60,041 nucleotides of DNA from Lachnospiraceae bacterium (lineage in GTDB: Bacteria; Bacillota; Clostridia; Lachnospirales; Lachnospiraceae). Below, piece by piece: positions 1 through 60,041 of the stretch; position 1 is the first letter of the stretch; every line of letters starts with the position of its first letter. The stretch covers positions 1 through 60,041 of the forward strand of contig JAQXVT010000011.1 in the NCBI GenBank assembly GCA_029225065.1, in the 5' to 3' direction. The notes beneath the pieces are model-generated. The model saw only the letters and a list, made by a program, of their open reading frames with translations. It searched no databases and was not told the origin of the DNA. The position numbers and the translations under genes are program-made.

Positions 1-187
1 CGTAGTTCGTACAGTAAAGGGTGTTCGCCGTAAAGACGGTTCATATATCAAGTTCGATGAGAACGCAGCAGTTATCATCAAGGATGATCTGAACCCGAGA
101 GGAACTCGTATTTTTGGACCGGTAGCAAGAGAGCTTCGTGACAAGAAGTTTATGAAGATCGTTTCCCTGGCTCCGGAAGTATTATAA
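1..187 (+). CDS. rplN: 50S ribosomal protein L14, 3' part only
   Basis: The open frame entering at base 2 and ending at TAA 185-187 encodes 61 residues, the C-terminal half of L14 ([20 protein letters not shown], then the [11 protein letters not shown] signature and a SLAPEVL end). L14 is a primary 23S rRNA binder of the large subunit near the subunit interface. The start lies outside the window. It is followed after 13 bases by rplX with a strong AAGGAGG site, as in the spc operon of most bacteria. Identity is secure; only truncation by the window edge is unusual. Confidence 0.95.
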
Positions 188-200
188 GGAGGACCCGAAG

Positions 201-500
201 ATGAATAAGATCAAGACTGGCGATACAGTAAAGGTAATCGCAGGCAAAGATAAAGGTAAAGACGGTAAAGTTCTCGCAGTAAAGGACGGCAAGGTTCTCG
301 TTGAGGGCGTCGGCATGGTAACAAAGCACACAAAACCGTCAGCTGCTAATCAGCAGGGCGGCATCGTGAACAAAGAGTCCTATATCGATGCATCCAATGT
401 TATGCTTCTCGTTGGCGGAAAGACAACAAGAGTCGGCTTCAAGATGGATGGCGACAAGAAAGTCCGCGTAGCAAAGGCTACTGGAGAAGTAATTGACTAA
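201..500 (+). CDS. rplX: 50S ribosomal protein L24
   Basis: The 99-residue product carries the N-terminal KOW motif typical of L24 ([20 protein letters not shown], about residues 8-27) and the conserved TKHTKPS and GGI segments. L24 is an assembly initiator that binds the 5' domain of 23S rRNA. ATG 201 has an AAGGAGGA site about 10 bases upstream. It lies between rplN and rplE in the standard spc order, so it is probably translated from the long S10-spc transcript. Length is normal for the family. Confidence 0.97.
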
Positions 501-522
501 TTGAAGAGAGGAGGTCGCACAG

Positions 523-1062
523 GTGAGTAGACTTAAAGAAGTTTATCAGAATGAGATCGTAGATGCTATGATCAAGAAATTTGGATATAAGAACATCATG
601 GAAGTTCCGAAGATCGACAAAGTCGTTATCAACATGGGTGTTGGTGAGGCAAAAGACAATGCGAAGCTTCTGGAATCTGCAGTAAAGGATATGGAGACCA
701 TTACCGGTCAGAAGGCTGTCCTGACAAAAGCAAAAAATTCAGTGGCAAACTTCAAGATCAGAGAGGGCATGGCAATCGGCTGCAAGACCACACTTCGTGG
801 TGAGAAGATGTACGATTTCGTAGATCGTCTTATCAACCTTGCACTGCCGCGTGTACGTGACTTCAGAGGTGTAAACCCGAACGCATTCGACGGAAGAGGA
901 AACTATGCACTTGGAATCAAAGAGCAGCTGATCTTCCCGGAAATCGAGTACGATAAGGTTGACAAGGTAAGAGGTATGGACGTTATCTTCGTTACAACTG
1001 CTAAGACAGACGAAGAAGCACGTGAATTACTGAGACTGTTCAACATGCCGTTCGCGAAATAA
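523..1062 (+). CDS. rplE: 50S ribosomal protein L5
   Basis: The 179-residue protein has the L5 hallmarks [18 protein letters not shown] near residue 26 and the [20 protein letters not shown] segment. L5 binds 5S rRNA and contacts P-site tRNA in the large-subunit central protuberance. Translation starts at GTG 523 behind a GAGAGGAGG site; no ATG lies nearby in frame. It is 22 bases after rplX and 31 before rpsZ, in the normal spc order. Confidence 0.97.
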
Positions 1063-1093
1063 TCCGGCATTGGGAATATAGGAGGAAAATTTC

Positions 1094-1279
1094 ATGGCTA
1101 AGACAGCAATGAAGATCAAACAGCAGCGTACACCGAAGTTCTCCACCAGAGCTTACACACGCTGCAGAATCTGCGGACGTCCGCATTCAGTCCTGAAAAA
1201 ATACGGCATCTGCCGTGTATGCTTCCGTGAACTGGCTTACAAGGGTCAGATCCCGGGCGTAAAGAAAGCTTCCTGGTAA
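1094..1279 (+). CDS. rpsZ: 30S ribosomal protein S14, zinc-binding type Z
   Basis: The 61-residue protein is the short, zinc-ribbon form of S14: CRIC near residue 24 and CRVC near residue 40 give the four cysteines, followed by the [18 protein letters not shown] tail. S14 binds 16S rRNA in the 3' major domain of the 30S head. The short C+ form is usual in Firmicutes. ATG 1094 follows TAGGAGGA. Downstream, the operon is interrupted by an unusually long gap of 305 bases before rpsH. Confidence 0.97.
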
Positions 1280-1584
1280 GAGACGGGGCGCAGAGCTTTC
1301 GAACACAGAATAAAAACAATTGGCAATTTGACCTGGACGGGGAGAAAAATGCACAGGATGCAGACCGGACGGGGGAGGTAGTGGGGAAGGACACACGTCT
1401 TCTCACTACTCCGAACTGCCAGACTCGAAAATGCTTCGCATTTCCTCGGTCACGGCGTCTCGCCGTGAATCAAAATGGAAATTCAGTCCTTAGCAGCCAA
1501 GTCTGCACGGCCTGATTTCTCATTTTGAGGCAGTTCTCAACGATAACGTGAAAAGTCTGATTAATAATTTAGGAGGAAACTATC
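1280..1584 (+). other. Long non-coding gap with a multibranched RNA fold
   Basis: No convincing gene lies here. Between 1413 and 1536 the sequence can fold into a closed multi-arm structure. The outer stem GAACTGCC (1413-1420) pairs with GGCAGTTC (1529-1536). Inside are AAATGC-TTC-GCATTT (1429-1443), CACGGCG-TCT-CGCCGTG (1451-1467) and a long arm of TCAAAATGG..ATTCAG (1470-1486) with CTGATTT..CATTTTGA (1512-1528) capped by GCAG/CTGC. There is no T-run, so a plain terminator is unlikely. It could be a palindromic intergenic repeat, an RNA processing site or a protein-binding leader for rpsH. Confidence 0.6.
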
Positions 1585-1986
1585 ATGACAATGAGCGATC
1601 CGATCGCAGATATGCTTACAAGAATTCGTAACGCAAACACTGCAAAACATGACACAGTAGATGTTCCGGCTTCCAAGATGAAAATTGCTATCGCAAACAT
1701 CCTGGTTGACGAGGGATATATTAAGAAATATGATCTGGTAGAGGATGGCACTGTAAAGACTCTCCACATCACACTGAAATACGGCGCAGATAAGAACGAA
1801 AAGATTATCACCGGCATCAAGAGAATCTCCAAGCCGGGTCTTCGTGTGTACGCAGGCAAGGATAATCTCCCGAAGGTACTTGGCGGACTTGGTATCGCAA
1901 TCCTGTCCACAAACCAGGGCGTTATTACAGATAAACAGGCAAGAAAACTTCAGGTTGGCGGCGAGGTTCTGGCATTCGTTTGGTAG
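1585..1986 (+). CDS. rpsH: 30S ribosomal protein S8
   Basis: The 133-residue protein begins [18 protein letters not shown] and ends with the S8 signature [21 protein letters not shown] and [10 protein letters not shown]8 organises the central domain of 16S rRNA and in E. coli is the translational repressor of the spc operon. ATG 1585 follows TAGGAGGAAAC; a second ATG at 1591 is also possible. A structured gap lies upstream, which matters because S8 is a known RNA-binding regulator in other bacteria; autoregulation here is only inference. Confidence 0.97.
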
Positions 1987-2105
1987 TTGAATGCACAGGC
2001 CGGCTTTCCGGTAATTTTGCGAGTTATATTTTTATATATACAGCTCACTGAAAACAGAGAGGGCGCATGACCCTCTCCGAAAATCTAAGTAAGGAGGAAA
2101 CAGGC

Positions 2106-2645
2106 ATGTCACGAATTGGTAGAATGCCAGTCGCAATTCCGGCAGGAGTTACTGTTGAGATTGCAGAGGGTAACGTAGTTACCGTTAAAGGACCGAAGGG
2201 AACTCTGGTAAGAGAGCTTCCGCACGAAATGGATATCAAAATTGAGGACGGTCATGTGATCGTATCCAGACCGAACGATCTGAAGAGAATGAAATCTCTC
2301 CATGGTCTTACCAGAACACTGATCCACAACATGACGATCGGTGTAAGCGAAGGCTATACAAAGACTCTGGAAGTAAACGGTGTTGGTTACAGAGCTGCTA
2401 AGGCAGGCAAGAAGCTGACACTGAACCTTGGATATTCTCATCCGGTAGAAATGGAAGATCCGGAAGGAATCGAGACTAAGGTTGATGGCAACAAGATCAT
2501 CGTATCCGGAATCAGCAAAGAAAAAGTTGGCCAGTACGCAGCTGAAATCAGAGACAAGAGAAGACCGGAGCCGTATAAGGGCAAGGGAATCAAGTACGCT
2601 GATGAGGTTATCAGACGTAAAGTTGGTAAGACTGGTAAAAAATAA
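2106..2645 (+). CDS. rplF: 50S ribosomal protein L6
   Basis: The 179-residue product starts [15 protein letters not shown] and ends with the [24 protein letters not shown] tail, the classic L6 signature. L6 has two similar domains and binds 23S rRNA close to the GTPase-factor site. The start at ATG 2106 was chosen because AAGGAGG lies 8-10 bases upstream and the family begins here; an in-frame ATG at 2067 would add 13 unrelated residues. It is 18 bases ahead of rplR. Confidence 0.97.
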
Positions 2646-2663
2646 ATAAGGAGAGTGTGAAGA

Positions 2664-3032
2664 ATGGTTAGCAAGGAATCAAGAGCAAAAATCCGTGAGA
2701 AAAAGCATTACAGAATGCGCAACCGTTTCGCAGGCACAACTGAGAGACCGCGTCTTGCTGTATTCAGAAGTAATAACCATATGTATGCTCAGATCATCGA
2801 CGACTCCGTAGGACATACTCTGGTATCTGCCAGCACACTTCAGAAAGAAGTAAAGGCAGAGCTTGAGAAAACTAACGACGTTGCAGCAGCAGCATACCTT
2901 GGAAAAGTAATTGCAGAGCGTGCACTGGAAAAAGGCATCAAAGAAGTTGTTTTTGACCGTGGCGGTTTCATCTATCAGGGTAAAGTCAAAGCACTTGCAG
3001 AAGCAGCAAGAGAAGCTGGACTGGAATTCTAA
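2664..3032 (+). CDS. rplR: 50S ribosomal protein L18
   Basis: The 122-residue protein has the basic N-terminus ([19 protein letters not shown]), the [20 protein letters not shown] core and the [26 protein letters not shown] end typical of L18. It binds 5S rRNA together with L5 in the central protuberance. ATG 2664 follows AAGGAGAGTG. Placement between rplF and rpsE is canonical. Confidence 0.97.
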
Positions 3033-3050
3033 TAAGGGAGGAAAAGACAC

Positions 3051-3560
3051 ATGAGACATGAGATTATTGACCCGAGCCAGTTCGAACTGACTGACAAGGT
3101 AGTGTCAATTAAACGTGTATCCAAGACTGTTAAAGGCGGACGTACGATGCGTTTTACAGCTCTGGTTGTTGTCGGTGATGGAAACGGCCATGTAGGTGCA
3201 GGACTTGGCAAAGCAACAGAAATTCCGGAAGCAATCCGCAAGGGCAAAGAGGACGCTATGAAGAAGCTTGTTTACATCGGAATGGATGAGAACAACAGCG
3301 TTCCGCATGATTTCATCGGAAAATTCGGTGGTGCATCCGTACTGCTGAAGCGTGCTCCTCAGGGTACTGGTATCATCGCAGGCGGCCCGGCACGTAACGT
3401 CCTTGAGATCGCTGGTATCAAGAATATCCGTACAAAGTCACTTGGATCTAACAATAAGCAGAACGTAGTTCTGGCAACATTGGAAGCACTGAAGCAGATG
3501 AAGTCTCCGGAAGAAGTTGCAAGACTCCGCGGAAAATCTGTAGAAGAGATTCTGGGCTAA
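3051..3560 (+). CDS. rpsE: 30S ribosomal protein S5
   Basis: The 169-residue protein contains the double-stranded-RNA-binding fold [20 protein letters not shown] and the [20 protein letters not shown] signature, then [20 protein letters not shown]5 sits at the mRNA entry tunnel and contributes to decoding fidelity. ATG 3051 follows AAGGGAGGA. It is 15 bases ahead of rpmD. Confidence 0.97.
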
Positions 3561-3574
3561 GGAGGTTTTGAACA

Positions 3575-3757
3575 ATGGCAGAGAAACTGAAAGTTACATT
3601 AGTAAAATCACCGATCAGTGCTATCCCGAAGCATCGCGCAACAGTTAAGGCTCTTGGCCTTACAAAGATGCACAAGACGGTTGAGCTTCCGAACAATGAT
3701 GCAGTCAAAGGAATGGTTGCACAGGTTTCACACCTTGTAAAAGTTGAGGAAGCATAA
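3575..3757 (+). CDS. rpmD: 50S ribosomal protein L30
   Basis: The 60-residue protein has the L30 core LKVTLVKSPISAIPKHRATVKALGL, which makes contacts in the large subunit. ATG 3575 follows TAAGGAGG. Position between rpsE and rplO is the standard Firmicutes arrangement, and length is normal. Confidence 0.96.
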   Translation: MAEKLKVTLVKSPISAIPKHRATVKALGLTKMHKTVELPNNDAVKGMVAQVSHLVKVEEA

Positions 3758-3784
3758 GAATTATTGAGATAAGGAGGTGTCATC

Positions 3785-4225
3785 ATGGATTTATCGAATT
3801 TAAGACCTGCTGCAGGCAGCGTACACAGTGATAACTTCAGAAGAGGACGCGGACATGGTTCAGGAAACGGCAAGACTGCCGGTAAGGGACATAAAGGACA
3901 GAAGGCTCGTTCAGGCGCACCGAGAATCGGATTCGAGGGTGGCCAGATGCCGCTGTACAGACGTCTTCCGAAGAGAGGCTTCAAGAACAGAAACACTCTT
4001 GATATCGAAGCAATCAATCTTGGTGCTCTGGAAGTATTCGAGAACGATGCAGAGGTAACGGTTGAGACTCTGATCGAGAAGGGTATCATCAAAGATGCAA
4101 AGGACGGCGTTAAGATCCTTGGCAATGGTACACTTACAAAGAAACTGAATGTTAAAGTAAATGCGTACAGCGAAAGTGCAAAGGCGAAAATCGAAGAGCT
4201 CGGTGGAAAAGCAGAGGTGATCTGA
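3785..4225 (+). CDS. rplO: 50S ribosomal protein L15
   Basis: The 146-residue protein opens [23 protein letters not shown], has the basic glycine-rich [21 protein letters not shown] stretch and the [20 protein letters not shown] signature. L15 is a late assembly protein of the 50S subunit. Its TGA stop is separated by one base from the secY ATG, implying tight translational coupling of secY to rplO. Confidence 0.97.
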
Positions 4226-4226
4226 G

Positions 4227-5543
4227 ATGCTCGAGACACTGAAAAATGCGTTTAGAATTAAGGATATACGGAAGAAGTTATTCTTCACATTCTGCATGAT
4301 GGTTGTGATTCGTATGGGTTGTCAGCTTCCTGTGCCGGGAGTAAACAGAAATTACTTCTCACAGTGGTTTGCTCAGAACTCAAACGATGCATTTAATTTC
4401 TTTTCTGCATTTACCGGTGGCTCCTTCGAGAAAATGTCAATTTTCGCGCTTAGTATTACGCCATATATTACATCCTCCATCATTATCCAGCTCCTTACCA
4501 TTGCCATCCCGGCACTGGAGGAGATGCATAAAGATGGAGAAGATGGCAGGAAAAAAATTGCATCTATTACACGTTATGTGACGGTAGGACTTGCTCTTAT
4601 CGAAAGTATTGCAATGACAGTCGGCTTCGGCAGATCCGGAATGATTCCGAATATTACTTTCCTGAAAGGCTTTGAAGTAGTTGTTGCGCTGACAGCAGGA
4701 AGTGCATTCCTGATGTGGATCGGTGAGCGGATCACGGAGAAAGGCGTCGGCAATGGTATTTCCATCGTCCTGATGATCAATATCCTTTCCAGTATCCCGT
4801 CTGATATTACAGGTCTGTTTGAGATGTTCGTAAAGGGCAAAACCCTTGCACACGGAGCACTCGCAGCCCTCATTATCATTGCTGTAATCCTTGTCACAAT
4901 CGTGATGGTTATTATCCTGAACGATGCGACAAGAAAGATTCCGGTACAGTATGCAAAGAAGATGCAGGGTCGGAAGATGGTAGGCGGTCAGTCTACATTT
5001 ATTCCGCTGAAGGTCAATACCGCGGGCGTTATTCCGGTCATCTTCGCATCATCCCTGATGTCCATTCCGCAGATGATCGTTGCCTTCACCGGCGCGAACG
5101 TGGGAACCGGCATCGGTGCGACGCTGATCGGAATGCTGAGCCAGAATAACTGGTTCAACTTCAGCAAGCCGGTTTATTCAATCGGTCTGGTTCTTTACAT
5201 TGTACTGAATGTGTTCTTCGCTTATTTCTATACATCAATCACTTTCAACCCGATTGAAGTGGCTGATAATATGAAAAAGCAGGGCGGATTCATTCCGGGT
5301 ATCCGGCCGGGCAAACCGACCCAGGAATATCTGGAAAAGGTATTAAACTACCTTGTATTTATCGGTGCAGCAGGACTGATTATCGTCGTACTGATCCCGA
5401 TCTTCTTTAATGGTGTGTTTGGTGCATCGGTTTCCTTCGGCGGAACCTCCATCATCATCATTGTAGGAGTTATTCTTGAAACATTAAAACAGATCGAATC
5501 CCAGATGCTTGTACGCAACTACAAAGGATTCCTGTCAGAGTAG
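4227..5543 (+). CDS. secY: Preprotein translocase channel subunit SecY
   Basis: The 438-residue polytopic membrane protein has ten predicted hydrophobic helices and SecY signatures: RMGCQLPVPGVN near the first helix, the plug-region GGSFEKMSIFALSITPYITSSIIIQLLT, GERITEKGVGNGIS, and GIRPGKPTQEYL in the last cytoplasmic loop. It forms the Sec channel with SecE and SecG. It begins one base after rplO. Downstream is a 310-base gap with a terminator-like fold before adk, so adk expression may be partly uncoupled. Confidence 0.97.
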   Translation: MLETLKNAFRIKDIRKKLFFTFCMMVVIRMGCQLPVPGVNRNYFSQWFAQNSNDAFNFFSAFTGGSFEKMSIFALSITPYITSSIIIQLLTIAIPALEEMHKDGEDGRKKIASITRYVTVGLALIESIAMTVGFGRSGMIPNITFLKGFEVVVALTAGSAFLMWIGERITEKGVGNGISIVLMINILSSIPSDITGLFEMFVKGKTLAHGALAALIIIAVILVTIVMVIILNDATRKIPVQYAKKMQGRKMVGGQSTFIPLKVNTAGVIPVIFASSLMSIPQMIVAFTGANVGTGIGATLIGMLSQNNWFNFSKPVYSIGLVLYIVLNVFFAYFYTSITFNPIEVADNMKKQGGFIPGIRPGKPTQEYLEKVLNYLVFIGAAGLIIVVLIPIFFNGVFGASVSFGGTSIIIIVGVILETLKQIESQMLVRNYKGFLSE

Positions 5544-5550
5544 AAATAAG

Positions 5551-5644
5551 GAGTGTACACACTTCCGAAGGTTTACAGAACAAATCCGTCTTACACAGGC
5601 CGGAGGGCGTTCCGACCTTTCGGGAGAGGGTGCACTCTTTTTTT
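5551..5644 (+). terminator. Nested terminator/attenuator between secY and adk
   Basis: GAGTGTAC (5551-5558) pairs with GTGCACTC (5630-5637, one G-T pair), followed directly by seven T (5638-5644). Within it CCGAAGG (5565-5571) pairs with CCTTTCGG (5616-5623, one bulge). The outer stem plus U-tract has the form of an intrinsic terminator, but the roughly 70-nt internal domain is larger than a simple hairpin. It could be a partial terminator or a ligand- or protein-responsive attenuator ahead of adk-map-infA. The remaining gap to 5853 shows no gene. Confidence 0.65.
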
Positions 5645-5853
5645 GTTGAAACTTCAACAAAACGGACGCAAGGATTCTCACATATCCAAAATAGTGAGAG
5701 GAATTGCCGGAAGAAATAGAATATCAGTGGCGTGCGGCGAGAAATCGGTATCCTCCACTGACATGGAGCAAATTACAGGCAGTTTTTGATGAGACAGACT
5801 CTGAAAAAATATTGTCTGTGAATGAAACAATATAGAAAAGGTGGAAATTTAAA

Positions 5854-6498
5854 ATGAAAATAGTTATGCTCGGTGCACCGGGTGCCGGAAAAGGCACACA
5901 GGCAAAAATGATCGCATCAAAGTACCAGATTCCGCACATCTCTACCGGAGATATTTTCCGTGCGAATATCAAGAACGGTACAGAGCTTGGCAAAAAGGCA
6001 AAGTCTTATATGGATCAGGGACTTCTTGTTCCGGATGAACTGACGGTAGATCTCGTCATCGACCGCCTTGCAAACGATGACTGCAAGAACGGCTACATCC
6101 TGGACGGTTTCCCACGTACGATTCCGCAGGCAGAGGCACTCGATGCGGCACTGGCAAAGCTTGGTGAAAAAATGGATTACGCAATTGACGTAGATGTTCC
6201 GGATGAGAATATTGTATCCAGAATGTCCGGCAGAAGAGCCTGCACAGGCTGCGGCGCAACCTACCACATCGTATACAACCCGTCCAAGAAGGGTGACTGC
6301 TGTGAAGTATGCGGCGAGAAACTGATTCTCCGCGACGATGACAAGCCGGAAACGGTTCAGAAGAGACTGAACGTATACCACGATCAGACACAGCCGCTGA
6401 TCGACTACTATACAAAGCAGGGAATCCTGAAAGCCGTAGACGGCACACAGGATATGAATGATGTATTTGCAGCAATCACAAACATTTTGGGGGCGTAA
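5854..6498 (+). CDS. adk: Adenylate kinase
   Basis: The 214-residue enzyme interconverts ATP + AMP and 2 ADP. The P-loop GAPGAGKGT is at residues 7-15, the AMP-binding region [12 protein letters not shown] follows, and [11 protein letters not shown] is the conserved NMP segment. The LID carries four cysteines (CTGC near 130, CEVC near 150), the zinc-binding type common in Gram-positives. ATG 5854 follows AAAAGGTGG. The map gene starts three bases after the stop. Confidence 0.97.
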
Positions 6499-6501
6499 AT
6501 T

Positions 6502-7257
6502 ATGTCAGTGACAATCAAATCAGCACATGAGATTGAGTTGATGCGTGAGGCAGGAAGACTGCTGAACATCGTACACAAAGAGCTGGAAGCAGCAATTCGT
6601 CCGGGTATTTCGACCTGGGAGCTGGATAAGCTGGGTGAACGTGTAATCCGGGGCTTTGGCTGCGTGCCGAACTTTCTGAATTACAACGGATTTCCGGCAT
6701 CGTTCTGCATTTCCGTCAATGATGAGGTCGTACATGGTATCCCAAGCAAATCCAAGATTCTGCATGAGGGCGATATCGTGAGCATTGATGCAGGACTGAT
6801 TTACAAGGGAATGCATTCCGACGCGGCGCGTACGTACGGTGTAGGACAGATTTCACCGGAGGCACAGAAGCTCATCGACGTGACGAAAGAGTCCTTTTTC
6901 AAGGGAATTGAACTGGCAAAAGATGGAAACCACCTTCATCAGATTTCAGCAGCCATTGGTGACTATGCAGAATCCTTTGGCTACGGCGTAGTCCGCGATC
7001 TGGTTGGCCATGGCATTGGTCATGCGCTGCATGAGGATCCGCAGATCCCGAACTTCCGTCAGAGAAACAGAGGCCTTCGTATCGTAAAGGGCATGACCTT
7101 TGCGATCGAGCCGATGATCACCGCCGGTCGTCCGGACGTAGAATGGCTCGATGATGATTGGACTGTAGTGACAGAGGACGGAAGCCTTTCGGCACATTAT
7201 GAGAATACGATCCTGATCACAGACGGTGAGCCGGAGATCCTGACACTGGCAGAGTAA
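6502..7257 (+). CDS. map: Methionine aminopeptidase, type I
   Basis: The 251-residue enzyme removes initiator methionine from nascent proteins. Metal-binding residues appear in the expected order: the aspartates of SIDAGLIYKGMHSDAART, the histidine of GHGIGHALHEDPQIPNF, the glutamate of FAIEPM and the late glutamate of SAHYENTILIT. There is no N-terminal extension, as in type I enzymes. The gene lies three bases after adk and is followed after nine bases by the KOW gene, the standard adk-map-KOW-infA order of Clostridia. Confidence 0.96.
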   Translation: MSVTIKSAHEIELMREAGRLLNIVHKELEAAIRPGISTWELDKLGERVIRGFGCVPNFLNYNGFPASFCISVNDEVVHGIPSKSKILHEGDIVSIDAGLIYKGMHSDAARTYGVGQISPEAQKLIDVTKESFFKGIELAKDGNHLHQISAAIGDYAESFGYGVVRDLVGHGIGHALHEDPQIPNFRQRNRGLRIVKGMTFAIEPMITAGRPDVEWLDDDWTVVTEDGSLSAHYENTILITDGEPEILTLAE

Positions 7258-7266
7258 GGAGCGGGC

Positions 7267-7620
7267 ATGAAGAAACAGATCAATGCACATCCCCGTACCA
7301 CGCAGATCAGCGAAACGCTGAAAGAAAAACTGGAAAGCGGCGCTCCTCTGCGAGCAGAACTGCTGGCTGTTTCAAGAGCGGGTCACGACAAAGACACTCT
7401 GTACGTGGTGCTGGCAGAAGAAAACGAATACTTCTGGCTGGCGGATGGAAAGCGCAGAGGGCTCGAATCACCGAAAAAGAAAAAGAAGATACACGTACAG
7501 CTGATCCGGCATCTCCCGGAGGAGGTGGCCACGCAGCTGCAGTCGATCGAGCTGGACGCACATCTGCGAAAAGCCATAAAACTCTATGAGAAGAGTCAGA
7601 GTTTGAACAGTGAGGCATAA
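7267..7620 (+). CDS. KOW-domain RNA-binding protein of the ribosomal operon
   Basis: The 117-residue protein resembles the small KOW-type proteins often found between map and infA in Firmicutes. The N-terminal part (LRAELLAVSRAGHDKDTLYVVL) fits a KOW-like beta barrel; the middle has a basic run PKKKKKIHVQLIRHLP; the C-terminus is a short helical tail. Its exact role is unknown; location suggests a ribosome-linked RNA-binding function. ATG 7267 follows AAGGAGCGGGC. It is slightly longer than the usual roughly 90-residue family members. Confidence 0.75.
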   Translation: MKKQINAHPRTTQISETLKEKLESGAPLRAELLAVSRAGHDKDTLYVVLAEENEYFWLADGKRRGLESPKKKKKIHVQLIRHLPEEVATQLQSIELDAHLRKAIKLYEKSQSLNSEA

Positions 7621-7767
7621 TGAATGCGATCTGCTTAGATACTGACAGGAACAAAAGATGCAGGGGAGACAAAAACACGTGCTCAGAATTGAAATAATTT
7701 CCGGCAGACAGTGTGAAAGAGCCAAGCCCCTGTAATAATGATAGAAAGAAGAGCACAGGAGGTCTAT

Positions 7768-7986
7768 ATGTCAAAGACAGATGCGATTGAAGTAGAAGGA
7801 ACCGTACTCGAGAAACTTCCGAATGCGATGTTCCGTGTAGAACTGGAGAACAAGCACGTAGTGCTGGCACACATCAGCGGAAAGCTGCGTATGAATTTCA
7901 TCCGCATTCTTCCGGGTGACAAGGTAACGATCGAGCTTTCTCCGTATGATCTGACCAAGGGCAGAATTATCTGGAGAGATAAATAA
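7768..7986 (+). CDS. infA: Translation initiation factor IF-1
   Basis: The 72-residue S1/OB-fold protein has the IF-1 signature [25 protein letters not shown], then [18 protein letters not shown] and [10 protein letters not shown]. It binds the 30S A site during initiation. ATG 7768 was selected because AGGAGGT lies about six bases upstream and matches the family start; an in-frame ATG at 7738 would add ten residues outside the family. A 371-base gap follows before rpmJ, much longer than usual. Confidence 0.97.
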
Positions 7987-8021
7987 GGCGATATTGCAAG
8001 GAAAGAGGAGCGCATGGATAC

Positions 8022-8183
8022 ATGTGCTCCTTTTACATTTTTAATGGCGATACCAGCTTTGAGGTGCATGTCATTGATATGTGGAATATGACGATCGGGG
8101 AGTGCGGCATTCAGAAGGGAAAATTCTGCATCGAGCTTCCGGGAAGACCGCATATGGAGGTACAGACTCGGAAGATGCAGTAA
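8022..8183 (+). pseudogene. Gene remnant, C-terminal end of a glycoside-hydrolase-like protein
   Basis: A 53-residue open frame (MCSFYIFNGDTSFEVHVIDM, then WNMTI, CIELPGRPHMEV) lies between infA and rpmJ. The pattern EVHVIDMWNMTI followed by a FCIELPGRPHMEV-type strand resembles, from memory, the extreme C-terminus of DUF5605-type putative glycoside hydrolases. It has no good ribosome binding site and no catalytic part, so I read it as debris from an insertion or a partial gene duplication. A small real peptide cannot be excluded. Confidence 0.4.
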
Positions 8184-8233
8184 TGTCAAAATTACTGTTC
8201 AGAGAAAAGCCATGAGAAATATGTAAAAAACGC

Positions 8234-8262
8234 TTGCATTTTCCAAGAGTCAGTGTTATACT
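8234..8262 (+). promoter_or_regulatory. Internal promoter for rpmJ-rpsM and downstream genes
   Basis: TTGCAT (8234-8239) and TATACT (8257-8262) are separated by exactly 17 bases, close to the sigma-A consensus. It would fire just before the leader hairpin at 8282-8304 and could separate alpha-operon expression from the upstream spc part. Confidence 0.7.
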
Positions 8263-8281
8263 ACTAATCGAGCTTTCGGGG

Positions 8282-8304
8282 AGACACTATCTCTGTGTCT
8301 TTTT
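8282..8304 (+). terminator. Leader hairpin with U-tract before rpmJ
   Basis: AGACAC (8282-8287) pairs with GTGTCT (8295-8300) and is followed by TTTT. It lies about 15 bases after the predicted start of transcription from the 8234-8262 promoter and 54 bases before rpmJ, the position of an attenuator. The stem is only six pairs, so termination may be partial. Confidence 0.5.
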
Positions 8305-8357
8305 ATGCCCAAAAGTTCAAGAAGCAGAGAACAAATGGTGAAAGGAGGATTAACCAA

Positions 8358-8471
8358 ATGAAGGTTAGATCATCAGTAAAACCGATCTGTGAGAAGTGCA
8401 AGGTCATTAAGAGAAAGGGCAGCATCCGGATCATCTGCGAGAACCCGAAGCACAAACAGAGACAGGGTTAA
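8358..8471 (+). CDS. rpmJ: 50S ribosomal protein L36
   Basis: The 37-residue protein [33 protein letters not shown] is a textbook zinc-ribbon L36, with C11, C14, C27 and H32 as ligands. L36 is the smallest 50S protein and stabilises 23S rRNA tertiary structure. ATG 8358 follows AAAGGAGGA. Confidence 0.97.
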
Positions 8472-8819
8472 TTTTCAAAATCGGCGGAAAGGACGATGGG
8501 TTACCATTCGTCAAAATTTTCAATATAACGATGGAATAAATGAGAAGACAATTCTTTTAATTATATAGATTATTTAAGATATGAATTAAGAAAGTTGGAT
8601 TTTATTTCGTTGCGATATTGGCTTTTAATACCGACCCAGGATTGAGACAGTAAACGGCTTCGCGTGAAACCGCTGTTCGCGAAGGTAGGATGTCCTGCAA
8701 GAATGATCATTTATGAGAGATTCACAGCTTAATGGGTTGGAAAGGCCGCAGGTGTGCTGCGGCTGGGCAGCGCTTACTGCCCCAGTTAGAGACAATAAAG
8801 AAAATGGAGGAACAATTAC
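8472..8819 (+). other. Structured 348-base gap between rpmJ and rpsM
   Basis: No gene is seen. It holds four hairpins: a terminator-like stem GACGATGG-GTTA-CCATTCGTC (8492-8512) followed by AAAATTTT; CTTCGCG/CGCGAAG (8658-8684); GCCGCAG/CTGCGGC (8745-8763); and directly after it CTGGGCAG/CTGCCCCAG (8763-8785). The last pair ends about 35 bases before the rpsM start. In E. coli the alpha operon is controlled by S4 binding a folded leader upstream of rpsM; a comparable leader here is possible but unproven. Confidence 0.5.
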
Positions 8820-9188
8820 ATGGCTCGTATTGCTGGTGTAGACTTACCAAGAGAAAAACGTGCAGAAATCGGTTTGACCTATATCTACGGAATCGGTAGA
8901 ACAAGCTCAAACAAGATTCTGGCTGCAGCGAATGTAAATCCGGACACACGTGTCAGAGATTTAACAGATGAGGAAGTTGCGAGAATCCGTGACATCATCG
9001 ATGAGCAGTTTACAGTAGAAGGTGATCTCAGAAGAGAGACAGCCCTCAACATCAAGAGACTGCAGGAGATCGGATGCTACAGAGGTATCCGTCATAGAAA
9101 AGGCCTTCCGGTTCGTGGTCAGAAGACAAAGACCAACGCAAGAACCAGAAAGGGTCCGAAGAGAACTGTAGCGAACAAGAAGAAATAA
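8820..9188 (+). CDS. rpsM: 30S ribosomal protein S13
   Basis: The 122-residue protein starts [26 protein letters not shown] and carries the helix-two-turn-helix region plus the [38 protein letters not shown] tail, which reaches the P site. It is in the 30S head and forms inter-subunit bridges. ATG 8820 follows ATGGAGGAAC. Ninety bases separate it from rpsK. Confidence 0.97.
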
Positions 9189-9278
9189 TACTGAAGGAGC
9201 GCGAAAGAGCGCATGATTCATCTGCTTTTTGGATAAGCGGATGTCAGACAATTATGAAGAAAGTAGGTTAGTTTAGAT

Positions 9279-9680
9279 ATGGCAGCAGCTAAGAAAGTTA
9301 CCAAAAAAGTGACAAAAAAGCGCGTTAAGAAAAACGTTGAACGCGGACAGGCACATATCCAGTCATCCTTCAATAACACAATCGTTACACTGACGGATGC
9401 ACAGGGAAATGCATTATCATGGGCAAGTGCCGGTGGTCTTGGATTCAGAGGTTCAAGGAAATCTACTCCGTATGCAGCACAGATGGCTGCAGAAACTGCA
9501 ACAAAGGCAGCATTAGTACATGGTCTGAAAACAGTTGACGTATTCGTTAAGGGACCGGGATCAGGAAGAGAAGCAGCAATCCGTGCACTTTCTGCAAATG
9601 GTCTTGAAGTAGTAAGTATCCGCGACGTAACGCCGGTACCGCACAACGGATGCCGTCCGCCAAAACGCAGAAGAGTCTAA
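9279..9680 (+). CDS. rpsK: 30S ribosomal protein S11
   Basis: The 133-residue protein has a lysine-rich N-terminus, then [46 protein letters not shown] and the [18 protein letters not shown] end that defines S11. It lies on the 30S platform near the E site. The start at 9279 has only a weak AAAGTAGG site. Order rpsM-rpsK-rpsD is standard. Confidence 0.97.
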
Positions 9681-9698
9681 TGAGGGAGGTCAAATAAC

Positions 9699-10292
9699 AT
9701 GGCAGTAAATAGAGTTCCGGTCCTGAAGAGATGCAGATCACTTGGTCTTGATCCGATTTATTTAGGAATTGATAAAAAATCCAACAGAGAATTAAAGCGC
9801 GCAAACCGTAAGGTAAGCGAGTATGGCCTTCAGCTTCGTGAAAAGCAGAAAGCAAAATTCATCTACGGCGTACTTGAGAAGCCGTTCCGTAACTACTACA
9901 AGAAAGCTGACAGAATGCAGGGACAGACAGGTGAGAACCTGATGACCATTCTGGAGAGCAGACTGGACAACGTAGTATTCCGTATGGGTCTTGCAAGAAC
10001 AAGAAAAGAGGCTCGTCAGATCGTAGATCACAAGCACGTTCTTGTAAACGGTAAGCAGGTAAACATCCCGTCCTACCTTGTTAAGGCTGGCGATGTAATC
10101 GAAATCAAAGAGAAGTGCAAAGGCTCTCAGAGATACAAAGACATTCTGGAAGTAACCGCAGGAAGACTGGTTCCGGAGTGGGTAGAAGTAGATCAGGAAG
10201 CACTGAAGGGAACTGTAAAAGAACTTCCGAAGAGAGAAGTAATCGATGTTCCGGTTAACGAAGTGCTTATCGTCGAGTTGTATTCTAAGTAA
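9699..10292 (+). CDS. rpsD: 30S ribosomal protein S4
   Basis: The 197-residue protein has the S4 N-terminal region, the [41 protein letters not shown]4 RNA-binding domain (about residues 86-125) and the C-terminal EWVEVD segment. S4 is a primary 16S rRNA binder that starts 30S assembly; in other bacteria it also represses its own synthesis. ATG 9699 follows GAGGGAGG. Confidence 0.97.
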
Positions 10293-10341
10293 GCTTAACG
10301 TCACCCTCAACCATAAGCAAACCCAAAGGAGGGCCTGAATA

Positions 10342-11307
10342 GTGTTCGATTTCAACAAACCAAAAATTGAAATTGCAGAAATGTCAGAAGATAAACGCTT
10401 TGGAAGATTTGTAGTTGAACCACTCGAGAGAGGCTATGGCACAACCCTTGGAAATTCCCTGAGAAGAATTATGCTTTCTTCCCTGCCGGGTGCTGCTGTA
10501 AGCCAGGTTAAGATCGAAGGTGTGCTTCATGAGTTCAGCTCTATTCCTGGCGTAAAAGAAGACGTTACAGAAATTATTATGAATATCAAATCGCTGGCGA
10601 TTAAAAACAACAGCGAGACGAACGAGGCAAAGGTTGCTTACATCGAGTTTGAAGGCGAAGGTACCGTAACCGCAGCTGACATTCAGGTGGATCAGGATAT
10701 CGAGATTATGAATCCGGATCAGGTTATTGCACATCTGAACGGCGGCGCTGACAGCAAGCTCTATATGGAGCTTACGATCACCAAGGGACGCGGATACATC
10801 AGCGCAGATAAAGGTAAGACACCGGATATGCCGATCGGCGTGATTGCAGTTGATGCAATTTATACACCGGTAGAGCGTGTCAACCTCACTATTGAGAATA
10901 CCCGTGTAGGTCAGGTTACCGATTATGATAAGCTGACACTGGATGTATACACAAATGCAACACTGGCTCCGGATGAGGCAGTCAGCCTTGCAGCAAAAGT
11001 ATTGAGCGCACACTTAGGTCTCTTCATTGATCTTTCTGAGAATGCAAAGTCTGCAGAAGTCATGATTGAGAAGGAAGACAACGAGAAGGAAAAAGTTCTT
11101 GAGATGAACATCGATGAGCTGGAACTTTCCGTTCGTTCTTTCAACTGTCTGAAACGTGCCGGTATCAATACTGTAGAAGAGCTTTGCAACAGAACTTCTG
11201 AGGATATGATGAAGGTACGTAACCTTGGTCGGAAGTCCCTGGAAGAGGTACTGGGCAAGCTGAAAGAGCTTGGACTTTCACTGAATCCGAGCGATGAACA
11301 GCAGTAA
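10342..11307 (+). CDS. rpoA: RNA polymerase alpha subunit
   Basis: The 321-residue protein has the alpha N-terminal assembly domain ([23 protein letters not shown] near residues 30-55) and the C-terminal DNA-binding domain with [21 protein letters not shown] and [22 protein letters not shown]. It dimerises to nucleate polymerase and reads UP elements. Translation starts with GTG 10342 behind AAAGGAGGG; no ATG fits. A gap with tandem hairpins separates it from rplQ. Confidence 0.97.
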
Positions 11308-11317
11308 ATAACCGCAC

Positions 11318-11403
11318 CAATCCGCAAGGATTGATGTGTGACCGCACCAATCAATCCTTCAGATTGGTTGGATTATCACCAATCAATCCTTCGGATTGGT
11401 TGG
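11318..11403 (+). repeat. Three tandem related hairpins between rpoA and rplQ
   Basis: CAATCCGCAAGGATTG (11318-11333) is followed by two near-identical 32-base units at 11346 and 11378, each with ACCAATC..TTC.GATTGGT able to form a hairpin. The two units differ by one base in the loop (CAG versus CGG). No T-run follows. They may act as mRNA stabilising or processing structures separating rpoA and rplQ output; they look like a recent local duplication. Confidence 0.7.
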
Positions 11404-11484
11404 ATTACACGAAGGACTTTGACAGCGGCTGGGGAGTAAGACCGAAGAGCATGCCCAGACGTTCCGGAATGGAGGAAATTTAAA

Positions 11485-12021
11485 ATGGCAGGATATAGAA
11501 AACTCAGCAGAACAGCTGATCAGAGAAAGGCTCTGCTCAGAAACCAGGTAACCGCTCTGATCTACAGAGGCAAGATCGTTACAACTGAGCAGAAAGCTAA
11601 GGAAGTTCGTAAAATTGCCGAGGGTCTTATTGCAATGGCAGTAAGAGAGAAAGACAATTTCGACACTGTTACCGTTACTGCAAAGGTTGCACGTAAAGAT
11701 GCTGACGGCAAGAGAGTAAAAGAAGTTGTAGACGGAAAGAAAGTTACCGTATACGATGAAGTTCAGAAGGAAATCAAGAAGGATCAGCCGAGCAGACTGC
11801 ACGCTCGTCGTCAGATGCTGAAAGTGCTGTACCCGGTTACTGAGGTTCCGCAGGCAGCAGCAGGTAAGAAGAAAAATACAAAGCAGATCGATCTGACAGC
11901 AAAGCTGTTTGAGGAGATCGCTCCGAAGTACGCAGACCGCAACGGTGGTTATACAAGAATCGTTAAGATTGGTCAGCGTAAGGGCGATGGAGCTATGGAA
12001 GTAGTTCTTGAGCTGGTTTAA
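11485..12021 (+). CDS. rplQ: 50S ribosomal protein L17, long form
   Basis: The start [20 protein letters not shown] and the C-terminus [25 protein letters not shown] are diagnostic of L17, which lies at the exit side of the 50S subunit. At 178 residues it exceeds the usual 115-130; the extra sequence lies between about residues 50 and 120 ([21 protein letters not shown], and a basic stretch [10 protein letters not shown]). I believe similar long forms occur in Lachnospiraceae, so this is probably a clade-specific insertion, not an error. The gene closes the superoperon ahead of a strong terminator. Confidence 0.96.
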
Positions 12022-12046
12022 TTAATTAAAGACCGAATAAAGTTTA

Positions 12047-12076
12047 CAGGTTCCTGAAAACTCAGGGACCTGTTTT
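12047..12076 (+). terminator. Terminator of the ribosomal superoperon
   Basis: CAGGTTCCTGA (12047-12057) pairs with TCAGGGACCTG (12062-12072) around an AAAAC-type loop, followed by TTTT. It lies 26 bases after the rplQ stop and is the strongest terminator in the first 12 kb. Confidence 0.9.
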
Positions 12077-12134
12077 CTATAGGAAAATAAAAACTGTCCA
12101 ATCTTACATACTACCTGGAGAAAATCCGAGGAGA

Positions 12135-12157
12135 GTCAAAGCGGATACTTGTAAGCC
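12135..12157 (+). repeat. Copy 1 of a dispersed small palindromic repeat
   Basis: GTCAAAGCGGATACTTGTAAGCC, in short AAAGCGGATACTTG, is a divergent copy of the palindromic motif AAAGCGGATATTTGCAATC seen at least eight more times between genes in this window. Confidence 0.5.
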
Positions 12158-12242
12158 CCAAGCACTGTTTATTGTTCTTCGTAACCTCGCAGGGGACTTG
12201 ACTGACTTGGTCAAACTGGGTAGAGCGTCAGGAGGAACACGC

Positions 12243-13031
12243 ATGGAAACAGTACAAGAAAATTGGAAAAAAGCAGCAAGAGAAAAATTAGAAAGATTGT
12301 CGGGCAAAATCAGCTTTTATTATCACTCCTTAGATAGTGATGATTCTGTTGAATATCAGGCAGATCAGCCGTTGATGGCAGCCAGTGTAATTAAACTTTT
12401 TGTAATGACTGAAGCATTCGCCAGAATTGAAGCTGGAACGCTGGATCCGGATGCGATGGTTACGGTAAAACGCGCGGACTGTGTGCCGTCCTGCGGCGCA
12501 CTCAATTACATGCATGACAACGTGCAGGTGACAATCATGGATCTGATTACATTGATGATTATTCTGAGTGACAATACAGCGACAAACGTGATGATTGATC
12601 TGCTTGGCATTGATGAGATCAACGCGCGGATTCGCTCCCTTGGCTTTGAAAAAACGATTTTAAAGCGAAAAATGTTCGATTCAGAAAAGGCGGCGTTGGG
12701 GCTTGAAAATTATATCAGTGCGAAGGAAGTAGGACTTCTTCTGGAAAAAATGTATTGTGGCACATTGATCAGCGAAACAGCAAGCAAAAAAATGATTGAA
12801 ATATTGAAGAATCAGCGGTTAAACCATAAGATTCCATTTTATATCAAACCGATGGGTGGGCCTGCAATCGCACACAAGACCGGGGAGGATGATGGCATCA
12901 CACACGATTGCGGAATTGTATTTGCAGAGCATCCATTTGTGGTATGCTTCTGTGGAAATGAGACTGATGTGACTGCGTATGAGCGGGCGATGGCAGAGAT
13001 TGCAGTGGAGATTTATAAGGCGAATCGCTGA
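12243..13031 (+). CDS. Cytosolic class-A beta-lactamase-fold serine hydrolase
   Basis: The 262-residue protein has the penicillin-recognising fold motifs in order: SVIK (S-x-x-K, nucleophile about residue 48), SDN (about residue 114) and HKTGE (K-T-G, about residue 216). It has no signal peptide or membrane segment, unlike secreted beta-lactamases, and the expected omega-loop ExxLN glutamate is not evident. It may be a peptidase or esterase of the beta-lactamase2 family acting in the cytosol; resistance is unlikely to be its role. ATG 12243 follows AGGAGG; an upstream in-frame ATG at 12198 lacks a site. It stands alone between two terminators. Confidence 0.8.
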   Translation: METVQENWKKAAREKLERLSGKISFYYHSLDSDDSVEYQADQPLMAASVIKLFVMTEAFARIEAGTLDPDAMVTVKRADCVPSCGALNYMHDNVQVTIMDLITLMIILSDNTATNVMIDLLGIDEINARIRSLGFEKTILKRKMFDSEKAALGLENYISAKEVGLLLEKMYCGTLISETASKKMIEILKNQRLNHKIPFYIKPMGGPAIAHKTGEDDGITHDCGIVFAEHPFVVCFCGNETDVTAYERAMAEIAVEIYKANR

Positions 13032-13041
13032 TTTTACCAAA

Positions 13042-13066
13042 GGTGATATTCGCAATCCACTTCGCT
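13042..13066 (-). repeat. Copy 2 of the dispersed small palindromic repeat
   Basis: GGTGATATTCGCAATCCAC followed by TTCGCT, just after the hydrolase stop; compare GTGGATATTTGCAATCCAC of the family. Confidence 0.5.
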
Positions 13067-13093
13067 ATGAGGGAAAAAGACAGAAAAAAATAA

Positions 13094-13134
13094 GGGTGCA
13101 GCAGAAATTAAAAAAGTCTGCTGCACCCTGCTTT
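13094..13134. terminator. Bidirectional terminator between the hydrolase and ubiD
   Basis: GGGTGCAGCAGA (13094-13105) pairs perfectly with TCTGCTGCACCC (13117-13128) around an A-rich loop. CTTTTA follows on + and A-rich sequence precedes it, so it can serve the + hydrolase and the - decarboxylase gene. Confidence 0.85.
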
Positions 13135-13193
13135 TATGGAACAAATAAAATTTTAAAAGCGCCTAAAAAAACGCCTAAAAAAACGCAGGCGTT

Positions 13194-14744
13194 TTACAGC
13201 AGAGATTCCGATACCCATCTGCGTGGATCTACATCCATAAATTTCGCACGTGCAAACCGTTCTTTCTGGTCAAATGGAACGGTACAGTCAAAAATTGCTT
13301 TGCATGCAATTCCACGAGCACGAATGTGAGAGGCATATTCCGGTCCGTTCGACGGGTCAAGCGGATGACACTGCACACCCGGAATCGGAATGAGATCAAT
13401 GTCAGCCTGAAAACGGGTTGTCATTGCCCACATTACATCATTCATATCAAAGCAGTCTACATCCTCATCGACGAGGAATACGTGCTTCAGCTCAGCAAAA
13501 GCAGAAAACGCAAGAAGCGCGGCCTGACGCTGGCGTCCTTCGTCGGACGGAACAGTTTTGCAGAACTGAATGACAGCAATATACTTTCCGCCTCCCGGCG
13601 AAGCACAATAAACATTTTTTACCTTGCCTGGATATGCTTTTTCCAGCATAGCCAGGATACTGGCCTCCGTCGGAATTCCGGCCATTGAGACGTGCTCTTC
13701 GCTTGGCCCGATGCAGGTCTGCATAATCGGATGCTTTCTGGTCGTTACGGCTTTTACTTTGATAATTGGAAGAGAAGGATTTGCCGGTCCGCAGTAGCCC
13801 GGAAATTCCGGCATTGCTTTTCCGGTATTGGAATTTTGATCCTCGCGGACACGAACGTTTGGAAGAATTTCCCCTTCGATCACGTATTCTGCGTTTGCGA
13901 TTGCCCGTTCGTTGATGGTTAAGCACTGGGTCAGTTCGACAGGACGATGGCGGATCGCGCCTGCTGCCTGCAATTCATCGTAGCCAAGCGGTGTTGTCGG
14001 CGGTTCAAAGCAGGAGGCAATCTCAATTGCCGGGTCTACGCCGATGCTGATAGAAATGGGAAGCGGTTTTCCTTTTGCTTCGGCCAGCTCGCGGAAATAG
14101 CCGATATGACGGGCTCCCGGCTGAAGAAAGATGGATAATTCATCACGCGACTGAAGACACATCCGGTGAATTGTGACATCAGATTCACCGGTTTCCGGAT
14201 TGCTGGCATAGCACATACCAAGCGTAATGTAGGGGCCGGCATCTTCTGGTGTATTCGTTGGCGCCGGGATAAGTCGGCGAAGATCGAAGTTTGGGTCAGA
14301 GGCAAGATGGACGACCTCCTGACATTTTGCGCTTTCGTTTGGAATTACGACAGGTGGAATTGGATGTGTGACCGATTCCTTTAAAAGAAAGCCAAGGCGC
14401 TTCGGATCACAGCCAAGAAGGCAGCCGACTCGTTTCCGGCTTGCAAGCAATCCAATGACGACAGGCGCACCAGGATGGCCTTTTACGTTGTGAAAGATCA
14501 TAGCAGGTCCTTCTTTTGTCGGTCGTGCTACCGTTCCGCCTGCACCGACATAACGGTAAACGCCGGCAAGTTCTCCCATCGGATCCGTTTCTGTATCAGA
14601 TTCAACCAGCTGTCCAGGGATTGAGCGCAGCAAATCAAGTGCAGAACGCAGGTCACAGACGGAATTACCGTCTGAAACAGGGGACATAGGTTCAGCAGCT
14701 GTTTGATCGGAATAATCAACTGGCTGTATGTAGGTATGTGGCAT
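13194..14744 (-). CDS. UbiD-family prenyl-FMN decarboxylase, probably hydroxybenzoate/gallate type
   Basis: The 516-residue protein is a full-length UbiD-fold (de)carboxylase that would use prenylated FMN and a metal. Recognisable parts are the N-terminal HNVKGHPGAPVVIGLLASRKRV region, the TIHRMCLQ and PISISIGVDPAIEIASCFEPP segments, and NANTGKAMPEFPGY-like QNSNTGKAMPEFPGYCGP near residue 305 before the dimerisation domain. Neighbouring tannase and UbiX-LpdD genes resemble the lpdB/lpdC/lpdD-tan set of lactobacilli, which makes pyrogallol from gallate; gallate or protocatechuate is therefore the best guess for substrate. ATG 14744 follows AAAGGAGG. It is divergent from the LysR gene. Confidence 0.85.
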   Translation of the reverse strand: MPHTYIQPVDYSDQTAAEPMSPVSDGNSVCDLRSALDLLRSIPGQLVESDTETDPMGELAGVYRYVGAGGTVARPTKEGPAMIFHNVKGHPGAPVVIGLLASRKRVGCLLGCDPKRLGFLLKESVTHPIPPVVIPNESAKCQEVVHLASDPNFDLRRLIPAPTNTPEDAGPYITLGMCYASNPETGESDVTIHRMCLQSRDELSIFLQPGARHIGYFRELAEAKGKPLPISISIGVDPAIEIASCFEPPTTPLGYDELQAAGAIRHRPVELTQCLTINERAIANAEYVIEGEILPNVRVREDQNSNTGKAMPEFPGYCGPANPSLPIIKVKAVTTRKHPIMQTCIGPSEEHVSMAGIPTEASILAMLEKAYPGKVKNVYCASPGGGKYIAVIQFCKTVPSDEGRQRQAALLAFSAFAELKHVFLVDEDVDCFDMNDVMWAMTTRFQADIDLIPIPGVQCHPLDPSNGPEYASHIRARGIACKAIFDCTVPFDQKERFARAKFMDVDPRRWVSESLL

Positions 14745-15026
14745 GAAAATCCTCCTTTGTTAGATAAATTGATGAGTGTTATGGATTAAAGTGGATATTT
14801 GCAAGCTATGTTGCTGATTGCAGGATCATAAGGAATCCTCTCACAAGAGGACAATTCATAAAAATTGTGGATAACAATATTTTAGCGTAAGAAAAATGTG
14901 TAAGCAATTCGGATTCTGTGTTATACTATTCTTAATTGGAATATATAATCTGGAAAAGCTGCAGAAAAATATACAAACAGGTGAAATGGAAGGGGATTGT
15001 AACGCGAGAGCGAATGGGAGGAATCA
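14745..15026. promoter_or_regulatory. Divergent control region of ubiD and the LysR gene
   Basis: It holds GGATCATAAGGAATCC (14823-14838), an inverted repeat GGAT-N8-ATCC that also contains CATAAGGAAT, close to half of the ATTCCATTATGGAAT box ahead of ubiX. For the + gene, an extended -10 TGTTATACT (TATACT at 14922-14927) is visible with a poor -35. For the - gene, TTGCAA and TAACAC 17 bases apart lie within the small palindromic repeat at 14786-14806. Autoregulation by the LysR protein is expected for this layout. Confidence 0.5.
14786..14806 (+). repeat. Copy 3 of the dispersed small palindromic repeat
   Basis: ATTAAAGTGGATATTTGCAAG lies between ubiD and the LysR gene; it matches the family core AAAGYGGATATTTGCAA. 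Confidence 0.55.
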
Positions 15027-16130
15027 ATGGAGCTTAGACGACTGGAATTTCTGCTGGATTTGGCAGAGACAGAGAATTATTCGGAGACGGCAGAGCGAAT
15101 GTTTACGACACAGGGAAATGTGTCAAAGCAGATACTCGCGTTGGAAAAAGAACTGGAGACCGAGCTGATTGATCGTTCACATCGGAAAATCAGGCTGACA
15201 CCAGCAGCAAAGAGAATTCTGCCGCATGTGAAAAATCTGCTGGAGGAAGAAAGAAAAATGAAAACGGTACTGGAAGAGTTGAGAACGGAGCATGAACAGA
15301 TCCTTCGAATTCAGGCGATTCCGGTGTTTGCACAGTACCATGTGCCAGAGCTGCTGGCACGCTTCAAGGCGCAGTATCCGCAGATAAAAGTACAGATTAC
15401 AGAGACAGAGAAAAAACAGCTGGAAAAAAATCTGGAAGAGGGCAGCTGCGATGTGATTTATACACGTGAGATACTCGCAGAGGAAAAAAAGCAGGATGGC
15501 GCTGTCACGAAAGTAGATGGCTTGTTGGCGGAAATAGCTGGAATGCAGGAAAAAGAAATAAGAGAAAGCGAAAGCAGAAACCGGGAAAGCGGAACCCAGG
15601 AAAGCAGAAACCTGGAAAGCAGAAATCGGGAAAGCGGAATCCAGGAAAGCGGCGAGCAGGTATGCAGCACAAAAGATCGCTATGAAAAGGTGACTGCTGC
15701 GTTGGATCGATTTGCAGCGGTGTTGCCAAAGGGCGATCCACTTGCAGGCAGAAAAAAGATTTCGTTGTCAGAGCTGAGCGACCGGTCATTCCTGCTGCTG
15801 GATGAGAAGACGGAACTTTTTTCTCAGGCACAAAGGCTGTGTCGTTGCGCCGGATTTGAGCCTCGTGTGGCATATCAGGGGGTGCGTATTGACACAATTC
15901 TGGCAATGACGGCGAGTGGCCTTGGAGTCTCGCTTTTGATGGAGCAGACGATTCCGGAGAAGAATAATCGAAACATTGTGACGGTTGCCCTGGAAGAAAC
16001 GTGTGAAAGCCGTTTGCTTTTTGTGCGGAAAAAGAGCAGGAAAACAGCGCCTGCTGTAAATGCTTTTTGGGAATTTCTAAAAAAAGAGGATATTTGCAGC
16101 TTATACAGAGACGCTGTGGTGATGAAATAG
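15027..16130 (+). CDS. LysR-family transcriptional regulator with a repeat insertion
   Basis: The 367-residue protein has the LysR winged helix-turn-helix at residues 1-60 (MELRRLEFLLDLAETENYSE, TQGNVSKQILALEKEL) and a LysR-type effector domain from about residue 90. It is longer than the usual 290-310 because of a low-complexity stretch at about residues 178-210 (repeated ESRNRESG and ESGIQESG units), encoded by tandem repeats at about 15558-15656 inside the effector domain. Its position between ubiD (divergent) and ubiX-lpdD/tannase parallels TanR of tannin-degrading lactobacilli, so it probably senses a phenolic acid. ATG 15027 follows GGGAGG. Confidence 0.85.
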   Translation: MELRRLEFLLDLAETENYSETAERMFTTQGNVSKQILALEKELETELIDRSHRKIRLTPAAKRILPHVKNLLEEERKMKTVLEELRTEHEQILRIQAIPVFAQYHVPELLARFKAQYPQIKVQITETEKKQLEKNLEEGSCDVIYTREILAEEKKQDGAVTKVDGLLAEIAGMQEKEIRESESRNRESGTQESRNLESRNRESGIQESGEQVCSTKDRYEKVTAALDRFAAVLPKGDPLAGRKKISLSELSDRSFLLLDEKTELFSQAQRLCRCAGFEPRVAYQGVRIDTILAMTASGLGVSLLMEQTIPEKNNRNIVTVALEETCESRLLFVRKKSRKTAPAVNAFWEFLKKEDICSLYRDAVVMK

Positions 16131-16137
16131 AAAAATA

Positions 16138-16242
16138 ATTCCATTATGGAATAGAATATATCGCAAACGGAATTGCATTCCCAAAGGTCTGTCGATATAC
16201 TGAAGACAGAGGCAAAAGGCGTTTTGACCTTTTGCCTTTTTC
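16138..16242 (+). promoter_or_regulatory. LysR-type box, promoter and immediate attenuator ahead of ubiX-lpdD
   Basis: ATTCCATTATGGAAT (16138-16152) is a perfect ATTCC-N5-GGAAT palindrome of T-N11-A type. Downstream, TTGCAT (16173-16178) and TATACT (16196-16201) are 17 bases apart, giving a start near 16208 and placing the box at about -63, where LysR activators bind. The hairpin GGCAAAAGG (16211-16219)/CCTTTTGCC (16228-16236) with a T-run follows immediately and ends seven bases before the ribosome binding site. It terminates the LysR transcript and may also attenuate the new one. Confidence 0.75.
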
Positions 16243-16258
16243 TATAGGAGGAAGAAGA

Positions 16259-17440
16259 ATGCGGATCATTGTGGCGGTGACAGGGGCGACCGGGGTACAG
16301 ATGAGCGGAACACTGCTCAGGGCGCTCAGACAGCAGGAAAATTGTGAGATTCATCTGATCGTGAGCGAAGGTGCAAAGCTGACCTGGCGGTTGGAGTGCG
16401 AGCAGGAGCTGATAACGCTGTATGATCTTGCAGATTATGTTTATGAAGAGCATGACCTTGCGGCGGTGATTGCGAGCGGATCGTTTGTGACTGATGGAAT
16501 GATCATCATTCCGTGCAGTATGAAGACACTGGCGGGAATTGTTTCGGGTTACGCAGAAAATTTAGTTCAGCGTGCTGCCGATGTCTGTCTCAAGGAGGGC
16601 CGAAAGGTTGTCCTTGTACCGAGGGAAATGCCGCTTGGGAAGGTTCATTTAAAAAATCTGAAAAAGGCAGCCGGACTTGGCTGCGCAATCGTTCCGCCGA
16701 TGCTTACCTTTTACAATGGTGCCCAGACGCTGCAGGAACAGGTTGACCATGTAGTTGGAAAGGTATTGCTGCAGTTTCATATAGAATACAAGAGGTTTGT
16801 GCCATGGACAGGAGAGAGAATAGTACAAAATGGGCGGGAGAATATAGATCGAGAACCATTGACAGATTTCGAACAGAATATGTCGCAGACAGACAACGAA
16901 CATCAATACGATGCGGTGAATCGTTCAATGATAGATGGAAGATCTGAAAAGAAACTATCCGTAAATGAAAAGCAAACAGATACAGTATCGATAAAACCGG
17001 ATATAGCAGAGAATACATCAAGACAAAAAGAACGGAAGATTGAGACTGATCCGATAAAAACATCGATATATATAAGCGTGAAACTCTCGTTCAGTTCACT
17101 CAGTTTTCAGGCACAGCAAATCGGGGAGGATCTCCAGATTCTGCTGTGGGGAGGAAGCACCCCTCATATCGGGTCTGTGGTATTGACAACACCGCGACCG
17201 TCGCTTATGGGAGATGGAAAAATGAGCAGCACGTCTTCTGTGATCAATCGAAGCGGGCACAAGGATGAGCAGTTATGCCGGGCCGTCGCGGAACAGGTGA
17301 CTGCGGCGACCGGAAGAGCGGTTGTCTGCAGCGGTGGATTTCATGTGGATGGAATTGAGAAAATCCAGATTCAGGAAGTGCAGGAGGCCGTGCAGCGGGC
17401 CACGCAGGAATTAATTGAAAAATTATTGTTACAATACTGA
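16259..17440 (+). CDS. Fusion of UbiX flavin prenyltransferase and LpdD-like prenyl-flavin chaperone
   Basis: The 393-residue product joins two proteins that are usually separate. Residues 1-180 are UbiX: RIIVAVTGATGVQMSGTLLRAL, IIIPCSMKTLAGIVSGYAENLVQRAADVCLKEGRKVVLVPREMPL, and PPMLTFYNG. UbiX prenylates FMN to the UbiD cofactor. Residues about 270-393 match LpdD: WGGSTPHIGSVVLTTPRPSL, TSSVINRSGHKDEQL, VVCSGGFHVDGI. Between them lies an 85-residue charged low-complexity linker. LpdD is needed for gallate decarboxylase function in lactobacilli. ATG 16259 follows TAGGAGGAAG; nine extra in-frame codons upstream fall in the terminator. Confidence 0.88.
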   Translation: MRIIVAVTGATGVQMSGTLLRALRQQENCEIHLIVSEGAKLTWRLECEQELITLYDLADYVYEEHDLAAVIASGSFVTDGMIIIPCSMKTLAGIVSGYAENLVQRAADVCLKEGRKVVLVPREMPLGKVHLKNLKKAAGLGCAIVPPMLTFYNGAQTLQEQVDHVVGKVLLQFHIEYKRFVPWTGERIVQNGRENIDREPLTDFEQNMSQTDNEHQYDAVNRSMIDGRSEKKLSVNEKQTDTVSIKPDIAENTSRQKERKIETDPIKTSIYISVKLSFSSLSFQAQQIGEDLQILLWGGSTPHIGSVVLTTPRPSLMGDGKMSSTSSVINRSGHKDEQLCRAVAEQVTAATGRAVVCSGGFHVDGIEKIQIQEVQEAVQRATQELIEKLLLQY

Positions 17441-17545
17441 AATAAGAGCTTTGTAATCAATCGCATGACAGTGGTAAAAAGGTGAGAAAAAGAGAGTTTA
17501 ATAGAGAGAATAAAACAAAAGCAGAATAAGAATAAAGCGAAAAGC

Positions 17546-17609
17546 AAAGATAAAGAAAAGCAAAGATAAAGAGAAGCAAAGATAAAGAAAAACAAAGATA
17601 AAGAAAAAC
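17546..17609 (+). repeat. Four tandem 16-bp repeats upstream of the tannase gene
   Basis: Units at 17546, 17562, 17578 and 17594 read AAAGATAAAGAAAAGC with small changes (GAGAAGC, GAAAAAC, GAAAAAC). They end just before the weak AGGGGG site of the tannase start at 17627. The purine-rich array could change ribosome access or spacing if the copy number varies. The whole 17441-17626 gap is AG-rich and shows no clear promoter. Confidence 0.85.
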
Positions 17610-17626
17610 AGGGGGAATCAAGCATT

Positions 17627-19249
17627 ATGGACACGGCAAAAACACAGTTATCTGAAATGGAGAACAGGAAAATCCAATGGAAATATCTCGCAGAGCACCA
17701 CTGCTATCTGTGGGAGCGGGCACCGTACTGCAGCAATCCGGAAGTGCCTGCAGAGCAATGCATGAATATTTATGTGCCGGAGCATTTTCTGACGGAGAAT
17801 GGAGAACTGACCGAACAAATTGATGAAAATGGATTTAATGCAAAGACCGTTCCGGTAATTTTTGAGAACGGACTTGCGGGATATCATGAGGCTGAGCCAT
17901 TTGATCTGGAAGATCCAAGAAGTGCGGCAAAGGAATTTCTGAAAAATGGATTTGTATATGTTTCCTGCGGCTGCCGTGGACGCAGCTCAGAAAACATCGA
18001 TAAAAAACGATGTGGAAAATCACCGATTTCACTCGTGGACTTAAAAGCCGGGATACGATTTCTGAAACACCTTGCGGGTGTGATCCCTGGAGATATGACG
18101 AGAATTGTTTCAGTTGGAATCAGTGCCGGCGGAGCGATGAGCACGCTGCTCGGAGCTACCGGAAATAGCAAAGATTATGAGGAAGAGCTGCGAAGAGCGG
18201 GAGCGGTCATGGAGGAGAGTGATGATGTATTTGCGGCGCAGTGTTACTGTCCGATTATCGATCTTGACCATGCAGATCTTGCATATGAATGGATGTTTCG
18301 TGGCGAAACGCATTATAAGGGAATGCCGTTTGTAGGGTTTGGTGAGGGAGATCTGACACCGTATGCAGCTGCACTGTCAGAGCGTATGGCTGATGCGTAT
18401 CCGGACTATTTCAACAGCCTTGGTCTGACTGATCCGATAAGCGGAGAAGCGATCACAATCGGAAAAGGACTGGAGGGCAGCGGTTACAAATATCTGATGA
18501 AAAAGCTGGAGCAGTCGGCGGCGAAGTATTTCAAAAAGCTCAATTCAGGCGAAGCACTTTCAGGACCGGAAATTCGTGTATTGGATCATTTGGAGACTGC
18601 AGAGGAGTCATCAGGAAAAAAGAGTGTTTCTGTGACGGATTATATTGCAGGAAATTATGAGTTGCTTATGAAGAATCGTCAGAGCGGAGAAAGCAAATGG
18701 GTAGCTGGAGAGGATAAGAGTGGCTGGCTGATCTGGGATGGAGAAAAAGCAGGCATTACAGGAATGAAAGAGATGCAGAAGACATACCATACCAGATTAA
18801 AACTGTGTCCGGCGTTTGATGATCTGAATCTGATTCAGGCAGAAAATCAGGAATTTGGTACGCCGCAGTGTGATAAAATGCATTTTGATCCATATCTGGC
18901 GCCGATTATGGAGACATTACAAAAGGAATTTCCGAAAGAAAATGCAAAATATCTGGAGGGATACCGGGAGGTAAACAAAGACCGGGAGCTGGAGAAAAGA
19001 CGTGCGCAGATCAATCCGATGAATTATATCGGAAAAGCAGAAAATTCTTCAGCACCACATTTTCGTATCCGTGTAGGATCGAAGGATTCCGATACATCGC
19101 TGATGATTACGCTTACACTTGCATTAAAGCTGATGCAGACCGGAACAACAGATGTGGATTATGAGATCGTATGGGATGAACCGCATGGCCGCGCCGATTA
19201 TCCGGGGGAAGTGACCGCGTGGGTTAAAAAAATCGCAGCTGCCGATTGA
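17627..19249 (+). CDS. Subtype-B-like tannase / phenolic-ester hydrolase
   Basis: The 540-residue alpha/beta-hydrolase has the tannase-type nucleophile motif GISAGG (S166) within VSVGISAGGAMSTLLGATGN, the DVFAAQCYCPIIDLDHADLAYEWM segment, and the C-terminal catalytic pair SKDSDTS (D487 or D489) and EPHGRADYPG (H520). I recognise this order from bacterial subtype-B tannases, which hydrolyse galloyl esters to gallate. There is no signal peptide, so it acts on imported esters in the cytosol, as in Lactiplantibacillus TanB. It follows ubiX-lpdD by 186 bases and is likely part of the same pathway. A feruloyl or other phenolic esterase role is possible. Confidence 0.8.
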   Translation: MDTAKTQLSEMENRKIQWKYLAEHHCYLWERAPYCSNPEVPAEQCMNIYVPEHFLTENGELTEQIDENGFNAKTVPVIFENGLAGYHEAEPFDLEDPRSAAKEFLKNGFVYVSCGCRGRSSENIDKKRCGKSPISLVDLKAGIRFLKHLAGVIPGDMTRIVSVGISAGGAMSTLLGATGNSKDYEEELRRAGAVMEESDDVFAAQCYCPIIDLDHADLAYEWMFRGETHYKGMPFVGFGEGDLTPYAAALSERMADAYPDYFNSLGLTDPISGEAITIGKGLEGSGYKYLMKKLEQSAAKYFKKLNSGEALSGPEIRVLDHLETAEESSGKKSVSVTDYIAGNYELLMKNRQSGESKWVAGEDKSGWLIWDGEKAGITGMKEMQKTYHTRLKLCPAFDDLNLIQAENQEFGTPQCDKMHFDPYLAPIMETLQKEFPKENAKYLEGYREVNKDRELEKRRAQINPMNYIGKAENSSAPHFRIRVGSKDSDTSLMITLTLALKLMQTGTTDVDYEIVWDEPHGRADYPGEVTAWVKKIAAAD

Positions 19250-19386
19250 CGGAATCAGGCAAGGATGGGATGGACTGTTCATATCTGCGCTGCAAAAGAC
19301 AGACACGCACCGCACAGAACGATTGACAATTTGCTCCCGATGATTTACTATGGAAATCAGTTCTGAGCAGTATTATACAGAAAAAG

Positions 19387-19425
19387 ACAGGCCGCACAGA
19401 TCTTTCTGCTGCGGTCTTTTTTTGA
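19387..19425 (+). terminator. Terminator after the tannase gene
   Basis: GCCGCACAG pairs with CTGCTGCGGTC (one offset) and is followed by seven T ending near 19423. It lies 140 bases after the stop and closes the phenolic-acid module. Confidence 0.75.
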
Positions 19426-19439
19426 ACGCAGATCATGAA

Positions 19440-19465
19440 AGCGGATTGTGAATATCCGCTTTATA
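19440..19465 (+). repeat. Copy 4 of the dispersed small palindromic repeat
   Basis: GCGGATTGTGAATATCCGC is followed by TTTATA, between the terminator and the methyltransferase start; a GCGGAT/ATCCGC hairpin. Confidence 0.65.
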
Positions 19466-19496
19466 TTACAGACAGATAAATCTGGGAGGAAAATAT

Positions 19497-20699
19497 ATGA
19501 GTATGGCAGTAGCCACATTGAAAAAAGGGGAAGGCCGAACCTTAAAAGCAGGCGGCGCATGGATTTTTGACAACGAAATCGAGAGCGTGATGGGAAGTGT
19601 GGAGAACGGCGACATTGTGTTAGTGCATGATTTTGACGGGTATCCGCTTGGAAGAGGATTCATCAACTTCAATTCAAAAATCAGGATTCGGATGATGACA
19701 CGGAACATTGATCAGGAGATCGACCGGGAATTTTTGAAGATGCGTGTACGAAATGCATGGGCATACCGGAAAACGACGGTTGATACGTCGTCGTGCCGCG
19801 TGATTTTCGGAGAGGCAGATTTTCTGCCGGGCCTGGTAATTGATAAATATGAGGACGTGCTGGTTGTAGAATGTCTGGCACTCGGTATGGAGCAATTCAA
19901 GGAAACCATTGTGGAGCTTTTAAAGGAAGTACTGGCAGAGGATGGCATTACAGTGCGCGGTGTGTATGAGCGAAGTGATGCAAACGAGCGGAAAAAGGAA
20001 GGACTGCCGAAGGTAAAAGATTTCATCGGTGAGCCGTTTGATACAAAAGTGGAGATCACAGAAAATGGTGTTCGTTATCTGGTTGATGTGGTAGACGGCC
20101 AGAAGACCGGATTTTTCCTCGACCAGAAATATAACCGTCTGGCAATCCAGAAACTCTGCAAAGGTGCGCGTGTGCTGGATTGTTTTACACATATGGGAAC
20201 ATTTGCGTTGAATGCGGGAATCGCAGGTGCCCGCGAGGTAACCGGGCTGGATATTTCTGAATATGCCATTCATCAGGCAGAAGAAAATGCAAAGCGCAAT
20301 CATCTGGAAAATACGGTACAGTTTCGCTGTGCAAATGTGTTTGATGAACTGCCGCGCCTGGCTGAACAGAAGGAGCAGTATGATGTTGTAATCCTGGATC
20401 CGCCGGCTTTTACGAAGTCAAGAGAGGCAACCAAAAACGCTATCAAGGGATATCGGGAGATCAATATCAAGGGGCTGAAGCTTGTCAAAGACGGAGGCTA
20501 TCTGGCTACGTGCTCCTGCTCACATTTCATGACGCAGGAGCTTCTCGCAAAGACCGTACGTGAAGCGGCGCGTTCCGCGCATAAGCGCCTTCGCCAGGTA
20601 GAATTTCGTACTCAGGCGGCAGATCATCCGATTTTGTGGGCGGCAGATGAATCATATTATCTGAAATTTTATATTTTCCAGGTTGTTGAGGAGAAGTAA
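19497..20699 (+). CDS. RlmI-like class I rRNA (cytosine-C5) methyltransferase
   Basis: The 400-residue protein has an N-terminal PUA-like domain (LKKGEGRTLKAGGAWIFDNEI, residues 8-28), the RlmI central region (ERSDANERKKEGLPKVKDFIGEP) and a SAM-binding Rossmann domain from about residue 205: DGQKTGFFLDQKYNR, VLDCFTHMGTFALNAG, VTGLDISEYA, then LDPPAFTKS and a TCSCSHF motif with the catalytic cysteine. The family methylates C1962 of 23S rRNA with S-adenosylmethionine. ATG 19497 follows GGGAGG; ATG 19503 is an alternative. It stands alone. Confidence 0.88.
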   Translation: MSMAVATLKKGEGRTLKAGGAWIFDNEIESVMGSVENGDIVLVHDFDGYPLGRGFINFNSKIRIRMMTRNIDQEIDREFLKMRVRNAWAYRKTTVDTSSCRVIFGEADFLPGLVIDKYEDVLVVECLALGMEQFKETIVELLKEVLAEDGITVRGVYERSDANERKKEGLPKVKDFIGEPFDTKVEITENGVRYLVDVVDGQKTGFFLDQKYNRLAIQKLCKGARVLDCFTHMGTFALNAGIAGAREVTGLDISEYAIHQAEENAKRNHLENTVQFRCANVFDELPRLAEQKEQYDVVILDPPAFTKSREATKNAIKGYREINIKGLKLVKDGGYLATCSCSHFMTQELLAKTVREAARSAHKRLRQVEFRTQAADHPILWAADESYYLKFYIFQVVEEK

Positions 20700-20864
20700 G
20701 AATCGGAAAGTGACAGAAATGCTTGATTTATAAGGGATTGACGGTATTTGATATTTACAGAGAAAACCTCGTAAAGTATCGTAAAATATCACAAAACAGT
20801 GATTTAAAGTGGTAAGAAAAACGACTCACAAAAAGTTACAAATGACTACGGTTTCGCTACGGTA

Positions 20865-20894
20865 TTGAGACCTTTTAGCAAAACAAACTATGAT
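20865..20894 (+). promoter_or_regulatory. Promoter of the alpha/beta hydrolase gene
   Basis: TTGAGA (20865-20870) and TATGAT (20889-20894) are 18 bases apart in an AT-rich region, 68 bases before the start codon. Confidence 0.55.
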
Positions 20895-20961
20895 ATTATT
20901 ATCATGGGAGTAATGAACAGAGAGTGATCGAGAAAATTTGAACTTGGCAAAGGGGAATGGC

Positions 20962-21888
20962 ATGAAAAAAATCATGAAGATTATTGGCATAATACTGATA
21001 GCTATGATTCTTATAGTTGCGCTTTTTTTTCTATATGCAGCCCAAAAGCCTGCTGTCCCTAAGAATTATGAAACTTCTGTAAAAATCGGCGGTGAAATAG
21101 AAGGTACATATCTGGCTCACGGCAGCTTTACGGTCAAGTATACAGAGCAGGGAGCTTTGGAGAATTACAAGAAATATGAGGTGTACTACCCGGCAGAATT
21201 GGAAACCGGAAGCAGAAAGTATCCCGTGATCGTAGTTAATAATGGTACAGGCGTGAAAGGTTCAAAAGCTAAAACAATGTTTGAACATTTTGCGTCCTGG
21301 GGGTTCATCGTCATTGGTAATGAAGAGGAGTATTCCTGGAATGGCTTCTCCGCAGAGATGAGCCTCAAGTATCTGCTCCGGGAAAACGATAATTCTGACA
21401 GTATTTTCTATAACAGGATTGATACCGGTAATATCGGTGCCTTGGGTCATTCGCAAGGCGGTGTTGGTGCGTTCAATACCGTTACCGATACCAAGCATAA
21501 GGAGATGTACAAAACAATGGTGGCAGAGAGTCCTGCACATCCTGATTTAGCTGCTTCATTAGAATGGGATTATGATGTTTCAGACCTACGCATCCCTTTT
21601 CTGATAGTTGCGGGAACTGAAAAATCCGATGCAGAGATGGTTTGTACTCCGGAAGGAATGAATAAACTTTTTGACTCTGCCAGACAAGCACCTTTCAAAG
21701 TAATGGCTAGGAGAACAGGAGCCGAACACGGCGATATGCTATATTGCGCGGATGGGTATGTTACAGCATGGTTTATGTGGCAACTTCAGGGAGATGAATA
21801 TGCGGCTGGTGCTTTCACCGGAGATGAGCCAGAAATAATGAAAAACAGATTGTATCAGGATCAGAAAGCTATAGAAAGAGAACGATAA
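20962..21888 (+). CDS. Membrane-anchored or secreted alpha/beta hydrolase
   Basis: The 308-residue protein begins with one hydrophobic segment (KKIMKIIGIILIAMILIVAL, residues 2-21, plus FFLYA), a likely uncleaved anchor or signal. The nucleophile elbow is GHSQGG near residue 160, preceded by YPVIVVNNGTG with the oxyanion region, and the probable histidine is in GAEHGDMLY near the C-terminus. It resembles the dienelactone hydrolase/chlorophyllase-like group of extracytoplasmic esterases; substrate unknown. ATG 20962 with AAGGGGAA is preferred over an in-frame TTG at 20938. The stop codon overlaps the left arm of a long palindrome. Confidence 0.75.
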   Translation: MKKIMKIIGIILIAMILIVALFFLYAAQKPAVPKNYETSVKIGGEIEGTYLAHGSFTVKYTEQGALENYKKYEVYYPAELETGSRKYPVIVVNNGTGVKGSKAKTMFEHFASWGFIVIGNEEEYSWNGFSAEMSLKYLLRENDNSDSIFYNRIDTGNIGALGHSQGGVGAFNTVTDTKHKEMYKTMVAESPAHPDLAASLEWDYDVSDLRIPFLIVAGTEKSDAEMVCTPEGMNKLFDSARQAPFKVMARRTGAEHGDMLYCADGYVTAWFMWQLQGDEYAAGAFTGDEPEIMKNRLYQDQKAIERER

Positions 21889-21995
21889 ATTGATACGTGA
21901 ACAATCGGTGTGCAGTCCAGAGAAAAGGGCAGCTATCAATAGATGGTAAGCTGTTTTTTTCTCTGTCCTGACGCCGATTGTTCACGTATCAATTT
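21887..21995. repeat. 109-bp near-perfect palindrome
   Basis: The 24-base arms AAATTGATACGTGAACAATC.. (21887-21910) and its complement (21972-21995) differ at one position. Inside, CAGAGAAAA pairs with TTTTCTCTG and CAGCT with AGCTG, so nearly the whole element can form one long stem. It may work as a bidirectional terminator, but the arm length and terminal repeats also fit a miniature mobile element. It starts inside the stop codon of the hydrolase gene. Confidence 0.8.
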
Positions 21996-22142
21996 TACGG
22001 AGATATAGTAGCTTTGCTATGAAAAAACTGAATTTGTAAATCAAGTGGCAAAGGCCGAAAAGGGAATCGAGAAATCAGAAGAGTCACCACAGTTAATCAT
22101 CTTATCGATATTTCAAAAAAATAAAAAAATCTGATGTAATCA

Positions 22143-22171
22143 TTGACATTACAATAAATTTGTGCTATTTT
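22143..22171 (+). promoter_or_regulatory. Promoter of the split-barrel protein gene
   Basis: A consensus TTGACA (22143-22148) and TATTTT (22166-22171) are 17 bases apart, 54 bases before the start codon. The gap 21996-22142 holds no clear gene; a stretch reading EFVNQVAKAEKGIEKSEESP in one frame could be a remnant. Confidence 0.75.
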
Positions 22172-22224
22172 ACACATGAAAGATGTAATAAACAAAGTTA
22201 CAACAAAATGTGGAGGTACTTTTT

Positions 22225-22620
22225 ATGCAGAAAGTAGTAGAATTTTTACAGAAAAACCCGGTTCAGTATTTAGCAACAGTTGGAAGAGATGGAAAGGCAA
22301 AATGCCGCCCATTCATGTTCTGCTTCGAACAGGATGGAAAGCTCTGGTTCTGTACGAATAACACAAAGGATGTTTATAAGGATATGGCAGCAAATCCAGA
22401 GATTGAAGTATCCGTTTCTTCACCAGAATATGCATGGCTTCGTCTTCATGGTAAGGCTGTATTTGAGAATAATATGAGCGTAAAGGAAGGATGCATGAAC
22501 AACCCTATTGTTAAGGGACAGTATCAGACAGCAGATAATCCTATTTTTGAGGTGTTCTATCTTGAGAATCCGCATGGTGTAATTGCTGATTTCTCAGGAA
22601 ATCCGCCTTATGAATTCTAA
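22225..22620 (+). CDS. Pyridoxamine 5'-phosphate oxidase-like FMN-binding split-barrel protein
   Basis: The 131-residue protein has the split-barrel fold of the PNPOx-like family: VVEFLQKNPVQYLATVGRDGKAKCRPFMF, then LWFCTNNTKDVYKDMAANPEIEVSV and WLRLHGKAVFE. Such proteins bind FMN or a related flavin and reduce varied substrates. The start ATG 22225 has GGAGG nine bases upstream; a GTG at 22210 overlaps that site. It is followed by part of an FMN riboswitch and by a remnant of a larger relative carrying a ferredoxin tail, so the locus looks rearranged. Confidence 0.85.
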   Translation: MQKVVEFLQKNPVQYLATVGRDGKAKCRPFMFCFEQDGKLWFCTNNTKDVYKDMAANPEIEVSVSSPEYAWLRLHGKAVFENNMSVKEGCMNNPIVKGQYQTADNPIFEVFYLENPHGVIADFSGNPPYEF

Positions 22621-22625
22621 TATAT

Positions 22626-22749
22626 GTCATGCGCTGCATGACGCAAATAAAAGAACTGATACGGTGAGATTTCATAACCGACGGTAAAAGTCCGGATGAG
22701 AGAAAATATGATAAATAAGTCCCACAGGAGATCCAGGCCTGTGGGCTGT
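22626..22749 (+). promoter_or_regulatory. 3' half of an FMN riboswitch with its terminator, apparently orphaned
   Basis: GATACGGTGAGATTTCATAA, then CCGACGGTAAAAGTCCGGAT and GAGAGAAAAT (about 22658-22707), match the 3' half of the RFN/FMN riboswitch core. It is preceded by the hairpin GTCATGC-GCT-GCATGAC (22626-22642), similar to the variable arm in that position. The 5' half (the GGGCAGGGTGAAATTCCC region) is not seen; the upstream gene occupies its place. The expression platform CCCACAGG/CCTGTGGG (22721-22745) with TTTT follows. No riboflavin gene is downstream. Confidence 0.75.
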
Positions 22750-22801
22750 TTTAAATTCAGGCATATCTCAAAAAAGAGATTTATAAGCAATGATACAGTA
22801 A

Positions 22802-23119
22802 TATTGGAAAAAAATTTACCCGGGGGACACAAAAGATGCAATCGAAGTTTTCCAGCTGTATGAAGCACAGGGCGAATATTTTGATATCAGTAACCCGTCA
22901 AACATTGTGAGGGATACAATAATAATCGGAGAAACGGAAATTGTACAGATGGGATATTATGTTGGTGAGGGATGCGTTAGATGTAAGCTGTGTTATTCTG
23001 TATGTCCGCAAAAGTGTATTGACATATCCTCAGTTACAGCTGTAATCAACCAGAATCATTGTCTTCATTGTGGCAGATGTGCAGAAATCTGTCCGAAGCA
23101 AATCATTGGAAGGCGATAG
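22802..23119 (+). pseudogene. Truncated flavin-barrel/ferredoxin fusion protein, C-terminal part
   Basis: From a stop at 22799-22801 the frame runs open to TAG 23117-23119 without a good start. It reads KKIYPGDTKDAIEVFQLYEA, GEYFDIS, then two [4Fe-4S] motifs CVRCKLCYSVCP and CLHCGRCAEICP. This looks like the C-terminus of a PNPOx-like protein with a ferredoxin tail, missing its barrel. A GTG at 22907 or ATG at 22937 could express the ferredoxin part alone. It lies just after the orphan riboswitch half. Confidence 0.6.
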
Positions 23120-23232
23120 CGAGAACAAGTGCAAATATACGCTTTATGGATATGCAATCAGACAGTCAAAGTGGGGCTGGAAGAAGAACGTAAATTATGA
23201 TAAGCTATATGAGATGAGAAAAGTTAGATGAA
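23120..23232 (+). pseudogene. Short unidentified coding remnant
   Basis: Reading on past the previous stop in another frame gives KCKYTLYGYAIRQSKWGWKK, then NVNYDKLYEMRKVR and a stop at 23230-23232. The residue mix looks protein-like, but there is no start codon or ribosome binding site, and I do not recognise it. It fits the picture of gene decay in 22621-23280. Confidence 0.25.
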
Positions 23233-23282
23233 AAACGGCTGGTATAGAAATATATTCAGCAGGGAATTATGGAGAAGGTAAA

Positions 23283-23891
23283 ATGAATCAAAAAGAGCGA
23301 ATGATAAGCGGTCTTCCATACAAAGCATGGCTGGATGATCTGGACAAAGAAAGGGATGCCTGCAAAGCGCAGATTTATGAATTCAATTTGCTGAGACCGG
23401 AGGAACAAAAGAGTATTCCGGAACGATTGAAAAAGCTGTTTGGAAAGACCGGAAAAACGATCTGGATAGAGCCGCCGTTTCATTGCGATTATGGATGGAA
23501 TATTGAGGCTGGCGAGAATTTCTTTGCAAATTATGGGCTGACGATTTTGGATGTGGGAAAGGTGACCTTCGGCAACAATGTGATGATTGCACCGAATGTT
23601 TCGATTTACACCGCCGGACATCCTATTCATCCAGACAGCAGAAATTCAGGATATGAATATGGGATTCCCATTACAGTTGGAAATAATGTCTGGATTGGCG
23701 GCAGCGTTGTGATTCTGCCGGGGGTTACCATAGGTGACAATGTGGTTATTGGCGCTGGCAGCGTGGTTACAAAGGACATTCCGGATAATTCGGTTGCTGC
23801 AGGAAATCCATGCCGGGTGATTCGGGCCATAACGGATGAAGACAGAAGATTCTACTATAAAGACAGGGAATTTGATGTTTCAGATTATTGA
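23283..23891 (+). CDS. Sugar O-acetyltransferase, maltose acetyltransferase/NodL/LacA type
   Basis: The 202-residue protein has the N-terminal Mac domain (ERMISGLPYKAWLDDLDKER, residues 5-24) and left-handed beta-helix hexapeptide repeats from about residue 70 to 185 (NNVMIAPNVSIYTAGHPIHP, NNVWIGGSVVILPGVTIGDN, VIGAGSVVTKDIPDNSVAAG). The histidine in AGHPIHP is the likely catalytic base that moves acetyl from acetyl-CoA to a sugar hydroxyl. Length is normal. ATG 23283 follows GGAGAAGG. It converges with the MATE gene on a shared terminator. Confidence 0.92.
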   Translation: MNQKERMISGLPYKAWLDDLDKERDACKAQIYEFNLLRPEEQKSIPERLKKLFGKTGKTIWIEPPFHCDYGWNIEAGENFFANYGLTILDVGKVTFGNNVMIAPNVSIYTAGHPIHPDSRNSGYEYGIPITVGNNVWIGGSVVILPGVTIGDNVVIGAGSVVTKDIPDNSVAAGNPCRVIRAITDEDRRFYYKDREFDVSDY

Positions 23892-23914
23892 AAGTCGGAA
23901 AGGACATTCTTAAG

Positions 23915-23973
23915 AAAGAAGCATCCATTACTTAGTACGTTGTGTACTTGAAGTGATGGATGCTTCTTTTTTT
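23915..23973. terminator. Bidirectional terminator between acetyltransferase and MATE genes
   Basis: AAAGAAGCATCCATTACTT (23915-23933) pairs with AAGTGATGGATGCTTCTTT (23951-23969) and is flanked by T and A runs. A 19-pair stem with one mismatch serves both converging genes. Confidence 0.9.
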
Positions 23974-24021
23974 ATGAGTCAGGCAGGCAGCGAAGCGGCC
24001 TGTAAATTCCTGTTTTGACAA

Positions 24022-25395
24022 TCAGTGAAGCGTTTTGTGCTCCTTTGTCTGCTGCACTGCGTCCCGTTCAATTTTCCGGATTACATACCGGTAAGAAACA
24101 CCGGTGAATACTGCAGCGGCAACCCATGCAGCCGGATCGGCAGCACAGGCCATCGGATAGCTTAAGAATTTCATGGCTGTGACGGAAACCACCAGCCGGG
24201 CAATCAGCTCTGCCACGCCACCCATCATCGGCAGAAAGCTGTAGCCGCAGCCCTGCATGATATTTCGGAAGATATAGATGGTACAAAGTGGCACATAAAA
24301 AACAATACAAAGATAACAGTATGTCTTTGCCCATGGAAGCATGGCACTGATATCGACATCACCGGAGAAAAACAGGCCAAGACACGGGCGAAGCAGCAGA
24401 AAAATCAGCACAGCCATGGAAACAGAATAAATAGAGTCGGCGATCAGAGCGGCGCGGACGCCGGATTTGATTCGTTTGACATTTCCGCAGCCGTAATTCT
24501 GACCGCCGTATGTAGCCATTGTCTGTCCCATTGCTACCATACCCTGTGTCAGAAGATTCATGAGCTTTCCGGAGGCGGTAAAAGCGGCGACGGCTTCCGA
24601 ACCGAAGAGGTTGATTGCAGACTGCATAATCATGGTGCCGGAGGCAGTGATTGCAAACTGGAAGGCCATCGGAATACCGGCAGCAAGCTGCTGGTAGGTC
24701 ACTGCTCTGGAAGGTCTGAACTGACGGAGCGACGGCTTCAGGTCAGGGACGCGCAGCCAGATGTAAAGACCGCATAAAACGGCAGAAATTGCCTGTGCCA
24801 GGTTGGTTGCCCATGCGGCACCTGCGACGCCCATGCGGAAACGTACAATAAAGAGCAGATCAAGCACAATATTGAGACAGGCAGAAAAGACCAGAAAAAA
24901 CAAAGGTACCTGGCTGTTGCCAACCGCCCGCAGGTACGCGGAAAAGAGGTTATAAAAGATATTTGCAGCAATGCCGATGCTGATGGCAGTAATGTATGTA
25001 TAGGCTGCAGCAAAAATATTTTCCGGGGTGTTCATCAGTGTCAAAAGCGGATGCATGGAAACCAGGCATAGAAAAGTCAGCAGAAGTGAGATCAGTACGG
25101 ACAGTACGATACCATTTCCAACTGAGTGACGGACGGCCTGGTCATCGCGGGCACCGTAACGCTGTGAGACACGAATGGAAAAACCGGAGGTGATTCCCTG
25201 AGAGAATCCGGTGATCAGAAACATAATCGTACCGGTACTTCCGACGGCGGCAAGTGCATCCGCACCGACATATCGACCGACAATAATCGTATCGGCCATG
25301 TTGTAGAGCTGCTGAAACATATTTCCGATCATAAGCGGGACCGTAAACCGCAGGATCACCGGCATTGGCTTTCCTTTTGTCATATCCAGCTGCAT
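24022..25395 (-). CDS. MATE-family multidrug/Na+ or H+ antiporter
   Basis: The 457-residue protein has twelve hydrophobic segments in two halves and the MATE N-terminal pattern MTKGKPMPVILRFTVPLMIGNMFQQLYNMADTIIVGRYVGADALAAVG, with the second-half counterpart FTASGKLMNLLTQGMVAMGQT. Such transporters extrude cationic drugs or metabolites driven by Na+ or H+. The ATG at 25395 is chosen, with AAAGGA about ten bases upstream; an in-frame TTG two codons earlier is possible. Substrate cannot be told from sequence. Confidence 0.9.
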   Translation of the reverse strand: MQLDMTKGKPMPVILRFTVPLMIGNMFQQLYNMADTIIVGRYVGADALAAVGSTGTIMFLITGFSQGITSGFSIRVSQRYGARDDQAVRHSVGNGIVLSVLISLLLTFLCLVSMHPLLTLMNTPENIFAAAYTYITAISIGIAANIFYNLFSAYLRAVGNSQVPLFFLVFSACLNIVLDLLFIVRFRMGVAGAAWATNLAQAISAVLCGLYIWLRVPDLKPSLRQFRPSRAVTYQQLAAGIPMAFQFAITASGTMIMQSAINLFGSEAVAAFTASGKLMNLLTQGMVAMGQTMATYGGQNYGCGNVKRIKSGVRAALIADSIYSVSMAVLIFLLLRPCLGLFFSGDVDISAMLPWAKTYCYLCIVFYVPLCTIYIFRNIMQGCGYSFLPMMGGVAELIARLVVSVTAMKFLSYPMACAADPAAWVAAAVFTGVSYRYVIRKIERDAVQQTKEHKTLH

Positions 25396-25401
25396 ACGCA
25401 A

Positions 25402-25762
25402 TTCATCCTTTCCTGAAGTATATTCCCCATTTGAACGCAGATAAGCATCCCCACTTCAAGTCTTCTCAGTTAACACATCTGAAACAGAAAAAAGTAAAGA
25501 AACAGAGCAATTTTATACATAGTATCGTGGATTGTCAATAGAAAAAAATCCGGAAAAACGAAAACGTAGCTTACCACAGGAAAAGATCTACGAAAGTACG
25601 AAAATACGAACGAAAAGTGATTCGAATCTTGACAATACGGTGAGCCTAAACTAACATATATAATATACGAATAACTTTAGTTTCGTATAAATAATAGCAG
25701 CGGTTACCTGCCAGTCGGAAGACTGTGTCAGGAAAGAGAGCTGCAGGCAGGAGGAAAGAGCT
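25402..25762 (+). promoter_or_regulatory. Control region of the ABC exporter with TACGAA operator-like repeats
   Basis: TTGACA (25629-25634) and TAACAT (25652-25657) are 17 bases apart. TATACGAA-N10-TTCGTATA (25664-25671 and 25682-25689) is a perfect inverted repeat overlapping the expected start. Upstream at about 25588-25616 the string TACGAAAGTACGAAAATACG carries three more TACGAA half-sites. This suggests a dimeric repressor; no regulator gene lies beside the transporter. Confidence 0.6.
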
Positions 25763-26461
25763 ATGTTTTTGACGATACGGGGGATCCGAAAATCGTTCGG
25801 CGCAGGAGAAAGCCGTGTGGAGGTTCTAAAAGGACTGGATCTTGAGGTGAGAAAAGGAGAATTTTGTGTGCTGCTTGGACCGTCCGGTTCCGGAAAATCA
25901 ACGCTTTTGAATATCATCGGAGGAATTGACGGAGCAGACGAGGGAAGTATCACAATCGACGGAGAGCGTCTCGAAAATATGAATGAGAAAAAGCTGTCGT
26001 TGTACCGCAGAAAGCATCTTGGCTACATTTTTCAGATGTACAATCTGATTCCGAATCTGACCGTGCGCGAAAATGTGGAGGTCGGTGCATATTTGAGCGA
26101 TCATCCGCTGGATGTAGATGAGCTTTTGCACACACTTGGCATTTATGATCAGCAGAAAAAGCTGCCGAACCAGCTTTCTGGAGGACAGCAGCAAAGAACA
26201 GCGATTGGCCGTGCAATCGTAAAGAATCCGGATATTCTGCTGTGCGATGAGCCGACAGGCGCGCTTGATTACAATACGTCGAAAGAGATTTTGAAGCTGA
26301 TCGAGACGGTCAATCAGAAATATGGAAATACAATCATCATGGTCACACACAATGATGCGATCAAGGATATGGCGGATCGCGTCGTGCGGCTTCGCGATGG
26401 AATGATTCGGAAAAACTACTGTAATGAGCAGAAGATTCCGGCAGCAGAGCTGGAATGGTAA
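25763..26461 (+). CDS. ABC transporter ATP-binding protein, LolD/MacB type
   Basis: The 232-residue ATPase has Walker [10 protein letters not shown] (about residues 39-47), the Q-loop [12 protein letters not shown], the signature LSGGQQQR (about 140-147), Walker [13 protein letters not shown] and the H-loop VTHN. The LxxExxLxxLGL-type sequence fits the MacB/FtsE-like group that powers peptide or lipid export or antimicrobial-peptide resistance through mechanotransmission. The permease gene begins 11 bases after the stop. Confidence 0.93.
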
Positions 26462-26472
26462 AGGAGGGCACT

Positions 26473-28788
26473 ATGAAAAATCCTTTACGAAAACGGGTAT
26501 TACGGGAGCTTCGGGAAGAAATTGGAAAGTATCTGGTTGTGTTTATTTTACTGGTTACGACCATCGGTTTTGTATCCGGATTTCTGGTAGCAGATGGCAG
26601 CATGATAAAGGCTTACAATGAAAGCTTTGAAAAATACCGCATTGAGGATGGAAATTTTCGGACTGCTGATGAGATTCATCTCTCCCAGAGGCAGCAGATA
26701 GAGGCAGAGGGTGTAAAAATTTATGATAATTTTTATATCGAAACAGGTATGGACAACGACAGTACGCTGCGTATTTTTCAGAACCGGGAGGACGTGGATC
26801 TGGTTTGCCTGATGCAGGGGGAATTTCCACAGGCAGCGGATGAGATTGCGATCGACCGTATGTATGCGGATAATAATGACCTGACGGTGGGCGATACACT
26901 GACCCGGGATGACAGAGCCTGGACGATTACCGGACTGGTTGCACTCTCTGATTACAGTGCACTGTTCCAGAATAACAATGATTCCATGTTTGACTCGATT
27001 AAATTTGGTGTCGCGATCGTGACTAAGGATGGCTTTTCACAGTTGAATCAGGATCTCCTTCAGTATAATTATTCCTGGATTTATGAGGAAAAGCCGAAGA
27101 CGGAGAAGGAAGAAAAGGAACGGTCCGAGGATCTGATGAAGGCAATCGGAAAAGTGGCTGCTCTGGAGGATTTTATCCCGCAGTATCTGAATCAGGCGAT
27201 TCATTTTACCGGGGATGATATGGGCGGAGATCGTGCGATGATGCTGATGCTTCTGTATATTGTAATCGTGATTATGGCATTTGTGTTTGGAATCACGATC
27301 AGCAATACAATCCGCAAGGAGGCCGGGGTGATCGGAACGCTGCGCGCATCCGGCTATACGAAGGAAGAACTGATCCGGCATTATATGACCCTTCCGATTA
27401 TTGTTACCCTGATCGGTGCGGCGATTGGAAATCTGCTTGGATATACGGTTTTTAAGGATGTGTGTGCCGAAATGTACTATGGAAGCTACAGCCTTCCAAC
27501 GTATGTGACCATCTGGAATGCGGAAGCATTTCTGCTTACGACGGTTGTACCACTGCTGATTATGCTCGTAGTGAATTATGGGATTCTGCGTCACAGGCTG
27601 AAGCTTTCTCCACTGAAATTTCTGCGCAGAGATTTATCCGGAAGAAAGCGCAGAAAAGCGATTTATTTAAGTACAAAGATTCGCTTTTTCCAGCGCTTCC
27701 AGCTGCGGGTAATCTTTCAGAATATGAGTAACTATATTGTGATGCTTGTTGGTATTTTGTTTGCAAATCTTCTGCTGATGTTCGGACTTTTGCTTCCGTC
27801 AACGCTTGCGCATTACGAGAAGGAGGTACAGGAAAATCTGCTGGCAGAGTATCAGTATCTGCTCACTGTGCCGGTTAGCGCTGTAAGCGGGAACAAACTG
27901 GATGAGGCGTTTGCACTTCTGGATTTTTATCTTGGGACAAAAACAAGAAATGAGGATGCGGAGAAGTTTTCAGTCTATGCGCTGAACACACTCCCGGAAA
28001 AATATAAGAGCGAGGAGATTCTGCTGTACGGAATTATTCCAAAAAGCAGTTACATTCAGACCGATTTTGAAGAAGACGGAGTCTATATTTCCAGATCCTA
28101 CGCAGAAAAGTATCGGCTGAAGGAAGGAGATACTATCACCTTGAAGGAAAAATATGAGGACGATACCTACTCCTTCCGAATTGCAGGAATTTATGAATAT
28201 ACGGCATCTCTGTGCGTCTTTATGCCGCAGGAGGAGTTAAATAAAACGTTTTCTCTTGGAGATGAATATTTCAGCGGTTATTTTTCCGCTGCACCGATTA
28301 CGGATATCAAAGAAAAATACATTGGCTCGGTCCTTGATGCCGATGCGCTGACAAAGATCACAAGGCAGCTGACCGTTTCCATGGGAGGCATGATGGGGCT
28401 TGTCAATGGATTCGCGGTGCTGATATTTGTAGTACTGATCTATCTGCTTTCCAAGATTATTATTGAAAAGAATGCACAGGCAATTTCCATGACAAAAATT
28501 CTCGGTTATACGAATGGGGAGATCAGCAGACTGTACATTGTTTCTACGTCCATTGTAGTTGTGGTGTGCCTTCTGGTCAGCCTGCCAGTCGAGCGCTGGG
28601 TGATGGAGATTTTGTTCCGGGAAATGATGCTTGCCAGCATTTCAGGCTGGATTACACTGTGGGTGGATCCGATGATCTATGTGGAAATGTTTGCGGCAGG
28701 AGCAGGAAGCTATCTTGTTGTTGCATTTCTGGAATACCGGCGCATTCGCCGTGTGCCGATGGATGAGGCACTGAAAAATGTAGAGTAA
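26473..28788 (+). CDS. FtsX-family ABC transporter permease
   Basis: The 771-residue membrane protein has an N-terminal helix (YLVVFILLVTTIGFVSGFLV, about residues 20-39), a large extracytoplasmic domain, an FtsX unit with helices about 255-370 (LMLLYIVIVIMAFVFGITIS, VIGTLRASGYTKEELIRHY), a second extracytoplasmic domain, and a final FtsX unit (ISMTKILGYTNGEISRLYIV near the end). It pairs with the ATPase just upstream in a two-gene operon. ATG 26473 is preferred because AAGGAGGG precedes it; an in-frame ATG at 26455 overlaps the ATPase end. Exported substrate unknown. Confidence 0.9.
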   Translation: MKNPLRKRVLRELREEIGKYLVVFILLVTTIGFVSGFLVADGSMIKAYNESFEKYRIEDGNFRTADEIHLSQRQQIEAEGVKIYDNFYIETGMDNDSTLRIFQNREDVDLVCLMQGEFPQAADEIAIDRMYADNNDLTVGDTLTRDDRAWTITGLVALSDYSALFQNNNDSMFDSIKFGVAIVTKDGFSQLNQDLLQYNYSWIYEEKPKTEKEEKERSEDLMKAIGKVAALEDFIPQYLNQAIHFTGDDMGGDRAMMLMLLYIVIVIMAFVFGITISNTIRKEAGVIGTLRASGYTKEELIRHYMTLPIIVTLIGAAIGNLLGYTVFKDVCAEMYYGSYSLPTYVTIWNAEAFLLTTVVPLLIMLVVNYGILRHRLKLSPLKFLRRDLSGRKRRKAIYLSTKIRFFQRFQLRVIFQNMSNYIVMLVGILFANLLLMFGLLLPSTLAHYEKEVQENLLAEYQYLLTVPVSAVSGNKLDEAFALLDFYLGTKTRNEDAEKFSVYALNTLPEKYKSEEILLYGIIPKSSYIQTDFEEDGVYISRSYAEKYRLKEGDTITLKEKYEDDTYSFRIAGIYEYTASLCVFMPQEELNKTFSLGDEYFSGYFSAAPITDIKEKYIGSVLDADALTKITRQLTVSMGGMMGLVNGFAVLIFVVLIYLLSKIIIEKNAQAISMTKILGYTNGEISRLYIVSTSIVVVVCLLVSLPVERWVMEILFREMMLASISGWITLWVDPMIYVEMFAAGAGSYLVVAFLEYRRIRRVPMDEALKNVE

Positions 28789-28844
28789 AAATTTCAGACG
28801 ACAGACGGGCTGTGGCCTGCAGCTTGAAACGTCCGGATAAAAGT

Positions 28845-28897
28845 AAAAGAAAGAGGAAACCCGAAACTCGTTTGCGAAAGGTTTCCTCTTTCTTTTT
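28845..28897 (+). terminator. Terminator of the ABC exporter operon
   Basis: AAAAGAAAGAGGAAACC (28845-28861) pairs with GGTTTCCTCTTTCTTTTT (28880-28897), a 17-pair stem ending in T5. It lies 57 bases after the permease stop. Confidence 0.9.
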
Positions 28898-29215
28898 GGA
28901 TAATTGGAAGGGAAATATTATTTGCCTATTCCGCTATGATATCGTCCGATTGGTACCGTGGAGGGGCTGCCCAAAACGGGGGAATTTTTGCACACAGCAG
29001 TTCAGAGCGTAGATTTCACGAATCAGAAATTCTGTAATTACTTCTGCGGAAGTACCGGATGCGGTGCGCAGAGAATAAAATAATTTTTGTGATTCAGTGA
29101 TTGCTTTTCTACTATTCCATGTTATAAAATGGTGTGGAATAAGAAAAAAACGGACGAAGTCAAAGCGGATATTTGCAATCTGCCTGAATGAAAAACGGGG
29201 GATGGAGGGAAGACA
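28898..29215 (+). promoter_or_regulatory. Upstream region of the ATPase gene with a candidate promoter
   Basis: The gap holds no gene. TTGCTT (29101-29106) and TATAAA (29123-29128) are 16 bases apart and the latter sits inside ATTCCA..TGGAAT arms (about 29114-29140). A copy of the dispersed palindromic repeat is at 29156-29184. Confidence 0.45.
29156..29184 (+). repeat. Copy 5 of the dispersed small palindromic repeat
   Basis: GTCAAAGCGGATATTTGCAA followed by TCTGCC; GCGGAT pairs with ATCTGC. It lies 32 bases before the TTG start of the ATPase gene. Confidence 0.65.
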
Positions 29216-30838
29216 TTGATTGATTCAATCAGACTGATACGATTTAAGAAGTTTAAGGAGACGCGGTTTAATCTGCGTCCGTTTACCATTCTGACCGGCG
29301 GGAGTAATGCCGGGAAGACGACCGTGCTGCAGGGAATCTGGCTCGCGCTTCATAGTCTGCATGAGGGGAGGCTGCTTTCGGTAGACCGAAGATCCCTGCA
29401 GTCCAAAGTGAGCGGAACCGGCTGCTATCTGTTTGATCTGCCGTTCGTATCGAGGGATGATCTGTCGGGGCTGTTTTATAACCGTGTGTCCCGCAGCAGT
29501 TCCACGTACGATGAGAACAGCGGAGCAATGCTGGAGGTGACGGACGAGCGCGGAAATGAGCTGAAGCTCCATGTGCGTGAACTGTTTAAAAATATAAATG
29601 TGAAGCTGCTGACACCGGAGGAGGAGCTGCGCGCGCCGCGTCTGCAGATGAGAGCACCGCTGTATCTGCAGGGCGGACAGGGCGTACAGCTGCAGGAAGA
29701 GCGCCTGTTTCCGGCAGCGATGGAGGCAAGGATCGCGCAGGATGGTGGCTTTTCTGCACTGCGGAATATGATTCTCGATCTGAAAAAGCAGATGCCGAAG
29801 AAGTATCACTATCTGGAGCAGCTTCTGGAAGCTGAATTTGCGTTTCGAATCTGTGATATGCAGTTCAATGAGAGCAGTGAGCGTTACCTGATCTCAGAAT
29901 ATGAGGAGAAGGGAGCATCGCCTTCTGTCCGGCTGGAGTTTGGAAGCTGCGGAAGCGGCATGCTGAACATCCTTCAGCTTTTTGCGGCGATCCTGCGCTA
30001 CTGTCCGGAAAAGAGTGAGGTAGTCCTGCTTGACCGTCCGGACGCGGGGCTGGACGGCACACTTTCCCTGAAGCTGATGGATGCCCTGCGCAGGATGCAG
30101 GAGGAGCTTGGAATTCAGATGATTCTGACATCAGATTCCGAGACCGTGCTGCGCGATGCAGACCCGTCCGAGGTGCTTCCGGTGATCGCCGGTGCAAAAG
30201 TAAACCGGCCGCTGTGGACAAAAAGTTCAAAATGCGCAAAGCCAGTGGATAAACCAGCGGTGGAAAATCAGATGGATTTGACGCAGGCGGAAGAAGAAAA
30301 AGAAATGCAGGAAGCACAGACTGTGAGTGAGAAAATCGATACCTGTCTTGATGCGTACGACCTGGCGCAGGTAAAGTGCAGCGGAAAGCTGGCACTGTGT
30401 GCGCTTGGAAGAAAGGAGATTGCACAGCTGAAGCGGATCGGAATGGCGGTGCATGCACCGGCATTTGCGGGAAGAGCAGCTGTGCCGGTGGTACAGGCGG
30501 AGTGCGGAGCCGATCGTATTTCTGGATGGGCGAAAAAATTAAGCGCGCAGCTCGGACGCGAGATCGAAGTCTATGCCATCACGCAGGAGCTTCGGCCGGT
30601 GCTTGAGACAGCCTGGGAGCGTTTGAAGCTTCGCAGAAATGGAGCAGGAAGTCAGAGCATCAGCGGTTATGCAGGTGAAGCGCTGACACCGGAACTGCTG
30701 CCGGAAGAACTGAGGACACTATTTGCCTTGCTTGCCCCAGGCGAGGAGCAGGAGACAGAAGAAAGAAAAACAGAGGCAGAGCCGGAAAAAACGGTTCGCA
30801 GAGATGCGTATGAGCAGCTGTCATTTCCGCTGGAATGA
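29216..30838 (+). CDS. AAA/OLD-like ATPase with an altered Walker B motif
   Basis: The 540-residue protein starts with an SMC/OLD-type ATPase half: IDSIRLIRFKKFKETRFNLRPFTILTGGSNAGKTT (Walker A at 28-36). A signature-like FGSCGSGMLNILQLFAAIL precedes Walker B VVLLDRPDAGLDG, where the usual catalytic glutamate after the aspartate (D273) is replaced by arginine. A D-loop and a switch-like ILTSDSE follow. Residues about 330-540 are variable, with an acidic linker, and I do not recognise a TOPRIM nuclease motif. Function unknown; OLD-like proteins act in DNA repair or phage defence. Translation starts at TTG 29216 behind GGAGGGA. Confidence 0.6.
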   Translation: MIDSIRLIRFKKFKETRFNLRPFTILTGGSNAGKTTVLQGIWLALHSLHEGRLLSVDRRSLQSKVSGTGCYLFDLPFVSRDDLSGLFYNRVSRSSSTYDENSGAMLEVTDERGNELKLHVRELFKNINVKLLTPEEELRAPRLQMRAPLYLQGGQGVQLQEERLFPAAMEARIAQDGGFSALRNMILDLKKQMPKKYHYLEQLLEAEFAFRICDMQFNESSERYLISEYEEKGASPSVRLEFGSCGSGMLNILQLFAAILRYCPEKSEVVLLDRPDAGLDGTLSLKLMDALRRMQEELGIQMILTSDSETVLRDADPSEVLPVIAGAKVNRPLWTKSSKCAKPVDKPAVENQMDLTQAEEEKEMQEAQTVSEKIDTCLDAYDLAQVKCSGKLALCALGRKEIAQLKRIGMAVHAPAFAGRAAVPVVQAECGADRISGWAKKLSAQLGREIEVYAITQELRPVLETAWERLKLRRNGAGSQSISGYAGEALTPELLPEELRTLFALLAPGEEQETEERKTEAEPEKTVRRDAYEQLSFPLE

Positions 30839-30869
30839 TAAGAATAAATGGATTCTACAAACGGCGAAA

Positions 30870-30896
30870 ATGGATTGTGGATGTTCGCTTTATATA
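30870..30896 (+). repeat. Copy 6 of the dispersed small palindromic repeat
   Basis: ATGGATTGTGGATGTTCGCT followed by TTATATA, between the ATPase and mannosidase genes; an imperfect copy of GCGGATTGTGAATATCCGC. Confidence 0.5.
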
Positions 30897-30950
30897 AAAT
30901 GCTGAGAAGATGATTTCATGATTAAAAGACAGAAAACAGGAGGAACAACG

Positions 30951-33900
30951 ATGTTTTTAATGAAAGAACACGTCGGCAAACTGATCGCGGACCTGAAAAA
31001 TCTGATTTACCGCGACATCCGACCAATTGAAAACTATCGATATAAAAAAGCGAAAAATGAAAAGCTGGATCCGTTGTCAGTTGACACGACAGATTGGGAA
31101 ATCCTGCCGTCGCGTGATCTGTGGGGCGGACACAGGGAGTATTTCTATTTTGAGGCAGAAGTACAGATTCCGCAGGAATGGAAGGGGAAACAGGTCGTAT
31201 ATGAGCTGCGTACCGGAAAAGAGGGCGAGTGGGATGCGCTGAACCCACAGTTTTATGCGTATGTAAACAGAGAGCCGCGGATGGGATTGGATGTCAACCA
31301 TCGGGAGATTCTGCTGACGGACTGTGCTGCAGGCGGTGAGAAGTTTAAAATTCTGCTCGCAGCCTACTCGGGTGACAACAACTTCTCTCTCCATATGGAT
31401 TCCGAGATCAAGATTCTGGAGCCGGAGATCGAGGGTTATTATTACGATCTGGAAGTTCCGTATCAGGTAGCTCGTGTGCTGCCGGAGTCAAACGAGAACC
31501 GGTCACTTATCATCCGTGCACTCGACCATTCGCTGCGGCTGCTTGATCTTCGGAAAGAGTATTCAGAATCATTTTTTGAGAGCCTGAAGGCGGCAAGAGC
31601 AGATCTGGAACAGGAATTTTATCAGAAATATTGCGGAAAGACAGACGCACCGGAAGTGTACTGTGTTGGTCACACACACATCGATGTGGCATGGCAGTGG
31701 ACGCTTGGCGTGACGAGAGATAAGGCGAAGCGGAGCTTTACGACAGTGCTGGAGCTGATGAAGCAGTATCCGGAGTACATTTTTATGTCGAGTCAGCCGC
31801 AATTGTATGAGTACGTCAGGGAGGATGCGCCGGAGATCTACGAGCAGATCAAAGAACGGATTGCGCAGGGGCGCTGGGAGGCAGAGGGCGGTATGTGGCT
31901 TGAAGCAGACTGCAACCTTTCCTCCGGAGAGGCACTGGTGCGCCAGTTCCTCTATGGAACACGATTTTTCCGGAAAGAATTCGGCGTGGACAATAAGATC
32001 CTGTGGCTGCCGGATGTATTCGGTTATTCCGCAGCACTCCCGCAGATCATGAAGAAATGCGGCATTGACTATTTTATGACAACAAAGATCAGCTGGAATG
32101 AGCGAAACAAGATGCCTTACGATACATTCCTGTGGGAGGGAATCGACGGTACAGAGGTGCTGACACACTTCATCCCGACGCGTGATTACGGAGCAGGAGC
32201 GGTTGAGGACGGCGTGGAGACCGCACATTTTACGACATACAACGGTTATCTGAATTCCTCCCAGACGATGGGCGGCTGGCAGCGGTACAGCCAGAAGGAA
32301 CTGAACCGCGAAGTGCTGATGAGTTACGGCTACGGAGACGGAGGCGGCGGAGTCACAAAGGATATGCTGGAGAATCAGAAGCGTCTCTCCAGAGGAATTC
32401 CGGGTGCACCGAAGACTGTGATGTCGACCGCGCGCCACTTCTTTGAGACACTCGATTCCCACGTGCAGGGAAAAGAGGAGCTTCCGCGCTGGGTGGGAGA
32501 GCTGTATCTGGAATATCACCGAGGCACGTATACCTCGATGGCAAGAAATAAAAAGTTCAACCGCCGCGCAGAGTTTGCATGTGAGGATCTTGAACTTTAC
32601 GGACTGCTTTCTGAGCAGGCAGGCGGCTATGTTTATCCGAAGGAAGAGCTTGGAAAGCTGTGGACTGTGCTGCTGCGCAATCAGTTCCATGACATTCTTC
32701 CGGGGTCTTCGATCCGTGAGGTCTATGACGAGTCGAAGGAAGAGTATGAGAAGCTGTTCTCAGTAAGCCGCACACAGACGGATGAGGCGCTGGAAAATCT
32801 GACCGCAAAGATTGATGGGCGGATGGGTGATATTGTGATTTACAATCCGAACAGCAAGAGCGCTGCGGCACCGGTACTGCTTCCACTTGGACTGGAGCAT
32901 TGTATGCTGCTGGACGGCGAGGAGATCGTTCCGCTGCAGAGATCCGGAAACGGCATACTCGCAATTATCAAAGACATCCCGTCCAAGGGCTATCGCACCT
33001 TCCATCCGGTGAAAAATGAAGAGGTGGAAAAAATCGGCCTGCTGACACCGGCAGAAGCGGAGAAAGACGGACTGCTCACAGAGGAGCGCCTCGGCCTTCT
33101 CGTTTATAAGGATGAAAAGAAAGAGGAGAAGAGCAGCCTTGCAATCAGTGAGTCCGGTGCAGAAACACCATTCTTCAAGGTAACCTGGAATGAAAAAGGA
33201 CAGTTTACAAGCATTTATGATAAGAAGGCGGAGCGCGAGCTTCTGCCTGAGGGCAAATGTGGAAATGTGATCATGAGCTATGAGGATCGCCCGCACAACT
33301 TCGATGCCTGGGATATCAACCATTATTATGCGGAGAAAGCGTGGGAGCTGGGCGATGCTGCAGAGATGACGATCGAGGAGGCGGGGCCGCTTCGCGCGAC
33401 CATCCGTATCGAGCATCACTATCTGGATTCCATTGTCACCCAGTATATCAGTTTTTACCGCGATCTGTACCAGATCGACATCCGCAATGAGATCGATTGG
33501 AATGAGAAGCAGGTGCTGCTGCGTTGCTATTTCCCGGTAGATGTGCATACCGATGAGGCAACGTATGAAATCCAGTACGGCAATGTAAAGCGCCCGACGC
33601 ACTTCAATACCTCCTGGGATGATGCACGCTTTGAGGTCTGTGCACATAAATGGATCGATCTCAGTGAGGACGGCTATGGACTGAGCGTTCTGAACGACTG
33701 CAAGTACGGCTGCGACATCCACAACGGACGAATCGGTCTGACGATGCTTAAGTCCGCGATTTTCCCGAATCCGGATGCTGATAAAGAACACCACAGCTTC
33801 ACATGGTCTTTATGCCCGCACGTCGGCAGATGGCAGGAAAATGACACAGTGGCGAAGGCATACGCGCTGAATAATCCATATCAGGTCACCAGAAAGACAA

Positions 33901-34184
33901 ACGAGGGCGGCACACTTCCGAAATCATATTCGCTGGTATCCGTGGATGCGCCGAACGTCATCATCGAGACGGTCAAAAAAGCAGAGGACGGAGAAGGCAC
34001 GATCATCCGTATGTACGAATGCTGGAATCGGCGCAGCAAAGCGACCTTAAGCTTCGGTCACCCGGTTACACGCGCCGCACAGACAAATATGCTCGAGGAA
34101 GAGGAGCAGGAGTTTGCGGTTTACGACGATACAGTGACGGTAGAGATGAAACCGTTTGAGATTAAGACGATCGTGGTATATTAA
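30951..34184 (+). CDS. Alpha-mannosidase, glycoside hydrolase family 38
   Basis: The 1077-residue enzyme has the GH38 order: an N-terminal beta domain, the catalytic zinc site HTHIDVAW (H241, H243, D245), WLEADCNLSSGEALVRQFLYG, the nucleophile region LWLPDVFGYSAALPQI (D355), and GYGDGGGG near residue 465, followed by the middle helical and the long C-terminal beta-sandwich domains. It retains configuration while removing alpha-mannose from N-glycan or mannan fragments. There is no signal peptide, so it likely works in the cytosol on imported oligosaccharides. ATG 30951 follows AGGAGG; an in-frame ATG at 30918 is less likely. Confidence 0.93.
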   Translation: MFLMKEHVGKLIADLKNLIYRDIRPIENYRYKKAKNEKLDPLSVDTTDWEILPSRDLWGGHREYFYFEAEVQIPQEWKGKQVVYELRTGKEGEWDALNPQFYAYVNREPRMGLDVNHREILLTDCAAGGEKFKILLAAYSGDNNFSLHMDSEIKILEPEIEGYYYDLEVPYQVARVLPESNENRSLIIRALDHSLRLLDLRKEYSESFFESLKAARADLEQEFYQKYCGKTDAPEVYCVGHTHIDVAWQWTLGVTRDKAKRSFTTVLELMKQYPEYIFMSSQPQLYEYVREDAPEIYEQIKERIAQGRWEAEGGMWLEADCNLSSGEALVRQFLYGTRFFRKEFGVDNKILWLPDVFGYSAALPQIMKKCGIDYFMTTKISWNERNKMPYDTFLWEGIDGTEVLTHFIPTRDYGAGAVEDGVETAHFTTYNGYLNSSQTMGGWQRYSQKELNREVLMSYGYGDGGGGVTKDMLENQKRLSRGIPGAPKTVMSTARHFFETLDSHVQGKEELPRWVGELYLEYHRGTYTSMARNKKFNRRAEFACEDLELYGLLSEQAGGYVYPKEELGKLWTVLLRNQFHDILPGSSIREVYDESKEEYEKLFSVSRTQTDEALENLTAKIDGRMGDIVIYNPNSKSAAAPVLLPLGLEHCMLLDGEEIVPLQRSGNGILAIIKDIPSKGYRTFHPVKNEEVEKIGLLTPAEAEKDGLLTEERLGLLVYKDEKKEEKSSLAISESGAETPFFKVTWNEKGQFTSIYDKKAERELLPEGKCGNVIMSYEDRPHNFDAWDINHYYAEKAWELGDAAEMTIEEAGPLRATIRIEHHYLDSIVTQYISFYRDLYQIDIRNEIDWNEKQVLLRCYFPVDVHTDEATYEIQYGNVKRPTHFNTSWDDARFEVCAHKWIDLSEDGYGLSVLNDCKYGCDIHNGRIGLTMLKSAIFPNPDADKEHHSFTWSLCPHVGRWQENDTVAKAYALNNPYQVTRKTNEGGTLPKSYSLVSVDAPNVIIETVKKAEDGEGTIIRMYECWNRRSKATLSFGHPVTRAAQTNMLEEEEQEFAVYDDTVTVEMKPFEIKTIVVY

Positions 34185-34211
34185 AGCAAGGATTTGCAAT
34201 CCACTTCGCTG
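34183..34211 (-). repeat. Copy 7 of the dispersed small palindromic repeat
   Basis: AAAGCAAGGATTTGCAATCC followed by ACTTCGCTG overlaps the mannosidase stop codon; it matches copy 2 in the CAATCCACTTCGCT half. Confidence 0.5.
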
Positions 34212-34274
34212 TTTGATTATACAAGCAGCGAAGTGGTGAATGGATTTGTAAGAAGAAAGGACGGCACAGAAAAA

Positions 34275-34313
34275 GCACCGCTCATCCAGAAGGATGAAGC
34301 GGTGCTTTTTTTT
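34275..34313. terminator. Bidirectional terminator between mannosidase and pckA
   Basis: GCACCGCTCATCC (34275-34287) pairs with GGATGAAGCGGTGC (34292-34305, one bulged A) around an AGAA loop, with A5 before and T8 after. It serves both converging genes. Confidence 0.92.
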
Positions 34314-34340
34314 ATGCAGTCATCAGATATTTGGTTTAAA

Positions 34341-35945
34341 TTAAGCCTGCGGACCTGCAGCAACCAGTGCCTTACCAGCTGCGTTTCCTTCGTATTTAGC
34401 GAAGTTCTTAACGAATCTGGAAGCAAGATCCTGTGCCTTTGTCTCCCACTCGGAAGCATCAGCGTAGGTATCACGCGGGTCAAGGATTGCCGGATCAACA
34501 CCCGGAAGCTCAGTCGGAACTTCGAAGTTGAAGTGCGGGATTGTCTTGGTCGGTGCGCTGTTGATTGCTCCGCTTAAGATAGCGTCGATGATTCCACGGG
34601 TATCCTTGATGGAGATACGCTTGCCGGTTCCGTTCCAGCCAGTGTTTACAAGGTAAGCCTTAGCGCCGCTCTTTTCCATCTTCTTAACAAGCTCTTCTGC
34701 ATACTTGGTCGGATGCAGCTCCAGGAATGCCTGGCCGAAGCAAGCGGAGAAGGTCGGTGTCGGCTCTGTGATTCCGCGCTCTGTACCAGCAAGCTTTGCT
34801 GTGAAACCAGACAGGAAGTAGTACTGTGTCTGAGCCTCTGTCAGGATAGATACCGGCGGAAGTACTCCGAATGCATCTGCAGACAGGAAGATTACGTTCT
34901 TAGCTGCCGGTGCAGAAGATACCGGGCGTACGATATTCTGGATGTGGTTGATCGGGTAGGATACACGGGTATTCTCGGTTACGCTCTTGTCAGCGAAATC
35001 GATCTTGCCTTCTGCATCCAGAGTAACGTTCTCAAGAAGAGCGTTTTTCTTGATTGCATTGTAGATATCCGGCTCAGAATCCTTGTCCAGGTTGATAACC
35101 TTTGCGTAGCAGCCTCCCTCGAAGTTGAATACGCCGTTGTCATCCCAGCCGTGCTCGTCATCACCGATCAGGAGACGCTTCGGGTCTGTGGAAAGGGTAG
35201 TCTTACCTGTTCCGGAAAGTCCGAAGAAGATTGCGGTGTTCTCACCGTTCATATCTGTGTTTGCAGAGCAGTGCATGGAAGCGATGCCCTTCAGCGGCAG
35301 ATAGTAGTTCATCATGGAGAACATACCCTTCTTCATCTCTCCGCCGTACCATGTATTGATGATAACCTGCTCGCGGCTTGTGATGTTGAAGACAACTGCT
35401 GTCTCAGAGTTCAGACCCAGCTCTTTGTAGTTCTCAACTTTTGCCTTGGATGCGTTGTAAACAACGAAATCCGGCTCAAAGTTCTCAAGCTCCTCAGCGG
35501 TCGGCTGAATGAACATGTTTGTAACGAAGTGTGCCTGCCAAGCTACCTCAACGATGAAACGGATAGCCATGCGGGTATCTTTATTAGCTCCGCAGAAAGC
35601 ATCTACTACGTAAAGCTTCTTGTTGGACAGCTCTTTCTGAGCGATCTCTTTTACTGCTTTCCATGCTTCCTGGCTTGCCGGATGGTTGTCGTTCTTGTAC
35701 TCGTCAGAAGTCCACCATACAGTGTCCTTGGAATTCTCATCAACAACGATGAATTTATCTTTCGGTGAACGGCCTGTGTAGATACCGGTCATAACGTTAA
35801 CTGCGCCCAGTTCGCTGACCTGACCTTTTTCATAGCCTTCAAGCTCCGGCTTTGTCTCTTCCTCAAATAACAGATCATAAGACGGATTGTAGACAATCTC
35901 AGTGGTTCCAGTGATGCCATACTTGCTTAAATCGATCTTTGCCAT
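34341..35945 (-). CDS. pckA: Phosphoenolpyruvate carboxykinase, ATP type
   Basis: The 534-residue enzyme has [11 protein letters not shown] near residue 57, [21 protein letters not shown] near 197, the P-loop GLSGTGKTT (242-250) and [21 protein letters not shown]. It interconverts oxaloacetate + ATP and PEP + CO2 + ADP; in gut anaerobes it often runs toward oxaloacetate for succinate or balances gluconeogenesis. The start ATG 35945 follows AAGGAG; a longer frame upstream lacks family similarity. Length is typical. The gene has its own promoter and forms a single-gene unit. Confidence 0.97.
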
Positions 35946-36050
35946 CTTTTCATTTACTCCTTTTCTTAAATGTGAACAAGATACGCTCCTGCATATGCAG
36001 AATTGCCAGTATCTTTCAAAAGAAGCGGATTTCGCCCACTTCCAGCCTAT

Positions 36051-36078
36051 ATTATACATGATTAGTCGATAAAATCAA
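36051..36078 (-). promoter_or_regulatory. Promoter of pckA
   Basis: On the - strand TTGATT (36073-36078) and TATAAT (36051-36056) are 16 bases apart. The roughly 100-nt leader contains AGATAC..GTATCT arms that could form a hairpin around TGCATATGCA. Confidence 0.7.
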
Positions 36079-36104
36079 TAAAAAAACAGTGAAATTTTCC
36101 ATTT

Positions 36105-36136
36105 TGTTAAAAAATAAACGGGATACAGTGATCCGT
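36105..36136 (-). terminator. Terminator after the M56 sensor gene
   Basis: Read on the - strand, ACGGAT pairs with ATCCCGT (one bulge) around CACTGT and is followed by a T-rich TTTATTTTTT tract. It lies 95 bases after the sensor stop and just before the pckA promoter. Confidence 0.65.
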
Positions 36137-36230
36137 TCAGTATCATAAAATGGCTATAATAACTACGGAAAAACGTATCTGCAGCACAACCGAGGTTACA
36201 GAAAGGACGGAGAAGGAGGATTGTGTGGTG

Positions 36231-38198
36231 TCAGGAAGCCACAATCCACAGATCACCGTTCGGTCCGGTGAAGGTGCCGTCTCCGTTTGGCGTGTAAATG
36301 CCGCCTGCGATATTCTGCCAGATGCCCGCATCGCTGTCATAGTAAAGCTGGTTGATGTTGAGACCGTCCTCAGAGATAAGAGAAACCGAGTCCGATGCAT
36401 AGTCGGCAGGAGACAGGGGGACCTCCTGGGTCCACTGGCTCTGATTGGCGGAGCAGGTAAAGGTTCCATCTCCGTTTGGAATATACTGCCGGTAATCACC
36501 GTCGTACCAGCTTCCGTCAAAGGCCTGCCAGACGTAGGTGGCGCCGTTTTCCTGCAGAGCGTAAAGCGTGATGCGGGTGTCCGTCAGGGACGGGAGGGTG
36601 GAGTCGGTGCCTGGAGAGCTTCCGGGAACAGTGTCCTGACCGCCTGGAATCGAGTAATCCGGTGTGGTGTCCTGACTGTCCGAAATCGAGTAATCGGGCG
36701 CAGCATCCTGAGTTCCGGGGACAGAGTGATCCGGTGCGGTGCCCGGACTGCCCGGTTCGGAGCTGGCAGGTATCGCAGCGGTGTTTCCGGAGACGTCGTC
36801 TGGAATGGGATTGACCGGATTTTCGGAGGAATCCGCTGCCCGGTTAAAAGCAGAGCCATCGGAAGATGCGTTTGAAGCGGAAACAGCAGTAGAACCTGAA
36901 AGATGAGCTGTATCAGAGCTTTTTGCGTTTTGCGCCGCATTTGCGCTGGCACGCGCATCGATCTGCGCTAACACAGAGGCAGAGTTTTCAGAGACGGCGC
37001 CGGAATCTGCACTCGGATCAGTGTCAGACTGTGCCTGGGTAGGAAGGATAGCGCTGCTGATGAAAAGATTGCCGATCAGCAAAAATGAACAGAATGCGAG
37101 ACAAAGCGGTGTCCCACGCCGCAGACTGGCAAGCTCTGTGAGGTAGTGGATCCGTTCTTTAAAAATCAGCTTGCTGTCGTTAAGGCTGGCTGAGAGATAC
37201 GGGATGTGATTCTGCAGTGCAGCTGTTTTTAAGAGCAGCTGGCTGTAATGCAGCCGGGACTGCGCAGGAGAAGACTGAAGGACACGGCCGTCGCAGAGAT
37301 TTTCAATGTCCTTTTCGGCCTCGCTTCGCATCAGATACAGGGCAGGATTGAACCAGTAAATGGTGGAGACCGCGAGCAGAAGCAGCTTGAACCACAGGTC
37401 GCGCCGTCTGTAGTGTGTCAGCTCATGGCGCAGGATGAACGCAAGCTCTTCGCGGTTATACGGTGCTTCGGTCAGATAAAGTGCCGGATGAAAAAGCCCG
37501 GCGAGCACCGGCGTGGAAAGATTTCGGTTTTCCATAAGCTTTGGCGGGGACGCGAGATGTTCCCGCCTGCAGATACTGCGGTAGAGCCGGATGATGTCCG
37601 GATTCTGAACAGGAGAACTCCAGCGGCGCAGAGACCACAGCGAAAACCGGTATTTGAAGATGCGGAATGCCGCAAGCAGGACAAATCCGGTCAGCCAGAT
37701 GCAGGAAAAAAGCTGCAGGAAGCCGTACAGGGAGACATGGGGCAGACGAAGGGAAAGTACAAGCGGTGTGGCAGATGGGCGCGATACAGAAGCAGTGGCT
37801 GCGCCGGAAGCTTCTGAAACGGTAAAGGACGGCGGTGCATCCTGCAAGCCGGCCTGGCTGAACAGTGCAGATGAATTTTCAGCCGCCGTATCTGCTGTGT
37901 CATCAGAAAACAAATAACGGTCAGAATCCGCCGATGGATTTTGCCCGGTAGATGCACTGCTTTCAGAACTTTGCCGTATCCCCACCTGCCGCGTCGGCTG
38001 CGCAATCTGCAGCTGCACCCGGGAAAAGGAAGAAAAATCGACCGGAATGAGTAAAGCAAGTGCGGTCAAAAGCCACACGAAATACTTCCATTTGCAGGTA
38101 TACTTGTTCCGCGTCCGTCTGGAAACGAAGCAAGCGGCGCAGATGATGAGCGCCGCGATCGTATTGAGTTTTAGAATATGAAAGGTAAAGCCTGTCAT
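36231..38198 (-). CDS. BlaR1/MecR1-like M56 metallopeptidase sensor with a non-penicillin sensor domain
   Basis: The 655-residue protein has N-terminal membrane helices (about residues 5-25 and 38-53), a variable Ser-rich loop, further helices (about 155-180) and an M56 zinc peptidase region with HELTH at 258-262 and WFNPALYLMRSEAEKDIENLCD. A helix near 365 leads to an extracellular part: Ser/Ala/Pro-rich with four PDYSIPG-like repeats, then a 121-residue domain (535-655). BlaR1 usually ends in a penicillin-binding domain; here that is absent. The last 121 residues are clearly related to the C-terminus of the secreted SH3 protein encoded next door. It follows the blaI-type gene by 15 bases, so signal-induced cleavage of that repressor is expected. 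Confidence 0.82.
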   Translation of the reverse strand: MTGFTFHILKLNTIAALIICAACFVSRRTRNKYTCKWKYFVWLLTALALLIPVDFSSFSRVQLQIAQPTRQVGIRQSSESSASTGQNPSADSDRYLFSDDTADTAAENSSALFSQAGLQDAPPSFTVSEASGAATASVSRPSATPLVLSLRLPHVSLYGFLQLFSCIWLTGFVLLAAFRIFKYRFSLWSLRRWSSPVQNPDIIRLYRSICRREHLASPPKLMENRNLSTPVLAGLFHPALYLTEAPYNREELAFILRHELTHYRRRDLWFKLLLLAVSTIYWFNPALYLMRSEAEKDIENLCDGRVLQSSPAQSRLHYSQLLLKTAALQNHIPYLSASLNDSKLIFKERIHYLTELASLRRGTPLCLAFCSFLLIGNLFISSAILPTQAQSDTDPSADSGAVSENSASVLAQIDARASANAAQNAKSSDTAHLSGSTAVSASNASSDGSAFNRAADSSENPVNPIPDDVSGNTAAIPASSEPGSPGTAPDHSVPGTQDAAPDYSISDSQDTTPDYSIPGGQDTVPGSSPGTDSTLPSLTDTRITLYALQENGATYVWQAFDGSWYDGDYRQYIPNGDGTFTCSANQSQWTQEVPLSPADYASDSVSLISEDGLNINQLYYDSDAGIWQNIAGGIYTPNGDGTFTGPNGDLWIVAS

Positions 38199-38213
38199 CC
38201 CGATTCCTCCGCT

Positions 38214-38624
38214 TTATTTCCTGTGTGGCTCTTCGGAATCTGTTTTCTCGTACAGTTCCTGAATGTAATCATACAGCTCTGCCACATCCTGCTGAGTCAG
38301 TTCCTTGCCGCGATAGAGGGAAGTGACAAAGCTTTTTAAGGAGTTGCCAAAGACACGCTCCAGTACATTTTTGCTCTCGCAGTTCTGGTATTCTTCCTGG
38401 GAGATCAGCGGCGTGTAATAATTCGTTTTTCCCTCTTTTTTGACAGAAACAAACTGCTTTTTCTCCAGGCGGGAGAGCAGGGACAGGATCGTTGTGGGAG
38501 CCAGTGACTTTTTTTCATTGATAACCGTTTCGATTTCCAGTCTGCTCATCGGAGGCGTGTGATGCCAGAGTACCAGCATGATATCCAGCTCCGAATCGGG
38601 CAGACGGCTGATTTTATTTTTCAT
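38214..38624 (-). CDS. BlaI/MecI-family transcriptional repressor
   Basis: The 136-residue protein begins MKNKISRLPDSELDIMLVLW, the BlaI winged-helix start, with APTTILSLLSRLEKKQFVSVKKEGKTNYYTPLIS as the recognition and wing region and a C-terminal helical dimerisation part containing the usual cleavage region. BlaI dimers bind TACA-N2-TGTA-type palindromes. Two such sites lie in the promoter of the neighbouring SH3 gene. ATG 38624 follows GGGGGTG; a longer frame upstream lies across the promoter. It is co-transcribed with the M56 sensor. Confidence 0.9.
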   Translation of the reverse strand: MKNKISRLPDSELDIMLVLWHHTPPMSRLEIETVINEKKSLAPTTILSLLSRLEKKQFVSVKKEGKTNYYTPLISQEEYQNCESKNVLERVFGNSLKSFVTSLYRGKELTQQDVAELYDYIQELYEKTDSEEPHRK

Positions 38625-38634
38625 AAGTTCACCC

Positions 38635-38672
38635 CCTGTCCGTATCCTACGACAGGAAACAGGAGGTGTCAA
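38635..38672 (-). promoter_or_regulatory. Promoter of the blaI-M56 operon with an inverted repeat
   Basis: On the - strand TTGACA (38667-38672) and TAGGAT (38644-38649) are 17 bases apart. CCTGTC-N10-GACAGG (38635-38656) is an inverted repeat over the -10. It differs from the TACA-N2-TGTA boxes near the SH3 gene, so it may bind a different protein or BlaI weakly. Confidence 0.7.
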
Positions 38673-38684
38673 GAAAAAGGCGCA

Positions 38685-39893
38685 TCATGAATTGACCGTC
38701 CATACACTGCCGTCCGGTCCGGTGAACGTATTATTTCCATTATCTGTGTAAACACCCCATGCGCTGTTGTGCCAGATCCCGGAATCAGCATCCAGATACA
38801 GTGTCATTTCATTCAGTCCGTCCGAATCGGTGACTGTGATTGTTTGAGAAGCGTTGGCGTCCGGAACTGCCTGCGAAATATCAGTCCATATACTGCCGTC
38901 ACACACTCTGCTCCAGGAATCGCCGGAGGAGAGGACGTACTGTCGGCCGGTGCCGTCGTACCAGTTTCCGTCAGTTGCTTTATTAATATAGGTAGCTCCG
39001 GTGTAATCGGAAGTATAAAGTGTGAGCTGTTCGTCGGTCAGTGTGATGCCGTTTTGCTCGGCGGTTGGGGCAGCTTCTGAGACGTACTGAGAGGAGATGA
39101 AGCCAGTCACACCATTCAGGTCAACGCGATACCAGCTGATTGCACCATTTGTGCTGACGGCGCCGGTGACAGCAACCGAATTTCCATAAGGAACGGTGGA
39201 AACGATGGAAGCATCGGTTGAGGCAGAGTTTCTCACATTTACATTTGCACCTGTAATCCAGCCAGTAAAGGAAATGCTTTCGTCGACGGAAGAATCAGAG
39301 GTCGGAGCAGTGTTTGTTTCCTGTGTGGAGTCATTGCCGGAGGAAGTGCAATTGCTGTTTGAGGCGGTGTTTGTGCCATCAGATGCACTGTTACTGTCTG
39401 TGGAAATATTTGTGCTATAGGATGCGTCACTGCTGTTTGAGGAAGCGTTTATGCCGGCATTGCTGTCAGAAGAAATTTTACCTGAATCAGACGGCGTCAC
39501 TGCTTTTTTCGTATCGTAAATGTTGATCACTGCGCTCTGGACTGCTTTCTGAATCTCATCAAAATCTTTTTCATCGGCTGCAAGCCCCGTGATCAGAAAG
39601 ACCTCATTGCGTGTGGAAATGATATTCTGGCAAACTTTCTCATATGTATCATCTGCGACTGTGATGTTCGGCAGTTTTTCTCCGTTGCTGTAATGCTCCA
39701 GAGTAATGAAATCTTTTCCATTTGTCAGCGTTGCGAGCGTCGCATTATCCTTGATCTGTGCCCAGCCGTCATCCGGTGTGTCAATCGTGAGAACCGAGTC
39801 CGACGTGGTAAATTCTTTGGCAAATGCCGGAAGTGACCAGGAAAAAGCGGCCGAGAGGGCAAGAACGGTGAGATACAGGTTTCTTTTTTTCAT
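38685..39893 (-). CDS. Secreted protein with bacterial SH3 domain and the sensor-shared C-terminal domain
   Basis: The 402-residue protein has a signal peptide (KKRNLYLTVLALSAAFSWSL, cleavage after PAFA), an N-terminal domain of about 110 residues (EFTTSDSVLTIDTPDDGWAQ), a Ser/Asn/Thr-rich linker, an SH3_3 domain (GWITGANVNVRNSASTDASI to GFISSQYVSEA) that often binds peptidoglycan, and a 121-residue C-terminal domain (282-402). That last domain aligns end to end with the C-terminus of the M56 sensor (TLY..GATY..DG.WYDG.RQY, GIWHNS.WGVYT..N.TFTGPDG). ATG 39893 follows AAAGGAG. BlaI-type operators lie in its promoter. Confidence 0.85.
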   Translation of the reverse strand: MKKRNLYLTVLALSAAFSWSLPAFAKEFTTSDSVLTIDTPDDGWAQIKDNATLATLTNGKDFITLEHYSNGEKLPNITVADDTYEKVCQNIISTRNEVFLITGLAADEKDFDEIQKAVQSAVINIYDTKKAVTPSDSGKISSDSNAGINASSNSSDASYSTNISTDSNSASDGTNTASNSNCTSSGNDSTQETNTAPTSDSSVDESISFTGWITGANVNVRNSASTDASIVSTVPYGNSVAVTGAVSTNGAISWYRVDLNGVTGFISSQYVSEAAPTAEQNGITLTDEQLTLYTSDYTGATYINKATDGNWYDGTGRQYVLSSGDSWSRVCDGSIWTDISQAVPDANASQTITVTDSDGLNEMTLYLDADSGIWHNSAWGVYTDNGNNTFTGPDGSVWTVNS

Positions 39894-39999
39894 AATGAAG
39901 AATCTCCTTTCAAAGGGAAGCGGATGATTCAGGTCCGCGTTCGTTAATGGCAGAAACGTATCGTTGGACTGCAATCTGTGTATTATGCATTATTATCTG

Positions 40000-40051
40000 C
40001 TACAGATGTAGTAGATGCACATATTCTACAATTGTAGAATATAAAAGTCAA
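40000..40051 (-). promoter_or_regulatory. BlaI-type operators in the promoter of the SH3 gene
   Basis: On the - strand TTGACT (40046-40051) and TAGAAT (40023-40028) are 17 bases apart. A perfect 22-bp palindrome with core TTCTACAATTGTAGAA (40021-40042) lies over the spacer and the -10. A second box CTACAGATGTAG (40000-40011) lies just downstream of the start. Both contain TACA-N2-TGTA, the known BlaI/MecI recognition pattern, so the adjacent BlaI protein should repress this gene. Confidence 0.85.
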
Positions 40052-40307
40052 GAGGGAAATTCAGATAAAAAACAGGAAAGTCGATGGAAGGTTTATTTAT
40101 CTTTGCTGCAGTAAGAGGCTTAAGGCGGCACAAACCAAATGAGATTGGATACATTTACAAATGAAATTGCCTGTAGTACAATAAATTCAGCTGCGGAAGG
40201 GTCTTTATGATCCTGCAGGGAGCGAAAGAGGAACTGGAATGGCCGCTTTGCTCAGATTACCCGCAAAAAGAACCGCGAAGGCGGATACAGAAAGGATGGC
40301 AGTTACT

Positions 40308-40655
40308 ATGGGTAAGGAATATGTGATTGAGAAAACAAAGGAACTGATGAATGCAGCTTCCTGCTGCGCAGAAGCAAAAGCAGCCGCGCAGGCATGGCTG
40401 GATGCAATCGGCACGGACGGTGAGGCAGCAGCTGCGAAGGCATATGTGGCTGAGCTGGAAGCGGATATCATGCCGGTAGATGGACTGATCGCATTTGCAA
40501 AATCAGAAACCGGCGCGCAGGTATTTGGCGCAGAGATGGCAAAGAATGTAGCGGCGCACGGCGAAGAAATCAAAGCAGCAGGCGGAAAATACTGTGACTG
40601 CCCTGCTTGTGCAGCTGTTGCAGCGATCCTGGAGAAGAAGGACGAGATCCTGTAG
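40308..40655 (+). CDS. Small conserved cysteine-containing protein
   Basis: The 115-residue helical protein has an ASCCAEAKAAAQAWLDA segment, a DIMPVDGLIAFAKSETG core and a C-terminal YCDCPACAAV motif with three cysteines. I recall close relatives in Lachnospiraceae labelled as an Hsp90 chaperone, but no GHKL ATPase features are present, so that name looks wrong. Cysteines could bind metal. Start ATG 40308 has AAAGGA about 11 bases upstream; ATG 40296 is an alternative. It stands alone. Confidence 0.7.
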   Translation: MGKEYVIEKTKELMNAASCCAEAKAAAQAWLDAIGTDGEAAAAKAYVAELEADIMPVDGLIAFAKSETGAQVFGAEMAKNVAAHGEEIKAAGGKYCDCPACAAVAAILEKKDEIL

Positions 40656-40703
40656 GCGAAGGAAAGTGCTGAAAATACTGCCTGCATGCAAAGAAATTAT
40701 TTT

Positions 40704-40758
40704 AAAGAAAAAGGCGATTGCTCGGATGTAACAATGTCCGGTGATCGTCTTTTTTCTT
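40704..40758 (+). terminator. Terminator after the small cysteine protein
   Basis: AAAAAGGCGAT..CGGATGT pairs with ATGTCCG..GATCGTCTTTTTT around an AACA loop, with interior mismatches, and ends in a T-run at about 40750. The following gap to 40940 holds a TATAAT at 40864-40869 with a poor -35. Confidence 0.7.
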
Positions 40759-40940
40759 TTGAATGCTTACGTCTGCTTTACGATTCACTTTGCCACTGTC
40801 CTTAAATGGCAGTGCGTGTGTGAGTAGCAGAAAATTCCTTTGCGGAGTAAAGATATGCTATGGTATAATAAACTACCTGCGGTTCGGATAGACTGATTTG
40901 ATTGCTGAACCAGGAAAACTAGAAAAAGTCAGGAGGGGAC

Positions 40941-41278
40941 ATGACAGAAATTCAGAAAAACGAGAAAAGGAACAGCGCATCGTCGATGAGATGATCGCCT
41001 TATACTGCAGAAAAAATCACAAACAGAAGGAGAAGCACGACGGACTTTGCGAGGACTGCCGCGCACTTCGGGATTACGCGTGGGCGAGAAGCGAAAAATG
41101 TCCGTTTATGGAGCAAAAGACGTTCTGTTCCAGCTGTAAGGTGCACTGCTATAAGCCGGAGATGCGGGAAAAAGTCCGCACAGTGATGCGTTTTTCGGGG
41201 CCGCGGATGTTGCTGTATCATCCGGTTCTGGCACTGTATCATGTATACAATACGGTGCGGGCGAAGCATTTGAGATGA
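40941..41278 (+). CDS. YgbA-like (nitric-oxide-stimulated) small protein with an apparent frameshift
   Basis: The 3' part encodes EKEQRIVDEMIALYCRKNHK.. GLCEDCRAL..CPFMEQKTFCSSCKVHCYKPEMREKVR and MLLYHPVLALYH, matching the YgbA/nitrous-oxide-stimulated promoter family with six or more cysteines. A strong AGGAGGGG lies before ATG 40941, but that ATG is one base out of frame: the reading frames join only if the A5 tract at 40956-40960 had six A. The correct frame otherwise opens at a TTG at 40898 with no site. It is therefore either a pseudogene, a slippage-dependent gene, or a sequencing error. Confidence 0.6.
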
Positions 41279-41371
41279 AATACGTTCGCTGTTTGTAAAG
41301 AAAGCAGAAAAATATGTGAGGCAGCTTTACAGAGCCAGGCAGGGCCCTGCAGGAAGTGCGGGGAGTACAGA

Positions 41372-41398
41372 CAGCGGATTGCAAATATCCGCTTTATT
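41372..41398 (+). repeat. Copy 8 of the dispersed small palindromic repeat
   Basis: GCGGATTGCAAATATCCGC followed by TTTATTT, the best copy: GCGGAT and ATCCGC pair perfectly around TGCAAAT. It lies 56 bases before the ABC gene. Confidence 0.75.
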
Positions 41399-41453
41399 TG
41401 GAGTCGGATAACAACAGAGAATAACAACAGAAAGTAAAAAGGGGGAGACATAC

Positions 41454-43193
41454 ATGATCAAGACAAGGCTGATCCGACTATTGAAGGGATCAGGAAAATA
41501 CATCGGGTATCAGGTATTCTGGCAGTGGTGCGCACTGCTGGCGCAGATCGCAGTTGTGACAGCGCTCTGTGGACTGTTTGGACATATGGCAGATGGCGGG
41601 GCAGATGCAGAGCAGATCGCTTCTGCGGCAGCAGTTCTGGCGCTGGGACTTCTTGTGCGGTTTGTAAGTGACCGGATGGCGGCGCGCGCTTCTTACCTTG
41701 CGAGTGCGGATGTGAAGCGTGTATTACGGGAGAAGATTTATGAGAAGCTGCTGCGGCTTGGCACCTCGTATCAGGAGCAGATTGCGACATCGGAGGTGGT
41801 GCAGCTGAGTACAGAGGGAGTGGAACAGCTGGAAACGTATTTCGGAAAATACCTGCCACAGCTTTTTTACAGTCTGCTGGCACCGGTGACACTGTTTCTT
41901 GTATTAAAACGCGTCAGCTTCCGGGCGAGCCTGATTTTGCTTCTGTGCGTGCCGTTGATTCCTCTGTCCATCGTGGCGGTTCAGAAATTTGCGAAAAAAC
42001 TGCTTAGTAAATACTGGAGCATTTACGCAGGTCTTGGTGACAGCTTCCTGGAAAATCTGCAGGGTCTGACGACACTGAAAATCTATCAGGCGGACGAGAA
42101 GAAGGCACAGGAAATGGACGAGGAATCTCAGCATTTCCGTCGGATCACGATGAAGGTGCTGACAATGCAGCTGAATTCGACGAGCGTGATGGACATTGTA
42201 GCGTACGGAGGTGCAGCGGTTGGCATGATTACAGCCTGCAGAGAATTTCTCAGAGGAAGTCTTGGACTGACAGGGGCACTGACGATTGTACTGCTGGCCG
42301 CAGAATTTTTTCTTCCACTGCGATTGCTTGGTTCCTTTTTTCATATCGCGATGAACGGGATGGCGGCAAGTGACAAGATCTTTCGACTGCTTGATCTGGA
42401 AGAGCCGGATCAGGGAACGAAAGTGCTGGAAGGAGATTTGCTGAATATTGAACTGAAAGATGTTCATTTTTCTTATGAAAAAGACCGTGAGATTTTAAAG
42501 GGAATTGACCTTGCGCTTCCGTCAGGAACCTTTGTGTCGATTGTAGGTGTATCCGGATGCGGAAAAAGTACGATCGCCGGTATTCTTACCGGAAGAAACC
42601 GTCATTACAGCGGCGCTGTGACAATCGCAGGCATGGAACTGCGTGACATCAGCGAAGCATCGCTTCAGCAGAAAATCACGCTGGTACGTCACAACAGCTA
42701 TCTGTTCACCGGAACTGTGGCGGAGAATCTGCGGATGGCAAAGCCGACTGCATCGGATGCGGAGCTGAAAGCGGTACTGGAAAAGGTCAATCTGCTCGGC
42801 TTTCTGGAAGAACAGGAGGGGCTTTCGACAAAGCTTGCAGAAGGTGGAAGCAACCTTTCAGGCGGCCAGAGGCAGCGCCTGGCGATTGCGCGGGCACTGC
42901 TGCATGACACGCCGGTCTATCTTTTTGATGAAGCGGCGAGCAACATTGATGCGGAGAGCGAGGAGCTGATTATGGAGGTCGTGCGGGAACTGGCGAAGGA
43001 CCGGACCGTACTGCTGATTTCCCACCGCCTGTTCAATGTAATTCCTTCCGACTGTATTTATATGATGAAGGATGGTGTGATTGCAGAAAAGGGAACACAT
43101 CAGGAGCTGATGGCGCGCGGCGGAGAATACGCCATGCTGTACGAAAGCCAGCGTGCGTTGGAGGAATACGGAAAGGAGGGCGTGCAGGCATGA
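41454..43193 (+). CDS. ABC transporter, fused membrane/ATPase subunit, CydD-like
   Basis: The 579-residue half-transporter has a six-helix membrane domain (about residues 15-320) and an ATPase domain with Walker A GVSGCGKST (about 365-373), signature LSGGQRQR and Walker B VYLFDEAASNID, then an H-loop ISHR. Sequence and pairing with the next gene resemble CydDC, which exports cysteine or glutathione or heme. No cytochrome bd genes are nearby, so another thiol or peptide may be carried. ATG 41454 follows GGGGGAG. Its end overlaps the partner gene by four bases (ATGA). Confidence 0.85.
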   Translation: MIKTRLIRLLKGSGKYIGYQVFWQWCALLAQIAVVTALCGLFGHMADGGADAEQIASAAAVLALGLLVRFVSDRMAARASYLASADVKRVLREKIYEKLLRLGTSYQEQIATSEVVQLSTEGVEQLETYFGKYLPQLFYSLLAPVTLFLVLKRVSFRASLILLLCVPLIPLSIVAVQKFAKKLLSKYWSIYAGLGDSFLENLQGLTTLKIYQADEKKAQEMDEESQHFRRITMKVLTMQLNSTSVMDIVAYGGAAVGMITACREFLRGSLGLTGALTIVLLAAEFFLPLRLLGSFFHIAMNGMAASDKIFRLLDLEEPDQGTKVLEGDLLNIELKDVHFSYEKDREILKGIDLALPSGTFVSIVGVSGCGKSTIAGILTGRNRHYSGAVTIAGMELRDISEASLQQKITLVRHNSYLFTGTVAENLRMAKPTASDAELKAVLEKVNLLGFLEEQEGLSTKLAEGGSNLSGGQRQRLAIARALLHDTPVYLFDEAASNIDAESEELIMEVVRELAKDRTVLLISHRLFNVIPSDCIYMMKDGVIAEKGTHQELMARGGEYAMLYESQRALEEYGKEGVQA

Positions 43194-44887
43194 AAACAAA
43201 CAGAAAACAAGAAACGATGACACCGGAACGTGCAGCTGCAGCCGGCGAACGACGCAGCGCCATTTCTATTATGGGTGCGATGATTGGACTGGTAAAGCCA
43301 CTGCTGCCGATTATGATATCGGCGATTGTGCTTGGAACGGCCGGCTATCTCTGTGCAATCTTTCTGACAATTCTTGCTGTGCAGGTACTCTCAGGGGGAA
43401 AAAATGTTCTGATGCTTTTACCGGTTCTGGCAGTAGCACGCGGTGTACTGCACTATGCAGAGCAGTACTGCAATCATTTTATTGCGTTTAAGCTGCTGGC
43501 AATTATCCGCCATAAAGTATTTGCGGCGCTGCGCAGACTGTGTCCGGCAAAGCTTGAGGGGAAGGATAAGGGCAATCTGATTTCGATTCTTACGACAGAT
43601 ATTGAACTGCTGGAGGTATTTTATGCACACACCATCTCACCGATCGCGATTGCAGTGGTGACGTCGCTTCTTATGGTATGGTTTATCGGAAGCTGTCACG
43701 CGCTGGCAGGACTGCTGGCTCTTGTGGGGTATGTAGTAGTTGGCGCGGTGATTCCGTTCTGGAATGGAAAACGCGGCGGGGCAAAGGGAATGGTATATCG
43801 GACGCAGTTTGGCGAGATGAACAGCTTTGTGCTGGATTCCTTGCGGGGCCTGGAGGAAACACTTCAGTATGGACAGGGCGAGATGCGCAGAAAACAGATT
43901 GGAAAGCGCTCGGAGGAGCTTAGTGCACGTCAGAAGGAGCTGAGCGTCTTTGAAGGCAGTCAGCGCTCGGTGACGAATTTGGTGATCCTGCTCTGGTCGT
44001 TTGCGATGCTGTTTCTTTCTCTGTATCTTACGAGGAAAGGTCAGATGAGCTTTGCAGATGCGCTGACGTGTACGGCGGCGATGATGGGATCGTTTGGACC
44101 GGTCGTGGCCCTCGCAAGTCTTTCTAACAATCTGAATCAGACACTTGCAAGTGGTGAACGTGTACTGTCACTTCTGGAGGAAAAGCCGGTTGTGGAGGAA
44201 GTACCGGAGAGGGAAACAGCTGCAGGAACGATCGGATTTGCAGGTGCACAGGCTGAAAATGTCACTTTTGCATATGATGAAGAAGTGATTTTAAGGGAGT
44301 ACTCTGCCGCATTTGAGCCGGGGAAGATTACCGGAATCCACGGGCCAAGCGGCTGCGGAAAATCAACGCTTTTGAAGCTTCTGATGCGTTTCTGGGATGC
44401 AGACAGGGGAAAAATCACAGTAGACGGAGAACTGGTAAGCCGGATTCCGACGAAAAGGCTGCGTGATCTGGAGAGCTATGTGACACAGGATACGTACGTA
44501 TTTCATGATACGATTGCCGCAAATATCGCGATCGGAAAGCCAGGGGCATCACAGGCAGAGATTGAAACGGCGGCAAAGAAAGCCTCGTTGCATGACTGGA
44601 TACAGACGCTTCCAAATAGCTATGAGACGAAAGTCGGAGAGCTTGGTGATACGCTTTCCGGTGGAGAAAAGCAGCGGATCGGCGTAGCAAGGGCCTTTCT
44701 GCACGATGCGCCGCTTTTGCTGCTGGACGAGCCGACCAGCAATCTGGATTCCTTAAATGAGGGCGTGATTTTGAAGGCTCTGAAGGAGGAAGGAAGCAAG
44801 AAGACGGTTGTGCTGGTTTCCCACCGGGCTTCAACGATGCGGACAGCGGACCTTGTGTACGAGATGGAGAGTAAACGAAAATCGTAA
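43190..44887 (+). CDS. ABC transporter, fused membrane/ATPase subunit, CydC-like
   Basis: The 565-residue partner has six membrane helices (about residues 25-320) and an ATPase with Walker A GPSGCGKST (about 384-392), signature LSGGEKQRIGVARAFL and Walker B LLLDEPTSNLD. It would form a heterodimer with the CydD-like protein, given the ATGA overlap. The sequence starts with a short charged tail (KTNRKQETMTPERAAAAGER). Transport substrate is not shown by the sequence. Confidence 0.85.
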   Translation: MKTNRKQETMTPERAAAAGERRSAISIMGAMIGLVKPLLPIMISAIVLGTAGYLCAIFLTILAVQVLSGGKNVLMLLPVLAVARGVLHYAEQYCNHFIAFKLLAIIRHKVFAALRRLCPAKLEGKDKGNLISILTTDIELLEVFYAHTISPIAIAVVTSLLMVWFIGSCHALAGLLALVGYVVVGAVIPFWNGKRGGAKGMVYRTQFGEMNSFVLDSLRGLEETLQYGQGEMRRKQIGKRSEELSARQKELSVFEGSQRSVTNLVILLWSFAMLFLSLYLTRKGQMSFADALTCTAAMMGSFGPVVALASLSNNLNQTLASGERVLSLLEEKPVVEEVPERETAAGTIGFAGAQAENVTFAYDEEVILREYSAAFEPGKITGIHGPSGCGKSTLLKLLMRFWDADRGKITVDGELVSRIPTKRLRDLESYVTQDTYVFHDTIAANIAIGKPGASQAEIETAAKKASLHDWIQTLPNSYETKVGELGDTLSGGEKQRIGVARAFLHDAPLLLLDEPTSNLDSLNEGVILKALKEEGSKKTVVLVSHRASTMRTADLVYEMESKRKS

Positions 44888-44928
44888 AAGTCATAGGAAG
44901 CGTTTTGAGAATAAAAGTTCAGTAACGG

Positions 44929-44957
44929 TTCACAGCGCGCATAATCTGTGCTATAGT
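44929..44957 (+). promoter_or_regulatory. Promoter of the esterase/acyltransferase pair
   Basis: TTCACA (44929-44934) and TATAGT (44952-44957) are 17 bases apart, 44 bases before the esterase start. Confidence 0.65.
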
Positions 44958-45001
44958 GAGGGCGTCATAAGAAAAATTTCTTAGATATTTAGGAGAAAAG
45001 A

Positions 45002-45934
45002 ATGATATCAAAAACAATGCGTACTATTTTGCATGCACTGTCTTATGGAAACATTGATGTGGAAGCGTCGCGGCGGCTTGTGGATCTGAAGAAGCTGGAT
45101 GCTATGCGGATTTTTATCCGAAAGCTGGATAAAAAGATCTGCAACGGTGATTATGATGTGCCGGTGCGGATGTATTTCCCAAATGAAGAAGCAATGGAGC
45201 AGGAGAAGGAGGGGAGCCTTTCCCTTCCTGTGCTTCTTTTTTTTCATGGTGGTGGCTGGGTGACGGAAAGCGTGGATACCTACAACCGTGTCTGTGCGCG
45301 CATGGCGCAGTCTACCGGGAAAATTGTGGTTTCGGTAGAGTATCGTCTGGCGCCGGAACACCGCTTTCCGACGGCGTTTGAGGACTGCTATGCGGCGGCA
45401 AAAGAACTGTATACAGATCATACGATTTTAAATGCAGATCCGGAACAGATCACAATCATCGGAGACAGTGCCGGAGGAAATCTGGCAGCGGCTGTCTGCC
45501 TGAAAGCAAGAGATACCGGAGATTTTCACGTGGAGCGCCAGATTCTCATCTATCCGGCACTCAACAATTGCTATACGGAATCTTCTCCGTACCCGTCGGT
45601 GCAGGAGAATGGAACTGATTACCTTCTGACCGCAGTGAAAATGGAAGATTATGTGACGCTGTATGAGAGCTGCCCTGAGGATCGGCAGAATCCATACTTT
45701 GCGCCGCTGATGGAGACGAACTACCAGAAGCTTCCGCGGACGCTGGTTCTCACCGCGGAGCTGGATCCCCTGCGTGACGAGGGGGAAGAGTACGCAAGGC
45801 GATTAAAAGAGGCTGGAAACGAAGTACAGCAGTACCGCATCGCAGGCGCATTTCATGGATTTTTTGCGCTGGGTATAAGATTCTGGCATGTGCAGGAGAG
45901 CTTTGCGTATATTAATCAATTTCTGGAGAAATAA
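45002..45934 (+). CDS. Alpha/beta hydrolase of the hormone-sensitive-lipase family
   Basis: The 310-residue enzyme has the family oxyanion motif FFHGGGWV (about residues 79-86), the nucleophile GDSAGGN (about 155-161), the acid in AELDPLRDEGE and the histidine in AFHGFF near residue 281. Such enzymes hydrolyse short acyl esters. No signal peptide is seen. It lies 61 bases ahead of a probable acyltransferase with a membrane domain, an arrangement that suggests paired addition and removal of acyl groups. Confidence 0.88.
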   Translation: MISKTMRTILHALSYGNIDVEASRRLVDLKKLDAMRIFIRKLDKKICNGDYDVPVRMYFPNEEAMEQEKEGSLSLPVLLFFHGGGWVTESVDTYNRVCARMAQSTGKIVVSVEYRLAPEHRFPTAFEDCYAAAKELYTDHTILNADPEQITIIGDSAGGNLAAAVCLKARDTGDFHVERQILIYPALNNCYTESSPYPSVQENGTDYLLTAVKMEDYVTLYESCPEDRQNPYFAPLMETNYQKLPRTLVLTAELDPLRDEGEEYARRLKEAGNEVQQYRIAGAFHGFFALGIRFWHVQESFAYINQFLEK

Positions 45935-45995
45935 AGATCGAATTCGGTTATGATAGGAATGGATTCAACCGGAAAAAGAAAGAAGCCAATTAATT

Positions 45996-47807
45996 ATGGA
46001 AACAAAATACACAAAATGGAGAAAACTGGACAATGCAGCGCTTGCATTTCCGATGGTAACAGGAAAAGACGATACAAGAGTGTTTCGTTTTTACTGCGAG
46101 CTGAAGGAAAACGTGGATGCAGACCTTCTTCAGGAGGCACTTGATAAGACAATGAAGACGTATCCGTTGTTTCAGGCAGTGCTGCGTAAGGGTCTGTTCT
46201 GGTTTTATCTGGAACAAAGAGAGATTCGTCCGCTGGTACAGGAGGAAACAAAACCGCCGTGCAGCAGATTGTATATCCCTGATAAAAAATCACTGCTCTT
46301 TGAGGTGACCTATTATAAAAACCGCATCAATTTCGAAGTGTTTCATGCGCTGACAGATGGCACGGGAGCCATGCATTTTCTGCAGGAGCTTGTGCAGAAT
46401 TATCTGATTCTGCGCCATCCTTGTGCAGATCTTCCACGTATCGATACGATGAAGGAGATGACACGCGGCGTCCAGGAGGAAGACAGCTTTTCTCAGTATT
46501 ATTCATCAAAAACCCCGCGCGACAAAGAGAAGAAACCGGATGCGGTGCGCCTGAAGGGGGAAAAGCTGCTTCATGAAGATATGCGTATCACGGAGCTTGC
46601 GATACCGGTGGATGAATTGCATCGAAAAGCGAAAGCGCACGGCGTATCGATTACCGTCTATGTGGCATCCGTCATGCTCTGCGCGATTGCCGAACAGGTG
46701 CCAAAAAGCCGGAAGAATCGACCGATCACACTGATGATTCCGGTCAATCTGCGCAACTTTTTCCCGTCTCAGTCAATGACAAACTTTTTCGGCTGGATTG
46801 AGGCGGGGCATAGATTTGACGATGATACGACCTTTGAGGAGGTGCTGCTGGATGTTAAAGCGCAGTTTGAAAAAGAACTGGTGAAAGACCGGATGGCGAT
46901 GCGGATGAACGGCTACGTCCGGCTTGAAAAAAATCCGCTGCTGCGCGCTGTTCCTCTGGAACTGAAAAAAGGCTTTTTGATGGTTGGCGCTAATCTCGGG
47001 AGCCGCTGTATCACGGCGGTCTATTCAAATATTGGTATCGTCCGTTTTCCGGAGCAGTATCAGGACTATATCGAGCAGTTCGGATTTTTTGCAAGCACGA
47101 ATACACTCCAGCTCTGCTCATGTTCGTTTGGAAATAAAATGGTGCTTGGCTTTACGTCAAAGCTGCCGGATGACAGTATTCCACGCAGCTTTCAGAACAT
47201 CATGAAGCGGGAAAAGATTCCGTGTAAAGAGACAGGAAGTGAATTCCCGGGCTGTGGTGAGGCGCAGAAGGCGGAAGGAAAGAAAACGATTCAGGTCTTT
47301 ACCTTTCTCTGCCTGGCAGTGGCGGTGCTTTGTGGCATGATCAATTATCTGACACTGGGCACACTGAACTGGTTCTGGTTTGCGGCAGCTGGCTGCCTGT
47401 GTGCCTGGGCAATCGTTACAGTGGGTTATACGAAGCGACGCAACATTCTTAAAAACGAGATGTGGCAGCTTCTTCTGGTAACCGTTCTGGCGGTACTGTG
47501 GGATCGCTTCACAGGCTGGCACGGATGGTCGATCGATTTTGTGCTGCCCTTTGGTGCGCTTGCAGTCCAGTGTTCGATGATAGTTATTGCAAAGGCAAAC
47601 CGCCTGGAACGGGAGGAGTATCTGTTTTATCTTGTACAGGCAGCGGGCGCAGGCTGCATTCCGTTGATCCTGCAGCTGGCCGGCGCGCTGCATTACACAC
47701 AGCCGTCCGTGGTCTGTATCGGGATCAGTATCCTGCAGCTGGCCGCACTGTTTATTTTCCGCCAGAAAGATACGCTGCGGGAATTTCGGAAGAAGCTGCG
47801 CATGTAA
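45996..47807 (+). CDS. Condensation/acyltransferase-like protein with DUF6320 membrane tail
   Basis: The 603-residue protein has an N-terminal two-lobed acyltransferase-like region (about residues 1-420) with HALTDGTGAMHFLQ, the H-x3-D-G motif of condensation and alcohol-acetyltransferase enzymes, and MIPVNLRNFFPSQSMTNFFGW. From about residue 430 six hydrophobic helices follow (VFTFLCLAVAVLCGMINYLT onward), which I recall as DUF6320. It might acylate a lipid or cell-envelope alcohol at the membrane. The start at 45996 has a weak site. Upstream esterase is likely co-transcribed. Confidence 0.7.
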   Translation: METKYTKWRKLDNAALAFPMVTGKDDTRVFRFYCELKENVDADLLQEALDKTMKTYPLFQAVLRKGLFWFYLEQREIRPLVQEETKPPCSRLYIPDKKSLLFEVTYYKNRINFEVFHALTDGTGAMHFLQELVQNYLILRHPCADLPRIDTMKEMTRGVQEEDSFSQYYSSKTPRDKEKKPDAVRLKGEKLLHEDMRITELAIPVDELHRKAKAHGVSITVYVASVMLCAIAEQVPKSRKNRPITLMIPVNLRNFFPSQSMTNFFGWIEAGHRFDDDTTFEEVLLDVKAQFEKELVKDRMAMRMNGYVRLEKNPLLRAVPLELKKGFLMVGANLGSRCITAVYSNIGIVRFPEQYQDYIEQFGFFASTNTLQLCSCSFGNKMVLGFTSKLPDDSIPRSFQNIMKREKIPCKETGSEFPGCGEAQKAEGKKTIQVFTFLCLAVAVLCGMINYLTLGTLNWFWFAAAGCLCAWAIVTVGYTKRRNILKNEMWQLLLVTVLAVLWDRFTGWHGWSIDFVLPFGALAVQCSMIVIAKANRLEREEYLFYLVQAAGAGCIPLILQLAGALHYTQPSVVCIGISILQLAALFIFRQKDTLREFRKKLRM

Positions 47808-47908
47808 GTCCGGGTCAGCAGGAGGCAAAAGCAAGTGTCAGATGACAATTCTGGAAAGAAAAAGGCTTAGCGGTACACCAAACCGCGTGGAAAGGAGTAA
47901 CACAGAAT

Positions 47909-48868
47909 ATGGTAAAAATAGATCTCATCACCGGATTTCTTGGTTCCGGAAAAACGACTTTCATACGAAAATACGCCTCGTACTTAATGAGCCAGGGACA
48001 GAACATCGGAATCCTGGAGAATGACTATGGCGCAATAAACGTCGATATGATGCTGCTCTCAGATCTGCGCGGAGACAACTGCGAGCTGGAGATGGTATCC
48101 GGCGGCTGTGACCGTGACTGTCATCGCAGACGGTTTAAGACAAAGCTGATCTCCATGGGAATGTGCGGCTACGACCGTGTTCTGATCGAACCTTCGGGAA
48201 TCTTCGACATGGACGAATTTTTTGATACGCTGCATGAAGATCCGTTGGATCGCTGGTATGAGATTGGCAATGTAATCGCAATTGTTGACGCAAAGCTGGA
48301 TTCAAACCTGTCAGAGCAGGCCAATTACGTCCTGGCATCCGAGGCGGCAAATGCAGGTCTGATTGTCCTGAGCCGAAGCCAGGAAGCCTCACAGGATGAG
48401 ATCACAGAGACAATCAATCATCTGAACCGTGCCCTTTCGCAGGTAAAGTGCAGACGGACGATCGACGAATCACATGTTTTAAGCACCGACTGGTCGATGT
48501 TCGGAGAGGAAGACTTTGCACGCATTTCCTCCTGCGGCTACGATCCGGCCGGTTATGTCAAGCAGGACGTGGATAACGACGGCGATTTCGATTCCCTGTT
48601 TTTCATGAACCGCCGTCTGACCGAGGCACAGCTGCGCGAAGCGGTAAAAGAGATCATGAGCAGTCCGTCATGCGGCAGCGTATTCCGCATCAAAGGGTTC
48701 CAGAAGCTGGAGGATGGCAGCTGGATCGAACTGAACGCCACCCGCCAGACCACCGAAATCCATCCGATCAAAGAAGGACAGGAAGTGCTGATCGTGATTG
48801 GAGAAGGACTGGTGAAGGAAGAGATTGAGAAGAGGATCGAGAGGGAGGAAAAGCAAAATCCGGCTTGA
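47909..48868 (+). CDS. CobW/G3E-family GTPase, probable metallochaperone
   Basis: The 319-residue protein has P-loop GFLGSGKTTF (residues 9-18), a Walker B-like RVLIEPSGIFD and a SRSQ segment in place of NKxD. Where CobW/YeiR relatives have a CxCC metal motif, this protein reads GGCDRDCHRRRF, keeping two cysteines. G3E GTPases insert zinc, cobalt or nickel. The C-terminal domain (about 235-319) matches the CobW C-terminus. ATG 47909 follows GGAAAGGAG. A terminator ends the unit before the CRISPR locus. Confidence 0.85.
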   Translation: MVKIDLITGFLGSGKTTFIRKYASYLMSQGQNIGILENDYGAINVDMMLLSDLRGDNCELEMVSGGCDRDCHRRRFKTKLISMGMCGYDRVLIEPSGIFDMDEFFDTLHEDPLDRWYEIGNVIAIVDAKLDSNLSEQANYVLASEAANAGLIVLSRSQEASQDEITETINHLNRALSQVKCRRTIDESHVLSTDWSMFGEEDFARISSCGYDPAGYVKQDVDNDGDFDSLFFMNRRLTEAQLREAVKEIMSSPSCGSVFRIKGFQKLEDGSWIELNATRQTTEIHPIKEGQEVLIVIGEGLVKEEIEKRIEREEKQNPA

Positions 48869-48912
48869 ATTGTAAGGAAGTAACAGGCAAAACAAAAGAT
48901 AGAAAAACAGAA

Positions 48913-48958
48913 GGAGCGCTGTGTCATAGAGATGAGTCTATGGCGTGGCGCTCCCTTT
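48913..48958 (+). terminator. Terminator after the CobW-like gene
   Basis: GGAGCGC (48913-48919) pairs with GCGCTCC (48948-48954) and CATAGA with TCTATG inside it, followed by CTTTTG. It separates the gene from the CRISPR locus. Confidence 0.8.
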
Positions 48959-49023
48959 TGCTTATACAGAAAAAACTGATCAAGCGTTGAACATTTTCCA
49001 AGCTGAAATGAAAGTAAAACAGA

Positions 49024-49096
49024 GACAAAATTCCAAAATGAGACTATTAAGATGGTAATATTTTATCTTTACATTCCAAAATGTAGTTAGATTATA
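49024..49096 (-). ncRNA. CreR-like mini-crRNA with two degenerate CRISPR repeats
   Basis: On the - strand, the 30-nt segment 49067-49096 matches the CRISPR repeat at 21 of 30 positions and at 17 of its last 18 (ACATTTTGGAATGTAAAG), keeping the full 8-nt handle ATGTAAAG. After 13 bases, a second segment at 49024-49053 matches at 18 of 30 (core AATAG...CATTTTGGAAT). The TATAAT box 49091-49096 means transcription would begin inside the first copy. Processing by Cas6 would give a guide starting ATAAAATATTACCATC. That guide matches a site in the cas promoter. Known CreR/CreA RNAs in other CRISPR types have this repeat-guide-repeat form. It is not part of the array. Confidence 0.8.
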
Positions 49097-49119
49097 CTGG
49101 TTTTCTTTAAATATGTAAA
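49091..49119 (-). promoter_or_regulatory. Promoter of the mini-crRNA
   Basis: On the - strand TTTACA (49114-49119) and TATAAT (49091-49096) are exactly 17 bases apart. Start of transcription is expected near 49084-49085, within the first repeat-like segment. Confidence 0.75.
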
Positions 49120-49220
49120 TGAGAAAACGCGTATTTGAGCAAACGTCTTTTTAACAACGCCGAGAATAAAACAAGTGGTGAGCGATATCCTGTTTCATTA
49201 TTTAAAATAATTAATGTAAT

Positions 49221-49240
49221 CCTATAAAATATTATCATTT
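49221..49240 (+). promoter_or_regulatory. Predicted target of the mini-crRNA next to a CCT motif
   Basis: CCT (49221-49223) is followed by ATAAAATATTATCATTT (49224-49240). The guide predicted from the mini-crRNA reads ATAAAATATTACCATCT: 11 perfect seed bases and 15 of 17 overall. One mismatch is at position 12, which is flipped out in type I R-loops. A 35-nt R-loop would cover the -35 box of the cas promoter. Confidence 0.75.
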
Positions 49241-49244
49241 ACTA

Positions 49245-49284
49245 TTGCAGTCGGATACAGGATATGTTATAGTCAGACTATAAT
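49245..49284 (+). promoter_or_regulatory. Promoter of the cas operon with a palindromic -10 region
   Basis: TTGCAG (49245-49250) and TATAGT (49268-49273) are 17 bases apart, 40 bases before cas6. TATAGTCAGACTATA (49268-49282) is a perfect 15-bp palindrome over the -10, with a second TATAAT at 49279-49284. A repressor could bind it; AAAGGAGGAGG precedes the cas6 start. Confidence 0.75.
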
Positions 49285-49313
49285 GAATACAAAAAAGAAA
49301 GGAGGAGGATCAT

Positions 49314-50039
49314 ATGATTCAAATGGAATTGGATTTTCAGTTGGAGAAGCCTGAATTTCCAGTGGAGTATGATCGCCTGATCATCAGCTTCATTAAGGCT
49401 TCGCTACAAGAATATTCTCCGGAGCTACTGGAGCAGCTGTATACGAAGCAGGCATCTGTGATAAAGCCATACTGCTGGGCCTGCCATCTGCCTGGCGCAA
49501 AATTTTCCGATGGAAAGATTCTTTTAATAGAGAAACGTTTCAAATTATACTTTTGTGACGCAGATTTGGCACAAAACATTCATTTTTTTAATGCATTTAC
49601 AACGATGAAAAGAAAAGAATATCCGGTTAAAGGCGGAAACAGGATGTGGCTTTGCGGAGTAAAGTTTCGAAGGCATTCAGAAATTGAAGATTCGGAAATC
49701 ATTGTGAAAATGCAGAGTACGCTTCTGGTAAGAAGGCATAATGCAGAGAATAATACGGATATTTATTATACGTGTGAGGATGCAGAATTTTCAGAAGTAG
49801 TAAAAGAAAATATAAGAACAATGCAGCAGAAACAAAAGCTGACATATCGATTGGATGACTTTCAGATTTACCCGATCAAGGCAAAGAAAGTGGTGACAAA
49901 GGTGTTTGGTCGTCCGACAAATGCAAGCATCGGGATATTTAAATTAGTTGGTTCGGCAGAACTGTTAAATTATCTGTATACTGCAGGTTTAGGAGTCCGT
50001 CGATCGGAAGGACACGGAAAATTCGTGATTATAGGATAG
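49314..50039 (+). CDS. cas6: CRISPR RNA endoribonuclease Cas6
   Basis: The 241-residue RAMP protein has two ferredoxin-like halves and ends with the glycine-rich loop TAGLGVRRSEGHGKFVIIG characteristic of Cas6. It cuts pre-crRNA within each repeat, leaving an 8-nt 5' handle, here presumably ATGTAAAG. It is the first gene of the cas operon, as is usual for type I-B. ATG 49314 follows AAAGGAGGAGG. It would also be needed to process the mini-crRNA encoded upstream. Confidence 0.88.
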   Translation: MIQMELDFQLEKPEFPVEYDRLIISFIKASLQEYSPELLEQLYTKQASVIKPYCWACHLPGAKFSDGKILLIEKRFKLYFCDADLAQNIHFFNAFTTMKRKEYPVKGGNRMWLCGVKFRRHSEIEDSEIIVKMQSTLLVRRHNAENNTDIYYTCEDAEFSEVVKENIRTMQQKQKLTYRLDDFQIYPIKAKKVVTKVFGRPTNASIGIFKLVGSAELLNYLYTAGLGVRRSEGHGKFVIIG

Positions 50040-50054
50040 AAAGGAGGGAAAAAA

Positions 50055-51752
50055 GTGGAACGATATTTGATTACGCTGGGAGATTTTTTGAAAAATGCCG
50101 GAATTGCAGGCATGGCATATCTTTTGGAGCAGGGAGGAGCACAAAAGGGAGCAGAGTATGGAGTGACAGAGGATGGCCAGGCTCTGTGGCTGGATGCAGA
50201 GTTTGCAGATCAGGCGGACTGGACAGATCTGTATTTTAAAGCGTTTACAAGATACTTTGGCCCATCGACGGTATATCAGGGAATCACAGATCGAATCAAA
50301 GAATGTCTGGAAAAAATAGAAGACGGTAAATGGAAAGCAGAAGAATGGGAGAAAGACAGCTTGAAGTTTATCTCGAACAAATTGCTTTCCAATAGCTATC
50401 AGGCCGGTTATGAAAATATAAAAGGAAAGATTGAACATCCTGAAGTCTATGAAAAGCTGAAAAACAGTAAACTGAATGATCAAATGAATGTGGAAGAATT
50501 GCAGGAACGCCTGAAAGAACTGCAAAGTTTTATTGCTCAGCCACTGTGCCAGGAAACATTTATGATGAAAAGTATTGTGTATACGTATATCAATCGATTT
50601 TGGGATGGCAAATGCTTTCTGCTTAGAGCGAATGCAAAAAAGGATATGCGTGAACTATTCGAAAAAGAATTTTCCGAGCCGCTGAGAAACTATTGGAAAC
50701 GCGATAAAAAGAAAGACAAGGATCTGTGCATTGACTGTGCGATGCCGATAGGCGGTAAAGAGAAGGTGTCTATTGCTTTTGTGAAAGATGTATCAGATGA
50801 TCTGAGCAGAAAAAAGTCAGCGTTTTGGAACTGTAAGGTAGATGCTTTTCTGTGTCCTTCCTGTGCATTTGTCTATGCTCTGGCACCGCTTGGATTCCGC
50901 CTGTTTGCAAATAAGTTTCTTTTTATCAATATCAACCATGATGTGGAAAATCTTCTGGCAGCAAATGAAAAAGCAAGGAAAAGCAGTGTTGATGCACAGC
51001 GGGAGGAGGATGAGAAGTATTCCGCCTGGTTTGCAAAGGTAATGAATGTGATTTTGAAAGAAAAAACGAAATCCTTGAAAAATATTCATGTGATTCTGCG
51101 AGGAGTACAGGCAGATGACCATTATCTGCTGCGAATTATATCAGAAAAAACAGTGAAAGTATTAGAAAATGAACGGGCATACCATGCACTGCAGAAACTT
51201 GGCAAGCATCCTTATACAAGAGTAGGTAATGAGATACAAAATATTCATGAAATGGCGATTATGAATCTGTTTTTCGGCAGGAGTCAGTATGTGCTGTTGC
51301 AAAAACTGCTGCGTACAGCGCTTGAAAATGAAGGTGGATTTGGTGCACCTCTGATCTATGAGATACAGCTGCAGTCAGAACTTGTGTATAAAGAGGAAGA
51401 GGAAAGGAGACGGACGATGATGGATTGTACGATTATGAAAAGGTGCGGTGCAGACATGCGAAAAGCGATCTTGAAAGCAAAAGGAAGCGATTCTTCGGAA
51501 TGTTTGCGGGGAACGATGTATCAGATGCAAAATGCTCTGCGGGTGAAAAATCTGAATAAATACATGGACATTATTGGGCGTTTATATAGCTCTTATTCAC
51601 CGCGAAATGGGAAGGACGGAGGAGATCTTCTGATGCCAACCGGATTTATTAGAATGTTGGAAGACCCTGAAAAATTTACACAATATGGCTATGCATTTCT
51701 GTTTGGACTACAGGGAATGTACGAAGGAAAGAAGGAGGATGAAAGAGTATGA
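50055..51752 (+). CDS. cas8b: Type I-B Cascade large subunit Cas8b1 (Cst1)
   Basis: The 565-residue protein begins RYLITLGDFLKNAGIAGMAYLL, the Cst1-type start, and has a four-cysteine zinc site (CIDC 225-228 and CPSC 267-270), as in the Tneap Cas8b1 group. The large subunit recognises the PAM and recruits Cas3. Translation starts at GTG 50055 behind AAAGGAGGG. It overlaps cas7 by four bases. The middle and C-terminus (helical, NIHEMAIMNLFFGR) follow the family. Confidence 0.9.
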   Translation: MERYLITLGDFLKNAGIAGMAYLLEQGGAQKGAEYGVTEDGQALWLDAEFADQADWTDLYFKAFTRYFGPSTVYQGITDRIKECLEKIEDGKWKAEEWEKDSLKFISNKLLSNSYQAGYENIKGKIEHPEVYEKLKNSKLNDQMNVEELQERLKELQSFIAQPLCQETFMMKSIVYTYINRFWDGKCFLLRANAKKDMRELFEKEFSEPLRNYWKRDKKKDKDLCIDCAMPIGGKEKVSIAFVKDVSDDLSRKKSAFWNCKVDAFLCPSCAFVYALAPLGFRLFANKFLFININHDVENLLAANEKARKSSVDAQREEDEKYSAWFAKVMNVILKEKTKSLKNIHVILRGVQADDHYLLRIISEKTVKVLENERAYHALQKLGKHPYTRVGNEIQNIHEMAIMNLFFGRSQYVLLQKLLRTALENEGGFGAPLIYEIQLQSELVYKEEEERRRTMMDCTIMKRCGADMRKAILKAKGSDSSECLRGTMYQMQNALRVKNLNKYMDIIGRLYSSYSPRNGKDGGDLLMPTGFIRMLEDPEKFTQYGYAFLFGLQGMYEGKKEDERV

Positions 51753-52612
51753 AACGAGAAGGACTGACTTTTACGATGGTATTTCTGGCAGAGAGCGCCA
51801 ATTATGGCGAGGGGATCGGAAATATAACAACATTGAAGAAAATGACGAGAGGGAACTGCGAGCAGTATAGCTATATTTCCAGACAGGCAATGCGGTACAA
51901 CATTATTCAGCAGTTGAAGTGGGATAACACTCCGGTAGATGGGAAGAGTGGCGTGGTACAGTTTGCACCATCGGCGACAATCAGGGATTATCCAGAAATC
52001 GATCTGTTTGGATATATGAAAACAACGAAGGGAGATTCTGCGAGTACCAGGAGTGCAGTGGTTCGCCTGAGCAATGCGATTTCTCTGGAAGCATATCAGA
52101 GCGATCTGGAATTTTTGACAAATATGGGAATAGCAAAAAGAGGAAATATGGGAAATGCGATTGCTCAGAGTGAGGTGCAGCGGGCCTACTATGCGTATAC
52201 GATTGCAATTGATCTTGATCGGATCGGTGTGGATCAGGATGTGGAGATTTCACAGCAGGAAAAAGCAGATCGTGTTAAGCAGCTTCTGGATACGGTGCAT
52301 TATCTGTACCGGGATATCAAGGGCAGGCGGGAGAACCTAAGTCCGCTGTTTATTATCGGTGGTCGTTACAGCAGAAAGACCCCATTTTTTGAGAACCGAA
52401 TCCGAGTGGAAAATAACTGCTTGAATACGAATACACTTCTGGAACTTATGAAAGAAGATGACGCAATTATTGAACATACATGTGTAGGTGTGACGACAGA
52501 GGTTTTTGATAACGAAAAAGAAATAAAAGATAAACTGAAGGCAGAAACAGTTGGAGATGCATTCAAACACCTGAAAAAGGAAGTGGAAGAATACTATGGA
52601 GAGAGCAATTAG
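51749..52612 (+). CDS. cas7: Type I-B Cascade backbone protein Cas7 (Cst2/DevR)
   Basis: The 287-residue protein has the Cas7 start TFTMVFLAESANYGEGIGNI and the RQAMRYNIIQQL region, then GGRYSRKTPFFENRI. It belongs to the Cst2/DevR group and forms the helical backbone that holds the crRNA. It overlaps cas8b by four bases (ATGA) and cas5 by 17 bases, so the three are translationally coupled. Confidence 0.92.
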   Translation: MKREGLTFTMVFLAESANYGEGIGNITTLKKMTRGNCEQYSYISRQAMRYNIIQQLKWDNTPVDGKSGVVQFAPSATIRDYPEIDLFGYMKTTKGDSASTRSAVVRLSNAISLEAYQSDLEFLTNMGIAKRGNMGNAIAQSEVQRAYYAYTIAIDLDRIGVDQDVEISQQEKADRVKQLLDTVHYLYRDIKGRRENLSPLFIIGGRYSRKTPFFENRIRVENNCLNTNTLLELMKEDDAIIEHTCVGVTTEVFDNEKEIKDKLKAETVGDAFKHLKKEVEEYYGESN

Positions 52613-53336
52613 ACTCGACTGTTTTCAGAATTTAGCAAATTACAAAAAGCCGGCCAGCTTTATTATGAAGGAGACATTTCCATTGCCGCCTTATTCTACG
52701 GTGCTGGGTATGATTCATGCGGCTTGTGGGTTTACTGAATTTCACCCGATGCGTCTTTGCATTCAGGGAACCAACACGGGAATTATTTCGGAGGTATATA
52801 CGAGATACGCGTTTTCCGCAGGTGCAAAATATGAGGAAGGCCGTCATCAAATTTGTGTGGAAGACGGAGAGAAATACGGAATTTTTCGTGGAATTGCGAA
52901 TGCAGAGTTGGTTTGCGAAAATCGTATGGTGATACATATTATCCCGCAGGAAGCTGATTTTGCTCAGGTATTTCAGGCGCTGAAGTATCCACCGAGATAT
53001 CTGTCAATGGGACGGTATGAAGATTTGCTGGATGTGGAGCAGGTTCGAATTGTGGAAATTTTTGCAGCAGAAGAAGTGACGGCAAAAAGAGAACTGTATG
53101 TTCCGGTGGAAGCAAAAGATATCTATGCGGCGTTTGAAGTGGAAGAGCTGCCGCAGGGCTTTAGAAGTGTGGTTGTATATAACCTGACGAAGGAGTATGA
53201 AATCACACCGCAGGGACTGCGCAGATGGAAAAAAGATGGCGGGCGGATCAGGGCGTATTATTGTCCAAGAGGAAAGGCGTTTGAAGTGGCATATGTGGAT
53301 GAAGTTGAGCCGGAGGCAGCACTTGTATTTGCCTGA
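52596..53336 (+). CDS. cas5: Type I-B Cascade subunit Cas5
   Basis: The 246-residue RAMP protein has the Cas5 N-terminus RAIRLDCFQNLANYKKPASF and LPPYSTVLGMIHAACGF, typical of Cas5 Tneap forms. It caps the 5' handle of the crRNA in Cascade. It starts inside cas7. A perfect hairpin with a T-run follows nine bases after its stop, before cas3. Confidence 0.92.
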   Translation: MERAIRLDCFQNLANYKKPASFIMKETFPLPPYSTVLGMIHAACGFTEFHPMRLCIQGTNTGIISEVYTRYAFSAGAKYEEGRHQICVEDGEKYGIFRGIANAELVCENRMVIHIIPQEADFAQVFQALKYPPRYLSMGRYEDLLDVEQVRIVEIFAAEEVTAKRELYVPVEAKDIYAAFEVEELPQGFRSVVVYNLTKEYEITPQGLRRWKKDGGRIRAYYCPRGKAFEVAYVDEVEPEAALVFA

Positions 53337-53345
53337 ATGATATTT

Positions 53346-53373
53346 GAGCGGGATTGGAAGATCCCGCTCTTTT
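53346..53373 (+). terminator. Intrinsic terminator between cas5 and cas3
   Basis: GAGCGGGAT (53346-53354) pairs perfectly with ATCCCGCTC (53361-53369) around TGGAAG, followed by TTTT (53370-53373). It is inside the cas operon, 22 bases before the cas3 start, and could reduce expression of cas3 and the adaptation genes relative to Cascade. No second promoter is obvious between it and cas3. Confidence 0.8.
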
Positions 53374-53394
53374 AGAAGAAAGAGTAGGAAATAC

Positions 53395-55758
53395 ATGGAA
53401 TACTATGCAAAGTCAAAAACAAAAGAATTACTGGAAAAAGAAAAGAAAAAATTGATGGATCTGCTTTTAGATGCAGAGGAAATGCTGGCAGAAGAGCTTA
53501 CAGAATCAGAAAAAAAGGCAATTAAACAGAGCATTTACAAAATTGAGAGTGCAGTGTGTGAGAAACAGAAAACATTAAAAGAGCATGAAGAAGAAATTGT
53601 TACCTGTGCTGAAAAATTTTTTGAAGAATATGGAAGATATTTCACAGAAAAGGAACGAAAACTGGTCATTGAATCATGTCGCCTGCATGATCTTGGAAAA
53701 GTCAATTACATTTTTCAGGCGATAGTGTCATCTGAGCTAAAAAAAGAAAACCATGTGCAGCAGATTCCACATGGTTTTCTGAGTGGGCTTTCAATAAATA
53801 TGACTGACTTTCGGAAATTATCAGAATCTTTTTCAAAAGATGATTTCAGAGCAATGATTACAGCAATATATTATCATCATGACCGGGAAGATCATTATGA
53901 TGCAGATCAAATACAAAAATATGCGAAGGATTATTACCTGGATGCGCTGGAGCAGTATACAGGGAAAAAACTAGGAAAACTATATGTCAGTAACCTGGAT
54001 AAGTTGCTGTTCCGCAACAGGGGAACAGAGGACAGGCTTCCAATTCCTGAAAAAGAATGGGAAGAGTATCTTTTAATAAAAGGACTTTTAAACAAATTTG
54101 ATTATGCAGTGAGCGCCGGCTATGTGGAAGCAGAAATAGAGCCGGATCTGAAGAAAAAAGAACTGAAAAAGAAGGTGCAGGACTATCTGACTGATAAGGA
54201 ACTGCGTCCGGCACAAAAGTATATGATGGAGCATACAGAAGAAAACCTGATAGTGATTGCTCCTACTGGTTCGGGAAAGACAGAAGCAGCGTTGCTATGG
54301 CTGAATGGTGAAAAAGGTTTTTATACTCTTCCTCTTAAGGTATCCTCCAATGCGATTTATGATCGGATCAGACACCGATATGGGTATGAAAATGCGGCAT
54401 TGCTGCATTCAGACAGTATGTCCGTATATTTAAGTGAGGAGGGTATAGAGGCCGATGAAAAATATCACCGTGCAAAAATGCTGGCGTGGCCTGTGACGGT
54501 ATGCACCGTGGATCAGTTGCTCAAATTCAGTTACAGGGCACTTGGAACAGAAATTTTTGCGGCAACGTTAAAATATTCCAAACTAATTTTGGACGAGATA
54601 CAGTCTTATTCGCCGAAAATTATTGCGACGATATTGTATAGCCTTGTAACGATTCAGAGGCTTGGAGGAAAGTTTGCAATTGTTACAGCGACGTTCCCAC
54701 CAGTATTGACGCATTTCATGAAGAGGTATGGTTTATGCGAGGAAAAACAGTATCATAAAATTGATTTTTCAGAAGGGGTAACTCGGATTCGGCATAAAAT
54801 TCAGATTCGCTTTAGTGAAATGGATGTGGAAGAAATTCTGAAGCAAGGAAAAACCAGGAAAGTGCTTGTGATCTGTAACACCATTAGCAGCGCACAGAAA
54901 TTGTATGCACAGATGGCAGAGCGAACGGAAGAAGTTTGGCTTCTCCATTCCTGTTTTTTGCGCAAAGATCGAAGAAAGTTGGAAAATGAAATTCTGAAAT
55001 TTTCAGAGACTACAGGAAAAAACGGTATCTGGATATCTACACAAATCGTAGAAGCGAGTCTTGACATTGATTTTGATGTGCTGCATACCGAGATGTGTAC
55101 TGCAGACAGCCTGCTGCAGCGGCTTGGACGCTGCAATCGAAGCGGCAGATACATTCCGGAGGACGCAAATGTGATCGTGTATGTCAATCGAAATGGTATT
55201 GGAAAGAACGGTGTATATGATACGTTTTTGTATGAGCGATCTGTTAACTATCTGAAGAAATATGAAAATATCCAGTTTTCAGAGCAACTGAAGACCGAAT
55301 ATATGAATTATGTATATGCGACGGAAGAAATAAAAAACAGCGAATATTACAAAGAAATTGAAAAGACACTGAAAGAACTAGAAGAAATTCACTGCGCTGA
55401 GTATACAAAAAAGGAGGTGGATAGGCAATTCAGGGGAATTGAGAGTGTCATTGTTATGCCGGAACGCATTTATGAAAAGAATCGGGAATTTATCGACAAA
55501 AGTATAGAATTACTGTCTGTAGCGTATATGGGACAGGAGATAAAAACTATGATTCGAAAAAGACTGGAAGATCTTACAGTGAGTGTGAGCGGATTTAAAA
55601 GCAAAAAAATGCAGGCAGATCAGATGACAATCGGGCAGAGAGAACAGAAAAAAGTGACAAATATTCATCGGGCGAATGTGAAGTATGAGTTTGACGAGGA
55701 AGCCTGTCGTGGCCGTGGACTGGTGCTAAATGAGGAAGAAACGGACAATTTTTTTTGA
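53395..55758 (+). CDS. cas3: CRISPR helicase-nuclease Cas3
   Basis: The 787-residue protein has an N-terminal charged helical stretch, the HD nuclease domain (SCRLHDLGKVNYIFQ, and YYHHDRED near residue 162), and a superfamily 2 helicase: Walker A APTGSGKTEAAL near residue 292, LILDEIQSYS (Walker B), TATFPP, and the C-terminal QIVEASLDIDFDVL and QRLGRCNRSG motifs. It degrades target DNA after Cascade recruitment. ATG 53395 follows AGTAGGA; an in-frame ATG at 53344 lies within the terminator. It follows Cas5 by a terminator. Confidence 0.94.
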   Translation: MEYYAKSKTKELLEKEKKKLMDLLLDAEEMLAEELTESEKKAIKQSIYKIESAVCEKQKTLKEHEEEIVTCAEKFFEEYGRYFTEKERKLVIESCRLHDLGKVNYIFQAIVSSELKKENHVQQIPHGFLSGLSINMTDFRKLSESFSKDDFRAMITAIYYHHDREDHYDADQIQKYAKDYYLDALEQYTGKKLGKLYVSNLDKLLFRNRGTEDRLPIPEKEWEEYLLIKGLLNKFDYAVSAGYVEAEIEPDLKKKELKKKVQDYLTDKELRPAQKYMMEHTEENLIVIAPTGSGKTEAALLWLNGEKGFYTLPLKVSSNAIYDRIRHRYGYENAALLHSDSMSVYLSEEGIEADEKYHRAKMLAWPVTVCTVDQLLKFSYRALGTEIFAATLKYSKLILDEIQSYSPKIIATILYSLVTIQRLGGKFAIVTATFPPVLTHFMKRYGLCEEKQYHKIDFSEGVTRIRHKIQIRFSEMDVEEILKQGKTRKVLVICNTISSAQKLYAQMAERTEEVWLLHSCFLRKDRRKLENEILKFSETTGKNGIWISTQIVEASLDIDFDVLHTEMCTADSLLQRLGRCNRSGRYIPEDANVIVYVNRNGIGKNGVYDTFLYERSVNYLKKYENIQFSEQLKTEYMNYVYATEEIKNSEYYKEIEKTLKELEEIHCAEYTKKEVDRQFRGIESVIVMPERIYEKNREFIDKSIELLSVAYMGQEIKTMIRKRLEDLTVSVSGFKSKKMQADQMTIGQREQKKVTNIHRANVKYEFDEEACRGRGLVLNEEETDNFF

Positions 55759-55772
55759 AAATAAATAGTGAA

Positions 55773-55800
55773 CGGTGATTGTGAGCATCTACTTTACTCG
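55773..55800 (+). repeat. Copy 9 of the dispersed small palindromic repeat
   Basis: GGTGATTGTGAGCATCTACT followed by TTACTC, between cas3 and cas4; a weaker copy of GCGGATTGTGAATATCCGC. It argues against starting cas4 at GTG 55768. Confidence 0.4.
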
Positions 55801-55833
55801 GAAGAATGCTTATATCCGACGGGAGGGAATGGC

Positions 55834-56328
55834 TTGAAAGGTAAAATAACAGGAGTAATGGTCTATTATTATTTTGTCTGCAAACGGAAACTTTGGTATT
55901 TTTGCCATGAGATCAACATGGAGGCAGAAAATGAAAATGTGCTACTTGGTAAACTGCTGGATGAGAACAGTTATCGGGAAAAAGAGAAGCACATCAATAT
56001 AGACAATGTAATTAATATTGATTTTATCAAGGAAAAGCACGAACTGCATGAGATAAAGAAAAGTAAAGCAGTAGAGGATGCCGGTTTGTGGCAGATGAAA
56101 TATTACCTCTACTATATGCAGGAGCGGGGAGTGAAGGAACTGACCGGAGAAATCGATTATCCGCTTTTGAAGAAGAAAGTTTCGGTTGAATTATCAGAAG
56201 AAGACTGTAACAAAATAAAAGAGATTTCAAAGGAGATTATAGAAATTCAAAATACGTCCAGCGTTCCGGCGATGAAAAAACAGGGAATATGTAAAAAATG
56301 TGCCTATTTTGATTTATGCTTTATTTAG
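55834..56328 (+). CDS. cas4: CRISPR adaptation exonuclease Cas4
   Basis: The 164-residue protein has the Cas4 layout: ITGVMVYYYFVCKRKLWYFC with a first cysteine, HEIKKSKAVED with the RecB-family E-x-K, and the C-terminal CKKCAYFDLC that completes a [4Fe-4S] site. It helps select PAM-containing prespacers. The start is taken as TTG 55834 behind GGGAGGG; the longer frame from GTG 55768 would read through a dispersed repeat. It is followed by cas1 after 36 bases. Confidence 0.9.
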   Translation: MKGKITGVMVYYYFVCKRKLWYFCHEINMEAENENVLLGKLLDENSYREKEKHINIDNVINIDFIKEKHELHEIKKSKAVEDAGLWQMKYYLYYMQERGVKELTGEIDYPLLKKKVSVELSEEDCNKIKEISKEIIEIQNTSSVPAMKKQGICKKCAYFDLCFI

Positions 56329-56364
56329 CCGAGTCAGACAAAAGGATATCAGGAAGGTGATAGA

Positions 56365-57357
56365 GTGAAACAAAGTTTTTACGTATATAATAATGGGGAT
56401 TTAAAACGAAAAGACAATACGCTGCAATTTACAAGCTATGATGGCCTAAAAAGAGATATTCCAATCGAACGGATCGAGGATATTTATGTAATGTCCGAGA
56501 TGACGTTTAACACAACGTTTTTAAGCTACATTTCACAATATGGAATTCCAATCCATTTTTTTAACTATTATAGTTTTTATACCGGAAGTTTTTACCCGAG
56601 GGAAAGTCTGTTGGCGGGGAATCTCCTGGTAAAACAGGTGGAACATTACACGAATAATGTCAAGCGGCTTACAATTGCGCAGAAATTAATCGATGCAGCA
56701 GCAGATAATATCTACCGAAATCTTCGCTATTATAATGGCCGAGGAAAGAAGGTTGAGGCAAATATGCACGAAATTGATGAATTGCGCAAAAAAATATTGA
56801 AAACAGCTTCCGTTGAAGAACTGATGGGAATAGAAGGAAATATTCGGAAACAATACTATGCGGCATGGAACGAAATTATAAATCAGGAAATTCAGTTTGA
56901 GAAGAGAGTCATGCATCCACCCGACAATATGATTAATTCTCTGATTTCTTTTGTGAATTCACTTATTTATTCGAAGGTATTAGGCGAGATTTATCATACA
57001 CAGCTAAATCCTACAATTAGCTATCTGCATGAACCGGGATTTCGTCGTTATTCGCTGAGCCTGGATATTGCAGAGATATTTAAGCCGCTGATCGGCGATC
57101 GATTAATTTTTACATTGCTGAATCGAAATCAGATCAATGAAAACAGCTTTACAGAAGAATTAAATTTTCTTCATCTAAAAAAGGAAGCCTCGAAACTAAT
57201 CGTAAATGAATTTGAGGCCAGAATGAAGAAAACGATCATGCACAAGGAATTAGGCAGACAGGTATCCTACCAGTACTTGATGCGCCTGGAGGCTTACAAG
57301 TTAATTAAGCACTTAATTGGCGAAAAAGAATATGAGGGATTCAGAATCTGGTGGTGA
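56365..57357 (+). CDS. cas1: CRISPR integrase Cas1
   Basis: The 330-residue protein has the type I-B Cas1 pattern: QSFYVYNNGDLKRKDNTLQF, a beta-rich N-terminal domain and the helical catalytic domain with SLISFVNSLIYSKVLGEI, TQLNPTISYLHEPGFRRYSLSLDIAEIFKPLIGDR. Metal ligands are the glutamate of NEIINQE-type helices, the histidine of YLHEPG and the D/E of LDIAEIF. It inserts new spacers together with Cas2. GTG 56365 is the start, with GGAAGGTG nearby. It is separated from cas2 by 31 bases. Confidence 0.94.
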   Translation: MKQSFYVYNNGDLKRKDNTLQFTSYDGLKRDIPIERIEDIYVMSEMTFNTTFLSYISQYGIPIHFFNYYSFYTGSFYPRESLLAGNLLVKQVEHYTNNVKRLTIAQKLIDAAADNIYRNLRYYNGRGKKVEANMHEIDELRKKILKTASVEELMGIEGNIRKQYYAAWNEIINQEIQFEKRVMHPPDNMINSLISFVNSLIYSKVLGEIYHTQLNPTISYLHEPGFRRYSLSLDIAEIFKPLIGDRLIFTLLNRNQINENSFTEELNFLHLKKEASKLIVNEFEARMKKTIMHKELGRQVSYQYLMRLEAYKLIKHLIGEKEYEGFRIWW

Positions 57358-57388
57358 TGGGCGAAGCGGTTTTGACAGGGGGAAAATA

Positions 57389-57667
57389 ATGTATGTAATT
57401 TTGGTATATGATATTTGTCTGAAAGGAAATGGCGCAAGACGTCTTTCACGCGTGTTTAAGACATGCAAAAAATATTTGCATCATATTCAGGATTCTGTTT
57501 TTGAAGGCGAACTATCAAAAGTTCAGTTGTTGCAGTTGCAGCAGGAATTGAAAAAAACAGTGGATCAGGAACTTGACTCGGTCATCATCTTTAAAAGCAG
57601 GCAAGAAAAATGGCTGGACAAAGAATTTTGGGGAAAATCCGATGACGCAACAGATTTTTTACTCTGA
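57389..57667 (+). CDS. cas2: CRISPR adaptation protein Cas2
   Basis: The 92-residue protein begins MYVILVYDICLKGNGARRLS with the conserved Asp of the beta-alpha-beta fold, followed by KYLHHIQDSVFEGELSKVQL and FKSRQEKWLDKEFWGK. It forms the Cas1-Cas2 integrase. ATG 57389 follows AGGGGGA. The CRISPR leader begins directly after it. Confidence 0.94.
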   Translation: MYVILVYDICLKGNGARRLSRVFKTCKKYLHHIQDSVFEGELSKVQLLQLQQELKKTVDQELDSVIIFKSRQEKWLDKEFWGKSDDATDFLL

Positions 57668-57856
57668 CTGTCGACCTCTGATAGCCCTCAAAGTGCTGGA
57701 GATCGACAAAATCTTAAAAATACAGCAAAAATGAGGCTGGAAGATATGAACTACGCAAAAGCAAACCCAGAAATGCAAACCTGAACAGGAGTGATGGACG
57801 AGATCGACAAAAAGTGATAGAATAAGAGCGATGTAGAGTGGGAAAGCAGAGAACGG
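57668..57856 (+). promoter_or_regulatory. CRISPR leader
   Basis: The 189-base AT-rich leader lies between cas2 and the first perfect repeat. GAGATCGACAAAA occurs twice (57699-57711 and 57800-57812), with a near-inverse TGTCGACCTC at 57670-57679. No strong consensus promoter is clear; ATGGAC and TAGAAT are candidate boxes near 57794-57822. The intact repeats at this end and decay at the far end support this being the active side. Confidence 0.75.
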
Positions 57857-59997
57857 GTTTAAATAGAAACATATTGGAATGTAAAGGAAAGACATACGCG
57901 CGCGCGGTCAATCGGCGCGTTGTTTAAATAGAAACATATTGGAATGTAAAGAACGTAGGCTATTCTCAGGCATACCGGAATCAGCAGTTTAAATAGAAAC
58001 ATATTGGAATGTAAAGGCAGTACATCCGCTTCTACGGTGACGGAGGCAGTGCTTGTTTAAATAGAAACATATTGGAATGTAAAGTAAATCCAGATTCGCT
58101 TTCTCCGAAAATGAGATCAGTTTAAATAGAAACATATTGGAATGTAAAGTTTTTAATCCTCCTTAAATAAATCCTCAAATGTTGTGTTTAAATAGAAACA
58201 TATTGGAATGTAAAGGGGCGGGGATCATGCGTATCGTGTCCTGGATGTACGTTTAAATAGAAACATATTGGAATGTAAAGTCGCCGAGAGGAAATCCTCC
58301 CGCTTTTAGCGCATACCAGTTTAAATAGAAACATATTGGAATGTAAAGGCTTTTTGTCTGCAATGGTCCACAGACTGTCCCCAGGTTTAAATAGAAACAT
58401 ATTGGAATGTAAAGGTATTACCCGTTCAATAATTCAAAACAGACTGTTGCGGTTTAAATAGAAACATATTGGAATGTAAAGATGAATGAGCTGGAAGATC
58501 TGGTAAAGTCCACTGTGTTTAAATAGAAACATATTGGAATGTAAAGATGTTTATATGATCGGCAATGAAAAGCGTTGGTTTGGTTTAAATAGAAACATAT
58601 TGGAATGTAAAGGACGGAGAAACATACCCACCCAGCGCATCAAGAGGGTTTAAATAGAAACATATTGGAATGTAAAGGTAAAATTTCTTTCTGATGAATT
58701 GAAGCGGCGTGGAGTTTAAATAGAAACATATTGGAATGTAAAGAACATACGGTTTATCATTTCTGCGCCCTGCTGTCGCGTTTAAATAGAAACATATTGG
58801 AATGTAAAGTTAGCTTTTTCAGCAGTTGTTCGTGCATTGCTTTAGTTTAAATAGAAACATATTGGAATGTAAAGGTCATCGCAATCAGCGCAGAACTGAA
58901 CATCATGGACGGTTTAAATAGAAACATATTGGAATGTAAAGGCGTGACACTGGAAGCAGTGCTCGCAGCAGAAAGAGTTTAAATAGAAACATATTGGAAT
59001 GTAAAGTTCGAAACAGGAAATTGCGATTGAATGCAATCTCTGGTTTAAATAGAAACATATTGGAATGTAAAGCACAGGCAGCAACAACAGGCAGACAGAG
59101 AGTTGCAGTTTAAATAGAAACATATTGGAATGTAAAGTACAATAACGCTCAGCATCATACAGGTGCAAAAATGTTTAAATAGAAACATATTGGAATGTAA
59201 AGAGCTGACCGAGCAGCCGGCAAAAACAACCGATACACAGGTTTAAATAGAAACATATTGGAATGTAAAGGTATAAAGGCGGAAACATGACGCTGAAGGA
59301 TGGAAAGTTTAAATAGAAACATATTGGAATGTAAAGTTAAGAAAGCCCTGAAATCCGGTTGCCTTGTTCTGTGTTTAAATAGAAACATATTGGAATGTAA
59401 AGCTTGTAGAGTACAACTTCGGAGCAGATGCGAACGTCGTTTAAATAGAAACATATTGGAATGTAAAGTCGAATGTTTTACATCAGGCAGAAGACCTGGT
59501 TGTAGTTTAAATAGAAACATATTGGAATGTAAAGATAAGAATACACCACCACATTATTATGAACGGTGGAGTTTAAATAGAAACATATTGGAATGTAAAG
59601 CAGGTAAGTATGAACCATACAAGGACGCGGAAAGTAGTTTAAATAGAAACATATTGGAATGTAAAGCCAGGCGGATAACCTGTGTTTGCGTCGGTGTCAA
59701 CCGTTTAAATAGAAACATATTGGAATGTAAAGTTGAGTCCGTTTGACTTAAGCAGCCGCTGTAACAGGTTAAAATAGAAACATATTGGAATGTAAAGGTC
59801 AATCGTCAAGGCGTATACCGGGTGCGAAAGCGAGTTTAAATAGAAACATATTGGACTGTAAAGTACTATGAGGCGTTCGGAATTTCACAACGGCTTGACA
59901 GTTTAAATAGAAACATATTGGAATGTAAATAATGGAGATCCGGATGCGGGAAACATGCCGAGAATTGGGTTAAATAGAAACATTTTGGAATGTAAAT
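57857..59997 (+). CRISPR. Type I-B CRISPR array, 33 repeats and 32 spacers
   Basis: The 30-bp repeat starts GTTTAAATAG, has AAACATATTG in the middle and ends GGAATGTAAAG. Twenty-nine copies are identical. The last four vary: one change at 59768, one at 59834, the last base G to T at 59901, and three changes at 59968. Spacers are 35-38 bp (most 35 or 36), none duplicated. The leader is at the cas2 side. No further repeat is seen in the final 44 bases. The 3' end resembles I-B repeats such as those of Clostridioides (GTATGTAAAT). Spacers were not matched to any source. Confidence 0.98.
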
Positions 59998-60041
59998 ACA
60001 TATCTTATAAATAAGGAAATTAGTGATTTTTCCAGGTGCGA

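Follow-up and report, generated by a model that had tools for sequence, protein, structure and literature searches.

The window, that is, the whole 60,041-nucleotide stretch analysed here (contig JAQXVT010000011.1 of the Lachnospiraceae assembly GCA_029225065.1), carries on its plus strand a type I-B cas operon (49314-57667) with a complete set of effector and adaptation genes: cas6 (49314-50039), a cas8b of the cas8b1/cst1-like kind (50055-51752), cas7 (51749-52612), cas5 (52596-53336), cas3 (53344-55758), cas4 (55768-56328), cas1 (56365-57357) and cas2 (57317-57667), with cas6 and cas5 scoring just under or under the curated cut-offs. Downstream of the operon, on the same strand, lies a CRISPR array (57857-59997) with the repeat GTTTAAATAGAAACATATTGGAATGTAAAG and spacers of 35-38 nt. 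The last, diverged array repeats occupy positions 59901-60041; another contig of this genome, C53, has about 141 bases of this window end at its own end (60 by script, the rest by eye), probably an assembly overlap. The host is probably a gut bacterium.

Beside the cas genes, a stand-alone mini-CRISPR of two repeats occupies 49024-49086 of the minus strand. Its first degenerate repeat, psi-R1 (49067-49086; CTACATTTTGGAATGTAAAG), contains the handle ATGTAAAG (49067-49074, read from 49074 to 49067), which is identical to the array handle; the final 17 bases of psi-R1 equal the end of the array repeat save for one base. The guide follows, its first 17 bases being ATAAAATATTACCATCT (49050-49066, read from 49066 to 49050), and the second degenerate repeat, psi-R2 (49024-49050), retains AATAG plus CATTTTGGAA and has lost the handle. 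Outside the array, a search of the genome for the 3' half of the array repeat at up to two mismatches returned psi-R1 alone, apart from two matches at the end of contig C53; these two resemble the overlapping tail of the window's array, since that contig end repeats the final 60 bases of the window. A promoter for the mini-crRNA, TTTACA-17-TATAAT, is predicted on the minus strand at 49091-49119 with 11 of 12 consensus bases, by a scan that gave 4 promoter-like sites versus 1.8 in shuffled sequences. A terminator-like hairpin (48913-48954), listed by the scan for the plus strand only, separates the mini-CRISPR from the GTPase gene upstream and could also terminate the minus-strand guide transcript. 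Folding of the guide transcript did not exceed that of shuffled sequences. The unit would yield, like CreR, a crRNA-like RNA from ectopic degenerate repeats outside the array.

The guide resembles a site close to cas6. On the plus strand, CCT (49221-49223), which fits the CCN motif derived from the array spacers of a relative, precedes the target ATAAAATATTATCATTT (49224-49240), and this target is identical to the guide at 15 of 17 bases, with positions 1-11 matched and mismatches at 12 and 16. An earlier note on this DNA had given the letters of guide and target, the target coordinates and the preceding CCT, with 11 seed matches and 15 of 17 in all, and our reading of the sequence confirms each of them. 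From the start of the guide to the cut expected in psi-R2 is 35 nt (cut site inferred from the handle), and the match stops at 17 of these; the full-length match of an ordinary spacer, by which Cas3 can act, is therefore not what this guide has. The note had also asked whether a better match exists elsewhere, and none does: in the 3.18 Mb genome, a search with the 17 bases at up to three mismatches returned 14 places, namely the guide itself (0 mismatches), the target (2) and twelve others (3 each). When CCN was required and positions 6 and 12 were left free, up to three mismatches gave six places, the target with 1, the guide copy with 2 and four with 3. The target is thus the best PAM-flanked match for the guide in the genome.

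We read the cas promoter as TTGCAG-17-TATAGT on the plus strand (-35 at 49245-49250, -10 at 49268-49273). In the window this is a weak prediction, missed by both the promoter scan and the nearby-promoter rule, and its -35 has three of the six consensus bases; TATAGT is the -10 chosen by the latter rule in the relatives L004, L005, L020, L038 and L042. Taken at that strength, the guide is partly complementary to its cognate cas promoter region behind a PAM, as CreR guides are. The note had proposed that the R-loop would run over the -35, and this part must be amended: the matched 17 bases finish at 49240, four bases short of TTGCAG, so that the R-loop would stop short, the paired part would abut the -35 and coverage of the -35 would fall to the body of Cascade alone. 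Among the 20 loci with a plus-strand target, the best nearby -35 begins 16-26 bases after the protospacer start in 11, a spacing rule for which no control was run and which points elsewhere in the other nine, the window included; in the window, TTGCAG begins 21 bases after the protospacer start. Cascade would accordingly lie against or on the -35.

The predicted, unmapped transcription start falls at about 49280 and is followed by a Shine-Dalgarno stretch and, about 33 nt on, by the cas6 ATG at 49314. This geometry bears on an addiction module of the CreTA kind, in which the guide would direct Cascade to silence a toxic small RNA with its promoter at the target, the cas genes being mere neighbours. 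CreA and CreR do share their anatomy, as a passage of PMC9458426 and review passages indicate, but a toxin RNA would not fit into about 33 nt, and cas6 directly follows the targeted promoter where CreTA would have a toxin RNA or gene. The locus, like CreR, shows no coupling to a toxin; we consider addiction very unlikely and rejected it.

The same layout recurs in relatives. Counting the window's own genome each time, Cas6 matches were obtained in 2 of 47 genomes at the genus level, 25 of 397 at the family level and 25 of 392 at the order level. A first Cas6 scan of the genome contigs found no relative, and an alignment query yielded a further 20 Cas6 loci from them. Before counting, we removed six loci that had fewer than 200 bases upstream, together with four duplicates; 55 non-redundant Cas6 loci were left, among them that of the window and some with distant Cas6 homologues. 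Across the upstream region, to a maximum of 600 bases, the 17 bases following each position were compared with any CC-preceded site there, and a handle was defined as ATGTAAA with at most one change. At a cut-off of 14/17, chosen after an exploratory scan, handle-preceded positions passed in 26 of 330 cases and other positions in 55 of 61,326 (Fisher 2.8e-39, kinship ignored); at least 15/17 was reached by 22 of the 61,326 positions without a preceding handle. The 26 passing positions fall one per locus, in 26 of the 55 loci including the window, and the sequences of guide and target differ among loci with the same layout. L035 adds one pair at longer range, with the guide about 1 kb upstream, and brings the count to 27/55; there the guide starts at about 8944 on the minus strand, the target lies 85 bases before cas6 at 10001, the unit comprises both repeats, with a TATAAT box ahead of it, and the mismatches among the first 20 bases are at 6, 12 and 18. 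A class-level set of 29 loci, taken from the best matches only (43 of 391 genomes had a match, own genome counted), was scored later by the same rule: 7 of 209 handle positions passed versus 25 of 33,141 others, giving seven positive loci from five families, three of which (L087, L088 and L090) belong to one genus. No CreR was detected by these scans in 28 of the 55 loci and 22 of the 29 class-level loci; the negatives include L028, L033, L034, L037 and L047, whose Cas6 proteins are 49-54% identical, and L013 reaches 13/17, under the cut-off.

The guide units are shorter than array units. The middle of the repeat, looked for after the guide, scored 12-16 of 18 in the 26 loci and at least 13 in 23 of them, compared with 20 of 852 control stretches of equal length at 13/18 or more. 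From the guide start to the cut expected from the handle, the units measure 35-56 nt, the window's being the shortest, versus 57-60 nt for an array unit. In the relatives, as in the window, psi-R2 is mostly without a handle, and no second guide would therefore be expected from it.

The earlier note had named co-variation of guide and target in relatives as a check, and the outcome favours the loop that it proposed. When each of the 26 guides was placed on the 54 other loci, 5 of 1404 pairings fitted, four of them within L038/L042 or L040/L043 and the fifth being the L005 guide on L043. Array spacers from seven loci, used as guides, reached 14 in 1 of 195 cases (a true array spacer of L043). 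L038 and L042 have the same guide, and their targets conserve the first ten bases while diverging past position 14 and at the third PAM base. These comparisons support the view that guide and target change together between relatives and are not drifting apart.

Because the window's own spacers yielded no protospacer, the PAM was taken from a relative. Against phage records the window's array spacers gave weak or scattered matches (best E 0.7), and exact scans of viral contigs with 2 of its 28 spacers gave none; the arrays of L043 and L035 matched phage at E 0.2-0.8, and that of L030 gave no phage match. The array of L031, which has the same handle as the window, was more informative: 29 spacers were read, with matches down to E 4e-10, and in the 8 of 11 matching phage records that were used, eight distinct spacers matched gut phage contigs at 83% or more. 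The bases before 13 such matches were CCA in ten, CCG in two and CAA in one, and the L031 PAM, derived independently from array spacers, is CCN. One L031 spacer meets CAA in one of the phage contigs L079 and L084 and CCA in its relative, as if the PAM had been lost. For the I-B system of C. difficile, a passage of PMC8406132 gives the PAM as YCN, in line with the CCN of L031. The note had held that a PAM excluding CCT would tell against its loop, and on this point too the outcome is in its favour.

As CC was a condition of the main and class scans, separate runs were made in which it was dropped. Each of the 26 positive guides still had the same CC-preceded site as its best one (CC expected, 3.4%). 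Over all handle positions, 45 guides reached 14/17 and 26 of their best sites lay behind CC, as did 19 of 24 at 15/17; in the class set the figures were 7 of 13 at 14/17 and 5 of 7 at 15/17. The matches not behind CC (19 handle guides at 14/17 in the main set and 6 in the class set) may be explained by AT-rich sequence, which gives chance matches, or by a handle-like word standing by the target.

We found that the mismatches are placed regularly. The profile comprises 25 pairs, the window included; L042 was left out because its guide is common to L038, and L035, found later, was left out as well. Position 6 is mismatched in 15 of the 25 pairs and position 12 in 13, which amounts to 28 of 50 cells, against 20 of 375 for the remaining positions of 1-17 together (p 9e-18, kinship ignored). 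Beyond position 17 the matching ends, with mismatches in 19 of 25 pairs at position 18 and in 113 of 175 cells at 19-25. Choosing the sites by positions 1-5 and 7-11 alone gave the same site in 25 of 25 pairs, and the stop at 17 is therefore not a selection artefact. In the seven class-level pairs, scored by reading, positions 6 and 12 are mismatched in 7 of 14 cells and the rest of 1-17 in 6 of 105, all six at 16 or 17. The note's remark that the mismatched position 12 is one of the flipped-out bases consequently generalises, with a pile-up at both 6 and 12. In Cascade, each sixth base stays out of pairing. Judged from sequence, this spacing of six bases is characteristic of Cascade binding; in the I-B system of T. 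maritima, a passage of PMC13199841 states that a mismatch at position 6 was without effect on binding.

This pattern also decides against two readings without Cascade-guided repression. The pair could be a chance match or a relic, a decayed self-targeting spacer or local duplication without function, as the AT-rich region, the handle-less positions that pass the cut-off and the 19 guides with non-CC sites might suggest; a decayed spacer, however, would shed its matches evenly, whereas here unlike guides recur, their sites preceded by CC, their mismatches gathered at 6 and 12 and their pairing ending at 17, so that we hold this origin to be extremely improbable. Nor do we give appreciable credence to an antisense RNA pairing with the cas mRNA leader independently of Cascade. 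A small transcript from a predicted promoter would indeed adjoin the gene, but the guide reads as the plus strand and could not pair with a plus-strand mRNA, the six-base rhythm is meaningless for RNA-RNA pairing, and the mRNA is predicted to start downstream of the target, so that the RNA would have to act on DNA. Both readings were rejected on these points.

The segment 49024-49119 thus very probably encodes a CreR-type RNA, a cas-regulating crRNA-like RNA that would place Cascade on the cas promoter without attack by Cas3, and our data support the autorepression by Cascade that the earlier note had proposed. How such an RNA would be expressed, bind, repress and sense we infer as follows. 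The guide would be transcribed from its own promoter, starting at about psi-R1, and Cas6 cutting or trimming would give an RNA beginning with the normal 8-nt handle, by virtue of which it should load into Cascade like any crRNA. At the cas promoter the loaded complex would find CCT and the 17-bp site, pairing with the latter in three five-base segments, 1-5, 7-11 and 13-17; with nothing paired from 18 on, Cas3 would stay away and the complex would merely block RNA polymerase. In this way cas transcription would be lowered by free Cascade and would rise when immune crRNA is more abundant or when Cascade is removed by an anti-CRISPR. An ample supply of the defence machinery thus probably reduces its own production.

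How strongly such a guide would repress may be gauged from other I-B systems. In P. thermoglucosidasius, according to a passage of PMC10551041, guides of up to 26 nt repress without cleavage. In an H. hispanica strain without arrays, passages of PMC10989794 report that about 67% of the mRNA remained with a matched spacer of 16 nt and about 65% with one of 20 nt (44% in DF60), so that pairing over 17 nt may repress weakly. It is accordingly possible, though in our opinion doubtful, that the loop exists but that the match represses only in part, as some guides of 16-20 nt do in H. hispanica, and serves to dampen cas expression and not to sense phage or anti-CRISPR; with a 20-nt spacer against a different site, however, 8.8% of the mRNA remained, and an 11-bp seed match is reported to suffice for CreA (both in passages of PMC10989794). 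Going beyond the window, we lean slightly towards a general form of CreR-type autorepression, in which the I-B cas operons of Clostridia would be repressed by a guide evolved to pair at just 1-5, 7-11 and 13-17, with 6 and 12 drifting freely, 18 and beyond unpaired, and guide and site rewritten together by lineage. If true, this natural 15-pair code would mark an evolved boundary between binding and cleavage.

CreR, the cas-regulating RNAs, were reportedly described by Liu et al. in 2023 (Cell Host Microbe 31:1481). Cas9 is autorepressed by a long form of tracrRNA, named tracr-L. As in the proposed loop of the window, an effector with a short natural guide match there represses its own promoter, but the system is of type II, with a single protein and no ectopic repeats; Cas9 auto-repression is also mentioned in a review passage. 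Passages of PMC12737573, PMC13131331 and PMC12948488 present CreR as RNAs resembling crRNAs, through which Cascade or Cas12a can repress the cas promoter, and as sensors of crRNA abundance and anti-CRISPRs, and one review among them places CreR in types I-B, I-E and V-A. As far as these review passages go, CreR resembles the window in a crRNA-like RNA outside the array, a partial match to the cas promoter and freedom from a toxin, whereas the guide, target and repeats of the window belong to a clostridial I-B system. The haloarchaeal I-B CreTA/CreA, in a passage of PMC9458426, likewise has a psi-R1 that keeps the Cas5-binding handle, a psi-R2 that loses it and a partial guide match, which represses transcription in CreTA and would do so in the window; the window differs in having no toxin RNA, in a target that would drive cas6 and in pairing to 17 rather than over an 11-bp seed. 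The best reading is that the window holds another putative CreR, the principle of self-repression being already known. Among the matches listed from the open-licence literature, we did not find the clostridial set, the 5+5+5 pairing code or the 6/12 pattern in natural guides. If the reading is true, Cascade-guided self-repression would be frequent in Clostridia; the 34 natural guide-target pairs (27 of 55 plus 7 of 29 loci, not all independent) would show what extent of pairing allows Cascade to bind without recruiting Cas3; phages with anti-CRISPRs would be predicted to raise cas expression in these commensals; and ready-made short guides would be at hand for gene control via native I-B systems.

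Some loci depart from the common layout. L033 has a pair resembling psi-R1 and psi-R2 upstream of cas6, and its guide had no CC-preceded match of 12/17 or more across the 12.5 kb locus. In L020, the guide unit is antisense to the leader, with the predicted cas promoter on one side of it and cas6, about 90 bases from the guide, on the other. In L043 and L039, the identity between guide and target is unusually long, extending to 20/20 and 19/20 bases, respectively.
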